Shown here in pieces: positions 1-51,337 of a stretch of 51,337 bases of DNA. The stretch is from contig CALCCA010000026.1 of assembly GCA_937899725.1 (NCBI GenBank), forward strand, positions 1-51,337, written 5' to 3'. The notes under the pieces are model-generated. The model did no database searches and was not told the origin of the DNA. It saw nothing but the letters and a program-made list of their open reading frames with translations. The position numbers and the translations under genes were made by a program. The stretch's first letter is position 1. Each line of letters opens with the position of its first letter. The DNA comes from an uncultured Halomicronema sp. Lineage in GTDB: Bacteria > Cyanobacteriota > Cyanobacteriia > Phormidesmidales > Phormidesmidaceae.

Positions 1-40
1 GAGACTCCATTTTAGATGCCCTATCTGTAGCCGGAATCTA

Positions 41-59
41 GAGAATTGGTATTAGACGT
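41..59 (+). repeat. Copy of a dispersed AGAAYTGGTATTAG motif
   Basis: The sequence GAGAATTGGTATTAGA here resembles the one at 441-460 (TTTCAGAGAACTGGTATTAG), the one at 26947-26961 (GCAGAACTGGTATTA) and the inverted one at 26840-26867. It looks like the terminal part of a small repeated element. Function unknown. Confidence 0.45.
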
Positions 60-165
60 TGGATGATGAGTTAAACGCGTCAATGGCTTGAGAGTAGCGC
101 GATCGCCTCATGAGCCATTGCCTGGAAAATAGACCCACATGAGATGAGTCGCTTCCCCCACAGCT

Positions 166-209
166 CTCCTGCCCAGCTCCTGCCCAGCTCCTGCCCAGTT
201 CCTGACCAG
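166..209. repeat. 11-nt tandem repeat, four units
   Basis: Three perfect units of CTCCTGCCCAG are followed by a fourth unit with two changes (TTCCTGACCAG). There are no spacers, so this is a simple microsatellite-like tandem repeat and not a CRISPR array. Confidence 0.8.
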
Positions 210-440
210 CAGACCATTTGACCCACTACACCATCAGCAACGAACATTCGCCTAACGATCGTTGGGAGTGTGGCGATCGCCTCATGAGGAATTTCTCGGC
301 AAATCTCTTCCCAGCAAGCACACCGATGAGCATGCAAGATGACCCGCGACCTGATCAACGAGCACTATAGCTTCAGTAGTCTACGACTCCGCTCAGCCGA
401 CGTTCCTTGAGCGAAGTCGAAAGGAAGATCTGTAGTCCAG

Positions 441-460
441 TTTCAGAGAACTGGTATTAG
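441..460 (+). repeat. Second copy of the dispersed TGGTATTAG motif
   Basis: TTTCAGAGAACTGGTATTAG matches the inverted copy at 26840-26867 over most of its length when that copy is read on the minus strand, including an upstream AGTCCA. See the MITE-like structure at 26840-26961. Confidence 0.45.
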
Positions 461-598
461 CCGCTCTTTAAGGCGTTCTATGAGTCAACGCTGGTACTGA
501 AGAGCATTAGCAAGGCGCGCCACCAGGGCAGACGGGGCAAAGTCGCCATACCCAGAATTTGATTAGCCAACGATCAACTATCCGTTTGCCAAAAGTCG

Positions 599-1870
599 TT
601 ATCCCAACGAAAGGGTCACCACCCAAAAGCCCACCAAAAAGCCCGCAATCGTGGAATAAGTCACGGTGCCGCCACCAAGTTCGTAGGCTTCGGGCATCAT
701 CGTGCTAGACAACATCGCTAAAATTGCGCCGCCCGCCAGGGATTGAGCTGTGCCCAAGACCCAGTTATTGGCAAAGGTGCTGAGAAAATTGCCGAGCATG
801 GCCGTTAGGCCACTGAGCAGCACCGCCCCGCCCCACAGGGCCAAAATGCGCTTGGCTGGCGTACCCGCCTGCTGCATACCCACAGAACTGGAGAGCGCTT
901 CCGGAATGTTAGAGATGAAAACCGCCATTAAGAAGGAGCTGCTGAGATTGCCTGCCCCCGCGTTGAAGCCAATGACGAGCGCCTCAGGAATGTTGTCCAT
1001 CAGCGTACCGACGAGAATCGCGAGGGGGGCCGAGCTTTTGGCTAGTTGCTGAATCTGCTGCTCCGATAGCGGGAAATCCACTTCAACGCTATCTAGTACC
1101 TGCTGTCGCCACTGACCATCAGAGGTTTCTTGAGCCTTGGCCGTAGATTGAGTGGTCTCGCGTAGCCGCCGCGCGAGAATGCGGCTGAGGCCGCTAGCTA
1201 AGTGTGGCGATCGCGTCAGCATGCCGTCAAAATCCGACTTGTCCAACTCATACAGCCGCATGGGCGTGCGCGCCACCACGCTCGCTGAGCGCTCTTCGCC
1301 TGTGAGGAGGGCCATTTCGCCAAACATTTCGCCGGCTCCCAACTGAGCCATCAGCTGCGGGCCTTTATAGATATCGGCTTCCCCATCCACGATGATAAAC
1401 ATGGCATCCCCAGGAGCGCCTTCTTGACACAGCATCGTTCCCGGTTCAACCGAGAGCGCCTTGAGTAGCGGAATAATCGCCTGCACCTCCGAAGGAGAAA
1501 GATTGTGCAGCATCTCTACATGGGCAATTTCGTCTAGCACTTCGGACGTTTCTTCTTGCCGGTGGTGGTAGAAGAATCGCCGCGATGAGGAGGGATGGCG
1601 AATAAATCCCCCCTGATCATCGATGTAATTAATAATGATGGTGAACAGAGCGCCGCCCAGAATAAAGCCGATCAAAATCGGCCAGAACCCGGCTTTCTCG
1701 TAAACCGGTTGCGTAATGTCGAAGGCGATCGCCGCCAGCAGGGTGCCACTGCCAAACGCCATGATGGCTGCTGTGATCACCCGGCCAGGTTTCCAGCAAA
1801 TCCCCAATCCGGCCCCGATCAACAAGCTAGAGGCACCTAAAAATCCCTGAAATAATGCGTCCAAGGGCAT
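599..1870 (-). CDS. ZIP-like metal permease with an inserted cyclic-nucleotide-binding domain
   Basis: The 423-residue protein has three predicted membrane helices (about residues 5-26, 31-52, 62-83) and a soluble insert. About five more helices follow (281-302, 308-330, 341-365, 373-395, 403-422). The soluble insert (about 118-235) is a cyclic-nucleotide-binding fold: it carries the phosphate-binding-cassette pattern FGEMALLTGEERSASV at 183-198 with the expected Glu and Arg. Helices after the insert contain two NIPEA motifs (293-297, 321-325), resembling the HNxPEG metal-site motif of ZIP zinc/iron transporters, but with Asp or Ser in place of the His. Family knowledge suggests a divalent-metal permease of the inner membrane. 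Gating by a cyclic nucleotide is inference. The neighbouring genes give no functional clue. The ZIP assignment is less certain than the CNB domain. Confidence 0.8.
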   Translation of the reverse strand: MPLDALFQGFLGASSLLIGAGLGICWKPGRVITAAIMAFGSGTLLAAIAFDITQPVYEKAGFWPILIGFILGGALFTIIINYIDDQGGFIRHPSSSRRFFYHHRQEETSEVLDEIAHVEMLHNLSPSEVQAIIPLLKALSVEPGTMLCQEGAPGDAMFIIVDGEADIYKGPQLMAQLGAGEMFGEMALLTGEERSASVVARTPMRLYELDKSDFDGMLTRSPHLASGLSRILARRLRETTQSTAKAQETSDGQWRQQVLDSVEVDFPLSEQQIQQLAKSSAPLAILVGTLMDNIPEALVIGFNAGAGNLSSSFLMAVFISNIPEALSSSVGMQQAGTPAKRILALWGGAVLLSGLTAMLGNFLSTFANNWVLGTAQSLAGGAILAMLSSTMMPEAYELGGGTVTYSTIAGFLVGFWVVTLSLG

Positions 1871-1956
1871 AAATTCGGTATGTTCACAAGCCTACGATAA
1901 ACCCGTAGCTCCCTATCACAGCAATCTTTTTATTGAATTTATCGTGTAAACATCGA

Positions 1957-2376
1957 TTAATCAGTCTCAAGGGGCAGACCCGCCTGTCGCCAAGCCTGGA
2001 TATCACCGTCTAGGGTCAAAATCTGTTCAAAGCCGGCCTGCTCTAACGCCAATTCTGCGATCGCGGCTCTCACCCCCACTTCGCAGTACACCACAATATC
2101 GGTCGTGATGGCCTGAAGCTCATCTAGGCGCTCTGGCACCTGTCGAAAGGGCATATTGATCGCACCGGGAATATGCCCTGCCGCAAACTCCTCCGCTGAG
2201 CGGACATCCAGCACCAAGGGTGCTTGGTCGCTGGCTAAACGCGTCATCAACGTCTGAACAGAGATGGCTTCGGGGGCAGACCAGCCGACCGGGGTAAGCG
2301 TCAGCGCCACCCCTAGGGTGGCTAACACAATGAGGAGTTTGAACTTTCGCGATAGGGTGAAGGCGGTGCGGTGCAT
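1957..2376 (-). CDS. Rhodanese-like protein, membrane-anchored or exported
   Basis: The 139-residue protein starts with a hydrophobic helix (about residues 12-34) that could be a signal peptide or an N-terminal anchor. A single rhodanese domain follows (about 38-136). The active-site loop VVYCEVGVRA places the catalytic cysteine at residue 98, and the entry motif LDVRSAEEFAAGHIPGA is typical of the family. Single-domain rhodaneses transfer sulfane sulfur or sense redox state; the partner here is unknown. The gene lies 86 bp upstream of the permease gene on the same strand and could share a transcript with it. Confidence 0.85.
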   Translation of the reverse strand: MHRTAFTLSRKFKLLIVLATLGVALTLTPVGWSAPEAISVQTLMTRLASDQAPLVLDVRSAEEFAAGHIPGAINMPFRQVPERLDELQAITTDIVVYCEVGVRAAIAELALEQAGFEQILTLDGDIQAWRQAGLPLETD

Positions 2377-2526
2377 GGTTAATTGCCCTTAAGTCAATCC
2401 CGAGCCAGCGGTGGCAGGCTTGTATACTGATGTTCAGCTTAAGGCTTCTTTATGAGTGTATGCTGAGCCCATTTGTTAATTGGGCTGCCGTCTTCACGTT
2501 GGGGGCATGAGCCCTTGGAATTTAGT

Positions 2527-3081
2527 ATGGCTTCCTCTCCTCGTCCACAACGCAAACTCAAGATTTGGCGGCATGCTCGTCGACGCCCAGTGCCCACCGG
2601 TCGCATCCCCTGGGGTTGGCTCTGCTTAACCGGCATTCTATACACCACCATGGGCACATTGGTGTCGTCTTTTCCGGTGCCCTATTGGGTTTGGTATCTC
2701 GTTATGGGTGGGGTGCTGGCTCAAGCTCTAGCACTCGCGGGGCCGCGGGCTCTGGGGCGTTATCGCTGGTGGTGGGCCAACACTTTAGTTTTACTGACTA
2801 TTTTGGGCACGGCAGCGATCGCCGTGGCGCTAGGGTTGGCGATGGGATTTGTCGGCACTGACAATTTGGATGCAATTGAAGTCAAAGCCACCGCCTTTGA
2901 AGTCATCCGCGTGAGTTTGGTTGCCCTGATGATGCCGGCTTTGGGGGCCATCATCGGCGCTGAGACGGGCGATCGCCTGTTGGGATGGCTCAACCGGTGG
3001 CAAACCTCAGCGGTGCTGGCAGCGACCTGTGTATTTGGCATTGGCCTCGGCAGTCTGATGAGTCTATTGCTGGTTGAGTGA
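2527..3081 (+). CDS. Hypothetical five-helix membrane protein
   Basis: I do not recognise the family. From the ATG at 2527 the protein is 184 residues. It has a basic N-terminus (RKLKIWRHARRRP) followed by about five hydrophobic segments (near residues 29-48, 52-72, 78-106, 124-150 and 160-182). The positive-inside rule would put the N-terminus in the cytoplasm. An upstream in-frame start would add 18 residues of unlikely sequence, so the shorter start is preferred. The gene is divergent from the rhodanese gene, about 150 bp away, and followed by a long non-coding gap, so it is probably monocistronic. Confidence 0.6.
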   Translation: MASSPRPQRKLKIWRHARRRPVPTGRIPWGWLCLTGILYTTMGTLVSSFPVPYWVWYLVMGGVLAQALALAGPRALGRYRWWWANTLVLLTILGTAAIAVALGLAMGFVGTDNLDAIEVKATAFEVIRVSLVALMMPALGAIIGAETGDRLLGWLNRWQTSAVLAATCVFGIGLGSLMSLLLVE

Positions 3082-3872
3082 GGCGATTGCGAACTCCAGG
3101 AATGGGGACTGATTGCCGTCATCGCTGTTGGCGCGTCAGAGATCGCCCTCAGCCGCGACAGAGGGCTAGCAAGACTGACGACGCTGGGAGCCCAGCGAAA
3201 GTCACCTTTGGCGATCACCGAGTCTGATCACGAGCATAGTGGCATCGAGGCAAAGCTTCTTGTCAGTCATCTTCCCCACAACAGGCTGCGCTGATTGCCA
3301 ATTTGAAATCCTTGAAGCGATCTGTTGTCAATCTGCTTCCCTGCAATCGATGCCTTTCTGATAGCAGCAAAGCGACACAACATCAGTGACATCAGAGGCG
3401 ATAGCAAGCCATCGTCAGAGCCCTCCGGATCGCATCAGTAGAGCTCTTGATCTATCCGTGCCCGCTCCGTATGCGGACAGATCTCAGCGCTGATACTTAC
3501 GTGTGCTTAAGCTAGTACCTAAATCATCAGCAACCCTGGGCAAAAGGCTTGAGATCCTTGTGGAAAAATATTTACAGGGCTAAGTCTCCACTTTCTTAGA
3601 CCGTCTAGGCAGCATTGTTAGCGGCCTCTGCCCTCCTTCAGTCCGTAGATTTACGCAAAAAATACCTCGGCAGATTGAATGCCCTCAGGAGAGCTACGGG
3701 GGCAAGTTTTAGCCGTATTTTCCGATTCCTTGTCGAGAGACATCGGTCACAATTGATTCAGAATGTCGAACAAAACGCGATTTTAGCTGGCGACCCATGG
3801 GTGACATTTACATGGCCCAAGCTAGCGGCCCATTGACGAAGCAATGATTGTCCCCCACAGGAGTAAATAACC
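3082..3872. other. Long intergenic region, no gene seen
   Basis: Nearly 800 bp separate the membrane protein from the REC-GGDEF-EAL gene. Short open frames exist on both strands, but none has a convincing start, composition or recognisable motif. An AGGAG Shine-Dalgarno sequence lies 9 nt before the next ATG at 3873. I see no tRNA or strong terminator. Confidence 0.5.
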
Positions 3873-5675
3873 ATGAGCAAGATTCTGGTCATCGAAGATA
3901 ACGAAGCCGCGAGAGAAAACATCAGTGACATTCTCCGACTAGAAGGCTTTGAACCCCTCGTCGCAACCAATGGTCAGCAGGGATTGGAGCTCGCTTTTCA
4001 GCACACTCCAGACTTGATCATTTGCGATGTGATGATGCCAAAGCTCAACGGTTATGAAGTTTTAGAGGCCCTCGGTAAAGACGAGCGACTCTCCACGATT
4101 CCCTTCATCTTTTTAACGGCTAAAGCAGCCCGATATGATGTGCGGCAAGGGATGACCCTCGGCTCCAGCGACTATCTCACCAAGCCATTTTCACCTTCTG
4201 AGTTGGTGGCGGCGATCAAAACTCAGCTCAAGCGCAAGGAAACGATCACGCAGAGCTATGCTCAACAGATTAACCATCTGCAGCGCAGCATTGATCAGAA
4301 TTCGCATACCGATGAGCTAACTCAGCTGCCTAACCAAGCTGCCCTCAGCCAAACGTTAGAGCAATATCTAACTGAAGACAAAGACTTTTCTCTATTTATT
4401 ATTTCGGTCGATCAGTTCAGCTTTTTGAGCAGCACCTTAAGTACTGCCGACACCGAAGAGCTGATTAAATTGATTGCCCAAAGAATTCAAAAAGTGTTTC
4501 CTCACTCGATGGCATCAGAAAGTCTAAAAGACACTTTTCGCATGGGGCAAAATCAATTCTCGGTCTTGACTGATCAGGTTGATCCAGACGGCGGGCAGCT
4601 ACCTCGTACGGCCTATCGGTTCCTCAATCTTTTGAGAGCGCCCTATATTCTCAACGGTAAAGCCGTCAACGTGACCACCAGTATTGGTATCGCTTCGACG
4701 ACCAACATCACGGATGCTTCGCGACAGGTTTCTAGAGTTGAGAGTCTACTGCAAGGGGCAAAAACTGCTCTTTATAAAGTCCAGCAAAAGGGCGGTAATG
4801 ATTACTGTTTCTATCGTCCTGAGATGATATTCAGTGCTTTTGAGCGGCTAGACGTTGAAAATGCCTTGTACTATGCGCTTCAGCAGGACGAACTGGAAGT
4901 TTTTTATCAGCCCCAAGTAGATATATCGGCAGGGTCCGTCGTGGGAGTCGAGGCGCTGCTGCGTTGGAAGAGCGCCCAACTCGGCTGGGTCTCACCCACT
5001 AAGTTCATTCCGATCGCTGAAGAAATCGGTCTGATCAATGACATTAGTAACTGGGTCTTGTGGCAAGCCTGTGAACAGGTCAAAAAATGGCAAAAGCTAA
5101 TGGTTAAACCCATTGGCGTCTCAGTGAATTTATCGGCAGTGCAGCTGAGTCAACCAGGGCTCTGTGAAACGGTCAGCAAAATTTTGCAAAAAACAGCAAT
5201 CGCACCTCATCTGCTATGCCTAGAAATCACTGAAAACGCCTTGATCAAAAACAAAGGCTACGCCATCAATATCTTGCAAGAGCTCAAAAAGATGGGGATT
5301 CGCATCGCGATCGATGATTTCGGCACTGGCTACTCGGGCTTGGGATATCTCAGCTCTTTTCCCTGCAACACCATCAAGCTTGATCGCATGTTTATTCAAG
5401 ATATTCATCAGCGATACTCTAACCAGAGAATCGTCTCAGCGATTATCAATATGAGTCATGAGCTTGAGCTAAAAGTAATTGCCGAAGGGGCAGAAACTCA
5501 AGACGAATTAGACTACCTCAAGCTGCAGGGATGTGACATTGTTCAAGGCTTTGTCCATTCCCGACCGATGCCGAGCAGCGATGTCACTAAGTTCATCCAA
5601 GCCACCACATCAGAACCGCTTGATAGCAATCCGGCACCAATCACTACCACCACTCGTGCTCTCCCCAGCGCTTGA
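3873..5675 (+). CDS. Response regulator with degenerate GGDEF and intact EAL domains
   Basis: The 600-residue protein has a receiver domain (about 1-122) with the acidic pocket at E8/D9, phospho-acceptor D52 in CDVMMP, T82 and K104. A GGDEF-type domain (about 140-315) follows. Its signature is replaced by RMGQNQF, so it has lost the residues needed to make cyclic-di-GMP. The EAL domain (about 330-575) keeps GVEALLRW, VNLSAVQLS, EITENAL, IDDFGTGYS, IKLD, AEGAET and QGF, the metal- and substrate-binding pattern of active phosphodiesterases. The best prediction is a cytoplasmic, phosphorylation-controlled c-di-GMP phosphodiesterase, with the GGDEF part as a possible GTP-binding regulator. AGGAG with a 9-nt spacer supports this start. 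The cognate kinase is unknown; kinases lie downstream. Confidence 0.9.
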   Translation: MSKILVIEDNEAARENISDILRLEGFEPLVATNGQQGLELAFQHTPDLIICDVMMPKLNGYEVLEALGKDERLSTIPFIFLTAKAARYDVRQGMTLGSSDYLTKPFSPSELVAAIKTQLKRKETITQSYAQQINHLQRSIDQNSHTDELTQLPNQAALSQTLEQYLTEDKDFSLFIISVDQFSFLSSTLSTADTEELIKLIAQRIQKVFPHSMASESLKDTFRMGQNQFSVLTDQVDPDGGQLPRTAYRFLNLLRAPYILNGKAVNVTTSIGIASTTNITDASRQVSRVESLLQGAKTALYKVQQKGGNDYCFYRPEMIFSAFERLDVENALYYALQQDELEVFYQPQVDISAGSVVGVEALLRWKSAQLGWVSPTKFIPIAEEIGLINDISNWVLWQACEQVKKWQKLMVKPIGVSVNLSAVQLSQPGLCETVSKILQKTAIAPHLLCLEITENALIKNKGYAINILQELKKMGIRIAIDDFGTGYSGLGYLSSFPCNTIKLDRMFIQDIHQRYSNQRIVSAIINMSHELELKVIAEGAETQDELDYLKLQGCDIVQGFVHSRPMPSSDVTKFIQATTSEPLDSNPAPITTTTRALPSA

Positions 5676-6323
5676 GGGTCACCCTCTTTTGAGCACTCCC
5701 ACCCACAATTCCAGCGCGGGCGGGCGAGGCGATGAAGATCGTCTTTCTTAGCAGTGCTAGGGGCGGTATCTTTTGTTGCTTGAGCAGTTTGCCAAAGAGC
5801 GATCGCGGCCGTCATATTATGCCCAGCGTAGAACATTGCCATCCAGGCAGCTCACACTGGGTGTCATTTGGAGGCCATACAGGTGATTCGGGAACGTTGG
5901 GAAGTCAGCAAGCATCATCAATCGGCTTGAGTCAGCCGTTCCAACTGCTATGTCCAGTGATTGCCGCAGGCCAGCGCCTCAGTCTGGCAATTGGGGCCAT
6001 GAGGGGCTGAGTGGTGGCGTCTTGTCGCCTCAAATTTGCCTGTTGGGCATATTTACCAGGAGACTGTTACGAATTACCGGCTCAATCGCTGGCAAAATAC
6101 TGAAGTCAGCCCCGAACTGGGTTGATAGGTGGGCGCGGTTGGTTTCTGGCCTCATAGGGTGTACCTGTTCATAGGCCTCCCTTGAGACTGGGGTGATCTT
6201 GATGCAATCCTTATGTTTTGCTCACGGGTCTACCGGCGCAGGCGTTATTCGCAGTCACTACTCTCAACTTTGGAGTCAATCATGTTCCGCTTATTACTTT
6301 GGGAGCCGGTTTAAATACCTGTT
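5676..6323. other. Intergenic region, no gene seen
   Basis: About 650 bp between two signalling genes on the same strand. The short open frames have the composition of random translation, and I see no motif, tRNA or strong hairpin. Promoter elements for the downstream kinase must lie here but none stands out. Confidence 0.5.
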
Positions 6324-7547
6324 ATGGCCCTTTCTGCGATTGATGAAAATCGGCGACTGCAAGACTTGCGCCGCTATCAGATTTTGGATACCCCCCCCGA
6401 GCAGGGGTATGACGACATCACAGAGCTGTTGACCTATATTTGCCAGACGCCGGTCGCGTTGGTGACTTTAATTGACCGCGATCGCCAGTGGTTTAAATCT
6501 AAGATCGGGATGGAGCTCTGCGAAGTGTCCCGTGACCTTGCCTTTTGTGCGTACACCATTCTGAAGCCCGAAGAGATGTTAGTGGTTCCTGATGCCACTC
6601 AAGACGAACGCTTTTGCGATCATCCTTGGGTCGTGGGTGAGCCTCATTTGCGCTTTTACGCGGGCTGTTCATTAGTTTCGCAAAGGGGCATGGCCTTAGG
6701 CACGTTGTGCACCGTTGACTATAAGCCTCGCCACTTGACGCCCGATCAACTCAAAGCGTTTGCCAAGTTGGGCGCTCAGGTCGTTAATTTGCTGGAGCTC
6801 CGGCTGGCCTTGCGGGCCGAATATCAGTTACGACAATTTAAGACCCGGCTGATTGCGCTCATGACTCATGAATTTAGAGCCCCCTTGAGCGTAATTGCGA
6901 CGTCAGCCGGCATTTTAGAAGACTATGGTCAGCGGTTAGATAAGCCGAATCAAGCTCGGCATCACCGTCGAATTCGCACCTCAGTGACCTACTTGATGCG
7001 CTTGATGAATGGCGCGATCGCCTTAGATGAGTTGGAAAATGAAACGTTCGAGCCAGTATTAGAAAAGGTCGATGTGCAACAGCTTTGTCACCTGCTGGCG
7101 CAAGAAATTGAAGCTTCCTACGATCGCCAGGTTGTCTGCCTAACCGCTCCCGCCGCCGAGTCAGTCCTGTTAACCACCGATATCCACGTATTCGAAAGCG
7201 TCGTTGCCAATCTTTTAGTCAATGCGGTGCAGCATTCGCCTCAAGATAGCTCCATTCATTTAGACCTAATTGTGGGGAATAGTGCCCTCCTATTACGCAT
7301 TGAAGATCAAGGTCTCGGCTTACCTTCTGGCGGCATGCAAGCGCTTTTCCCGCTAGAGGGACCGGAGGGCGGCGAGAAAGAATTTGAGGTTGAGATTGGC
7401 TTGAATCTGAGTCATAGCCAGCGTTTAGCTGAAATGATGGGGTGGCAGCTGAGCATTAGTCAGGGGAAGAGTCGGGGCACAACAGCCTGCATTTATATCC
7501 CGTTCACCGAGTCGGCATCGTCATCCCAGCCAGATTTGCCAGATTAA
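6324..7547 (+). CDS. GAF-domain histidine kinase
   Basis: The 407-residue cytoplasmic protein has an N-terminal GAF domain (about 25-155). It starts with the ILDTPPEQGYDDIT lead-in common to GAF sensors and contains the paired DRDRQWFK and FCAYTIL segments. A HisKA dimerisation helix follows with MTHEFRAPLSVI and phospho-acceptor H182, then an ATPase domain (about 270-400). The N box (VVANLLVNAVQHSP) and G1 box (EDQGLGLP) are clear. The second glycine box is altered, with EIGLNLSHSQ in place of GxGLGL, so ATP-lid function may be weakened. No membrane segment is visible. The kinase core closely resembles that of the gene at 11709, including the ILEDYG motif after the histidine. No dedicated response regulator is adjacent. 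Confidence 0.85.
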   Translation: MALSAIDENRRLQDLRRYQILDTPPEQGYDDITELLTYICQTPVALVTLIDRDRQWFKSKIGMELCEVSRDLAFCAYTILKPEEMLVVPDATQDERFCDHPWVVGEPHLRFYAGCSLVSQRGMALGTLCTVDYKPRHLTPDQLKAFAKLGAQVVNLLELRLALRAEYQLRQFKTRLIALMTHEFRAPLSVIATSAGILEDYGQRLDKPNQARHHRRIRTSVTYLMRLMNGAIALDELENETFEPVLEKVDVQQLCHLLAQEIEASYDRQVVCLTAPAAESVLLTTDIHVFESVVANLLVNAVQHSPQDSSIHLDLIVGNSALLLRIEDQGLGLPSGGMQALFPLEGPEGGEKEFEVEIGLNLSHSQRLAEMMGWQLSISQGKSRGTTACIYIPFTESASSSQPDLPD

Positions 7548-8523
7548 AGAGATTTCCAGCATCAACCCAACCCTCAGGGGCGGATAGTGAAGTCAAAGTT
7601 TCTCGCCACACTTGTCCTGACGGTGCTCATCTATATCTTTCTCGAAGGTCACCTAAGTTCGTGCGTACACGGGTATATCTTTTCAGGATTTCGGTGTATT
7701 TACAGAGATTTTCAAGCGGTCGTCAGGCACTATTGAGGGGTGAGTCAAGTCTGATATGACTTCTCAGCTTTTGCCATCGATAGACACCCTCGCCATGGGT
7801 TTTCCAATCTGGCGACCGACTTGTGGCCGTGCACAAAAGCTTACCTAATGAGCGGATAGCCGACCAGAACTCAGGATTGACGAGTTTTAGGGGCTATTCA
7901 CATCGGACATGCGGATTTAATTGGCCGCTGAAGTTGAGGATGGGGATAGCAATCCTTGACTTTGAGGACACCGGGCATCTGGGTAACCAGGTGCAGGGGC
8001 TGCGATATTGGATGAGAAACCCTCCTGCCAGGCTCAGTATTTTCTCGTACACGGTCTTTCTGAAAATCCAATGAAGTCGCGGATGTCTGGAATCCTCACT
8101 CAGGTCAAGGTGGAGGTAAGGGCTTGATGCCCTTTAGGTTGTTGGCCATCGGATTAACCCGCATGTCCGTGCCGTGATCACGGCATCGAATATGGCCATC
8201 GGGCAGCTTAAGAGCAACCGCACTGTCATGGTTGATTGGGAGTTGTCAACCAAGACTCAGCGGCGGGTGTCGGTGTCGGCAATTGTGTCGGCGACGAAAC
8301 CGCGACGCCGGTAATGTCCCCCATTTCGAGCAGTGAATTGCCCCATACAGTGAGTCCGGCAGACTCACTGTACTGCTCTCTGAAGTCATGGTGACAACAA
8401 AAACCTCGTCCTCCCTAATGCCCTCGGCATATTGACCTGGCCTTTGAGTCCCTGCTGCTCCGATCGCTGAGAACGTCTCAGCCATGCCCCCTCTATTGCA
8501 TCCTTGCAAGGTTCTCGATCTTG
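7548..8523. other. Long intergenic region with at most one tiny ORF
   Basis: Nearly 1 kb lies between two kinase genes. Apart from a 49-codon frame with a signal-peptide-like start (7587-7736), I see no supportable gene. The remaining open frames lack motifs and Shine-Dalgarno sites. Together with the gaps at 3082, 5676 and 11236, it makes this kinase region much less dense than the rest of the window. Confidence 0.5.
7587..7736 (+). CDS. Possible small exported or membrane peptide, 49 aa
   Basis: A GTG at 7587 is preceded by AGGGG at a 7-nt spacing. It opens a 49-codon frame whose first 20 residues (MKSKFLATLVLTVLIYIFLE) look like a signal peptide or single membrane helix with two lysines in front. 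The rest is short and contains cysteines but no recognised motif. It could be a real small protein, the start of a decayed gene, or chance. It lies 39 bp after the GAF-kinase stop codon, so co-transcription is possible. Confidence is low because only the hydrophobic start and the ribosome site support it. Confidence 0.25.
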   Translation: MKSKFLATLVLTVLIYIFLEGHLSSCVHGYIFSGFRCIYRDFQAVVRHY

Positions 8524-11235
8524 ATGACGCGTCTTACTTCATTGATGTCCGCAATGGGTCTAGTGGTTTCAACCACGCTATGCCTCAGTGCCGCGACTGT
8601 CATGGCGGCACCGGACCCGGTGCCCTCTATTCATATGACGTTAGAGACACCGCCCATCAAGAGAAGGGTTCGCATTGGGGTCATCGCGGTGCGGGGCATC
8701 GAGCACACCAAACAGAAGTGGCAACCGACCATCGAGTATTTGAATCAAGCGATCCCTAGCGTTCACTTTGAGTTGATTGTGATTGATTTGGAGAAGGTTG
8801 AGGCGATCGTTCAGACTCGGCAGATCGATTTTTTGCTGGCTAACCCAGGCACCTATGTCAAATCAGAGATGCGATATGGTGCCCGCCGCATCGCCACGTT
8901 AGAAAACTTCCGTGCTGGTCGTACCTACGCGGCCTTTGGTGCCGTTATTTTTCGTCGGGCCGACCGCACCGATATTCAAACATTAAGTGATCTCAAGGGC
9001 CAGCGGTTTATGGCCGCGAGCGAAAAGGCTTTTGACGGCTGGCAGATTGCTTGGGCGACGCTGCAAAAAGTTGGCATTGATCCGTACCAGCAGTTTCAAA
9101 GCTTAGCGTTTGAGAAAACTCACGATGATGTCGTCTACGCAGTGCTCGACGGCGAGGTCGACGCGGGCACCGTGCGCACTGACACCCTAGAACGCCTGAC
9201 GCAAGCAGGCAAAATTAATCGTCGAGATATTGTGGTGTTGAATCACCAAACTCAGCCTGGCGATAGCTTTCCTTTTGTGCTGTCATCTGAGTTGTACCCC
9301 GAATGGCCCATGGCCGCCTTGGCTCAAACCCCAACAGAATTGTCAGAGCAGGTCGCGACCGCGCTCATGATGATTTCCGCTGACCATCCCGCTGCTCAAG
9401 CCGGGCAATATGGCGGCTGGACAATTCCTGCTAATTATTCTTCCGTGCATAAGACCCTGCGTGAGCTGCAGGTGAGTCCCTATGAGGATTGGGGCCAAGT
9501 CTCTTTATCGCAAGTGCTCTATCAGTATCGTTATTGGCTGGCGTTTACAGTGACAGCATTTGCCGCCTTGGGATACGTCGGCATGCAACTGATAAATCGA
9601 CGACAAATTGAAAACAATCTGCGCCGAGTGAACGCCACGCTTGAGGAGCGCGTGGAAGCCCGCACCCAAGAACTCCGAGCGGCCAAAGAAAAAGCCGAAA
9701 CCGCAAATCGGTCAAAGAGTAAATTTCTCTCGAATATGAGCCACGAGCTGCGCACGCCCCTGAATGCCATTCTGGGGTTCACTGAAGTGATGCTACGTGA
9801 CCTCAATCTGAGCGCCGATAGCCCCGATCAACCTCGTCAATCACAGCAAGAGACGTTGAGCATTATTCACCGAAGTGGTGACCATTTGTTGTCTTTGATC
9901 AACAACGTGCTTGACATGTCGAAGATCGAAGCGGGTCATACGACCTTGCGACTTAACCCGTTTGATCTCAAGGCCATGTTAGCGGCCCTGATCGAAATGC
10001 TGTATCTGCGGGCGACGACGCAAGGCATTTTGCTGGAGTACGAGTGTGCCCCCCAAGTGCCGGCCTGGGTCTGTGGCGATGAACGCAAACTCCGGCAGGT
10101 ATTGATCAACCTCATCAACAATGCCATCAAGTTCACCAAGGAGGGCGCGGTGATTTTGCGGGTTGGGGCGATTGCGACCACCATCGCTGCCGACAAGGCC
10201 CAGGCCGCTGTGACTCACACGGTGACGTTTGAGGTTAAAGATACGGGCGTCGGAATTGCTGCCGCAGACATCAAACACTTGTTTGATCCCTTTGTGCAGG
10301 CCCCAGCCGGTCAGCGATCGCAGGAGGGCACTGGCCTCGGCCTACCGATTAGTCGTCAGTTTGTGGAGCTGATGGGCGGTGAGCTACAGGTTCAGAGCAC
10401 TCTGGGGATCGGTACGAGCTTTCGGTTTTCGCTGCCGGTCACTGCTGCCGCCCCGCCAACCCTCGCCCCCCCTCGGGTCTCGCGTCGCGTGATCGGCTTG
10501 GCCCCTGAGCAACCTGAGTATCACATTTTAGTCGTCGACGATCAGTTAGAAAATCGTCAGCTGCTACGTCGCTTTTTACAGCCCCTGGGCTTCAAAGTTG
10601 ATGCCGCCGAAAATGGCCGCGAAGCAGTCGAGCAATGGCAGCGGCATCGCCCTCAGCTCATTTGGATGGATATTCGCATGCCGGTGATGAATGGTTATGA
10701 AGCGACCCAAGCGATCAAGCGGCAATCGGCGGGCCAGGCTCCCGTGATCATCGCCCTGACGGCGAGCGTCTTTGAGAATGAGCGATCGCACATCCTGCGG
10801 GCGGGGTGTGATGATTTTGTCCGTAAGCCCATTAGCGCTACAGAACTGTTCGACAAACTGGCGCAGCATTTGGGCGTTCGTTACCGTTATCAAGACGAAC
10901 CCCTGTCAGCCACCGCTCAAGAACGCCAGTCGCCCCTCACGACGCGCGAATTAACCGACCAGTTAGCTGACCAGCCGCAGGCGTGGATCACGCAGCTACA
11001 GTTGGCGGCTCGGGGGGCTGATGACGAGTTGATTTGGCCACTGCTAGACCAACTCTCGCCGACTCAAGCTGCGTTGGCGCAAGCCCTCGCCGATCTGGTT
11101 AATGACTTCCGTCTCGATCAGATTGTTCACCTGACGCAAGCGGTGTCGACGAGGGACAGCAGTCCATTAGGGGCTGGGCGATCATCGGGGGCGATCGCCA
11201 CATGGCCGCTTAATGATGAGAGGTCAACTTCATGA
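8524..11235 (+). CDS. PhnD-type periplasmic sensor hybrid histidine kinase
   Basis: The protein is 903 residues from the ATG at 8524; a TTG one codon earlier is also possible. A signal peptide (ending near AAP, about residue 30) precedes a phosphonate/phosphite-binding-like periplasmic domain (about 45-320, with RIGVIAVRG and DFLLANPGTY). One membrane helix (about 335-358), a coiled-coil linker, HisKA (SHELRTPLNAILGF, H407) and HATPase (NLINNAIKFT, DTGVGI, GTGLGLPIS) follow. A receiver domain (about 660-785) has D716 in WMDIRMP, followed by a helical tail without a clear HPt histidine. Binding of a small oxyanion or organic solute outside would control phosphorylation inside. No transporter for such a ligand lies nearby. 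The phosphorelay partner is unknown. Confidence 0.88.
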   Translation: MTRLTSLMSAMGLVVSTTLCLSAATVMAAPDPVPSIHMTLETPPIKRRVRIGVIAVRGIEHTKQKWQPTIEYLNQAIPSVHFELIVIDLEKVEAIVQTRQIDFLLANPGTYVKSEMRYGARRIATLENFRAGRTYAAFGAVIFRRADRTDIQTLSDLKGQRFMAASEKAFDGWQIAWATLQKVGIDPYQQFQSLAFEKTHDDVVYAVLDGEVDAGTVRTDTLERLTQAGKINRRDIVVLNHQTQPGDSFPFVLSSELYPEWPMAALAQTPTELSEQVATALMMISADHPAAQAGQYGGWTIPANYSSVHKTLRELQVSPYEDWGQVSLSQVLYQYRYWLAFTVTAFAALGYVGMQLINRRQIENNLRRVNATLEERVEARTQELRAAKEKAETANRSKSKFLSNMSHELRTPLNAILGFTEVMLRDLNLSADSPDQPRQSQQETLSIIHRSGDHLLSLINNVLDMSKIEAGHTTLRLNPFDLKAMLAALIEMLYLRATTQGILLEYECAPQVPAWVCGDERKLRQVLINLINNAIKFTKEGAVILRVGAIATTIAADKAQAAVTHTVTFEVKDTGVGIAAADIKHLFDPFVQAPAGQRSQEGTGLGLPISRQFVELMGGELQVQSTLGIGTSFRFSLPVTAAAPPTLAPPRVSRRVIGLAPEQPEYHILVVDDQLENRQLLRRFLQPLGFKVDAAENGREAVEQWQRHRPQLIWMDIRMPVMNGYEATQAIKRQSAGQAPVIIALTASVFENERSHILRAGCDDFVRKPISATELFDKLAQHLGVRYRYQDEPLSATAQERQSPLTTRELTDQLADQPQAWITQLQLAARGADDELIWPLLDQLSPTQAALAQALADLVNDFRLDQIVHLTQAVSTRDSSPLGAGRSSGAIATWPLNDERSTS

Positions 11236-11708
11236 GCACCCACCACGTTGCCCCTAGCTGCGCTGACTGGGCTTTGCCACCCTGGCAGCTAAGAATGGTC
11301 AGCCGGTCATTGAGGTCTATTCCTCCATTAATATTGATGAATGGGCGCATGCTTAGGCTCAATCATGGCCGCAGCTTGTCCGATCAAAGCCCTGCCCCAT
11401 ATGACGAGAACACTGTGAGGGCAATGTTTGCTAATTTGCTTAGGCCGGATCAAGATCGGTTCTATCCAACTACTGTTGATGATTTATTGGCCAACCGTTT
11501 TCAGACATTCAGTGACATCACAAACTGGCTCAATACCTGGCAGTCCTCAGCGATCAGACCACTCACACAATGGCTGGCTCGGTCGCCGGGGTTCAGCAGC
11601 AGTGGGACTGACTCACACAGTGGCTGGCCACAGCCCAGCCTTTCAGGCTAGCAACCTTAACCCTTTGTTCTCTCTCATCTTGTTACATATCCTCTATTCT
11701 GTTCGGCC
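11236..11708. other. Intergenic region, no convincing gene
   Basis: About 470 bp between two kinase genes. An open frame begins at 11232, overlapping the upstream stop codon as ATGA, and runs to 11651, but its arginine/serine/proline-rich translation has no motif and looks like random coding. The sequence contains two similar CACTCACACA(A)TGGCTGGC segments (near 11560 and 11610), a short local duplication. Confidence 0.5.
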
Positions 11709-13013
11709 ATGACTCGCGATATTGACCACTCTTGTAAAGGTGACATTTTAGTTGTCGACGATCGTGCCGATAATCTCCGCCTGCTGGCGACGATGCTATC
11801 AGAGCAAGGCTACAAAGTTCGCAAAATTCTGAAAGGCGAACTGACCCTTGAGGTGGCGCAAATCAACCCGCCTGATTTGATTTTGCTTGATGTCAGGATG
11901 CCCAAGATTAATGGTTTTGAGGTGTGTCAACAGCTCAAGGCCGATCACCACACGGAGTCGATTCCGATTATTTTTCTCAGCGCTTCTGACGAGCCCCTCG
12001 ACAAGGTCAAGGCCTTTCGGGTTGGTGGCGAAGACTTCATTACCAAACCATTTGAAATCACTGAGGTCTTAGCCCGTATTGGACACCAACTCAAGCTGGT
12101 GCGTTTAAAGAGACAGCTGCGAGCGCAAAACCAGCAGCTGCAGGCAGAAGTCGCGGAGCAGCTGAAAGCTGAGGCAGCGCTTCAGCAGGCTAATGATGAG
12201 TTAGAAGCGCGAGTCAGTCAGCGTACCCTAGAGTTGACCCAAGCCAACCAGTACCAACAGCAGCTTGGGCAGCAGCTACAGCAATCGCTAGCGCAAGAGC
12301 AAAAACTGAGTCAGCTAAAATCACAGATCATCACCACGATCGCCCACGAATATCGGACGCCCATGTCGATCATCAGCAGTTCGATTGGGATGTTAGAAGA
12401 TTACGGCGATCGGCTGACCGACCACTTGCGAAACAAGCACTTTGGTCGAGTCCAAAAAGCCATGCAGCGGATGACTGATTTAACTGATGAGGTGATTTTT
12501 CTCAATCAACTCGAATTCGAAACGCTCGAGATTCAGCGAGAAACCGTGAGTTTTCAAGAACTCATTGACAGTGTATCGACTCAAATCAAATCGTCTAGTG
12601 AGTTATGCCCAACCTTTCAAGTAGAGATTGATCCTGCCTGCGATCGCCAGTTGATCGATCGCCGACTGATGACCAAAATCTTGTTGAATGTGCTCCATAA
12701 TGCCGCTAAGTTCTCTCCTGACCCGTCGCCGATCACGGTGCAGGTATGCTGCACACCTGAGCAGTTATGCATCATTGTCGAAGACACGGGCATGGGCATT
12801 CCCGAACAGGAGTTAGCACGGGTGTTTGAATCGTTCTATCGCGCCCAAAACGCTGAAAATATTCAAGGCATTGGCTTAGGGTTAACCATTGCACTGAAAT
12901 GTACTCATCTGCTGAATGGGCAGATTAACATTGAGAGCCAGTTAGATTTAGGGACCCGAGTCAAAGTCAGCTTACCGATGCATGCCATGGCTGGTTTCGG
13001 CAATGCTTCATAA
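11709..13013 (+). CDS. Receiver-histidine kinase (REC-HisKA-HATPase)
   Basis: The 434-residue cytoplasmic protein begins with a receiver domain (about 10-130). Its acidic pair is D17/D18, the phospho-acceptor is D61 in LLDVRMP, and the lysine is K113 in TKPF. A glutamine-rich coiled coil follows (about 132-205), then HisKA with IAHEYRTPMSII (H213) and an intact HATPase (LLNVLHNAAKFSP, EDTGMGIP, GIGLGLTIA). This inverted order, receiver first and kinase last, is common in cyanobacteria, where such proteins relay from an upstream hybrid kinase. The PhnD-type hybrid kinase lies 470 bp upstream on the same strand and is a plausible partner, which is inference. The kinase core is paralogous to that of the gene at 6324. 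Confidence 0.9.
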   Translation: MTRDIDHSCKGDILVVDDRADNLRLLATMLSEQGYKVRKILKGELTLEVAQINPPDLILLDVRMPKINGFEVCQQLKADHHTESIPIIFLSASDEPLDKVKAFRVGGEDFITKPFEITEVLARIGHQLKLVRLKRQLRAQNQQLQAEVAEQLKAEAALQQANDELEARVSQRTLELTQANQYQQQLGQQLQQSLAQEQKLSQLKSQIITTIAHEYRTPMSIISSSIGMLEDYGDRLTDHLRNKHFGRVQKAMQRMTDLTDEVIFLNQLEFETLEIQRETVSFQELIDSVSTQIKSSSELCPTFQVEIDPACDRQLIDRRLMTKILLNVLHNAAKFSPDPSPITVQVCCTPEQLCIIVEDTGMGIPEQELARVFESFYRAQNAENIQGIGLGLTIALKCTHLLNGQINIESQLDLGTRVKVSLPMHAMAGFGNAS

Positions 13014-13182
13014 CGCCAGTTCGGGGATAGATCAGCTTGAAGATCTGCGATTAGAAATTATCCCGAGGGCAGACAATTTTCTGTCGGGGTTTGGCAGTAC
13101 CCAACTGCTGTGATCGAGGCATTGTTTATGTGCGACTTTTGCGCGACTCCCTTGTTGTACCGCCCTACTGAAACCGTCCAAC

Positions 13183-13220
13183 TATGTTGGGGGACGCCGG
13201 CAGCAAAGTCCCCCAACATG
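13183..13220. terminator. Hairpin between convergent genes
   Basis: TATGTTGGGGGAC (13183-13195) pairs with GTCCCCCAACATG (13208-13220), about 12 base pairs with a short loop. It lies between the plus-strand kinase ending at 13013 and glmM ending at 13229 on the minus strand, so it could end both transcripts. There is no T-run, so it may instead be one of the GTTGGGGGA-type palindromic repeats common in cyanobacteria. Confidence 0.4.
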
Positions 13221-13228
13221 GCTAAAAC

Positions 13229-14674
13229 CTAGACCGCGAGGTTAACGGCCACGACGTTAGCAATATGGTCAGTCCAATGATCGACTAAAGCCGAGTGCTC
13301 AGCTTCGACCATGACGCGAATCAGCGGCTCGGTACCAGAGGGGCGCACTAACACCCGACCTAAATCGCCCATATCCGCTTCAGCTTGAGCGATCGCCTGT
13401 TTAACCGCACTGCAGCTGGCCCAGTTTTTGCGGCGATCTCGATCTTCAACCCGAACGTTTTTGAGTCGTTGCGGATAGGTTTGAAAGCTTTGATCCACCA
13501 GATCTGCGAGCGAGCCGCCCAGTTGCTGCACCAGATGAGCCAAGTGCAACGCCGTCAGAATGCCGTCACCGGTCAGGCTGTAGTGGTGACAGAGAATATG
13601 CCCTGACTGCTCGCCACCGAGCTTCGCCCCCCGGTCAACCATCTCGGCATGCACATGCTGATCGCCAACTTGAGTCCGCATGAGGGAGCCGCCGAGGGCG
13701 TTCCAGGCGCGTTCAAAGCCCAAGTTAGCCATCACCGTCGACACGATTAGGTTTTCTGGCAGGCGGTTAGCGGCCTTGAGCTGCTGGCCCCACAAATACA
13801 GAATGTAGTCACCGTCGACAACCTGGCCTTTGGCATCGACCGCAATCACGCGATCGGCATCGCCATCGAAGGCAAAGCCCAGATCAGCCTGATGTTCTCG
13901 AATCGCCGTTTGCAGAGCACCCAGATGCGTCGAACCGCAGTTGACGTTGATGCGATCGCCATCCGGCAGACCATGCAGCCCCACCACGTCAGCCCCCGTG
14001 CGAGCAAAGGCACGGTGAGCAATCCCAGCCGCTGCCCCCCAAGCCATATCGAGCACCACCTTGAAACCGCTCAGATCAAGCGTCGGCAAGGGTTCATGGA
14101 GAAACTCTAAATACTGGTTGACCAGCTCCGGGCGATGGTGCCATTGGCCCCATTGCTCACCGGCCAGATTAACCAGTGCCCCACTGTGACCACGCAGGGC
14201 TTGCTCTATTTGCTGCTGCAGGTCAGTGGATAGTTTTGTCCCCTCAGCCCCAAAAAATTTAATGCCGTTATCAGCCGGCGGATTGTGGCTAGCCGAAATC
14301 ATCACCCCGCCGCTCGCCCCAACAGCTGGTGTCAGGTTGGCCACAGCGGCGGTGGGGCAAAGGCCTAGGTTCCACACCTCTAAACCAGCGGCGGTGAGCC
14401 CAGCGGCCAGAGCCGACGCAATCATGTGTCCTGAGTTACGCGAATCTTGACCTAGCAAGATCGGCCCCCCCAAGGGATAATGGTGCCGATAAACGTGCCC
14501 AGCCCAATAGCCAATCTGGAGGGCTAACGGTGCCGTCAACAGCTCACCAGCTTGGCCGCGAATGCCATCTGTACCAAACAGTTTAGTAGCGGGCAGCTCA
14601 AGCGGCTGCCAACCCAGCCCAACCGGCGCCGATACCGGGTTGCGGCTCACTGACCGCGGGGGGGAACTTACCAT
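13229..14674 (-). CDS. glmM: Phosphoglucosamine mutase
   Basis: GlmM interconverts glucosamine-6-phosphate and glucosamine-1-phosphate, the step before UDP-GlcNAc for peptidoglycan and LPS. The 481-residue protein shows the opening motif FGTDGIRG (33-40), the catalytic serine loop ISASHNPP (phosphoserine at residue 129), the magnesium loop FDGDADR and the C-terminal phosphate-binding [12 protein letters not shown]. All four conserved phosphohexomutase regions are intact. It is about 30 residues longer at the N-terminus than typical GlmM, as is common in cyanobacteria. An AGGAG Shine-Dalgarno sequence sits 8 nt before the ATG (minus strand, 14687-14683), which fixes this start. The gene is divergent from the DUF309 gene, 98 bp away. 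Confidence 0.95.
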
Positions 14675-14772
14675 ATAAATGACTCCTCACACACTCTCCA
14701 GTGGAGAATACCACCTCTTCTTAACAATCCACAGCTCATTAGACCGATTACCTCAATGTCCACCCGTAGCCC

Positions 14773-15210
14773 ATGACTTCTAACGCTCTCTCGTCTGATG
14801 CCGATGCTTGGCAAGCCGGCATCGAACAATTCAATCAGGGTGATTACTATGCCTGCCATGACACCCTAGAAGCCATCTGGATGACTGCTGAAATCCCCGA
14901 AAAGCCCTTTTTTCAAGGGGTTTTACAGCTCGCGGTAGCGCTTTATCATCTGGGTAATCACAATTGGCATGGCACCGCTATTTTGCTCGGGGAAGGCATT
15001 CGACGGCTAGAGCCCTTTGAGCCGAGTTATCGCGAGATTGACGTCACCGATCTGCTGGATTGTGCCAGCGTCTGGTTAGAATTAACGCAACAGCTGGGGG
15101 CTGAGCAGATTGCGCTGGTGGCAGAGGCCCTGATTTTGACTCATCAAGGTAAGTCGGGAGTCGGAGCAACGGCCACCTTGCCGAAGTGGGAAATTCAACC
15201 TGGAAAATAG
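14773..15210 (+). CDS. DUF309 family protein
   Basis: This 145-residue soluble helical protein carries the DUF309 signature: an N-terminal FNQGDYYACHDTLEAIW segment, then FFQGVLQLAVALYHLGNHNWHGT and LLGEGIRRLE. The conserved His, Glu and His-x-x-Gly positions suggest a metal or substrate pocket, but no biochemical role is established for the family. It is common in cyanobacteria and plastids. The gene is divergent from glmM and followed after about 150 bp by lptA on the same strand, so it could head the lpt transcript. Assignment to the family is firm; function is unknown. Confidence 0.85.
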   Translation: MTSNALSSDADAWQAGIEQFNQGDYYACHDTLEAIWMTAEIPEKPFFQGVLQLAVALYHLGNHNWHGTAILLGEGIRRLEPFEPSYREIDVTDLLDCASVWLELTQQLGAEQIALVAEALILTHQGKSGVGATATLPKWEIQPGK

Positions 15211-15363
15211 GGTTATTTCCGAATTTGAATGACCTAAGTGTGTATATAAACGACAGAATGGGCTGTCGTTACCACAAAACTTAACAGCGCGCCGCGCGCC
15301 TTGATGGCGTGGAACTCCGGTTAATTGGGTAACGTCTTAGAAGAACGTGATAGGGAACGAATA

Positions 15364-15918
15364 ATGGCCAACGGGGCAGCAACGGTGAGACGGGATACGC
15401 GGAAGCTTTCACGGCGCGGGCGATCGCTACTAGGGCTGATGTTCACCGGCACCTTAGGCCTGCTGTTGGCGATCACCCTGCGACCCAGTCACATCGCCCA
15501 TGCGCAAACGGAAACCCAAGGCACTATTACCCTCAAAGCCGATGTGCAAGAGGCCAACGCGATTACTGGAGTGGTGACCGCTCGCGGCAATGTGCAGATT
15601 GAATATCCGGTGCGCGATATTTTTGCGACCTCGGCCCAAGCGCAATACTTTAGCGAAGAAAGCCGGATGATTTTGAGCGGCAACGTTGTGGTGCTACAAG
15701 AAGGCAATCGTTTAGAGGCAGAAACCGTCACGTACCTGATTGATGAGGGCCGTTTCATTGCTCTACCGCAGCCGAACGACCAAGTCGAAACCACCTACCT
15801 CTTGACCGACGAGACCGCCACCACAGAGGACACTGAAGAGGAAGGCGACGAGACTGACAATGGCGCGTTCAACAACCCGGCCCCCGATCCGGCACTGACC
15901 ATCTCACCCATCAATTAG
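15364..15918 (+). CDS. lptA: LptA-like periplasmic LPS-transport protein (OstA domain)
   Basis: LptA forms the periplasmic bridge that carries lipopolysaccharide from the inner-membrane LptBFG pump to LptD. The 184-residue protein has a signal peptide ending near HAQA/T (about residue 48) and one OstA/LptA beta-jellyroll (about 50-150). The jellyroll carries the repeating pattern ITLKADVQ, GVVTARGNVQIEY, ATSAQAQYFSEE and ILSGNVVVLQEGNRLEA. An acidic tail (EDTEEEGDETD) ends it. The ATG at 15364 is preceded by AGGGA at about 7 nt; an upstream TTG at 15325 has no such support. The next two genes are lptB and lptF/G, which confirms the role. Confidence 0.85.
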   Translation: MANGAATVRRDTRKLSRRGRSLLGLMFTGTLGLLLAITLRPSHIAHAQTETQGTITLKADVQEANAITGVVTARGNVQIEYPVRDIFATSAQAQYFSEESRMILSGNVVVLQEGNRLEAETVTYLIDEGRFIALPQPNDQVETTYLLTDETATTEDTEEEGDETDNGAFNNPAPDPALTISPIN

Positions 15919-15941
15919 CTGCCACTTCTGAATATGGAAAA

Positions 15942-15979
15942 CGCTGTTTTGAGCCCGGCCGAGGGCCGGGCCAACAGCG
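15942..15979 (+). terminator. Two-part hairpin between lptA and lptB
   Basis: An inner stem GCCCGGCC/GGCCGGGC with a three-base loop (15953-15971) is enclosed by an outer stem CGCTGTT/AACAGCG (15942-15948 with 15973-15979), then GGTCTATTTTG. It has the shape of a weak intrinsic terminator or RNA-processing site 24 nt after the lptA stop. It would reduce read-through into lptB, or separate the messages. Confidence 0.5.
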
Positions 15980-16067
15980 GTCTATTTTGTGAAGGGCAAA
16001 TTTTGGGGATGCGCTTTGATAAAATTTGAGCCGACCCTTTGATCACCCTGCTTCGGTACGAAATCTC

Positions 16068-16796
16068 TTGAAAATTATTTTAGAGAACGTTCAAAAAACC
16101 TATGGCAAACGCCAAGTTGTTCACCAGGTGAGCCTATCGGTGGCTCAGGGTGAGGTCGTTGGCCTCTTAGGCCCAAATGGGGCAGGCAAAACCACCACCT
16201 TTTATATGGCCACCGGGCTTGAGAAGCCGGATGATGGTCGCGTGTACTTAGATCGCATCGATATTACGGACTTGCCGATGCATCAGCGGGCTCGTTTGGG
16301 CATTGGCTACCTCGCGCAAGAACCCAGCATCTTCCGCCATTTATCCGTGCGCGACAATTTGCTGTTGGTGATGGAGCAAACCCACGTCTCCCCCGCGGCC
16401 TACGACGATCGCCTGCATGACTTGCTCAAGGAATTTCGGCTAGAAACTGTGGCCAATACCGCTGGCAATCTAGTTTCGGGGGGGGAACGGCGACGTACCG
16501 AACTCGCCCGCGCCCTGGCCGCCGGAGAAGATGGGCCACGCTTTTTGTTCTTGGATGAGCCCTTTGCCGGGGTTGACCCGATCGCGGTGAATGAGATTCA
16601 AACGATGGTGTCACAGCTGCGAGAGCGCGACATCGGAATTCTCATTACTGACCACAACGTCCGTGAAACACTCCAAATCATCGATCGCGCCTATATCATG
16701 AGCGAAGGGCGCATCTTGGCTTCTGGCACCGCTGACGACCTCTACAGCAATCCCTTGGTGCGTCAACATTACCTAGGTGAAGACTTTAAAATTTAG
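16068..16796 (+). CDS. lptB: LPS export ABC transporter ATPase
   Basis: LptB is the cytoplasmic ATPase that powers lipopolysaccharide extraction by LptF/LptG. The protein is 242 residues from the TTG at 16068, which gives the typical start MKIILENVQKTYGKRQ. An earlier TTG at 16026 would add 14 atypical residues. It has Walker A GPNGAGKTT, a Q-loop in YLAQEPSIF, the signature region VSGGERRRTELARAL, Walker B FLFLDEPFAGVDP and the H-loop ITDHNV. The LptB-specific FAGVDP and DHNVRETL segments separate it from other ABC ATPases. A TAAAAT -10-like box lies at 16020-16025, just after the inter-gene hairpin, so a separate promoter is possible. lptF/G follows after 60 bp. Confidence 0.93.
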   Translation: MKIILENVQKTYGKRQVVHQVSLSVAQGEVVGLLGPNGAGKTTTFYMATGLEKPDDGRVYLDRIDITDLPMHQRARLGIGYLAQEPSIFRHLSVRDNLLLVMEQTHVSPAAYDDRLHDLLKEFRLETVANTAGNLVSGGERRRTELARALAAGEDGPRFLFLDEPFAGVDPIAVNEIQTMVSQLRERDIGILITDHNVRETLQIIDRAYIMSEGRILASGTADDLYSNPLVRQHYLGEDFKI

Positions 16797-16856
16797 TCTG
16801 CCTCGGTTCCTGAGTTCTGCTGCCCCGTTTTTGCATAAGTTGCGCGACACACGTTT

Positions 16857-18041
16857 ATGGATAGTCCCTACCCTCAATCGACGGCACCGGCACCCGCGCA
16901 AGTCCCGATGAACCGCTTTCGCATCTCTTTGATGGATTGGTACGTGGTGCGTGAGTTGGCCCTACCGTTTTTGTTTGGCGTGGGGGCCTTTTCATCGATC
17001 GGCGTTTCGATTGGGGCGCTATTTGAGCTGATTCGGCAAATTACTGAGTCCGGCCTATCGATTTGGCTGGCCATGCGAATTTTTGGCTTGCGACTCCCGG
17101 AATTCGTGGTGCTGTCATTTCCCATGTCAACGCTGTTGGCCACCATGATGACCTATAGCCGGTTATCTGCCGATAGTGAGCTGGTAGCTCTGCGGGGCTG
17201 TGGCGTTAGCGTTCGCCGCATCGTTGCCCCCGCCATCATCCTAAGTTTTTTCGTCACGGGCCTGACCTTTGCCTTTAACGAGTTCATTACCCCGACAGCG
17301 AACTATCAGGCTTCAGTGGCGTTGGAGCGAGCCCTCAATTCCGAAAGTCCGCCCTTTCGCGAGCGCAATATCCTCTACCGTGAGTTTCAAGAAGCCGCCG
17401 ATGATGACGATGCTACCGAGATGTCGCGGCTGTTTTACGCCCGGCGGTTTGACGGTAATACGATGTATGGCTTGACGGTGCTAGATTTCACTCAAGAGGG
17501 GTTGAGTCAGGTGGTGAGTGCGGATGCGGCTACCTTCAATCTGCAGACCAACATCTGGAATTTTTACGACGGCACATTGTACGCCGTTTCACCTGACGGG
17601 TCGTTTCGTCACATCGTCAAGTTTGAAACCCAGGAAATTCAGCTGCCCCGAGCTCCCTTTGACATTGCCAGCCGGACCAAAAGCGACTCGGAAATGAACA
17701 TTGCGGAAGCGTCGCGCTACCTCAACGACGTGATTCGACAAACGGGGGATGAAAAATCGATTCGCACGTGGCAGATTCGGATTCAGCAAAAGTATGCGTT
17801 GCCCTTTGTCTGTGTGGTGTTCGGCCTAGTGGGAGCTGCGTTGGGCGTACGGCCACAGCGCACCGGTCGGGCCACGAGCTTCGGCATTAGCGTCATCATC
17901 ATTTTTGGCTACTATCTATTTGCCTTTATTTCAAATGCCATGGGCGAAGTGGGTGTACTGTCACCGCTGATGTCGGCCTGGCTACCGACATTTCTCGGGC
18001 TGGGCATTGGCGGTTTTCTGCTGCTGCGGGCGTCTAATTGA
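16857..18041 (+). CDS. LPS export permease, LptF/LptG (YjgP/YjgQ) family
   Basis: This 394-residue inner-membrane protein has the LptF/LptG layout. Three N-terminal helices (about residues 30-60, 70-100, 115-140) include FPMSTLLATMMTYSRLSADSE and the conserved LRGCGVSVRRIVAPA coupling region. A large periplasmic beta-jellyroll follows (about 145-300), then three C-terminal helices (about 310-394, ALPFVCVVFGLVGAALGVRPQR). Cyanobacteria often encode one LptF/G-type permease that may act as a homodimer, so F and G cannot be told apart here. It follows lptB by 60 bp and is almost certainly co-transcribed with it. Confidence 0.9.
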   Translation: MDSPYPQSTAPAPAQVPMNRFRISLMDWYVVRELALPFLFGVGAFSSIGVSIGALFELIRQITESGLSIWLAMRIFGLRLPEFVVLSFPMSTLLATMMTYSRLSADSELVALRGCGVSVRRIVAPAIILSFFVTGLTFAFNEFITPTANYQASVALERALNSESPPFRERNILYREFQEAADDDDATEMSRLFYARRFDGNTMYGLTVLDFTQEGLSQVVSADAATFNLQTNIWNFYDGTLYAVSPDGSFRHIVKFETQEIQLPRAPFDIASRTKSDSEMNIAEASRYLNDVIRQTGDEKSIRTWQIRIQQKYALPFVCVVFGLVGAALGVRPQRTGRATSFGISVIIIFGYYLFAFISNAMGEVGVLSPLMSAWLPTFLGLGIGGFLLLRASN

Positions 18042-18504
18042 CGGTGCGCCAAAGGCGTACGGTGGCTCGTTTGCCATGTCTTGATGCGGCTGCCATGGGC
18101 TATAGCAGAATTCGGAATGTAGAGTTCGGAATTCGGAGTTAGAAGGTCTGCCAGATAATGCTTGCAGCCATTTGGGATGACCTGATCAAACTGCGGCTTG
18201 CTGTAGCAAGCTGAGGAGCGGGCCAATTTGATGAGCGCGGGGCTTTAGCCGCCGAACTGAGGCAAGAGTCCCTTGAAGCCCCAAATTTGGGAGTTGGCAT
18301 CCCGTCTTGCTCCCAAACTTGAGGATCGAGGGGGCAAGAGCGGATGCGGGTGCATCCGCTCAGAAAGCTCTGGGATTTCTCTTACCACTGTGACCAAAGC
18401 ACCCCGAGGACGACCCCATGCTGAGTCGTTCTCGGGGTGCTCGAAGATTAATGCCTCAACTCGGTCAGCGATCTCATCACCCTATGAGATCGCCGACCAG
18501 ATAG
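18042..18504. other. Intergenic region with simple repeats and hairpins
   Basis: No gene is visible. It holds a run of TTCGGA repeats (18108-18141: ATTCGGAATGTAGAG then TTCGGAATTCGGAGTT), an inverted repeat TTTGGGAG/CTCCCAAA near 18285-18320, and the strong hairpin at 18398-18441. TTCGGA-rich runs of this kind are common between cyanobacterial genes. Confidence 0.55.
18398..18441 (-). terminator. Strong hairpin downstream of the cysteine-repeat gene
   Basis: AGCACCCCGAGGACGAC (18398-18414) pairs with GTCGTTCTCGGGGTGCT (18425-18441) over 17 positions with one mismatch and a 10-base loop. It lies about 65 nt past the stop of the minus-strand gene ending at 18505, so it may end that transcript. 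There is no clear T-tract. Confidence 0.45.
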
Positions 18505-19041
18505 TTAGTCCAGCGGAATGTAGCTGGGCTCAATGTCAAGGGGCTTATAGCCAGCCGCAATGCAAGTCGTCAAAGAGTCTTCAGTGGTGTAATCAACTTC
18601 ATTTGCAATGCCCACAACGCAGGCCGCATAGCGCTCGGGCAAAATAGTGCGATGGCAATGCTCTAGCACCATTTCGGAGTCGTTCACGACGAGGTCAGCG
18701 TGAATGTTCGAGACACAGGTGGCGACTTCATCGGGGCGGCGATCGCGGCTGCAGGCGACGAGCGCTGATTCCGGCAGCACGGCTGAGGCATTCAGCACAC
18801 CCGAGACACAGCTAGAGATCTCGGTCGGTCGATAGGACATGGCGCAGGCCGCCGCCGCCGCATCGGGCGCAATGCCAGCGGCTAACAGCTCGCTGGCGCA
18901 GTTGTCGTAATCAAAATCGGTGGCTTGTGCCTGAGCGGGACTCGGCATCAGGGAGAAAGCACTCGCGGCGATTAGACCAATCGTCGCCAACGGCATCACT
19001 GGATACTGGAAAAGTGCGAGCGAGCGAGAAAAATAGTTCAT
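18505..19041 (-). CDS. Secreted protein with four regular cysteine repeats
   Basis: I do not recognise a named family. The 178-residue protein starts with a signal peptide (cleavage likely after AQA near residue 39). The mature part is four tandem repeats of about 31 residues. Eight cysteines lie at residues 48, 66, 78, 97, 109, 129, 141 and 160: spacing within a repeat is 18-20 residues and between repeats always 12. Each repeat has the pattern C-x-S/x-x-L-x-A then A-x-x-x-C followed by a basic/RP(x)E segment. An even number of regularly spaced cysteines in an exported protein suggests disulfide-stapled helical hairpins. Function unknown. The gene is divergent from dxs, with about 220 bp between the two start codons. 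Confidence 0.7.
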   Translation of the reverse strand: MNYFSRSLALFQYPVMPLATIGLIAASAFSLMPSPAQAQATDFDYDNCASELLAAGIAPDAAAAACAMSYRPTEISSCVSGVLNASAVLPESALVACSRDRRPDEVATCVSNIHADLVVNDSEMVLEHCHRTILPERYAACVVGIANEVDYTTEDSLTTCIAAGYKPLDIEPSYIPLD

Positions 19042-19088
19042 GACAGAAGATTAACGGTTATGTCGGTTGATTAACGCTGAACCATGCC

Positions 19089-19119
19089 TTGACAAGAAAA
19101 ATTAAGGCTAATTTACGAT
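19089..19119 (+). promoter_or_regulatory. Candidate promoter for dxs
   Basis: TTGACA (19089-19094) matches the -35 consensus perfectly. TACGAT (19114-19119) is a weak -10 at a long 19-bp spacing. A second -10-like CATAAT lies at 19164-19169. Both point toward dxs, leaving a leader of about 90-140 nt. The assignment is tentative. Confidence 0.3.
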
Positions 19120-19262
19120 TGTTCTGAGGTCTTCTCTGGGCAACCTCCCTTACGATATTCCACCATAATCCGACTTTTTTGAAATGGGAGCAGTGGGACT
19201 AATCTTTTACAGTAAGAAGACAGCTTCAACGTTACCTAATTAAACCTGAGGGTATCTCAACT

Positions 19263-21179
19263 ATGCATTTGAGTGACGTAACTCACCCGAACCAGCTTCA
19301 CGGTTTGTCGATTCATCAACTTGAGCAGATTGCTCGCCAAATCCGAGAGAAGCATCTGGAAACCGTCGCCGCCAGCGGAGGCCATTTAGGGCCTGGTTTG
19401 GGTGTTGTAGAACTGACCTTGGCCCTGTATCAAACCCTCGACCTTGATCGCGACAAAGTCGTTTGGGATGTCGGTCACCAAGCTTATCCCCACAAGCTCA
19501 TCACCGGTCGCTACCACGACTTTCACACTCTACGTCAAAAAGATGGCGTCGCCGGATATCTCAAGCGATCGGAAAATAAATTTGATCACTTTGGCGCCGG
19601 GCATGCCTCCACAAGCATCTCAGCCGCGCTGGGCATGGCCTTAGCCCGCGATCTGCAGGGGGATGATTACAAAGTCGCCGCGATTATTGGCGATGGGGCC
19701 TTAACTGGTGGCATGGCCCTGGAAGCGATTAACCATGCGGGGCACCTGCCCAGCACGCGCTTACTCGTGGTGCTCAACGACAACGAAATGTCGATTTCAC
19801 CTAATGTGGGAGCGATTCCGCGCTATCTCAACAAGATGCGGCTGAGCCCCCCCATGCAGTTCCTCACCGACAACTTAGAAGAGCAGTTCAAGCATCTGCC
19901 GTTTGTCGGCGACTCGCTGACGCCCGAGCTGAGTCGGGTCAAAGAGGGCATGAAGCGGTTAGCCGTGCCCAAAGTCGGTGCCGTATTTGAAGAGCTGGGC
20001 TTCACCTACATGGGGCCAGTAGACGGCCACAACCTGGCCGAACTGATGAATACCTTTACCGAAGCGCACAAAATTGAGGGGCCAGTGCTCGTGCATGTGG
20101 CCACGACGAAAGGCAAGGGCTACGCGATCGCGGAGAAGGATCAGGTCGGTTACCATGCCCAAAATCCCTTCGATCTGGCGACAGGCAAGGCGAAGCCGTC
20201 AACCACACCCAAACCGCCCAAATACGCCAAAGTCTTTGGCCATACGCTGAGTAAAATCGCTGAGCAAAACCCCAAGGTCGTGGGCATTACTGCGGCCATG
20301 TCGACGGGTACGGGCCTCGACATTTTGTGTAAAAAGGTGCCGCAGCAATACATTGATGTCGGCATTGCCGAGCAGCATGCCGTTACTCTGGCGGCGGGGT
20401 TAGCAACCCAGGGGATGCGGCCCGTGGCGGCCATCTATTCCACCTTTTTGCAGCGTGCGTTCGACCAAATCGTGCACGACGTCTGCATTCAAAAGCTACC
20501 GGTCTTTTTCTGTCTCGACCGGGCGGGCATCGTTGGGGCTGATGGCCCGACCCACCAAGGCATGTACGACATTGCCTACCTGCGATCGATTCCCCATATG
20601 GTGCTGATGGCCCCGAAGGATGAAGCCGAACTGCAGCGCATGATCGTCACTGGCATTAACTACACAGACGGCCCCATTGCCATGCGCTATCCCCGTGGCA
20701 ACGGTGTCGGCGTGCCGCTCATGGAAGAGGGGTGGGAAACTTTGCCCATTGGTAAGGCTGAGGTGCTGCGTCAGGGCGACGACCTGCTGATCTTGGGCTA
20801 CGGCTCGATGGTGTATCCCGCCCTGCAAACGGCGGAAATCTTGAGTGAGCACGGCATTCAAGCCACTGTGGTGAATGCGCGCTTCGCCAAACCGATTGAC
20901 GAAGAAATCATCTTGCCGCTGGCGAAGCAAATTGGCCGGGTGGTGACGATGGAAGAGGGCTGCATCATGGGCGGCTTTGGCAGCGGCGTGGCCGAAGCCC
21001 TAATGGAGGCTCAGGTCGCGGCGCACGTCGTGCGTCTGGGCGTGCCCGACGTGCTAGTTGACCACGCCACCGCTGATCAAGCGAAGGCGGCAATCGGGCT
21101 CACGCCAGCACAGATGGCCACCACGATTCTCAGTCGCTGCCAGCTCGAAGAGCAAATGGCGACCCTGCACCAGCAGTAG
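19263..21179 (+). CDS. dxs: 1-deoxy-D-xylulose-5-phosphate synthase
   Basis: DXS condenses pyruvate and glyceraldehyde-3-phosphate, the first and flux-controlling step of the MEP isoprenoid pathway that supplies carotenoids, phytol and quinones. The 638-residue length is normal. The thiamine-diphosphate domain has the N-terminal [12 protein letters not shown] and [11 protein letters not shown], the [15 protein letters not shown]...NDN metal/cofactor motif (about residues 147-176), and the transketolase pyrimidine-binding part [18 protein letters not shown]. The C-terminal transketolase domain ends with [14 protein letters not shown]. All expected active-site segments are present. GAGGG lies about 10 nt before the ATG. 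The gene appears monocistronic. Confidence 0.97.
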
Positions 21180-21574
21180 GCCTCAAGACAAACACTCCCG
21201 GCCTTCTTCCCTCGGTCTGAATTGGCTTGAGGGAGGAGGTTGGGCTAGTGTATGGCGCTGGCGATCGCGGTTATCGTCAGCGCTCAAGTTCAAAGGCTTG
21301 ATTTTGGCGCGATCGCTTTCCCGATCGCCACCATACTCAGTCTGATGTGGCAAATCGCAGTCAGGTCAAGACACTTCGGAATGGGAAGTCAAATCTTGGC
21401 AGGATGCCGTATTCCGCATCCCGCTGTAAGACAGTGGCGAATGAAATCAATCGGACGATCGCAACATGTCCTCACAAAAATCTAAGGGCAATATTAAATT
21501 CCAGTTGAATCGGTAGCGTCCGTTCAAAGCTGGAGGGGGCGGGCAGCACTCCGGTATAGAGGTGAGTAATCAAC
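21180..21574. other. Intergenic region, no gene seen
   Basis: About 395 bp between dxs and glpK. A CCTCAAG/CTTGAGG pair (21180-21186 and about 21228-21234) might form a weak terminator stem for dxs. HIP1-like sites are frequent. A GAGGTGA Shine-Dalgarno sequence stands 8-9 nt before the glpK ATG. Confidence 0.45.
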
Positions 21575-23083
21575 ATGACAGCCGCTTACATCATGGCCCT
21601 CGATTTGGGCACCACGGGTAATCGCGCCATTCTGTTTGACCAAGACGGGCAAATTGTGGCTCAGTGCTACAAAGAACTGACGCAGTATTATCCCGAGCCG
21701 GGCTGGTTAGAGCATGACCCGAGAGAAATCTGGGATGATATTCAATGGGCGGCCAAAGGGGTTTTAGAAAAAAGTCAGGTGGCCGCCCAAGACATTGCCG
21801 CGATCGGCCTCACAGTGCAGCGAGAAACCTGCCTGCTGTGGGACAAAGAAACCGGACGCCCCCATCACAACGCGATCGTCTGGCAAGACCGGCGCACAGC
21901 CCCGCTATGTAACGACCTGCGCGCCCAGGGCAAAGCCGATGAGATTTACGATCGCACCGGTCTGGTTTTAGATGCCTACTTTTCGGCAACTAAACTGGCC
22001 TGGCTGCTAGAGCGCACCCACAAATATACCGATCCGCCCCTATCGCTCGACAGCACGTTGGCGGGCACGATCGATACTTGGGTGTTGTGGAACATGACCG
22101 GTGGCCAGGTGCATGCCACCGATCACAGCAACGCCAGCCGCACCATGCTACTCAACCTGCAGGAGCACGATTGGGATCCGACATTGCTAAAAATGTTCGA
22201 TATTCCGCCGCACATTATGCCCACAGTGAAGCCCAGCTTGGGCCTGTTTGGTCATACCGATCCCAGCTTTTTAGGGGCAGAGATTCCCATCACGGCGGTG
22301 CTGGGGGATCAACAGGCGGCCCTCTTTGGCCACGGCTGTGACAGTCCAGGAGCGCTTAAATGTACCTACGGCACGGGCGCGTTTTTAGTCGCCCATACCG
22401 GTGAGCAGATTGTGCGCACCAATCATGAACTGCTGTCAACGATCGCCTGGTCTACCGCGAACGGCGACCAGCCCCAGTTTGGCTACGCCGTTGAAGGCGC
22501 GATGTTTACCGCTGGAGCCTGCATTCAGTGGCTGCGAGACGGCATTCGGGTGATTAGCCATGCGGCTGATACCGAAGCCCTGGCTAAGCGTATTGGCACG
22601 AATGGCGGCGTTTATTTTGTCCCAGCGCTGAGCGGCTTGGGAGCCCCCCATTGGGATATGAATGCGCGGGGCTCATTTATGGGCATCACTGCTGCCGTAA
22701 AGCGGGAACACATGGTGCGAGCTGTATTAGAGGCGATCGCCTATGAAGTCAAAGAAGTCGTCGATGCCGTGAATGCTGGCAGCACCATTCCCATTCAGCG
22801 GCTCAAGGTCGATGGCGGCGCGTGCCAAAACGATTTTCTGATGCAGTTTCAAGCTGACGTCCTGGGGATTGCCATTGAACGTCCGCAGATTTTAGACACC
22901 ACCGCGCAAGGAGCCGCCTTTGCCGCTGGCCTCGCGAGTGGATTTTGGCAAGACTACCGCAGCCTCATCGACAGCCGCAGCATTGATCAAGTGTTTGAGC
23001 CGGGCCAAGGCGCATCCTCAGCACAAGATAACTATGCCCTCTGGCAAAAGGCGGTGGAGCGCTCTAAACGCTGGATCGAATAA
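21575..23083 (+). CDS. glpK: Glycerol kinase
   Basis: GlpK phosphorylates glycerol to sn-glycerol-3-phosphate with ATP in the cytoplasm. The 502-residue protein is of normal length for the FGGY kinase family. It has the N-terminal phosphate loop ALDLGTTGNRAILFD, GWLEHDPREIW with the glycerol-contacting residues, QDRRTAP, the central GDQQAALFGHG, and the second FGGY signature region LKVDGGACQNDFLMQFQADVLG near residue 410. No glycerol facilitator or G3P dehydrogenase gene is adjacent, so it probably serves lipid or compatible-solute turnover. The GAGGTGA ribosome site supports the start. Confidence 0.95.
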   Translation: MTAAYIMALDLGTTGNRAILFDQDGQIVAQCYKELTQYYPEPGWLEHDPREIWDDIQWAAKGVLEKSQVAAQDIAAIGLTVQRETCLLWDKETGRPHHNAIVWQDRRTAPLCNDLRAQGKADEIYDRTGLVLDAYFSATKLAWLLERTHKYTDPPLSLDSTLAGTIDTWVLWNMTGGQVHATDHSNASRTMLLNLQEHDWDPTLLKMFDIPPHIMPTVKPSLGLFGHTDPSFLGAEIPITAVLGDQQAALFGHGCDSPGALKCTYGTGAFLVAHTGEQIVRTNHELLSTIAWSTANGDQPQFGYAVEGAMFTAGACIQWLRDGIRVISHAADTEALAKRIGTNGGVYFVPALSGLGAPHWDMNARGSFMGITAAVKREHMVRAVLEAIAYEVKEVVDAVNAGSTIPIQRLKVDGGACQNDFLMQFQADVLGIAIERPQILDTTAQGAAFAAGLASGFWQDYRSLIDSRSIDQVFEPGQGASSAQDNYALWQKAVERSKRWIE

Positions 23084-23165
23084 GCCTTAAAACTAGGCGT
23101 CGCAATTCGCGGTGCGGGGGTTGTGCGTCAAATAACTGAACTGCGGGCCATCACTGCGCTGTGCC

Positions 23166-23187
23166 CCCAACAATGAAAATTGTTGGG
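23166..23187 (+). terminator. Hairpin with a GAAA tetraloop after glpK
   Basis: CCCAACAAT (23166-23174) pairs perfectly with ATTGTTGGG (23179-23187) around the loop GAAA, a stable GNRA tetraloop. It lies 83 nt downstream of the glpK stop. There is no T-run, so it may protect the 3-prime end of the message rather than terminate it. Confidence 0.45.
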
Positions 23188-23364
23188 AGTAGTAAGTCAG
23201 CATCATAGGCATCACCCTATAAATTCAGATCCCGCAGGGTGAGGAGCCGAGCACCAGACAGAGCCATCTTGAGCCGATGTCAGAAGGTGAGCTAACTGGT
23301 CGAGCGAACTTTCGGGCAGGGGTACGACTGGATAAGGGCACTCCCTCTGGGTTGGACTGGCAGC

Positions 23365-23643
23365 TTAATCAGATAAAGGCAAAACTGTTTTAAGACCAAA
23401 TTCTTGAGGGCAGCGCATGTCAACCCACACTCGATATTGAGAACCTCCTGGTGTCAGCAGCGTTGGATAGTTCTCACATAGTTGGTAAGCGAAATCGATC
23501 GCGGCCTGCTTATCAACTGCCAGAAAAACACCCGCTAGTTTCATAAAGCGATTCTTGTGAAGAACTGCTTCATGAATTGCATGATTTTCATAGAATTTGA
23601 AGATATCAACTTGTGATTCCGGCATGATATCAGGTAATGCCAT
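23365..23643 (-). CDS. Hypothetical 92-aa protein
   Basis: Not recognised. The 92-residue soluble protein has no signal peptide or membrane helix. Its sequence has normal protein character: an aromatic/charged N-terminal half (FKFYENHAIHEAVLHKNRFMKLAGVF), a helix AVDKQAAIDFAYQLCENYPTLL, and then GGSQYRVWVDMRCPQEFG. It stands alone at the edge of a lower-GC, gene-poor stretch and its own base composition is lower in GC than the flanking genes, so it may be acquired. A chance open frame cannot be excluded. Confidence 0.45.
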   Translation of the reverse strand: MALPDIMPESQVDIFKFYENHAIHEAVLHKNRFMKLAGVFLAVDKQAAIDFAYQLCENYPTLLTPGGSQYRVWVDMRCPQEFGLKTVLPLSD

Positions 23644-24965
23644 TGATCGAGATAAGATGGATTTTCAGGAATCTGAGAATGACTCGCATAGTGAAGAAAC
23701 GCTCATTTGAAATTCAATACTGGGAACGCCGAGCTAAAAACTAGAGTGCGTGACTAGCATCCGCAAACATTTCGCCATGCCTAGAAAAAACCGAGAAAGC
23801 TTAGCATTCCCATTTTTTAATGAGTTTGATCTCAGTTCAGAAAATTAATTGTGAAGGTCTGAAAAACCAGATTCCGTGACAATTGGAATCGGAATTTTCC
23901 AGAAATAAGTCGCCTCTTTTTTTGAGATGACCAATATAGTTTGCCTACAACGTCAAGCCAACTATTAAGCTATGGATGAATCAGGATCCAGCTTGATGAG
24001 GCAAGCACTCAGCAACCCCGTATTGGCCTCATCTTCTGATAACAACAAGGTGTGGACATCTGCAGAAGGTATTATTTGTATCTTGGAAACCTATCGATTG
24101 CGACCGGAAAAATCGAGTAAATAGCTGATATCCAGCAGCAGCAACACATCGAAGAATGCAGCTCAACATTAAAGAGGGTATTTTTTTGCCCGTTAAAAAT
24201 TATTCTCTCAGTCTTATGCTTCCCTGATTGATGATCAGCCTGAAAGAGGCTCATCATCATTTTCAATATGTTTTTAGATCGGCTGGTACCTTTTGCTTGA
24301 CTGGCTGGTTAACGCTGATAGGTACTGGGGAGTTGATCAGTGTCACGATTTGCTAGGGCAAGCAAATCTCACTCGTGGATTTGACCCGATGTCTTGAATA
24401 TGTCCGACGGCACAATAATCGAGGGTGAATCTTAGTTTATTTAGTGGCAACTTAAAGACCTGCCCAAGCAAGATATCACGTCTGATCCAGTGCTAAATTT
24501 TCGTTGGCAAGGGGAAAGTGCAAGATGACGTAGTTAGGCGAAATCTCCATCAAGGTGAGATTCTGCCTGATATGAGTTGAGCGATGAAATTGCTGTGAGC
24601 CCAACAGGGTTTAAATCTGACCAGCATTGTCGGCTGTCGAGGTTGGAGACTCTGAATCAAGGCGGGCTCAAGCTTTGTTTTACTCGCAACCAACTGTATT
24701 CGTCTCTCTGCTCTCAAACAGCGCCACCCATCAGACTCCTCACCTGTCACGCTTGCTGATGGCCCCTGACTGGGCACCCGCTCCCTGACAAGCTTCACCG
24801 ACCGGTGTTTCCAATCTTGTCCTTGAGCAGTGTGCTTCATTAGTCAGCGGGGCGCATCTCACTGGCATCCTTACAGCGGCTTTTGCGGTGATCTCGGCGA
24901 TCGCCCGATTTTTAGCGGTTTAAACTCCTAAAATGCTGAGGAGGCTTGAATGAGGTATTAAAGCC
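23644..24965. other. Gene-poor, AT-richer stretch of 1.3 kb
   Basis: No supportable gene. Base composition is visibly AT-richer from about 23640 to 24340 than in neighbouring genes, with T- and A-runs and few HIP1 sites. That is the look of foreign or decaying DNA. The frames at 24072-24266 and 24550-24840 (both minus) show no motif. I found no tRNA-like T-arm or long inverted repeat. Confidence 0.55.
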
Positions 24966-25307
24966 ATGCGTAGGATTGACGTCATCGGAATTGGCTTTGG
25001 CATTTTTTTGCTCGGCGGTGGGCTTTATGTGGGGTTTCGCCTGGCCGGATTGGACGGCCTCTCTGCTGGGGTGTGGAGTCAGGTGATTTTCGTCGGCGGC
25101 ATTTTAGGTTGGGTGGGCACCTACTTATTCCGGGTCGTCACTGGCAACATGACCTATGGCGAACAGCTCAAAGACTATGAAGAGGCAGTTTTGCAAAAAC
25201 GGCTAGACGAAATGTCACCCGAACAATGGGCTGAGCTGCAGGCCAAACTTGAAGCCGACCAAACTGCCGAACCGGAAGCTGAATCTTCTTCCTCTTCTTC
25301 AAGCTAG
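24966..25307 (+). CDS. DUF3007 family membrane protein
   Basis: The 113-residue protein matches the cyanobacterial/plant DUF3007 family. It has two membrane helices (about residues 6-28 and 37-60) with the conserved MRRIDVIGIGFGIF start, GLDGLSAGVWSQV and FRVVTGNMTYGEQLKDYEEAVLQKRLDEM. A cytoplasmic helix follows, and then a low-complexity acidic and serine tail that is longer than usual. The family's function is not established; its distribution suggests a link to photosynthetic membranes. GAGG lies 11 nt before the ATG. trpA follows after 175 bp on the same strand. Confidence 0.85.
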   Translation: MRRIDVIGIGFGIFLLGGGLYVGFRLAGLDGLSAGVWSQVIFVGGILGWVGTYLFRVVTGNMTYGEQLKDYEEAVLQKRLDEMSPEQWAELQAKLEADQTAEPEAESSSSSSS

Positions 25308-25482
25308 CGATCGCGATGAAAGGCCTGATAGGGCTAGCGACAGCGAGAACATAGCAGCGGTAGACGAGTGCTCCATCTTGCCCTAGATTGCTTGAGTGGC
25401 TCTTGAATCTACGGGTGTTTCAAACGTGGAAAACTGCTTGAGTCGCTATTGATAGAACGCTTTGCAGGGGTAAGGGTAGGTT

Positions 25483-26289
25483 ATGAAATCCGTTTCTGAG
25501 CAGTTTCAGGCGCTCCGCGATCGCCAGCAGTGCGCGCTCATTCCCTTTGTGACGGCGGGCGATCCTGACCTGGCAACCACCGCCACCGCCCTTAAAACGC
25601 TCGATCGCTGCGGCGCTGATCTGATTGAGCTGGGGGTGCCCTACTCTGATCCTCTGGCAGATGGGCCGGTTATTCAAGCGGCGGCGACTCGCGCCCTGCA
25701 AAAAGGCACGTCACTCGATGATGTGCTGGCCCTGGTCAAAACAGTGGCCCCTGAAATCAGTGCCCCGATCATTCTGTTTACCTATTACAACCCGATTCTG
25801 AATCGGGGTATTAACCAATTCTTTCAAGACATTGCCGCGGCAGGGGCGAAGGGATTGGTAGTGCCAGATCTGCCGCTCGAAGAAGTGGCCGCCGTCACCG
25901 ACGCTGCCACTCAGTCAGGCATCGAGGTGATTTTGCTGGTGGCCCCCACGAGTCCCAAAGCGCGGATTCAGGCGATCGCTGAGCAGGCTCAGGGCTTTAT
26001 TTATCTGGTCAGCGTTACCGGGGTGACGGGCATTCGCGCCGAGATTCAAGACCGGGTCAAAGACCTGCTCGACGAACTGCGTACCCTCACCGATAAGCCC
26101 GTTGCGGTCGGTTTTGGGGTTTCGCAGCCGGATCAGGCCGCCCAGCTGCGATCGTGGGGAGCCGACGGTGTGGTGGTCGGCAGTGCCTTTGTGAAACGAC
26201 TGGCCAACAGCGACGATCCGACAGCGGGAGTCGCCGCCCTCGAAACGTTTTGCACCGAACTGCACCAAGCGGTGAAACCGTCTGCCTGA
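25483..26289 (+). CDS. trpA: Tryptophan synthase alpha subunit
   Basis: TrpA cleaves indole-3-glycerol phosphate to indole and glyceraldehyde-3-phosphate and channels indole to TrpB. The 268-residue TIM barrel is of normal length. Both catalytic acids sit in their usual segments: the glutamate in [11 protein letters not shown] and the aspartate in [11 protein letters not shown]. The phosphate-binding loop [14 protein letters not shown] and [12 protein letters not shown] are also intact. TrpB is not in this window, which is usual in cyanobacteria where trp genes are scattered. A purine-rich AAGGGTAGG precedes the start. Confidence 0.96.
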
Positions 26290-26524
26290 CAGCGTTGATC
26301 AAGGCGATTTCCGCAAAAGAATGTACCAGATGTACCAGAACTGGCAGGGTAGAGCTAGGAATGGGTATATCGACAACATCCCAATCGTCCATAACGCAGC
26401 GGCGACAACCTCATAAGGATAAAAATGGGTCGTCAGAACCCCGGTTTCTTCGCGATGACCCGTCAGTGGCCCATTCTCCGCCAGCAACTGGGGATCTATA
26501 GCAAACCGTAGTTTGATCAGGTCA

Positions 26525-26860
26525 CTCTTCAAAGATGTCGTCCAGAAGCTTACCAGGTCCCAGAAACGGACCTTTACCGCGCAAGTGGCCCTGGACTACT
26601 TCAAGGGCTCTGCCCGGAAAACCGAACGCGCGATGGGGTAGGGGCGTGTCACCGGGCAACGGGGCCTGGATGCCCTAGCCAGTGGCGAGCCCTACCAAGA
26701 CAACTACAGCGCTCGTGGCCGCAAGCCTATGGAAGTGTTGCTGCCATATCGAGTAGACGATATTCATAAGTGATTGGCGAATCAGACTCAGGCCAACCCG
26801 AAGTTTCGTGCCAAATTCGAGTCAGGTGACTGGGATACGCTTTATACCAATTCGCTGAAT
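26525..26860 (+). pseudogene. Decayed transposase fragment, probably ISAzo13-like
   Basis: One reading frame translates as LFKDVVQKLTRSQKRTF, then VALDYFKGSARKTERAMG, stop, then GLDALASGEPYQDNYSARGRKPMEVLLP, DDIHK, stop, then LANQTQANPKFRAKFESGD. It contains a TAG at 26639-26641 and a TGA at 26771-26773, with no frameshift between the parts. The order, helix-turn-helix-like N-terminus, then RGRKP and a basic segment, then a TQANP(K/T)F segment, resembles the N-terminal part of ISAzo13-type transposases. The catalytic DDE part is missing. The family name is from memory and needs a search; the two nonsense codons are directly seen. Confidence 0.55.
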
Positions 26861-26961
26861 TTGGACTACACACCCAAAAAGGTGTGTAGCCCCCTTCGAT
26901 AAGGGGGCAGCGACAGCGGGGGATCTCCGATCCGTAGCGCTACTTTGCAGAACTGGTATTA
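26840..26961. repeat. MITE-like unit with inverted ends and internal hairpins
   Basis: CTTTATACCAATTCGCTGAA and the following TTTGGACT (26840-26867) are mirrored by TTGCAGAACTGGTATTAC (26945-26962) on the other strand. Between them lie two tight hairpins, ACACACC/GGTGTGT and GCCCCCTT/AAGGGGGC. About 120 bp with inverted ends and no coding capacity fits a miniature inverted-repeat element. It directly abuts the decayed transposase. Confidence 0.45.
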
Positions 26962-26974
26962 CTCATAAGTTTTC

Positions 26975-27050
26975 TCAGGGCTCCGTAGATCAGCACTCGA
27001 AGCCCACACTGAGAAAGCTTTTTTACTGGCTGACTGACCTTTAAAGCACC
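26975..27050 (-). repeat. ~75-nt direct repeat, copy B, 3 nt past the response-regulator stop
   Basis: TCAGGGCTCC to CTTTAAAGCACC aligns with 31472-31546 at roughly 70 percent identity by hand, with one gap. Read in the direction of the neighbouring gene, it begins GGTGCTTTAAAGG exactly 3 nt after the TAA. TTTCTCAGGGCT and AGCCCACACTGAGAAA can pair into a long stem, followed on the plus strand by CTTTTTTA, so it may also work as a terminator for plus-strand transcripts. Confidence 0.6.
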
Positions 27051-27053
27051 CTA

Positions 27054-27677
27054 TTACACCTTGGCAATACCGCGTTTAATAGCAACTAGAACAGCCTGGG
27101 TACGATCGCTCACTCCCAGCTTGACGAAGATGTTGCTGATGTGGAATTTGATAGTGCTCTCACTGATGTGAAGCTGTTTGCTAATCGCCTGATTGGTTTT
27201 GCCCTCAGCCATGAGCTGGATGACCTCGTGTTCGCGATCACTCAGGGACGACAGGCTCATCCGCTCGGCGAGCTTGGCTCCGACGGCAGGGGGAATGTAT
27301 TTTTTGCCCGCATGGATGGTGCGAATGGCGTCGATCAGGTCGTCGATTTCGGTGTCTTTTAGAAGATAGCCCTTCGCACCTGCTTGTAAGCCGAGAAAGA
27401 TATCCTCATCAGTATCGTAAGTGGTCAGGATGGCGATGCGGGCGTCAGGAAAGTCTTGGCGAATTGCAGCGATCGCCTCAACCCCAGTGATATCTGGCAT
27501 CCGCAGATCCATTAGAGTGACGTCCGGCTGGACATCACGAAACTGTTGAACCGCGTTCAAACCGGTCGCGGCTTCGGCCACCACGGTCATGCCCTCGGCC
27601 AGGTTCACCATCTGCGCTATGCCGTTACGAACGATGGGGTGGTCATCAACCACCAGCACGCGAGTCAGTTCAGCCAT
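27054..27677 (-). CDS. NarL/LuxR-family response regulator
   Basis: The 207-residue protein has a receiver domain (about 5-125) with D11/D12, phospho-acceptor D57 in LMDLRMP and the conserved lysine in YLLKDTE. A C-terminal LuxR-type helix-turn-helix follows (about 143-205, LSDREHEVIQLMAEGKTNQAISKQL then ESTIKFHISNIFVKLGV). It is a DNA-binding transcription regulator activated by phosphorylation. Its ATG overlaps the TAA of the upstream sensor kinase by one base (TAATG), so the two are translationally coupled and form a two-component pair. A repeated element starts 3 nt after its stop. Confidence 0.93.
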   Translation of the reverse strand: MAELTRVLVVDDHPIVRNGIAQMVNLAEGMTVVAEAATGLNAVQQFRDVQPDVTLMDLRMPDITGVEAIAAIRQDFPDARIAILTTYDTDEDIFLGLQAGAKGYLLKDTEIDDLIDAIRTIHAGKKYIPPAVGAKLAERMSLSSLSDREHEVIQLMAEGKTNQAISKQLHISESTIKFHISNIFVKLGVSDRTQAVLVAIKRGIAKV

Positions 27678-30307
27678 TATAGGGAGACCTCCACGAAAAT
27701 CTCGGTGCCTTCACCCGGCTGGGTAATGATGCGAAGCTGACCATTGATTTGATCCATGCGCTCGGACATGCTTACCAAGCCAAAGCCGTCGGTTTTGACC
27801 TGAGGTTCAAAGCCGCAGCCGTCATCGGCAATGTGCAGGCTAACCCGGTGAGCCTGGTAGGTAAGATGAATTTCAAGCGTAGTGGCGGAGGCGTGTTTGA
27901 GGGCATTGGTAATGGCTTCCTGACAGACGCGCAGCAAATTACGGCTGACCAGGTAGGACAAAGGTTGGGGAGTGCCCGCAACAACGACCTGAGTTTGGAG
28001 GGCAGTGCCATTAGTAGCCTGTCTGATGTGGTTGGCGAGTTCCTGGGGGAGGGAATCTTCGGTTGCTGTAGCGGGGTAGACTGCCCAGACCGAACGGCGC
28101 GCCTCAGACAGACCGGTTCGAGCCAGATTGCCAATACGGTTAAGGGTGTCTTCAACTTGGGTTAAGTCGCAATCCTTATAGGCCGCATTGGTTTGCGTCT
28201 GCTTCACCAGATACTGGGCTAGTTTGAGCTGTACGGTAATACCAGTGAAGGTTTGGGCCAGGGTATCGTGAATCTCTTGGGCGATGCGGGTGCGCTCACG
28301 AATTAGCGCGGTTTCGGCCTGCTGGCGTTCTTCGGCCAGGGCGTCTTGGGTTTGACGCAGTTCGGTGATATCGATTTGGCTGCCCCAACCGCCCCAAACA
28401 TAGCCATCACGGACATCGCAGACTACATTGTGGAGGAAGCGCCGCTGCTGCCCGTTGATAGTCTCTTCGGCTTCACCGTTTTGGAGCTGATAGCCATTTT
28501 CGACAATGGCTCGATTGGTCGCTTTGCTTTTTTCCGAATCTACGTCATACGCGGGCATACCCATGCCAATCAAGTCATCGGGGCTACCGACACCATAATG
28601 GTCGGCGTAGGTCGAGTTGGCCTCGGCCAATCGCCAGTGCTGATATGCCAGGCGAACCTGCTCTTCCGGCGGGAGAAGGGTAGAGATTGGTTGGTCAAAC
28701 TCGAATCGGTAAATGCCTTCATTGTTCAATTCAAACAGGGTGCGGTAGCGTTTTTCTGATTCGGAGAGGCGATCGAGAGTCTGCTGCAGTTCAGCGTTGA
28801 GCTGCGCCAGCTCCTGGGTGCGCGCCTGCTCTGCGGCTAACAGTGCCTGCTGGGCCTCTTTCAGCGGCGTAATATTGTTGACAACGCCCCGACCCCTGGT
28901 GACATGGCCGTTTTCTATCGTGGTAAACAAACTGCTTAGCCAGTAGCGTTTTTGACCGTTCGCGCTGGTATCCTCAGATTCGGTATTGGTGAGCTGCCAA
29001 CCATTTTCAATCAGCTGACACAGCAGCAATCGATGCCCTAGCGAATCAGGCGAATGCCAAATTGTCAGGGGTTGTCCAATAATGTCTAAGCGATTTAATT
29101 GAAGTAATCTTGCAGTAGCGGGATTGACATCTGTGAATCGAGAACCGCTGTAGGCAAGATCAACTTGCGCCTCCGTAGGCAGGTCAGTTGGGATAGGCGG
29201 GTCAAAATCGACAAAATAGATACAGTCGTTGCTCGCCTCAAACAGTTCTCGAAAGCGCTTTTCTGAAACTTGCAGCGCATCCTCTTGAACCTGTCGCTCA
29301 ATGGCGGCGGCAATGCTATCAGCAGCAATGGCAAAAATGGCCTGGTCGGCTGCATCTAGCTGTTTGACTTCGCGGCAGTAGTCAAAGCTAAACACACCCC
29401 AGAACTGATCATTGACGATGATCGGCACCATCATGATAGAGCGATTGCCCAATGCCTGAATAAAGCTGCGGGCAGGCTCAGCGACATCAGTCGTTTGCAT
29501 AAACAGGGTTTCCCCTTGGTTCAGCCGCACCTCAAAATCAGGAAAATATTCCCACAGCAGCGCCGACTTCAGCTCTGGAATACCTTCGGTAGAGGGGGAT
29601 ACATCGGCCTGACACCATTGGGTATGGAGCTGCACCGCTGCCTTACCGGTGTGTGGGTCGGGGACATTTTGCACCAGGGAGGTGCGATCGCTAGCTGCCG
29701 TTTCACCTAGTATCCGCATCACCTCTGGCAAAACGGTTGTGTAGTCGGGTGATCGCAGCAGCAAATTTGCTACCCGCGCCACCGTCGCGAGTAGGCGCGC
29801 CCGATCCTGCGCCGCTCGTTCTTGTTCCTCCATCAACTGCGTTTGCAGGGCAAAGAACTCATGGTAGTTAGGGCAAATCTCAATTAATTCCTCGACAGCG
29901 CCACTCGCATCGCGGATAGGAGCGTAGTGCCCGCGTCCATTCACGAATTTGCCGCTTGCAAAATCTTTTGATGAATCGTAGTAGCTGGGCGGTTCAATCA
30001 CCGCTTCTCCCGCCAGTGCCCGCTGCATGTAGGACACGGTATTATTTTCAATGAGTTGTGGATTATCAAAAACCGGCGCTACCCGCTGATTAAATTCATG
30101 GATGGATAGACCATAAAACGCCTCAGCCGCCGCGTTCATCTGCGTGAAGTAGCCATTGCGATCGCACAGCACCATACTAATCGGCGCATTCTCAAACATC
30201 TGCCGGTAGCGGTACTCCGACTGCCGCAGCCGTTGATTCTCCGCCTCCAGCTCAGCAACGCGAGTCTGGAGTGAAGGGAACTGGGCAGGGCAGGGTTGAG
30301 CAGTCAT
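27677..30307 (-). CDS. Multi-PAS/GAF NarX-type sensor histidine kinase
   Basis: Starting at the ATG at 30307 the protein has 876 residues; a GTG four codons upstream is possible. A short coiled coil leads into a PAS domain (about 30-140), then a GAF domain (about 180-335), two further PAS domains (about 350-480 and 515-645) and another coiled coil. HisKA_3 has RTRIAQEIHDTLAQ (phospho-histidine near residue 680) and HATPase has QEAITNALKHA, DDGCGF and GFGLVSMSER. The EIHDTLAQ motif and short C-terminal ATPase place it with NarX/DegS-type kinases, which pair with NarL-type regulators such as the coupled downstream gene. No membrane helix is seen, so the signal is intracellular (redox, light or gas through PAS/GAF cofactors, unknown). 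Confidence 0.92.
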   Translation of the reverse strand: MTAQPCPAQFPSLQTRVAELEAENQRLRQSEYRYRQMFENAPISMVLCDRNGYFTQMNAAAEAFYGLSIHEFNQRVAPVFDNPQLIENNTVSYMQRALAGEAVIEPPSYYDSSKDFASGKFVNGRGHYAPIRDASGAVEELIEICPNYHEFFALQTQLMEEQERAAQDRARLLATVARVANLLLRSPDYTTVLPEVMRILGETAASDRTSLVQNVPDPHTGKAAVQLHTQWCQADVSPSTEGIPELKSALLWEYFPDFEVRLNQGETLFMQTTDVAEPARSFIQALGNRSIMMVPIIVNDQFWGVFSFDYCREVKQLDAADQAIFAIAADSIAAAIERQVQEDALQVSEKRFRELFEASNDCIYFVDFDPPIPTDLPTEAQVDLAYSGSRFTDVNPATARLLQLNRLDIIGQPLTIWHSPDSLGHRLLLCQLIENGWQLTNTESEDTSANGQKRYWLSSLFTTIENGHVTRGRGVVNNITPLKEAQQALLAAEQARTQELAQLNAELQQTLDRLSESEKRYRTLFELNNEGIYRFEFDQPISTLLPPEEQVRLAYQHWRLAEANSTYADHYGVGSPDDLIGMGMPAYDVDSEKSKATNRAIVENGYQLQNGEAEETINGQQRRFLHNVVCDVRDGYVWGGWGSQIDITELRQTQDALAEERQQAETALIRERTRIAQEIHDTLAQTFTGITVQLKLAQYLVKQTQTNAAYKDCDLTQVEDTLNRIGNLARTGLSEARRSVWAVYPATATEDSLPQELANHIRQATNGTALQTQVVVAGTPQPLSYLVSRNLLRVCQEAITNALKHASATTLEIHLTYQAHRVSLHIADDGCGFEPQVKTDGFGLVSMSERMDQINGQLRIITQPGEGTEIFVEVSL

Positions 30308-30412
30308 GACGTAGCTCACAATAGTGTCGGAGTCAGATCCAGTTTAAGACAGGGCAGTTGATAGCCCCTTTGTACCAGAGCCTGGGCCTCTGGCAGGCTG
30401 TCCTCTCGTCGA

Positions 30413-30469
30413 GCACTGACCTAGCCTCCAGTACAGGTCAGTGCTGGGCTATTGATCGGGCTAGGTCAG
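30413..30469. promoter_or_regulatory. Nested palindromes between kinase and LysR genes
   Basis: GCACTGACC (30413-30421) is the inverse of GGTCAGTGC (30436-30444). The overlapping CTGACCTAGCC (30416-30426) is the inverse of GGCTAGGTCAG (30459-30469). One left arm can therefore pair with either of two right arms. In a divergent LysR intergenic region this could be an operator pair, or a pair of mutually exclusive RNA hairpins. Confidence 0.4.
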
Positions 30470-30547
30470 GCCCATAGCCGAGTGGCAGTTGCTAAGAATC
30501 GGTTTAAGTTCTTAACTATCGATTCAGCCCAGTGATCCCAACTAGCT

Positions 30548-31300
30548 ATGCAACGATACACTCACCCAAAGTTCAAGCTTTCCCAACTGCAAGCACTCGT
30601 GGCCGTCGCAACGTATCAGGATCTTGGCAAAGCAGCGGACGCACTAGGGCAATCAGTCGCTGGCATTAGCCACGAAATCGTCGCGTTAGAAAACCAACTG
30701 AGCATCGTTTTGTTGCTCCGAGGGCGAAGCGGAACCGCGATCACGCCATTAGGAGAACTGATCGCTGAAGACGCTCAGGCCATCCTCAGCCAGTTAAACG
30801 ATCTCGAAGTCAAGATTGAGCGCATCAGCAACCTGTATAGCGGCAGAATTCGGGTGTCGTCCTTTCACAGCGTCACTACTCACGTGCTCACAAGTGCGAT
30901 CGCTACCCTATGCCAACAGTTTCCCCACATTCAAGTAGATGTCGTCGATTACGACTGCCACCACAAAATTGAACAGACCCTCCGCGACGGGCAAGCAGAC
31001 ATCGGATTTACCCTCATGCCCGCCGATGACGAATTTGAACTCTTGGGCGCGATCACGCTTGATCTACAGGCACGATCGCTGCCGGTTCCCCGGACTCACA
31101 GCATCGGCGTCGTTACCCAAACAGAAGCCCAACTGCCCAGTGCCGCTTTCGCCTTTTTAGATATTCTTCAAACTGTCTGGTTCGAGCCACGGTCGGCACC
31201 GCTCCTAGGCGAAACGGTGGGGTGTTCAGCTCTGAGCCAGCCGCAACGGCATTGTCAACATAGATCCTCTGACACCCTCTGTCGAGGGTGTCAGAGGTGA
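30548..31300 (+). CDS. LysR-family regulator lacking the centre of its effector domain
   Basis: The 250-residue frame begins with a good LysR winged helix (about 10-70, LSQLQALVAVATYQDLGKAADALG) and linker helix. The first half of the effector domain follows (about 98-170, GRIRVSSFHSVTTHVL, DGQADIGF). At about residue 170 it jumps to QARSLPVPRTHSIGVV and AFAFLDILQ, segments that normally stand at the very C-terminus of cyanobacterial LysR proteins. About 80-90 residues of subdomain 2 are therefore missing in frame. The last 35 residues are unrelated read-through ending in a hairpin. It may still bind DNA but probably cannot sense a ligand normally, and could be a pseudogene. It is divergent from the kinase gene. 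Confidence 0.65.
   Translation: MQRYTHPKFKLSQLQALVAVATYQDLGKAADALGQSVAGISHEIVALENQLSIVLLLRGRSGTAITPLGELIAEDAQAILSQLNDLEVKIERISNLYSGRIRVSSFHSVTTHVLTSAIATLCQQFPHIQVDVVDYDCHHKIEQTLRDGQADIGFTLMPADDEFELLGAITLDLQARSLPVPRTHSIGVVTQTEAQLPSAAFAFLDILQTVWFEPRSAPLLGETVGCSALSQPQRHCQHRSSDTLCRGCQR
31266..31297. repeat. Perfect 14-bp hairpin at the end of the LysR frame
   Basis: CCTCTGACACCCTC pairs perfectly with GAGGGTGTCAGAGG around TGTC. It overlaps the last codons of the degenerate LysR gene, so the tail of that protein is encoded by the repeat itself. No T-run follows. It may be a terminator or an inserted palindromic element. Confidence 0.6.
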
Positions 31301-31471
31301 GCTAATGCGGTTCAGCTACAAGTACCACCGATTTCCGATTGTGATCATTTCGTCGCTCGAGCCCTGATAAAAAGACTAACCATGCCGTAGAGGAAGTCGG
31401 CATTGTCGGCTTTATAGAACTGATTTGAGTTCTATAAGTACGGACTGCTAAGCGCCTAAACATGAGTCTGA

Positions 31472-31546
31472 TCAGGACTCCAGAGTTTGATACTCGCAGC
31501 CTACATTGAGAGAGCTTGTTACTCACTTTCCGATCTTTAAAGCACC
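31472..31546 (-). repeat. ~75-nt direct repeat, copy A, 3 nt past the SDR stop
   Basis: TCAGGACTCC to CTTTAAAGCACC is the partner of 26975-27050, in the same orientation. Read with the neighbouring gene it begins GGTGCTTTAAAG exactly 3 nt after the TAA of the oxidoreductase gene. A separate hairpin TATAGAACT/AGTTCTATA lies shortly upstream (about 31413-31437). Confidence 0.6.
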
Positions 31547-31549
31547 TTC

Positions 31550-32305
31550 TTAAGTGAGGTTCAATCCGCCGTCGGTCATGACGATTTCGCCGGTAATGTA
31601 GCGATTGGCCACCAGCATGGAGGCCACATCGGCAATCTCTTCGGGTTCGGCACCGCGTCCCATAGGCGATCGCGTTTGCCATAACTCGCGGGCTGCTGCC
31701 CACTTCTGGCTCATTGGCGTGTTGACCAAACCGGGCGCGATCGCATTGACCCGAATCGAGGGAGCCAGATTCAGCGCCAACAGCTTGGTCATGTGGTTAA
31801 GTGCGGCTTTGCTAGTGGCATAGGGAATGGACGCGCCCTTGGGTCGAATCCCGGCGTGGGAGCTGATATTGAGAATGCAGCTAGGGCAGGCGGGGCGGGC
31901 CGCCTGCCGCAGAGCCGGTTCCAGAGCAGTAATCAGCGACCACGGTGCAATGACGTTGACCTCATAGAGGGTACGCCAGATATCCGGCGTCGCGGCCTGT
32001 AAGTCAGCATGGGGAATTGTTGCGCTCAGGCCCGCGTTGTTGACCAAAACATCCAGTCGGCCGTGATTTGATAAGACCCGCGCGACCAAGTACTGCACCT
32101 GAGCCGCATCGGCCAGATCCGCCTGCGTGTAGGAAGCCCCAGGATGCGCTTCGGTCAAGGCTTTACCCGCCATCACCGAAGCGCGAGAATGAAAGGCGAT
32201 TGCAAAGCCATCTTGGGCCAGCCGCATGGCAATGGCCCGGCCAATTCCCGAGGTCGATCCAGTCACGAGAGCAACTCGCCGTTGGCTGAGAGCAGCGGTC
32301 ATCAC
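31550..32305 (-). CDS. Short-chain dehydrogenase/reductase (FabG-like)
   Basis: The 251-residue classical SDR has the cofactor motif TGSTSGIG (about 16-23), NNAG (about 89-92), the catalytic serine in ILNISSHAG and the active-site pair YATSK (Tyr and Lys four apart). The C-terminal substrate loop and the final ITGEIVMTDGG, usual in 3-oxoacyl-ACP-reductase-like enzymes, are also present. It probably uses NADP(H) or NAD(H); the substrate cannot be told. Two adjacent ATGs (32305 and 32302) are possible starts. It is convergent with the broken LysR gene. The repeat flush with its 3-prime end suggests local rearrangement. Confidence 0.88.
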   Translation of the reverse strand: MMTAALSQRRVALVTGSTSGIGRAIAMRLAQDGFAIAFHSRASVMAGKALTEAHPGASYTQADLADAAQVQYLVARVLSNHGRLDVLVNNAGLSATIPHADLQAATPDIWRTLYEVNVIAPWSLITALEPALRQAARPACPSCILNISSHAGIRPKGASIPYATSKAALNHMTKLLALNLAPSIRVNAIAPGLVNTPMSQKWAAARELWQTRSPMGRGAEPEEIADVASMLVANRYITGEIVMTDGGLNLT

Positions 32306-32457
32306 ATTCCTGAGATAGAGGACGAACCAGCGTTCGGCAGGTGGGGGCGCGGCTCAACCAAAGCATTCCCGATCTTCGAGGTTTGGCACTGCCGAATTTT
32401 GACAAAAGTGGGGTCTGACCTGGGGATGTTTGGCGGTCTGGCAGCCCAGAGCCTTGA

Positions 32458-32499
32458 CTCAATCGGCATTGCCCGCGATCGCAGGCAATGCCGATTGAG
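32458..32499. repeat. 16-bp inverted repeat centred on a HIP1 site
   Basis: CTCAATCGGCATTGCC (32458-32473) pairs perfectly with GGCAATGCCGATTGAG (32484-32499). The 10-base centre contains the HIP1 octamer GCGATCGC. It sits in the divergent gap between the SDR and ureF genes. Confidence 0.65.
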
Positions 32500-32515
32500 A
32501 GAAACGTCTGAACTC

Positions 32516-32546
32516 ATTGAGCCTAAAGGCTCAATTCTGAATCTTT
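32516..32546 (+). terminator. Small hairpin followed by a T-run
   Basis: ATTGAGCC (32516-32523) pairs with GGCTCAAT (32528-32535) around TAAA, followed by TCTGAATCTTTT. It has the form of an intrinsic terminator on the plus strand, but no intact plus-strand gene lies directly upstream. It may shield ureF from upstream transcription. Confidence 0.4.
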
Positions 32547-32600
32547 TCGTCTAGGCAAAGCGGTATTCTAAAAGCGCCTTTGAGGTTTAGGAGTAGGGCC

Positions 32601-33305
32601 ATGAGGTCAACTGCCCGCGATTCGTCTCACCTATTAACGCTGTTGCAATTGGCCAGTCCGGCCTTGCCGGTGGGAGCCTACAGCTATTCTGAGGGGATTG
32701 AAACCTTGGCCGCCCAAGGACTTGTGACCGACGGGACAACCCTCTTCCATTGGCTGGCTCAGGAACTCCAGGGCGGGGGCATTCGATTAGAAACGGCCCT
32801 GATGGGCTGGTGTTACACCGCCGCCCAACAGCCCCAGACTCAAGCAGACGCCGTGATTGACCGGTGGAATCAGTGGCTCTCAGCCTTTCGCGAAACCGAG
32901 GAGATGCGATCGCAGAGCTGGCAAATGGGGCGATCGCTGCTACGCCTCTTTAACGATATTGAACCCGCGTTGGCCCGCCAGTTGCCCCCCACCGCAACTC
33001 GTGAACACTGCAACTTCGCGATCGCCTACGGTCTGGTCACCCAGGCGTGGGAAATTCCGTTGGCGGATGCGAGTTTGGCGTTTTTGCACAGTTGGGCTGC
33101 TAATCTCGTCAGTGCCGCCGTGCGCAGCGTGCCTCTGGGCCAAACCGCAGGGCAGCGCCTGCTGCGGCAGCTGATCTCGCCAATCCAACAGGCTCAGGCC
33201 GAGATTGCCACCCTGACAGAAACCGACCTGATGGCCTGCAGCTGGGGCGTTACGCTCGCCAGTATGCAGCACGAAACCGAGTACAGCCGCCTGTTTCGGA
33301 GCTGA
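32601..33305 (+). CDS. ureF: Urease accessory protein UreF
   Basis: UreF, with UreD and UreG, forms the complex that inserts nickel and carbon dioxide into apo-urease. The protein is 234 residues from the ATG at 32601, which has AGGAG 7 nt upstream; a TTG seven codons earlier lacks one. The family pattern is clear: LLQLASPALPVGAYSYSEGIE, LETALMGWCYTAA, EEMRSQSWQMGRSLLRL, FAIAYGLVTQAWEIPL, AANLVSAAVRSVPLGQTAGQRLL. All-helical and cytoplasmic. ureG follows after about 140 bp. ureABC, ureD and ureE are not in the window. Confidence 0.93.
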   Translation: MRSTARDSSHLLTLLQLASPALPVGAYSYSEGIETLAAQGLVTDGTTLFHWLAQELQGGGIRLETALMGWCYTAAQQPQTQADAVIDRWNQWLSAFRETEEMRSQSWQMGRSLLRLFNDIEPALARQLPPTATREHCNFAIAYGLVTQAWEIPLADASLAFLHSWAANLVSAAVRSVPLGQTAGQRLLRQLISPIQQAQAEIATLTETDLMACSWGVTLASMQHETEYSRLFRS

Positions 33306-33444
33306 AGCCGCCCTCGCCGAGCAGATCGCCGACCTCTGGATGCTTCCAGATCTTGCAAAATTCAGTGATACCCGAAGTCTCCTAAGCCAGGTCGCTATAA
33401 TACCTGCTTAAGCTGGTTGGCGGTTTTAAAGTTGAGGACATCCC

Positions 33445-34116
33445 GTGGCAAAGCCTTTTCGTGTCGGGGTTGCAGGCCCCGTAGGATCTGGAAAAACAGC
33501 GCTGATTGAAGCCCTTTGCAAGGCTATGCATCACGACTATGGCTTAGCCGTGGTGACCAATGATATTTACACCCAAGAGGATGCGCAGTTTTTGGTGCGC
33601 CGCGCCGCCTTAGCGCAAGATCGCATCATTGGGGTCGAAACGGGCGGTTGTCCCCACTCAGCCATTCGCGATGACGCTTCGATCAATCTGGAAGCGATCG
33701 ATCGCCTGGTGCAGCAGTTTGCCCCCGACATCGTGTTTGTCGAAAGCGGCGGCGACAACCTGGCAGCCACCTTTAGCCCCGAACTGGTGGAGATGACGCT
33801 GTATGTCATTGATGTGGCGGCGGGCGACAAAATTCCCCGCAAGGGTGGCCCCGGCATCATGAAGTCAGACCTGCTGATTATCAACAAAATTGATCTCGCC
33901 CCCTACGTCGGCGCTGATCTAGCGGTGATGGAACGCGACGCCCACAAAATGAGAGGCGATCGCCCCTTTGTCTTTACAAACCTTAAAACCCAGTCAGGGC
34001 TCACAGCCATCATCGATGTTATTTGTCGCCAATACAAAGTGGGAGCCAGCCCAGCGGTAGCGAGCGCCGCGGCTGAATTTCCCCACGCGCATACCCACGC
34101 CCATCCCCCAGCTTAG
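33445..34116 (+). CDS. ureG: Urease accessory GTPase UreG
   Basis: UreG is the GTPase that delivers nickel to urease. The 223-residue protein shows the P-loop [28 protein letters not shown], the invariant nickel-binding Cys-Pro-His in [35 protein letters not shown] and the [13 protein letters not shown] guanine-specificity segment. A short histidine-rich tail (HAHTHAHPP), not essential in the family, could hold extra metal. The start codon is GTG at 33445 with GAGG upstream. A TATAAT box at 33396-33401 suggests an own promoter in addition to read-through from ureF. The urea transporter operon follows. Confidence 0.95.
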
Positions 34117-34309
34117 GATGCCTTATCACGGCACAGCCAAAAGCTTGGCAGTCAGGCATTACCACCCCCGCATCAAGTGCATTGATTAGACGCTAAACCC
34201 CCGAGGCAATCAGCCCTATACGGTCTACCCAACGACAGCCCCTAAGGCCATGGAGGGCGATCGATCACATCAAAATATGTGACGACAATCACGGGGAAGA
34301 CAAGATTTT

Positions 34310-34351
34310 GTATCGTAGGATACATCTCAGTATTTTCCGTGACTTTAGTAT
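34310..34351 (+). promoter_or_regulatory. NtcA-activated promoter of the urt operon
   Basis: GTATCGTAGGATAC (34310-34323) is an exact GTA-N8-TAC NtcA site. It is followed after 22 bp by TAGTAT (34346-34351), an exact TAN3T -10 box. This is the canonical class II NtcA promoter spacing, giving a start site near 34357 and a leader of about 158 nt before urtA. NtcA responds to 2-oxoglutarate, so transcription should rise under nitrogen limitation. The rest of the 34117-34514 gap shows nothing else I can support. Confidence 0.85.
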
Positions 34352-34514
34352 CACCTACGATTGCGTCTAGACCACTGTGACCTTGCCGCATCCTTCGAAA
34401 GTAGGAAAAGCTAGGGATGCGCGAGCACTTAAAGTTTCTACCCAAGGCTTTGCTCAGGCCGCTTCACAGTAGCGTCACGGCAGTTCATATATCTAAGCAG
34501 GAGCAACGGCACGA

Positions 34515-35843
34515 ATGACAAATCGATTTGGAAGACGGAAGTTTTTGCTGTACGGAGCCTCCACGATGGGGACAGCAATGCTGCTCAAGGCTTGTGGCGC
34601 TGCCCCTGATGATGCTGCCACCACCGAACCTGCCGAAGCCGAAGGCGAAGAAACCGCTGCTGCGGGTGGCGACGGTGAAACTATTAAAGTCGGCATTTTG
34701 CACTCTTTGAGCGGCACCATGGCGATTAGTGAAACCACCGTGGTCGATGCCGAAAAACTGGCGATCAAAGAAATCAACGCTGCCGGTGGCGTGCTCGGTC
34801 GGCAAATTGAAGCGATCGAAGAAGACGGCGCTTCTGACTGGCCCACTTTTGCGGAAAAAGCCGAAAAGCTGATCGATCAGGATGAAGTCGTCACCGTCTT
34901 TGGCTGTTGGACCTCAGCTAGCCGCAAAGCCGTGCTGCCGGTGTTTGAGTCGAAAGATCACATGCTCTGGTACCCCGTGCAGTACGAGGGCCAAGAATGT
35001 TCCAAAAACATTTTCTACACAGGGGCAGCGCCTAACCAGCAGATTGAGCCCGCTGTCGATTGGCTGTTGGAAAACAAAGGTACCGAGTTCTTCCTCGTCG
35101 GTTCTGACTATGTGTTCCCGCGGACGGCGAACAACATTATCAAAGAGCAACTGGCGGCTAACGGCGGGACCACCGTCGGCGAAGATTATTTGCCGTTGGG
35201 TAATACCGAAGTCACCCCGATTATTGCCAAAATTAGAGAAGCGCTGCCCGACGGTGGCATCATTTTTAACAGCTTAAACGGTGACAGCAACGTCGCTTTC
35301 TTTAAGCAGCTGCAGGGCGCGGGCATGACCCCAGATCTGTATCCCGTGATGTCAGTCAGTGTGGCCGAAGAAGAAGTACGCCAGATTGGGCCAGAGTTCC
35401 TCGTGGGTCACTACGCCGCTTGGAACTATTTCCAAACGGTGGAAAGCCCTGAGAATGAAAAGTGGGTCGCTGACTTCAAAGCCGAGTATGGGGACGATCG
35501 CGTGACCAATGACCCGATGGAAGCCGCTTACATCATGGTTTACCTGTGGAAGCAGGCGGTTGAGCAAGCAGGCACCACGGACATTGCGGCGGTACGCGAA
35601 GCCGCTTATGGTCAGGAGTTTGCCGCCCCGGAAGGGCCGGTGACGATGAATGCCAACCACCACATCTCCAAGACCGTCCGGATCGGTCAGGTGCGTGAGG
35701 ATGGGCTGTTTGACATTGTCTCTTCCACTGACGGTCCGATCGACCCGGTGCCGTGGAACCAGTACGTGGCTGAAACTAAGGGCTTTGCCTGTGACTGGTC
35801 TGACCCGGCCAAGGGTGAGAAGTACGAAACGGAAGGCGCTTAA
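34515..35843 (+). CDS. urtA: Urea ABC transporter substrate-binding lipoprotein
   Basis: UrtA captures urea in the periplasm for the UrtBCDE importer. The 442-residue precursor starts with a twin-arginine-like and lipobox leader ([11 protein letters not shown]...LLKAC, lipid-modified Cys near residue 27) and a low-complexity acidic linker. A type-I periplasmic fold of the LivJ/AmiC class follows (about 58-430, with [61 protein letters not shown]). These segments are diagnostic for UrtA among LivJ-type proteins. It is the first gene behind the NtcA promoter. A terminator-like hairpin follows it, so it may be expressed above the rest. Confidence 0.96.
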
Positions 35844-35878
35844 GCCAACGGTTTGACTAAGATGCAACCTGATTCAGA

Positions 35879-35923
35879 GGAGGGCATGACTTCGCCAATC
35901 ATCGGCAGGGGTGCCCTCCTTTT
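35879..35923 (+). terminator. Terminator-like hairpin after urtA
   Basis: GGAGGGCA (35879-35886) pairs with TGCCCTCC (35912-35919) and is followed directly by TTTTCT. It begins 36 nt after the urtA stop. Partial read-through would supply urtBCDE at a lower level than urtA, as is usual for binding-protein operons. Confidence 0.7.
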
Positions 35924-36353
35924 CTATGGGCTACGGCTGCTCTAGCGGGTCGTTTCTGGCGATCGAGCCCTCTAAGTTCCCCCAAATGGGGGAACTTGAA
36001 CTCCGGTCTCCCCGCTGGACTGGGGAACAAAAGAAAGCCGGGCAATACTGCAGGCAAGTTCTAGAGATGTATGTGAGCGGCAGTTGTCTCTGGGTGAGGT
36101 CAAGGTTGAACCGGAAATTCTCTGGGATAGCTGCAGAGCATTTGAGCCAACGTCCGTCACAAATGCTACAGCAGTCGGTCAAAGCTTCAGGCATACCCGT
36201 AGGGTAAGTCGACAGTGCCTGATGACAGTCTGGCTCATCGGCTCAAGCAGTGGTGTGGCGTCATCTCAATCCTTAAAAGCAGGGATCACGGTGGTCAGGA
36301 TGCGCAGACGATTAGCGATCGCCACGAGCGATAACTCATAAAAAGGTGATGGT
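35924..36353. other. Non-coding gap inside the urt operon
   Basis: No gene is visible in these 430 bp. A perfect 10-bp hairpin AAGTTCCCCC/GGGGGAACTT (35974-35997) with a related TCCCC...GGGGA copy just after it (near 36008-36028) looks like the palindromic repeats common in this genome. AAGG 8 nt before the urtB GTG is the only expression signal seen. Confidence 0.55.
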
Positions 36354-37526
36354 GTGATTGAGGGACTGATTAACGGTTTGTTTAACGGCATCAGTATTGG
36401 CGCAGTGCTGCTGATTGTCGCCTTAGGACTCGCGATCGTCTTTGGCCTGATGGGCGTGATTAACTTGGCCCACGGCGAACTAATGATGCTCGGGGCCTAC
36501 ACCACCTACGTGGTGCAAAACGGCGCCAAGGCCCTGGGAGAAGGCGCGCTAGAGTTTTATATTTTGGCAGCGCTGCCGCTCTCGTTTTTGGTGGCGGCGC
36601 TGGTGGGGCTAGCGCTAGAGCGCGGGGTGATTCGCCATTTGTATGGCCGCCCACTAGAAACGTTACTGGCAACCTGGGGCGTCAGCTTGATTTTGCGGCA
36701 GTTTGTGCGCAGTGTGAACTGGGCCATGATTGTCGGTTTAGGGCTTTTCTGTCTCTTGTTCTTTGGCGGCCGCTGGATTTTGCAACGACAAACCCAGTGG
36801 GAGCAGACGCGGCGGGTGGCGGCCCCCGTCATCTTGGCTCTGTCGAGCGCGATTGCCCTGGCCGCAGGCATTTTAATTAACCAAAACGGCGGTACCGCAC
36901 TGAGCCAGCCCTGGTTTGGTGCCCGCAATGTGGATGTTACTGCCCCTGGCTGGCTGCGTGGCGGGCTTTCTCTGGGCACGACGCTGCAGTTTCCCTACGC
37001 GCGGCTATTCATTATTGTGTTGACCATTCTGTGCCTGATCGGCGTCTATTGGTTTCTCAACGGCACCGCCTGGGGGTTACGCATGCGCTCCGTCACCCAA
37101 AACCGCAAGATGAGCGCCTGTTTAGGCATCCCTACCGATCGGGTGGACGCCCTCACCTTTGCGCTGGGGTCAGGCTTGGCAGGCATCGCCGGTTGTGCGG
37201 TAACGCTGCTGGGCTCGGTGGGGCCAAACCTGGGCGGCAACTACATTGTCGATGCCTTCATGGTGGTGGTGGTCGGCGGGGTTGGCAAGCTGGTCGGCAG
37301 CATCGTCGCTGCCCTGGTGATTGGCAGCATTACCTATCTGCTGGGCTCGGGCACATTAGCGCTGATCTTGCCACCGGCAGAAGCGTTGCAGCCCCTGGTG
37401 GATTTCTTTACCTTTTTTGCCACTACGAGCATGGCCAAGGTGATGGTATTTGCGTTGATTATCGCCTTTCTGCAGTGGAAACCCGCTGGCATGTTTCCGC
37501 AGAAGGGCCGTTCGGTGGAGGTTTAA
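36354..37526 (+). CDS. urtB: Urea ABC transporter permease UrtB
   Basis: UrtB is one of the two channel subunits in the inner membrane. The 390-residue protein has the LivH-type layout of about eight to ten helices. It opens with FNGISIGAVLLIVALGLAIVFGLMGVINLAHGE (its first 20 residues are typical of the family), followed by MMLGAYTTYVVQ. LETLLATWGVSLILRQ and VQ-like NRKMSACLGI also fit, as do FALGSGLAGIAGC and VVVVGGVGKLVGS, the segment contacting the ATPase. It starts at a GTG with AAGG upstream. urtC begins 9 bp after its stop. Confidence 0.95.
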   Translation: MIEGLINGLFNGISIGAVLLIVALGLAIVFGLMGVINLAHGELMMLGAYTTYVVQNGAKALGEGALEFYILAALPLSFLVAALVGLALERGVIRHLYGRPLETLLATWGVSLILRQFVRSVNWAMIVGLGLFCLLFFGGRWILQRQTQWEQTRRVAAPVILALSSAIALAAGILINQNGGTALSQPWFGARNVDVTAPGWLRGGLSLGTTLQFPYARLFIIVLTILCLIGVYWFLNGTAWGLRMRSVTQNRKMSACLGIPTDRVDALTFALGSGLAGIAGCAVTLLGSVGPNLGGNYIVDAFMVVVVGGVGKLVGSIVAALVIGSITYLLGSGTLALILPPAEALQPLVDFFTFFATTSMAKVMVFALIIAFLQWKPAGMFPQKGRSVEV

Positions 37527-37535
37527 CAAACAACT

Positions 37536-38720
37536 ATGGCAACCGAAACAGCGATGCGTCCCCGGCAGGAAATTAAAGCCCAGCAGTCGCAGCAGCGTAA
37601 GCTCGAAATCATCGGCATCATTGCCTTTGTCGTGCTCATGGCAGTGGTGCTGCCCTTGCTGCTGAGCGGCTTTCGTTTAGGTCTGCTGGGTCGATTTTTA
37701 TCCCTGGCGATCGTGGCGCTGGGCATTGACTTAATCTGGGGCTTCACCGGCCTGCTCAGCCTCGGGCACGGCATTTTCTTTGCCCTTGGCGGCTATGCCT
37801 TTGCCATGTTTTTGCAGCTCAACAGTTTGGGCGAAGGTCAAATTCCGGAGTTTTTTGGCCTCTACGGCGTCGATACCCTGCCCTGGTTTTGGGGCCCCTT
37901 TGCGTCCCTGCCCTTTACGCTACTGGCCATTTTTATCCTGCCCGCGATCGTGGCGGGGCTGCTAGGCTATCTGGTTTTTCGCAACCGGATTCGCGGCGTT
38001 TATTTTTCCATCCTGACGCAAGCGGCGCTGGTGGTCTTTTTTAACCTGTTCAACGGCCAGCAGAAATGGATTAACGGCACCAACGGCCTTAAAACCGACA
38101 CCAGCGTCTTTTTCGGACAACAGGTGGGCAGCGAGTCGATGCAGATGACGTTTTATCTGATTACGGTCGCTGTGCTGGTGGTGATGTATCTGCTCTGTCG
38201 CTGGCTCACTAGCGGTCGCTTTGGGCGGCTATTGGTCGCCATTCGCGATGACGAAAATCGGGTGCGATTCTCGGGCTATGACCCTACCGGCTTTAAGGTG
38301 TTGGTGTTTGCGGTGTCGGGGGCGATCGCCGGTATTGCCGGAGCGCTCTACACCGTACAGTCGGGCATCGTCTCGCCGCAGTTTATGGATATTGCCTTCT
38401 CGATTGAGATGGTGATTTGGGTCGCGGTCGGCGGTCGGGCCACTCTGGTCGGCGCGATTCTCGGGGCACTACTGGTGAATTGGGCCAGGGCACTACTGAG
38501 CGAGAGCTTTCCTGAAGTGTGGCTGTTCTTTCAGGGGGCGCTGTTCCTTTTAGTGGTGACGGCCCTGCCCGATGGCCTGGTCGGCTGGTGCCGCCAGCAG
38601 GCACCCCAACAGGTGCGATCGCTGATCAGCAAACCCGAACCCTTGCTCACCTATCCCCAAATTGAGCTGGACCCCGATATTCAAAAAGAACGCCAGGAAA
38701 TTGGCGATCGCGGGGCTTAG
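37536..38720 (+). CDS. urtC: Urea ABC transporter permease UrtC
   Basis: UrtC is the second, LivM-type channel subunit. The 394-residue protein has a basic, glutamine-rich cytoplasmic N-terminus (about 1-27) and then about eight to ten helices. Typical segments include DLIWGFTGLLSLGHGIFFALGGYA, RIRGVYFSILTQAALVVFF, NRVRFSGYDPTGFKVLVFA and MVIWVAVGGRATLVGAILGALLV. The last is the coupling region to the ATPase. It lies 9 bp after urtB and is certainly co-transcribed. The following gap to urtD is 160 bp and contains a long inverted repeat. Confidence 0.95.
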   Translation: MATETAMRPRQEIKAQQSQQRKLEIIGIIAFVVLMAVVLPLLLSGFRLGLLGRFLSLAIVALGIDLIWGFTGLLSLGHGIFFALGGYAFAMFLQLNSLGEGQIPEFFGLYGVDTLPWFWGPFASLPFTLLAIFILPAIVAGLLGYLVFRNRIRGVYFSILTQAALVVFFNLFNGQQKWINGTNGLKTDTSVFFGQQVGSESMQMTFYLITVAVLVVMYLLCRWLTSGRFGRLLVAIRDDENRVRFSGYDPTGFKVLVFAVSGAIAGIAGALYTVQSGIVSPQFMDIAFSIEMVIWVAVGGRATLVGAILGALLVNWARALLSESFPEVWLFFQGALFLLVVTALPDGLVGWCRQQAPQQVRSLISKPEPLLTYPQIELDPDIQKERQEIGDRGA

Positions 38721-38752
38721 CGATCGGCTTCTCCACCATCCGCCCGCCGTAC

Positions 38753-38840
38753 GGGCGAGGCATTGCGGCAACATCTTTTTGGGATCTACCCGCAAGGTTG
38801 TACCGCAATGCCTCGCCCCTCCAGAATGCCTCGCCCCTCC
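38753..38840. repeat. 16-bp inverted repeat plus tandem GC-rich unit between urtC and urtD
   Basis: GGGCGAGGCATTGCGG (38753-38768) pairs perfectly with CCGCAATGCCTCGCCC (38803-38818), with AAC/GTT extending the stem. AATGCCTCGCCCCTCC then occurs twice in tandem (38807-38822 and 38825-38840). It may be a palindromic element or an RNA structure modulating urtD expression. Confidence 0.65.
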
Positions 38841-38880
38841 GCGATCGCCCCTGCCAATTCTCTTCCTACCCCACCCACCC

Positions 38881-40002
38881 ATGACTGCACTGCTCGAAAT
38901 CGAAAACGTCACCGTCAGCTTTGACGGTTTCAAAGCGCTCAACGATCTCAACTTCGCCATGAACGAAGGCGAACTGCGCGTCATCATTGGCCCCAACGGC
39001 GCGGGCAAAACCACCTTTTTAGATGTCATTACCGGCAAAGTGCAGCCCACCACCGGCCAGGCCCGCTTCCAAGGCAAAGACCTCAAAAAACAGGCCGAAC
39101 ATACCATCGCCCGGTTGGGCATTGGCCGCAAGTTTCAAACGCCACGCGTTTACCTCAACCTTACCCCCCGCGAGAATCTGGAACTCTCCTGCAACCGCGA
39201 TAAAAACGTGTTTGCCACCCTGTTCAAAAAAACGCCGACTGCCGAAAAGCGCACCGTAGGCGGCCTGCTCGAAACCATTGGGTTGGATCACAAGGCCGAT
39301 GTGCCCGCTGCGCTACTTTCCCACGGCGAAAAGCAATGGTTAGAAATTGGCATGTTAGTCGCGCAGTCGCCGGATCTCTTGCTGGTCGATGAACCGGTGG
39401 CCGGGCTCACCGACGAAGAAACCGAGCAAACCGGCAACTTGCTCATCTCCCTGGCGCAGAGCCATTCCATCATTGTGATTGAGCATGATATGGAATTTGT
39501 GCGCCAAATTGCCCGCCAGGTCACTGTTTTGCATGAAGGGTCGGTGCTCTGCGAAGGCACAATGGATGAAGTGCAAAACGATCCTCGCGTGATTGAGGTC
39601 TACCTGGGTCAAGAAACCCACGTGACTCCGGAACAAATGTTGCTGCTGCGCATTGCGGCGACCATGGCCTGGGCGGACAACAATTTTGATCCCGTGCAGC
39701 AAGCCGTGATTTTAGAGCGGCTGAGCCAGCAATTTTCCTCAGATTCAGAGGAACGAGCCCAGCTCAAAGCAGACCTGAATAATCTGCTGGGCAAAAACAT
39801 TCCCCTAGAAGAATTGGTGCCGCAACTGACCACCGATGCCCAACGCGAACAAGCGCTGATGCTGAGCTATGAGGTGATTAGCTCAAACCAGATCAATCCT
39901 ATTGAAGCTCGCCTGTATCAACAATTAGTGACTCTACTGGGGTTGCCCCCTGAGACCGTAAGTCGTCTTGAAGCTGCCGCTCTGGAGAACTTGCCATCAT
40001 GA
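38881..40002 (+). CDS. urtD: Urea ABC transporter ATPase UrtD with C-terminal TerB-like domain
   Basis: UrtD is one of the two cytoplasmic ATPases of the urea importer. From the ATG at 38881 the protein has 373 residues; longer starts would run into urtC and translate the inverted repeat. Residues 1-244 are a LivG-type ATPase: Walker A GPNGAGKTT (37-45), signature LSHGEKQWLEIG (146-157), Walker B LLLVDEP (166-172) and H-loop H202. The LivG-like core is about 250 residues, but here about 120 more follow (249-373). They resemble a TerB/DUF533-type helical domain, with MLLLRIAATMAWADNNFDP, then LSYEVISSNQINPIEARLYQ. TerB domains are linked to tellurite and stress responses and bind metal through acidic residues. 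A regulatory role is inference. The stop overlaps the urtE start (ATGA). Confidence 0.93.
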   Translation: MTALLEIENVTVSFDGFKALNDLNFAMNEGELRVIIGPNGAGKTTFLDVITGKVQPTTGQARFQGKDLKKQAEHTIARLGIGRKFQTPRVYLNLTPRENLELSCNRDKNVFATLFKKTPTAEKRTVGGLLETIGLDHKADVPAALLSHGEKQWLEIGMLVAQSPDLLLVDEPVAGLTDEETEQTGNLLISLAQSHSIIVIEHDMEFVRQIARQVTVLHEGSVLCEGTMDEVQNDPRVIEVYLGQETHVTPEQMLLLRIAATMAWADNNFDPVQQAVILERLSQQFSSDSEERAQLKADLNNLLGKNIPLEELVPQLTTDAQREQALMLSYEVISSNQINPIEARLYQQLVTLLGLPPETVSRLEAAALENLPS

Positions 40003-40751
40003 CCCGCACCCAACCCGCTTCGCCCGAGGCCCCTGCAGTCACAGCGCCCATGCTGAAAGTCTCTGGACTCAATTTTTTCTACGGAGAGAGCCACATTCTG
40101 CGCAATGTCGATATGACCGTACCCAAAGGGCAAATGGTGTGCCTGATCGGGCGCAACGGCGTCGGCAAAACGACGCTGCTGAATAACGTCATGGGACTGC
40201 TCTCACCCCGTACCGGCGATATTTACTACGAGGGGCAGTCGGTGCTCAAGGTGTCACCCGATCAGCGCGCCCGCCGGGGCATCGGTTATGTACCCCAGGG
40301 CCGCGAGATTATTCCGCGCCTGACCGTGAAGGAAAATCTAATTATTGGGCAAGAAGCGCTGGGCGATCGCGGTCAAAAATCTGCTGGCGTTCCCGCCGAA
40401 ATCTTTGAGCTGTTTCCCGTTTTAGAGACCATGCTGAGCCGCATGGGTGGTGACTTGAGCGGCGGTCAACAGCAGCAGTTGGCGATCGCCCGTGCCCTGA
40501 TGGGTCGGCCTAAACTCCTGGTGCTCGACGAGCCCACCGAAGGTATTCAACCCTCCATCATTTTGGATATTGAAGCCGCCGTGCGCCGCATTATCGCCAC
40601 CACCGGCATTTCCGTTCTATTGGTCGAGCAACACCTGCATTTTGTCCGCCAGGCTGATTTTTACTACGCCATGCAAAAAGGCGGTATCGTTGCCTCTGGC
40701 CCCACAGCAGAACTCAGCAACGCCGTTATTCAAGAGTTCCTGGCGGTGTAG
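39999..40751 (+). CDS. urtE: Urea ABC transporter ATPase UrtE
   Basis: UrtE is the second, LivF-type ATPase that pairs with UrtD. The 250-residue protein has Walker A IGRNGVGKTTLL, Q-loop YVPQGREI, signature LSGGQQQQLAIARAL, Walker B LLVLDEPTEGIQPS and an H-loop in VEQHLHF. The GIQPSII segment is typical of UrtE/LivF. Its ATG overlaps the urtD stop by four bases, implying coupled translation. It is the last gene of the operon; a weak terminator candidate follows. Confidence 0.96.
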   Translation: MTRTQPASPEAPAVTAPMLKVSGLNFFYGESHILRNVDMTVPKGQMVCLIGRNGVGKTTLLNNVMGLLSPRTGDIYYEGQSVLKVSPDQRARRGIGYVPQGREIIPRLTVKENLIIGQEALGDRGQKSAGVPAEIFELFPVLETMLSRMGGDLSGGQQQQLAIARALMGRPKLLVLDEPTEGIQPSIILDIEAAVRRIIATTGISVLLVEQHLHFVRQADFYYAMQKGGIVASGPTAELSNAVIQEFLAV

Positions 40752-41076
40752 TGCTGACGAGCAAACGGCAGCATCGTCCACAGCCCGTTTTTGTTTGTCT
40801 TGAAGGTAAAGGGGGCAGAAGCATTGGCGGGATTGGGACATGACTGCGTGAACGATGACTGACCGCCACCAAACCAGGTGGCCATGCAGAGCAGACTGTG
40901 GCATCAGAGGTCGGAATGCCCGGCGGAAAGGGCCGACCCTAGGGAGTCAAAAAGCTGGCCAGATCGTGATTTCAGCCATCTGCGATCGCCTCACCAAACG
41001 GCCACTTGCTAGACAACCCGAGTTCAGGCTCAGAGCAGGAGGCCCGCTGGCCCGCCTGTTGAGGTGACAATTTTGT
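40752..41076. other. Gap after the urt operon with a weak terminator
   Basis: AAACGG (40763-40768) can pair with CCGTTT (40785-40790), followed by TTGTTTGTC, a weak terminator candidate for the urt operon. A small GCCACC/GGTGGC hairpin lies near 40865-40882. No gene is visible in the gap. Confidence 0.4.
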
Positions 41077-41544
41077 CTAGGGCAAATATTTTTGCACCAC
41101 CACCCAGCCCGTCCAAGAAACGAGTGCTAAAGCCAGCATCAACAGACCATTAATGCTGAGATGCAGCGATCGCGCCCAAACTGTGTTGGGATTATTAATT
41201 TGAGTGGCCGACCAAGCGGATGTCAGCGTGAGGCCAACAACCGTTAAACCCATGATCAGATGGGGCGAATGGCCTAGACTGCCAAAATGGCCCAATGTGC
41301 CCACGACCCCGATCGCCAGCAAGAGCAATACCGTTAGCGTCAGCAGGATTCCCAATCCCACATGGAGGCGGCGGAGACTTAACCATAGTTGCGGGGGCGT
41401 TGCGATCGCGGGCACCGTTTCCCCCTGCAACCGTTGGTATCGCATCCAGCCGCCAAGGGTCGCCAAGCACACAAATAGCAACACGGTCAGCCCCATGGCC
41501 CAAGCCGCAATTTTCCATAACCAAATGAAAGAGGGTAGATCCAC
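41077..41544 (-). CDS. DUF4079 family four-helix membrane protein
   Basis: The 155-residue protein has four membrane helices (about residues 10-32, 58-82, 92-112, 126-150). Conserved histidines sit in LRRLHVGLG, LGHSPHLIMG and RSLHLSING. This is the pattern of cyanobacterial DUF4079 proteins, which resemble cytochrome-b561-like heme or electron-carrier membrane proteins; a heme role is inference. It lies 27 bp downstream of the pentapeptide-repeat gene on the same strand and is likely the last gene of that small operon. Confidence 0.8.
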   Translation of the reverse strand: MDLPSFIWLWKIAAWAMGLTVLLFVCLATLGGWMRYQRLQGETVPAIATPPQLWLSLRRLHVGLGILLTLTVLLLLAIGVVGTLGHFGSLGHSPHLIMGLTVVGLTLTSAWSATQINNPNTVWARSLHLSINGLLMLALALVSWTGWVVVQKYLP

Positions 41545-41571
41545 GGTGCGTTGATGTTGCGACTAGGGGTA

Positions 41572-42192
41572 TCAGGCTTCCAGAATACCACCGGTCACGA
41601 CTGCACCATCGAGACAGGCCCCCTCCCACACGGCGCCATCTCCCTCAGCACAAACGAGATTGGCCTCGGTCAAGTTAACCCCCCGCAAAATCGTGCCCGA
41701 GAGATTGACCTCTTCTAAATTAGCTTTAGAAAGATTAGCGCCCGATAAATTGGCATGACTGAAATCAGCTTGCTGTAGGTTAGTGCCGCTCAGGTTAGCG
41801 CCGCGTAAATCAGCCCCGCGAAAGTCGGTACTGCTCAGATCAGTCTGACTAAACATCGCACCCGCCATAAAAGCACCGGCGAAGCTGGTTTGGTGGAACT
41901 GGGCTTCAATAAAAACGCAGCCCTGCAGTTCGGCATTGCGGAAATCGGCCTCTCGCAGGTCAGCCCCCCCCAAGTTGGCCCCCCGCAGGTTACTTCTAAG
42001 GTTGCTGTGTTGCAGGTTAGCGCCGGCCAAATTAGCCCCGGCCAGATTGGCTTTGGCGAAATCGACGGTGGCTAATTGGGCTCCTGATAAGTCTACGCCC
42101 GGGAGGTGAGCTGCTTTCAGCGTCTTATATTGGCCGTTGCGAATTGCCGCAATATCGAGGCTAGATGGGGTCAGTTCGGGAGAGGCATTCAT
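41572..42192 (-). CDS. Pentapeptide-repeat protein
   Basis: The 206-residue protein is built almost entirely of A(D/N)LXX pentapeptides (about residues 28-200). They fold as a right-handed quadrilateral beta-helix of roughly 30 units. Residues near 65-70 (HSNLRSNLRGANL) contain one four-residue unit, so the register slips by one there and resumes. There is no signal peptide, so it is probably cytoplasmic; a function cannot be inferred from the fold. Its ATG overlaps the stop of the upstream DICT/HD gene by four bases (ATGA), indicating coupled translation and a possible shared role. Confidence 0.88.
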   Translation of the reverse strand: MNASPELTPSSLDIAAIRNGQYKTLKAAHLPGVDLSGAQLATVDFAKANLAGANLAGANLQHSNLRSNLRGANLGGADLREADFRNAELQGCVFIEAQFHQTSFAGAFMAGAMFSQTDLSSTDFRGADLRGANLSGTNLQQADFSHANLSGANLSKANLEEVNLSGTILRGVNLTEANLVCAEGDGAVWEGACLDGAVVTGGILEA

Positions 42193-43658
42193 GAGGCAAG
42201 GTCTGAGCTAGCGCTTTTAGGGGAGGAAGATTCTTCGAGCCAGACCTTGGGCAGTTGACTGGGACGGTCCGGCAGTTGCATCATGCCAATTTCGGTCAGC
42301 CGCACCACTGTGGTTAAATGCTCCAACAAGGTGGGGTCAAAACGAGTGCCGCTGTGCTGCTGACATTTTTCGAGGGCATCCCCCAAGGCCAGCGCGGGTC
42401 GATTCCCGCGCGACTGGGTAAGTTCTTGAAAATGGGCCGAGAGCCGCAAAACGCGCGACTCCAGCGGAATCGCTTCCCCGCGGAGACCGTCGGGCCGACC
42501 ACTGCCATCCCAATTTTCCAGCTGATGGTTGATGATCGCTCGCACGGGTTCCAGTTCAGCCATCGCGGCGAGCAGCTGAGCGCCGAGGTAGGCGCGATTG
42601 TTCCACGTCACCAAGTCGGACTCTCTTAACTGGCTGGCGGGCCGTTCAAACACATCGATGGGAGCTTCGGCCAAGCCAATGCGAAACAGCAGGCCGGCCA
42701 GGCGTAACCGCCGTAAACTGAGCGTCGGCAAGTCCAAAATTTGCCCAAGAGTTTCGGCCAGGGCGGCAACCTGTAAAGACGCGAGGGGATTATCGCGATC
42801 ACGCTCATCAACGCGCTGAGCCATCCGCAGAAACGCCTGCAGCTTGTTCGCCGTCAGATTGCGATTGATGCGCAGAGCATGCCCTTCTAATTCCCACAGC
42901 TCACGGGCTTGCCGGCTGGCCGTGATCAGATGCTCTTGACTGTCCTGCAGATAATTGACGATGCGTGAGACAACGCTGGTGAGGTCAACCGGCACGGTGC
43001 TGGGAGCCGCACTCATGTGCTTCTGCATCGTGTGCAAGCGCTCAACTAAAGCTTCGTTATAGGGGCGCAGACGCTCAATCAAAATGGTGGCGGCAGCTTC
43101 TACAGCCGCGCGATCAAAGGTCCACAGGCCATAAAATTTACGCTCGACGTCACTGCGCGGCTGGTTGTCGGCCTGATATTCCTCTGCTGACAGCTCGTGG
43201 CACAACACCATGGCCGTGTAGCCCGGAGCCACAATGATCAAATTCCACTCATTGACCAAGCTATCGTCGGGGTCTAGCTCAATCAAAGAGACGTTGGGCA
43301 GTTGCCCGGTCGGATGAGTTTCAAAGCCACTATCGGCGCAGGCCGAAACAGCAACATGTTCCGACTGCTGGGCAATGTCTAAGTAGCGGTCAGCCTCTTG
43401 CAGATACCACTTACCTTCTTGAAAGGTCACCAATACCAGTGGCTGCTGGTCGGCATGCTCGGCAGTACTCTTGAGAATATGGTCTTCTAAAGCATGGCAG
43501 AGCGCAATCAGCGTGTTTTTAAAGTAAACGCGATAGCTAGAGGGCAACTGCCCGGCGGGTAATGCGGCCTTCAGCTGATTAAGTGTAGATTCTGAGTCCA
43601 TCCCAATTGGTGCCGCATGGTTAAAACGTGAGTGATCGACGTCGTTAGTCTTAAGCAA
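42189..43658 (-). CDS. DICT sensory domain protein with degenerate HD-GYP domain
   Basis: The 489-residue soluble protein starts with a DICT-type sensor (about 35-220, RVYFKNTLIALCHALED, FQEGKWYLQEADRY, ERKFYGLWTFDRAAVE). A helical linker (about 220-285) follows. An HD-GYP-like domain (about 290-450) still has NWDGSGRPDGLRGEAIPLESRVLRLS but reads FRIG where the HD metal pair should be, and GRP for GYP. Cyclic-di-GMP hydrolysis is therefore unlikely; the domain may bind ligands or partners. A second ATG (codon 20) is a possible start. DICT domains often accompany light or c-di-GMP signalling in cyanobacteria. It heads an operon with the overlapping pentapeptide gene. Confidence 0.85.
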   Translation of the reverse strand: MLKTNDVDHSRFNHAAPIGMDSESTLNQLKAALPAGQLPSSYRVYFKNTLIALCHALEDHILKSTAEHADQQPLVLVTFQEGKWYLQEADRYLDIAQQSEHVAVSACADSGFETHPTGQLPNVSLIELDPDDSLVNEWNLIIVAPGYTAMVLCHELSAEEYQADNQPRSDVERKFYGLWTFDRAAVEAAATILIERLRPYNEALVERLHTMQKHMSAAPSTVPVDLTSVVSRIVNYLQDSQEHLITASRQARELWELEGHALRINRNLTANKLQAFLRMAQRVDERDRDNPLASLQVAALAETLGQILDLPTLSLRRLRLAGLLFRIGLAEAPIDVFERPASQLRESDLVTWNNRAYLGAQLLAAMAELEPVRAIINHQLENWDGSGRPDGLRGEAIPLESRVLRLSAHFQELTQSRGNRPALALGDALEKCQQHSGTRFDPTLLEHLTTVVRLTEIGMMQLPDRPSQLPKVWLEESSSPKSASSDLAS

Positions 43659-43764
43659 CGGTGTCGCTTACCGTTTTCACTCATGACATTGTACTGGAAA
43701 GCGGTTTTCCCTCGGTTGCTCTGTTACTGATGAGTAACACGCCGCCTGAATCGCCGCACCTCAC

Positions 43765-44535
43765 TTAAGCGGCAGCCTTAGCGGCGGCTCGCCTGGGGAA
43801 GTCAGTGATATTAGCCACGCCGTAGAGGGTCAGCTGCTGGTTACGGAGGCGGAGCTGGTCAACCCGCAGTTGCATCCCTTCTAAGGCAAATTTATCTAAA
43901 TCGAGCAGGTCGTTGAGGTGGCCAACCAGCGCTTTGCTCAGCTCTAGCCCCTCGGCAGCCTCACCGTAATCGACCTGAACGAACTGAATCTTGCGCCGGT
44001 CTTTAACTTCCACTTGTGTCGTGAAGTTGACGGCGGTCGGTTCACTGGCTTCGCCCACGCGCACCTGACTTTGAAACCGCAGCGAGCCGTTGCTTTCAAC
44101 TTCGAGCTGAGTCTCGTCAAAGTGCAGCGGTTTACCCTCAAAGGTGAGCTGCTGTAGCTTCTCAATCAAGAAGGGCGTATTGAAAGACGCGTTCAGGTCG
44201 GCTTCACTCAGAACAATGCGCATGTTGGCCTGGGTCGACTGCTTGAGCTTCACTTGGCCTCTAAAAATCGCCCCAAAATCGATCGAAACCGACTGCACGT
44301 AAAATTCCATCGACTGCACGCGTAAGCCGCTGTACATCAGCAGGCCTCTACCCATAAAGTCAAATCCATCGACGCTGCCCTGCAGGAGCTTGGCCACTGG
44401 CTCGGCTCGCACAATCGCCTCGAGCTTCTCGGTCTGCTTAAAGAGGGCGGAAATGGCAGTGGTTACAGCTCGGCTGACGACGCGATCGCCACTTTGACCA
44501 GGAACGGGCAAGTTACCAAACACGATTGATGTCAT
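43765..44535 (-). CDS. DUF2993 (LmeA-like) family protein
   Basis: The 256-residue protein matches the cyanobacterial DUF2993 family, relatives of the mycobacterial phospholipase LmeA. It has a helix with LSKAL-type ends, then the domain GSVDGFDFMGRGLLMYSGLRVQSMEFYVQSVSIDF (first 20 shown suffice) and ANMRIVLSEADLNASFNTPFL. A C-terminal LRVDQLRLRNQQLTLYGVANI follows and then an alanine/lysine tail. The fold is a tubular lipid-binding one, so lipid handling at a membrane is likely by family; the activity is unproven here. No clear signal peptide. It is monocistronic, 106 bp downstream of the DICT gene start on the same strand. Confidence 0.8.
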   Translation of the reverse strand: MTSIVFGNLPVPGQSGDRVVSRAVTTAISALFKQTEKLEAIVRAEPVAKLLQGSVDGFDFMGRGLLMYSGLRVQSMEFYVQSVSIDFGAIFRGQVKLKQSTQANMRIVLSEADLNASFNTPFLIEKLQQLTFEGKPLHFDETQLEVESNGSLRFQSQVRVGEASEPTAVNFTTQVEVKDRRKIQFVQVDYGEAAEGLELSKALVGHLNDLLDLDKFALEGMQLRVDQLRLRNQQLTLYGVANITDFPRRAAAKAAA

Positions 44536-44772
44536 CTCGCCTTAAAGGAATAAAAAGCACAACTACATTGTAACTATTTGTAAAAAGATATTGCGTTTCT
44601 CGCAAATAAAAATCCTATGGCCAACATAAATGATCAATATCACTGCTGTCGCAACATCGCAGCTTTCCTTTGCCACCCTAGCTCAATTCCGCCAGCCTTT
44701 GGTGATTAACGCTCCGGGCTAGCGGTTTTAGCCCTCTGCTTTGGCATGGTTAAGGGCGCTCGGACGGCAGCG

Positions 44773-45528
44773 TTAGAAAGCGGCTAGAGCCACAAACAAG
44801 CTATCCACTAGCAAAGTGCCGAGCAGGGTGCCGCTAAAGACCCAATGATGACGCTGGGGCGATCGCCAGGCCTGCCAGGCCAAAATCAACAGGCCGCTGG
44901 CCGCCACAATCGCCGTCACGGCACCCTCACGGGTCTGCACCTGAGCAAAGCCCGCCTGCACGATGCTTAATGATTGGGCCGGTGGTGACACCATCAGTTG
45001 ACGCCAATAGGGCATCAGATTGAGCCGATAGAAATAAAGGTCAGTGATCGCCGTGCCCAGCAGCGAGCCCAGATAAAAGCAATGGCCCACCTTGCCCCAG
45101 CCGCGATGTAAGCCCCAGAGGGCGATCGGCAGACCAATTGATTCAATCGGCAGGTGCCACAGCGGCTCCCAGCGAAACCAGCCCCAATAGATCGCCCCGG
45201 CGAGCCAGCTCCAGCTCAGCCCCAGCAGCAAGTCCCCGAAAAACTCAGTTTGCGGATGACGCGATAGGCGAACACTGCCCCAGAGCCAAAGGCCCGTCAG
45301 GGCTACGCTCATCCACGGCACGGTTCTGACTAGAGGCGCTTCAAAAAAAACGGGTACGGAAACTAACAAAATCCCCAGCGTGGCACCAATCCACGGCGAT
45401 TGGGGATTGAGTAGCAGCGTCTTGCCAAAGATCGCGGTTTGTTTAGTAGCAAAAGCAGCAAAGGCAGAATTTTCTTTGAGACTATCGGTCAAGGTTAGAT
45501 GCCCGTTGAGAGAATTGGAATCGTCCAT
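44773..45528 (-). CDS. DUF3120 family membrane protein
   Basis: The 251-residue protein fits the cyanobacterial DUF3120 family. A soluble N-terminus (about 1-40) is followed by about six to seven helices. Family-like segments are SVPVFFEAPLVR, WSWLAGAIYWGWFRWEPLWHLPIE and GKVGHCFYLGSLLGTAITDLYFYRL. The aromatic-rich central helices and the GT..TD motif are characteristic. Function is unknown; the family is nearly restricted to oxygenic phototrophs. It is divergent from the ferrochelatase-like gene, with 318 bp between the starts. Confidence 0.8.
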   Translation of the reverse strand: MDDSNSLNGHLTLTDSLKENSAFAAFATKQTAIFGKTLLLNPQSPWIGATLGILLVSVPVFFEAPLVRTVPWMSVALTGLWLWGSVRLSRHPQTEFFGDLLLGLSWSWLAGAIYWGWFRWEPLWHLPIESIGLPIALWGLHRGWGKVGHCFYLGSLLGTAITDLYFYRLNLMPYWRQLMVSPPAQSLSIVQAGFAQVQTREGAVTAIVAASGLLILAWQAWRSPQRHHWVFSGTLLGTLLVDSLFVALAAF

Positions 45529-45846
45529 TTGAGAAACGCCTTTTCGTTGCGTTTTTAGAAGCTGTGCTACAAGTTATTTCTAACTTTTGCTAAAGATTGT
45601 TGCGGGCCAAAAAAGATCCAAATGTCTAAATACGGTTTTATGTTTGGGAGTAGCTAATGACGCTAAGTTGAGTCACAGAGGCCAGGGTATTGACTCGCCA
45701 AGAAGCCTTTGCGTTCTGGATAGGCGGGCTTAAGAATATCCTAAGCCTCATCCCCCTAGGGGGGATGTTAGCGTATAAAAGGAGAGCTCGCAGGCGATTT
45801 CTAGAATGTCTGTTAAAGTCTCCCCAAAAGTCATCGAGGAAAAGTT
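45529..45846. other. Divergent promoter region with a GC-rich palindrome
   Basis: CATCCCCC (45749-45756) pairs with GGGGGATG (45760-45767), directly upstream of TATAAA (45774-45779). That is a good -10 for the ferrochelatase-like gene, with a leader of about 60 nt. The palindrome occupies the -35 region and could be an operator. GAGGA lies about 6 nt before the TTG start at 45847. No gene is seen in the gap. Confidence 0.45.
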
Positions 45847-47049
45847 TTGGTTACTACCGCTCGCAACGTCCAAGAAAACATTCAACCCTCGGATGTGCAA
45901 TCGCCTGTCAAAGACCGAGTCGCGGTTCTCTTGATGGGATACGGGGAAGTTGAGAGTTACGAAGATTTTGCCAACTACAACGAGCAGGCCCTCAATCTCC
46001 TCACGGCCAAATTTGCTCCCGTTCCCACCTGGGTGTATCCGCCCCTGGCCAAACTATTAGCGATGTTTGATCTGCATGAGTGGAGCCACCAGCACGACCA
46101 GTTCATTTCTCCCCACAATGCGATTTTTGAAAAGCAGCGCGCGGGTATCGAGCAGGAGCTGCAGTCTCAATGGGGCGATCGCGTTGAAGTCTTTAAGGCG
46201 TTTAATTTTTGCAAGCCGTTTCTGCCCGAGCAGGTGTTAGAGACGGTCAAAGCCCAAGGCTTTACGAAGCTATTGATTTATCCGCTGCTAGTCGTGGACT
46301 CCATCTTTACCAGTGGCATCGCCGTCGAGCAGGTGAACAACGCGTTAGCCAAGCTTAGTGAGGGCAGCGAACATTGGGTAAAAGGGGTGCGATATATTCC
46401 CTCCTTCTTCAACGAACCGGCCTATCTGGATCTGATGGTGCAGATGGTTGAGGAGAAGGTTGAGGCCGAACTCGCCAATGCCTATTTGCCCTCACAAATC
46501 GGCATCATTTTGATGAATCACGGCTGTCCCTTCGAAGCCAAAGGGTTTACCTCTGGCATTGATGAGAGCCAGATGCTCTATGAGCGCGTGCGAGAGCGCC
46601 TGATTCACCGCTATCCTCTGATTTCTGTCGGCTGGCTCAACCATCAGACGCCGCTGATTAAATGGACTCAGCCCAATACCAAGCTGGCTGCGCAAAACTT
46701 AATTGAGCTCGGCGCTAAGGCGCTGGTGTTTATGCCCATCGGATTTGCTACCGAGAACCACGAAACGCTGTTGGATGTAGACCACATCATTGAAACTGTG
46801 CGGGCCAAGCACAAAGATGTTTCGTTCATTCAGATGCCCTGCGTGAACGACCATCCGATATTTTTGACGATGGTGGCCGATTGGGCCAACGATCACATCC
46901 GCGATTTGTTGGAAGCAGAGCCCCTCGCGGTCAATCCGGGGTTGGCGATCGCCCAAGCTCAGGCTCAGGCCAACCATGAACATGCTCACGGTCATTCGCA
47001 TAATCATGGTCATACCCACGAGCATCATGGTCATACCCACAGTCACTAA
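45847..47049 (+). CDS. Ferrochelatase-family protein with histidine-rich tail
   Basis: The 400-residue protein resembles class-I ferrochelatases. It has an N-terminal VAVLLMGYGEVESYEDFANY, a middle MNHGCPFEAKGF that corresponds to the catalytic-histidine SAHG(L/V)P loop, and PIGFATENHETLLDVD that corresponds to the catalytic glutamate motif. It is diverged from the housekeeping HemH and lacks its chlorophyll-binding-like C-terminal helix. It ends instead in about 25 residues that are nearly half histidine (from NHEHAHGHSH on). The tail suggests metal storage or sensing, perhaps for nickel, cobalt or iron. It may insert metal into a tetrapyrrole; which one cannot be said. The start is a TTG supported by GAGGA. 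Confidence 0.75.
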   Translation: MVTTARNVQENIQPSDVQSPVKDRVAVLLMGYGEVESYEDFANYNEQALNLLTAKFAPVPTWVYPPLAKLLAMFDLHEWSHQHDQFISPHNAIFEKQRAGIEQELQSQWGDRVEVFKAFNFCKPFLPEQVLETVKAQGFTKLLIYPLLVVDSIFTSGIAVEQVNNALAKLSEGSEHWVKGVRYIPSFFNEPAYLDLMVQMVEEKVEAELANAYLPSQIGIILMNHGCPFEAKGFTSGIDESQMLYERVRERLIHRYPLISVGWLNHQTPLIKWTQPNTKLAAQNLIELGAKALVFMPIGFATENHETLLDVDHIIETVRAKHKDVSFIQMPCVNDHPIFLTMVADWANDHIRDLLEAEPLAVNPGLAIAQAQAQANHEHAHGHSHNHGHTHEHHGHTHSH

Positions 47050-47086
47050 TTATTGACTGTTCGCCATCACTAGAGATCACCACAAG

Positions 47087-47139
47087 AGCCGCTTTTTGCC
47101 TGCTCATCTTGAGCATAACCGGGCCAAGAGCGGCTTTTT
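47087..47139 (+). terminator. Terminator of the ferrochelatase-like gene
   Basis: AGCCGCT (47087-47093) pairs with AGCGGCT (47129-47135), enclosing an inner TGCTCA/TGAGCA hairpin, and is followed by TTTT. It lies 38 nt after the stop codon. The T-run within the left arm also allows it to work in the other direction. Confidence 0.65.
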
Positions 47140-47312
47140 GGCGGGGGCGGCTGACGTCCCGTTGAGACTTTGGCTCCCAAGGTCGGTGATGCGATCGCGG
47201 TGCGGCGCGGCTTGATTGCCCGATCGCAGAGACCCATCAGACCTAGGAGTGTCTGCCTCCAGCGATCGCGCAAACTCAGATATTTCCCTTATGGGGACGC
47301 TATCGTAGAGGC

Positions 47313-48029
47313 ATGAAGCCACTCATTGAACTCCGCCAGGTCAGCAAGGTCTATGGCATTGGCAACACCGAAGTCCGGGCGCTGTGGGATGTCAACCTAA
47401 CGGTTGAGCCCGGCGAATATTGCTCAATCATGGGGCCGTCGGGGTCAGGTAAATCCACCGCCATGAATTTGATTGGCTGCCTCGATCGCCCCACGTCGGG
47501 AGCCTATTATTTAGACGGTGAAAATGTGGCTGAGCTGGATGATGACGCTTTGGCTCATATCCGCAACCGCAAAATTGGCTTTGTGTTTCAGCAGTTTCAT
47601 CTGTTGCCTCAGCTCACCGCCATCGAAAATGTCATGTTGCCCATGGTGTATTCGGGGGTGCCCAGTCAAGAGCGCCAAGAACGGGCCGCCGCCGCCTTGA
47701 AACAGGTCAAATTGGCCGATCGCATGAACAATCGACCCACCCAACTTTCGGGGGGGCAACAGCAGCGCGTCGCCATCGCGCGCGCGATCGTCAACCAGCC
47801 CTTGTTAGTCCTAGCCGATGAGCCCACCGGCGCTTTGGACTCCCACACCACGCAGGACGTGCTGGGCATCTTTTCAGAACTTAACGCGACGGGTATCACT
47901 GTGGTGATGGTGACCCACGAACCGGATGTCGCCCGCTTGACCCGCCGTATCGTGTGGTTTCGCGATGGTGAGGTCGTTGATGCCAACTTAACGCCGGAAG
48001 ATATTGGCCACCTCACGGCCACGGTCTGA
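47313..48029 (+). CDS. MacB/DevA/LolD-type ABC transporter ATPase
   Basis: The 238-residue ATPase has Walker A GPSGSGKSTAMN, Q-loop FVFQQFHLLPQ, signature LSGGQQQRVAIARAI, Walker B LVLADEPTGALD and H-loop VTHEPDVA. The QQFHLLPQLTAIENVMLP and DEPTGALDS segments place it in the MacB/LolD/DevA group, which drives extrusion through mechanotransmission permeases. In heterocyst formers DevA exports glycolipid, but no membrane-fusion or permease gene is next to it here. So it is an orphan ATPase whose partners lie elsewhere. No clear ribosome site is seen directly before the ATG. Confidence 0.88.
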   Translation: MKPLIELRQVSKVYGIGNTEVRALWDVNLTVEPGEYCSIMGPSGSGKSTAMNLIGCLDRPTSGAYYLDGENVAELDDDALAHIRNRKIGFVFQQFHLLPQLTAIENVMLPMVYSGVPSQERQERAAAALKQVKLADRMNNRPTQLSGGQQQRVAIARAIVNQPLLVLADEPTGALDSHTTQDVLGIFSELNATGITVVMVTHEPDVARLTRRIVWFRDGEVVDANLTPEDIGHLTATV

Positions 48030-48149
48030 GCGATCGCCCCACTTTTTTGTCAGCCAAGGCGTTCCCGATCGCGACAGATTTGATATAACTACAGGCGAAC
48101 AGTCGCTAGTGAAGCTGAGACGCTATATCTGGTCTCGGGAGGGTTTTTT

Positions 48150-49076
48150 ATGGGCATTTGGCATCATCGCTGGCTGCATATTGTAGGTGGCCTGTGTGTC
48201 GGGGCGAGTTTGGTTCTGACTCAATCGGCACCGGGAGCGCGGGCAGTTGAGCCAGCCGAATCACAGATTGCCCAAGTGCCGGACGTGCCGCCGTCAGAAG
48301 CGGCCCTGAATCGCGGCTTAGCCTTAATTCAGCAGGGCGCCGTGGTGGACGCGACAGCGGCCTTTCGAGAAGCCATTGCCTTAGACCCCAACTCATCGGC
48401 CGCTCACTACAACCTCGGGCTGGTGCTGCGACAAACGGGCGAATTGCAAGAGGCGGCCACCGCGTTTTGGAAGGCGCTGGAGGCCGACCCGGAATTTGCG
48501 ATGGCCTACTCTAACCTGGGCGCAGCCCTGTGGGAAGGCGGCAATTTGGATCAGGCCCAAGAGTATTTAGAACGGGCGATCGAACTGCAGCCCGACTTAG
48601 GCAATGCCTATTACAACTTAGGTTTGGTGCAGCTGGATCAGCAAAATTATGAGGCCGCGATCGCGTCGCTGCAAACAGCCGAACAGTACACCCCCAATGC
48701 GCCAGAACCGGCCTTTCATCAAGGCCGAATTCATCTCAGGCAGGAAAATTATGACGCGGCGATCGCGTCTTTCGAACGGGCGATCGCCATCTTTCCGCAA
48801 TATGTCGAGGCGTTTTATAACCTCGGCGTTGCCCAATACGGCCAGGGTGATTACAACGCGTCTCTCGATTCGTTTCGAGCGGCGACTGAATTCAATCCTG
48901 AATATGCCAATGCCTATTACAGCGCTGGTTTGTCCTTTATTCGCTTGGCCAACTATGGAGAAGCTGAGGGCGTCTTAGAGCACGCCAAAAACCTCTACAT
49001 TACCCAAGGCAATCCTCAGTGGGCCTCAAACACGCAAGCTCAACTTGACCGGGCGGCGGAGCTAGCAGGCCAGTAG
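48150..49076 (+). CDS. Exported TPR-repeat protein
   Basis: The 308-residue protein has a signal peptide (about residues 1-31, ending near ARA) followed by seven to eight tandem tetratricopeptide repeats (about 50-290). The typical W/Y, A-x-x-x-L-G, Y-x-x-A and P positions recur (for example AHYNLGLVLRQTGELQEA, AYYNLGLVQLDQQNYEAA). TPR superhelices are protein-binding scaffolds; in the periplasm they often serve envelope assembly. GGGAGGG before the ATG is a strong ribosome site. It is convergent with the TPR-CHAT gene, only about 120 bp apart. Confidence 0.88.
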   Translation: MGIWHHRWLHIVGGLCVGASLVLTQSAPGARAVEPAESQIAQVPDVPPSEAALNRGLALIQQGAVVDATAAFREAIALDPNSSAAHYNLGLVLRQTGELQEAATAFWKALEADPEFAMAYSNLGAALWEGGNLDQAQEYLERAIELQPDLGNAYYNLGLVQLDQQNYEAAIASLQTAEQYTPNAPEPAFHQGRIHLRQENYDAAIASFERAIAIFPQYVEAFYNLGVAQYGQGDYNASLDSFRAATEFNPEYANAYYSAGLSFIRLANYGEAEGVLEHAKNLYITQGNPQWASNTQAQLDRAAELAGQ

Positions 49077-49194
49077 GCTTCGCCTCGTTAGCTAGCTTCT
49101 GCTAATAGGCCTCACAACAGCACAGCTGCGATTTGGGGTTATGTGATTTGTTGTGACGCGAGACAACCATCCAAACTTGCAAAAACCTGAGACA

Positions 49195-51337
49195 TTACGG
49201 GTTCATCTCGATCGCTCGCCAATCGCCGGAACCAATGAACGCAGCCCAGTAATAGGGGTGGCTGTATTCGTCACTATTGAGGAATGCCAGTTGCGTTTCC
49301 CGCAGGGAAGCATCGCGGGGAGTACCAGAGATGAGGCGATCGTAATAATCGACCATCAGCTCTTGGGTGGCGATATCATCCACCTTCCACAAGCTAATCA
49401 CCTGGCTATGAGAACCTGCCAGCACAAAAGCCCGACGCAAGCCATAGACACCTTCGCCGGCAGCCAATTCTCCAAGACCGGTTTCACAGGCCGAGAGCAC
49501 CACAAGTTGAGTCCCACTCAGGTTCATGCCAGTGACTTCTAGGGCGGTCAAAATGCCATCTTGGTCAGGGCCGCTCTGGCCCTCTGCCGCCGCTCCTGCC
49601 AAAATTAGCCCTGACTGCAACAGCGGATTGAGTGTCTCTTCAGTGGGCTCAAAGAAACCATGGGTCGCGATGTGCAAAATGCTGGGCTGAGACTGCTGCT
49701 TGAGCAACGCTTCGGTGGCATTCGTTTGCGTGTAGACCTCAGCCCCCGGTAACTTGGGGGCGATCAAATCGACTTCAGCTTGGGTGCCCGGTAGAGCAGG
49801 GAAGATGCGGCTATCAAAGTCGATCGCTCGGGTATCGGCTTGCGCCACTACTTCGCCTGGGCGACCGTAGATCGGGTTGCCTACCAACACAGCCGGATTA
49901 TTGCTAGCGGGGGTATTTTCTACCCGCAGTAAGTCGCGACCCGAGGTGAGATAGCGAAACTGATAGGATTCCAGCAGATAGTCACCAGCCTCATCGACTA
50001 AGGCTTCGAAGGGAATCAAGTTGAGGGCACCATCCGGGGAAATAAAGATGGTGGTGGTCGCCCCTAGCGAATCTCGTACTGGAGCCATGATCAGCTGTTC
50101 TAGGTCTTGGGCCTCGGCTTTGAACTGGCCGAGCGGGGTGTTGGATGAAGCCAAGCTCTGGGAGAACGTCTCCACCGCCGTATCAATGGTCACTGCTGGT
50201 CCTAAATCTATCCCCTGAATCGTGCCATTGGGCTGCAAGATATAGGCGGCATAGTGATCGTCACCATACCGCTGCTGGATTGGCCCGGTGGGGTTAACCG
50301 GTCGATAGCGAGTGAACTCGACCAGAGTGGTCGCTGGGGGTAAGGCAGCCTGAATCTCAGCGACCGATGGCGAAGCGGTCACATTGGCAAAATCAGCACT
50401 GAGACGGCTGAGCTGGTCTTCAAGGCTAGTGATCTGGTTTTGCAGGGATTTGGCCTGGGTTTGATGATTTTCAAAATCCTCAGACGGTGAGTTCACGGCG
50501 AGGTTAGCAAGTTGAGTATTGACTGCATTCAGCTCATCCAAAAGTGCTGCGGCCTCGGGATCATCAGCCAATTGAGCCTGCAAGTTGGTAAACAGATCAA
50601 GTACGCGGCTTTTGCGTTGCAACAGAGTCGTGAATGCGAGGTGCGCGGCATCTGCATCAGTCGGCAGACTATTGAGATGCAGGCTAACCGTGTTATCGAT
50701 GGTCCATGCTCGTGTATCCAAATAAGCGCGTTTCTGAGCATCCGAGCCCCCTAACAGATTACGGCTAAAGACGATTTCTTGATTGTTCAGCCCCCGTCTC
50801 AAGGTATCGAGGGCTGCTTGGGGCTGGCCTTGGGCAGAGTACAGCCCAGCCAGATTAATCAAGGTATCGGTAGTAGCCGGATGGTCAGACCCAAAGGTTT
50901 GTTCGCGAATCTCCAATATATTGAGGTATATGGGTTCTGCCGCTTGGTATCGATCTAGAGATCGATACACCGCAGCCAGAGTATCGAGGCTGGCAGCAGT
51001 ATCGAGATGGTTGGGGCCTAGCTGCTGCTCACGAAGCTTTAGACTTCGCTCGGCCAGGGACATGGCTATGTCAAAACGCCCCATCGACCAATACAGCTCG
51101 GCTAAATTATTGAGGTTGGTAGCGACCTCAAGATGGTCAGAGCCGTAGGCGCGCTCACTAATGGACAAGGCACGTTGATAGAGGGTTTCTGCATCTCCGT
51201 AGCGCTCGGTCGAACGGTACAGCAAGGCCAGATTATTAAGGCTGGCACCAGTCTCAGGATGGTCGGGGCCTACAGCTTGCTCGAAACTCTCCAAAGCCTG
51301 CATATAGAAGGGTTCGGCCTCGTCATAGCGGCCCATC
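49195..51337 (-). CDS. TPR-CHAT protein, N-terminus beyond the window
   Basis: This gene is open at the right edge; at least 713 codons are visible. The N-terminal part is kinesin-light-chain-type tetratricopeptide repeats with the recurring A-x-x-L-Y-x-R-A-L and H-P-x-x-A-x-x-L-x-N-L-A pattern. A coiled coil follows, then a C-terminal CHAT domain, a caspase-like peptidase fold. Both members of the catalytic dyad are present: the histidine in LHIATHGFFEPT and the cysteine in VVLSACETGLG. TPR-CHAT proteins include the protease partner of type III-E CRISPR and many cyanobacterial proteins of unknown trigger. No effector or CRISPR genes are seen here. It is probably a regulated protease. Confidence 0.88.
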   Translation of the reverse strand, partial: MGRYDEAEPFYMQALESFEQAVGPDHPETGASLNNLALLYRSTERYGDAETLYQRALSISERAYGSDHLEVATNLNNLAELYWSMGRFDIAMSLAERSLKLREQQLGPNHLDTAASLDTLAAVYRSLDRYQAAEPIYLNILEIREQTFGSDHPATTDTLINLAGLYSAQGQPQAALDTLRRGLNNQEIVFSRNLLGGSDAQKRAYLDTRAWTIDNTVSLHLNSLPTDADAAHLAFTTLLQRKSRVLDLFTNLQAQLADDPEAAALLDELNAVNTQLANLAVNSPSEDFENHQTQAKSLQNQITSLEDQLSRLSADFANVTASPSVAEIQAALPPATTLVEFTRYRPVNPTGPIQQRYGDDHYAAYILQPNGTIQGIDLGPAVTIDTAVETFSQSLASSNTPLGQFKAEAQDLEQLIMAPVRDSLGATTTIFISPDGALNLIPFEALVDEAGDYLLESYQFRYLTSGRDLLRVENTPASNNPAVLVGNPIYGRPGEVVAQADTRAIDFDSRIFPALPGTQAEVDLIAPKLPGAEVYTQTNATEALLKQQSQPSILHIATHGFFEPTEETLNPLLQSGLILAGAAAEGQSGPDQDGILTALEVTGMNLSGTQLVVLSACETGLGELAAGEGVYGLRRAFVLAGSHSQVISLWKVDDIATQELMVDYYDRLISGTPRDASLRETQLAFLNSDEYSHPYYWAAFIGSGDWRAIEMNP

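Follow-up and report, generated by a model that had tools for sequence, protein, structure and literature searches.

The urea transporter operon and its long urtD

The stretch of DNA analyzed here, referred to as the window, is the 51,337 nucleotides of contig CALCCA010000026.1 from an uncultured Halomicronema sp. It carries a complete urtABCDE around urtD, with two urease accessory genes upstream of urtA. UrtA, UrtB, UrtC, and UrtE each exceed the cut-off of their own family model. The features are as follows.

32580-33305, plus strand: ureF, urease accessory gene, upstream of urtA (Pfam UreF, 145.9 bits)
33445-34116, plus strand: ureG, urease accessory gene, upstream of urtA (CobW/HypB/UreG domain, 138.8 bits)
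34515-35843, plus strand: urtA, urea-binding protein (TIGR03407, 614.6 bits; cut-off, 492.75)
36354-37526, plus strand: urtB, permease (TIGR03409, 366.6 bits; cut-off, 250.3)
37536-38720, plus strand: urtC, permease (TIGR03408, 446.2 bits; cut-off, 296.2)
38881-40002, plus strand: urtD, encoding UrtD plus tail, 373 amino acids in a single open frame
38881-39606, plus strand: UrtD ATPase core, residues 1-242, ending in VYLG (TIGR03411; Pfam ABC_tran and BCA_ABC_TP_C)
39607-39627, plus strand: short linker, residues 243-249 (low pLDDT; constant spacing to the invariant Asp of the domain in 55/55 fused proteins)
39628-39999, plus strand: predicted TerB-like seven-helix domain, residues 250-373 (Pfam TerB, AF2 model, and structure comparison)
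39999-40751, plus strand: urtE (TIGR03410, 316.5 bits; cut-off, 285.8)

The UrtD family model TIGR03411 matched residues 4-244 at 382.9 bits (cut-off, 304.1), and this score marks the 373-amino-acid protein as a true UrtD, which supplies the ATPase of the urea importer UrtABCDE. The start of urtE overlaps the stop of urtD by 4 bases (ATGA). A preliminary description of the locus had proposed a complete ATPase up to residue 244 followed by extra residues in frame, and both the span of the model match and the 373-amino-acid frame bear this out. The tail start that it proposed, 39628, corresponds to residue 250, where the first helix predicted for the second domain begins, and the motifs that it quoted (AWADNNFDP and NPIEARLYQ) were confirmed in the translation.

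Three further observations concern the surroundings of urtD. UrtB (36354-37526) matches its family model as two stretches, which suggests an insertion in the permease. Between urtC and urtD (38748-38841) lies a hairpin-forming repeat with 25-nucleotide arms that are 84% complementary, together with a direct 16-nucleotide repeat; since three more copies occur in the genome (72 to 75% identity), it is probably a small repeat element. Near the operon, on the minus strand (42192-43658), is a protein with DICT, CHASE6_C, and HD_5 domains, which is possibly a sensory phosphodiesterase.

The tail is predicted to be a TerB-like domain

The isolated tail matched Pfam TerB (PF05099) at 26.0 bits, above the gathering cut-off of 24.4 (E value of 1.2e-5), and scored 25.4 bits in the genome search. 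When the whole protein was scanned, TerB scored 22.9 bits, which is under the cut-off. DUF533 was matched by the isolated tail at 24.1 bits, under its cut-off of 29.6. The comparison was extended to 46 related domains (32 fused to UrtD and 14 free; alignment A3), obtained by thinning 75 sequences at 85% identity. At an E value of ≤0.01, TerB was matched by 39 of the 46 and DUF533 by 23.

An AF2 model of the tail, built with the 46-domain alignment, comprised seven helices with a mean pLDDT of 90.9 and a pTM of 0.85; the remaining four models had mean pLDDTs of 79.8 to 82.4. PDB chains were ranked against the model with Foldseek and realigned with VIA-align. The best entries were a TerB protein of Nostoc punctiforme (2ou3_A; Z of 12.5, rmsd of 4.8, 124 aligned residues) and a TerB family protein of Porphyromonas gingivalis (2h5n_B; Z of 10.0, rmsd of 3.3, 112 aligned residues). 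Cyclins were the next-best entries (Z of 6.1), and this likeness was judged to be a common helical arrangement. With Foldseek alone, the sole high-probability entry was 2h5n (probability of 1.00 but an E value of 0.018); a sequence profile search found the same structure at an E value of 0.0025. Because helical bundles can reach high Z scores by chance, the TerB identity leans on sequence and fold together. The proposal of a TerB-like C-terminal domain on UrtD is thus upheld by the sequence profile and by the predicted fold, the fold check suggested with it (AF2 and Foldseek) having returned both a TerB match and a defined seven-helix fold.

In a model of the full-length protein, two domains were placed with uncertain relative position (pTM of 0.62), and pLDDT fell below 50 at residues 244-246 (the numbering in this model is one lower, with Met1 omitted). 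The 50 structural matches listed for it were ABC ATPases, aligned mostly over the core, so that the tail was hardly probed. Taken from profile and models, the tail is a separate TerB-like, all-helical domain fused to UrtD via a short linker.

Could the long frame be an artefact, a read-through, or a mis-joined gene? One of the 45 loci recovered from named genomes (described below), the metagenome-assembled L095, encodes the core and the domain in separate reading frames and was counted in favor of this reading. Against it stand 55 fused sequences with a constant junction, low dN/dS values, a confidently predicted fold, and the published mass of the Synechocystis protein Sll0764 (41.19 kDa), which fits the long form. 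We regard an artefact as extremely improbable. L095 itself comes from a member of the Leptolyngbyaceae (position 4265 to the end of the sequence), and its frame split may stem from an error in sequencing, or the gene may truly be divided.

Extended UrtD is a minority form in cyanobacteria

In order to determine how widespread the fusion is, we used 292 cyanobacterial genomes spread evenly over the phylum, 103 of which contained an UrtD-like match at an E value of ≤1e-70. The fusion is the minority form: in 15 of these 103 genomes, the match reached query residue 361 or beyond (one truncated match, in G022, is not classifiable, and three of the nonfused matches are divergent, at 46 to 47% identity). 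Short UrtD proteins are 246 to 269 amino acids long in the 54 loci that were fully read (the truncated L150 being excluded); the remaining genomes were judged from the match alone. The count of UrtD lengths that the preliminary description had suggested therefore places the fusion in cyanobacteria as a patchy trait (15/103) and not as a common feature of UrtD there.

Each of the 15 fused genomes had a single match at this threshold when the best 6 candidates per genome were scored, so the extended UrtD is probably the working subunit. A short UrtD occurs in the same family as the window (L018; core 87.5% identical). At that locus (G215, 2341-2952), no urtE was detected within 1.5 kb downstream of urtD, and an ORF that by eye resembles a protein kinase lies there instead.

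Named genomes were also scanned with five fused tails as queries, a search that names carriers and gives no proportions. Among the 45 loci retrieved, 41 were fused in frame, 1 was out of frame (L095), 1 was a free domain (L108), and 2 were distant relatives. Carriers include Nodosilinea, Leptolyngbya, Phormidium tenue, Adonisia, Picosynechococcus PCC 7117, Xenococcus, Geminocystis, and Spirulina; an uncultured Halomicronema comes closest to the window, at 90% in the tail. No match to the tail alone was found in plasmids, and none of the 678 plasmid records with a whole-protein match covered 80% of the long form. Three Rhizobium matches seemed to reach residue 295; the one that was inspected (H4) is a short UrtD of 267 amino acids.

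A link between the fusion and a different operon layout was considered and set aside, there being no clear difference. Where enough sequence was available, urtC was upstream in 45/54 fused and 51/54 short loci (absent in 9/54 and 3/54, respectively), and urtE was within 600 bases downstream in 42/52 fused and 45/51 short loci.

Close relatives of the laboratory model Synechocystis are among the carriers, and strain PCC 6803 itself also appears to be one. The urtD primers given in the partial text of PMC6603209, compared with our loci L020 and L021, matched both perfectly at the 5' end, differed from them at 3 and 2 positions, respectively, at the 3' end, and span 373 residues. The calculated masses of the L020 and L021 proteins are 41.27 and 41.31 kDa, and those of two short forms are 27.3 to 27.7 kDa; the mass reported for Sll0764 in the same partial text is 41.19 kDa. 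Published primers and mass thus indicate that Synechocystis UrtD has the tail. The tail is not discussed in that partial text, and the paper nowhere uses the word "extension."

In a literature search over titles and abstract openings, with few subscription papers covered, we found no description of an UrtD-TerB fusion, although domain databases may list the architecture. The words "C-terminal" and "TerB" are both absent from a genomics paper on cyanobacterial urea transport.

The domain is conserved but has lost acidic positions

The strength of selection was estimated from 16 pairs of sequences. One pair had a saturated dS; among the 15 measurable pairs, the tail gave dN/dS values of 0.035 to 0.174 in 14, and the outlier (0.463) was a pair of very low divergence (dS of 0.04). 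Free copies of the domain gave 0.063 to 0.347 (six pairs). The UrtD core is tighter, with dN/dS of ≤0.040 (16 pairs). Judged by these substitution rates, the TerB-like tail is under purifying selection and is thus maintained.

The structure 2h5n contains an acidic pattern, D-G-x-x-x-x-x-E, twice; the motif was taken from this structure and is not required by the Pfam model. The paired units may have a metal-binding role. All four acidic positions are filled in 14/14 free copies (the second unit having Glu in place of Asp) and in 5/32 fused domains; at the second acidic position, Glu occurs in 14/14 free copies and an acid in 5/32 fused domains. At least one is lost in the other 27 of the 32, the window's included, and two are lost in 17/32. 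Of the four, the first Asp and the second Glu remain in the tail in the window; it is one of 17/32 fused domains that retain just the first Asp and the second acid. The first Asp, D266, is invariant in 46/46 aligned domains, and E342 in the second unit is Glu in 30/32 fused and 14/14 free domains; in L016, L019, and L020, the placement of the second unit in the alignment is uncertain. In addition, 26/32 fused domains lack any part of a 7-residue loop that the free copies have. The erosion of the acidic positions and the absence of the loop, as read from the alignment, mean that the domain has changed after fusion.

These patterns bear on the suggestion of the preliminary description that the domain may adjust urea uptake to a cellular signal. 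Made specific, the tail would be a metal or stress sensor, and a metal ion bound to it would switch urea import according to the metal or stress state of the cell. The TerB relationship by profile and fold speaks for this, as do the invariance of D266, the near invariance of E342, and the retention of all four acids in five fused domains. The loss of at least one acid in 27/32 fused domains, when every free copy keeps four, speaks against it. So does the gene neighborhood, since a Pfam scan of 15 proteins of the window (the 5 urt products and 10 more) detected no terC- or terD-type genes. If the acidic residues bind metal, the fused domain would mostly have given that role up, and we consider the sensor reading unlikely.

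Free TerB relatives and the origin of the fusion

Among free proteins, the closest relatives of the tail are cyanobacterial members of the TerB family, about 160 amino acids in length. One of them (L005; 161 amino acids) is encoded in the genome of the window and shares 46% identity with the tail across 127 columns. Its gene (G000:C125, 1459-1944) lies downstream of a gene for a CRP-family regulator (cNMP_binding and HTH_Crp_2 domains). A tail-profile search of the 292 genomes gave matches in 40. The matches in ORFs of more than 350 residues numbered 15, all in the 15 fused-UrtD genomes, and the others lay in ORFs of 137 to 246 residues. By hand count, free-TerB matches above 130 bits occurred in 21/103 genomes with an UrtD match and in 2/189 without one, a distribution that may reflect shared ancestry rather than function. 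Members of a single ORF family recur upstream of the free copy, at 10/20 loci; the one that was scanned (L048) is an M61 peptidase, and the free TerB gene and an M61-type neighbor possibly form a two-gene unit. No urea genes were recognized among the recurring neighbors of the 20 free-copy loci, nearly all of which had flanks of ≤1.5 kb.

A domain tree was built from 55 fused and 20 free sequences. A single branch divides the two groups (support of 96/90), although the alignment has just 132 columns, the branches are long, and no root was inferred. The spacing at the junction, from the end of VYLG to the invariant Asp, is identical in 55/55 fused proteins, as expected from one fusion. On trees of the UrtD core, the fused state requires ten or nine changes, four of which are forced by well-supported branches, and a single clade of fused cores was rejected (p-AU of 3.2e-7, with 72 of the 110 rows used). 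No remnant of the domain was found downstream of urtD in 54/55 short-labeled loci, the 55th being the out-of-frame L095; L024, L028, and L033 had fewer than 170 bases downstream. Any losses proposed from the trees would therefore have left no trace.

Trees that group L008, L017, or L104 plus L105 with the free copies stay unrejected (p of 0.133, 0.405, and 0.235, respectively). These are also the four of 32 fused domains that keep the full 7-residue loop present in 14/14 free copies, and for both reasons several fusions remain possible. On the sequence evidence, the domain most likely joined UrtD once, early in the cyanobacteria, and was afterwards lost repeatedly or spread through recombination; separate fusions in several events are possible, and, with the tree unrooted, a free gene might conceivably have split off from a fused one.

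A putative regulatory or docking module of the urea importer

We propose that the tail is a putative accessory module of the urea importer, regulatory or docking in function, and hold this with roughly even confidence. The domain would sit at the cytoplasmic face of the transporter, outside the transport cycle itself, and would bind a partner, either a protein or a small ligand, and in this way modulate transport or dock the importer. Because most sampled cyanobacterial UrtD proteins have no tail, the tail is not needed for urea import generally; this distribution and the known control by PII through UrtE were counted in favor of an accessory role. The C-terminal domains of other importer ATPases, NrtC and MetN, are regulatory. 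A regulatory C-terminal domain of NrtC is also mentioned in the partial text of PMC6603209. According to the same text, PII of Synechocystis binds UrtE in two-hybrid assays and gives no signal for UrtD, and urea uptake loses its inhibition by ammonium when PII is missing. TerB is reported to associate with the inner side of the membrane and to interact with a number of proteins in the cytoplasm (PMC5822837, partial text, citing others).

The location reported for TerB would also suit a scaffold for urease, in which the domain would hold urease, or the proteins accessory to it, at the importer so that urea is hydrolyzed on entry. The urease complex copurified with N-terminally tagged PII in Synechocystis, a strain with tailed UrtD, and channeling was raised by the authors (PMC6603209, partial text); in the window, urtA is preceded by ureF and ureG. 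However, the bait in that copurification was PII, not UrtD, and we judge a urease scaffold to be distinctly unlikely. A broader version would make the tail a docking hub that ties the importer to urease, with import and hydrolysis in one membrane-attached complex. The domain would then have been attached once or several times, would have given up its acidic sites, and would have been discarded where coupling was unneeded. To us this version is likewise distinctly unlikely.

Finally, the tail may carry no signal and serve folding or stability, stabilizing either UrtD itself or the interface that it forms with UrtE, UrtB, or UrtC. Purifying selection with faster change than in the core would fit a structural appendage, and repeated absence of the tail would fit dispensability. 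Nevertheless, the short UrtD of the same family as the window (L018), with its closely similar core, manages without a tail, and a purely stabilizing role seems unlikely.

Many cyanobacteria can draw their nitrogen from urea. A domain borne on UrtD would, in a model strain, add a separate point of control or docking beside PII-UrtE. Since the tail is indicated in Synechocystis PCC 6803 and is absent in many relatives, its role is open to direct testing. Through the fusion to UrtD, the poorly understood TerB domain also gains a simple transport readout.

Comparison with known systems

In its core, its position in the operon, and its family score, the protein resembles the short UrtD of cyanobacteria and rhizobia (TIGR03411). 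The usual form, however, stops a few residues past VYLG, whereas the form in the window adds 124 residues. The tail resembles TerB (PF05099/COG3793; 2ou3 and 2h5n) in profile score and predicted fold but differs in being fused to an ABC ATPase, in the acidic pattern that is incomplete in 27/32 fused domains, and in having no ter neighbors among the scanned proteins of the window. The free cyanobacterial TerB proteins, such as L005, are the sole other rows in the domain tree; unlike the fused domain, they are encoded by a separate gene, have the 7-residue loop, and mostly have a longer C-terminal end. Like NrtC and MetN, the extended UrtD has an extra domain after an importer ATPase core, with regulation by the UrtD tail being putative; the C-terminal domains of those two proteins presumably belong to families other than that of the TerB-like tail. 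An extra C-terminal domain on such ATPases was thus already known, and the variant described here draws that domain from an unusual family, TerB.
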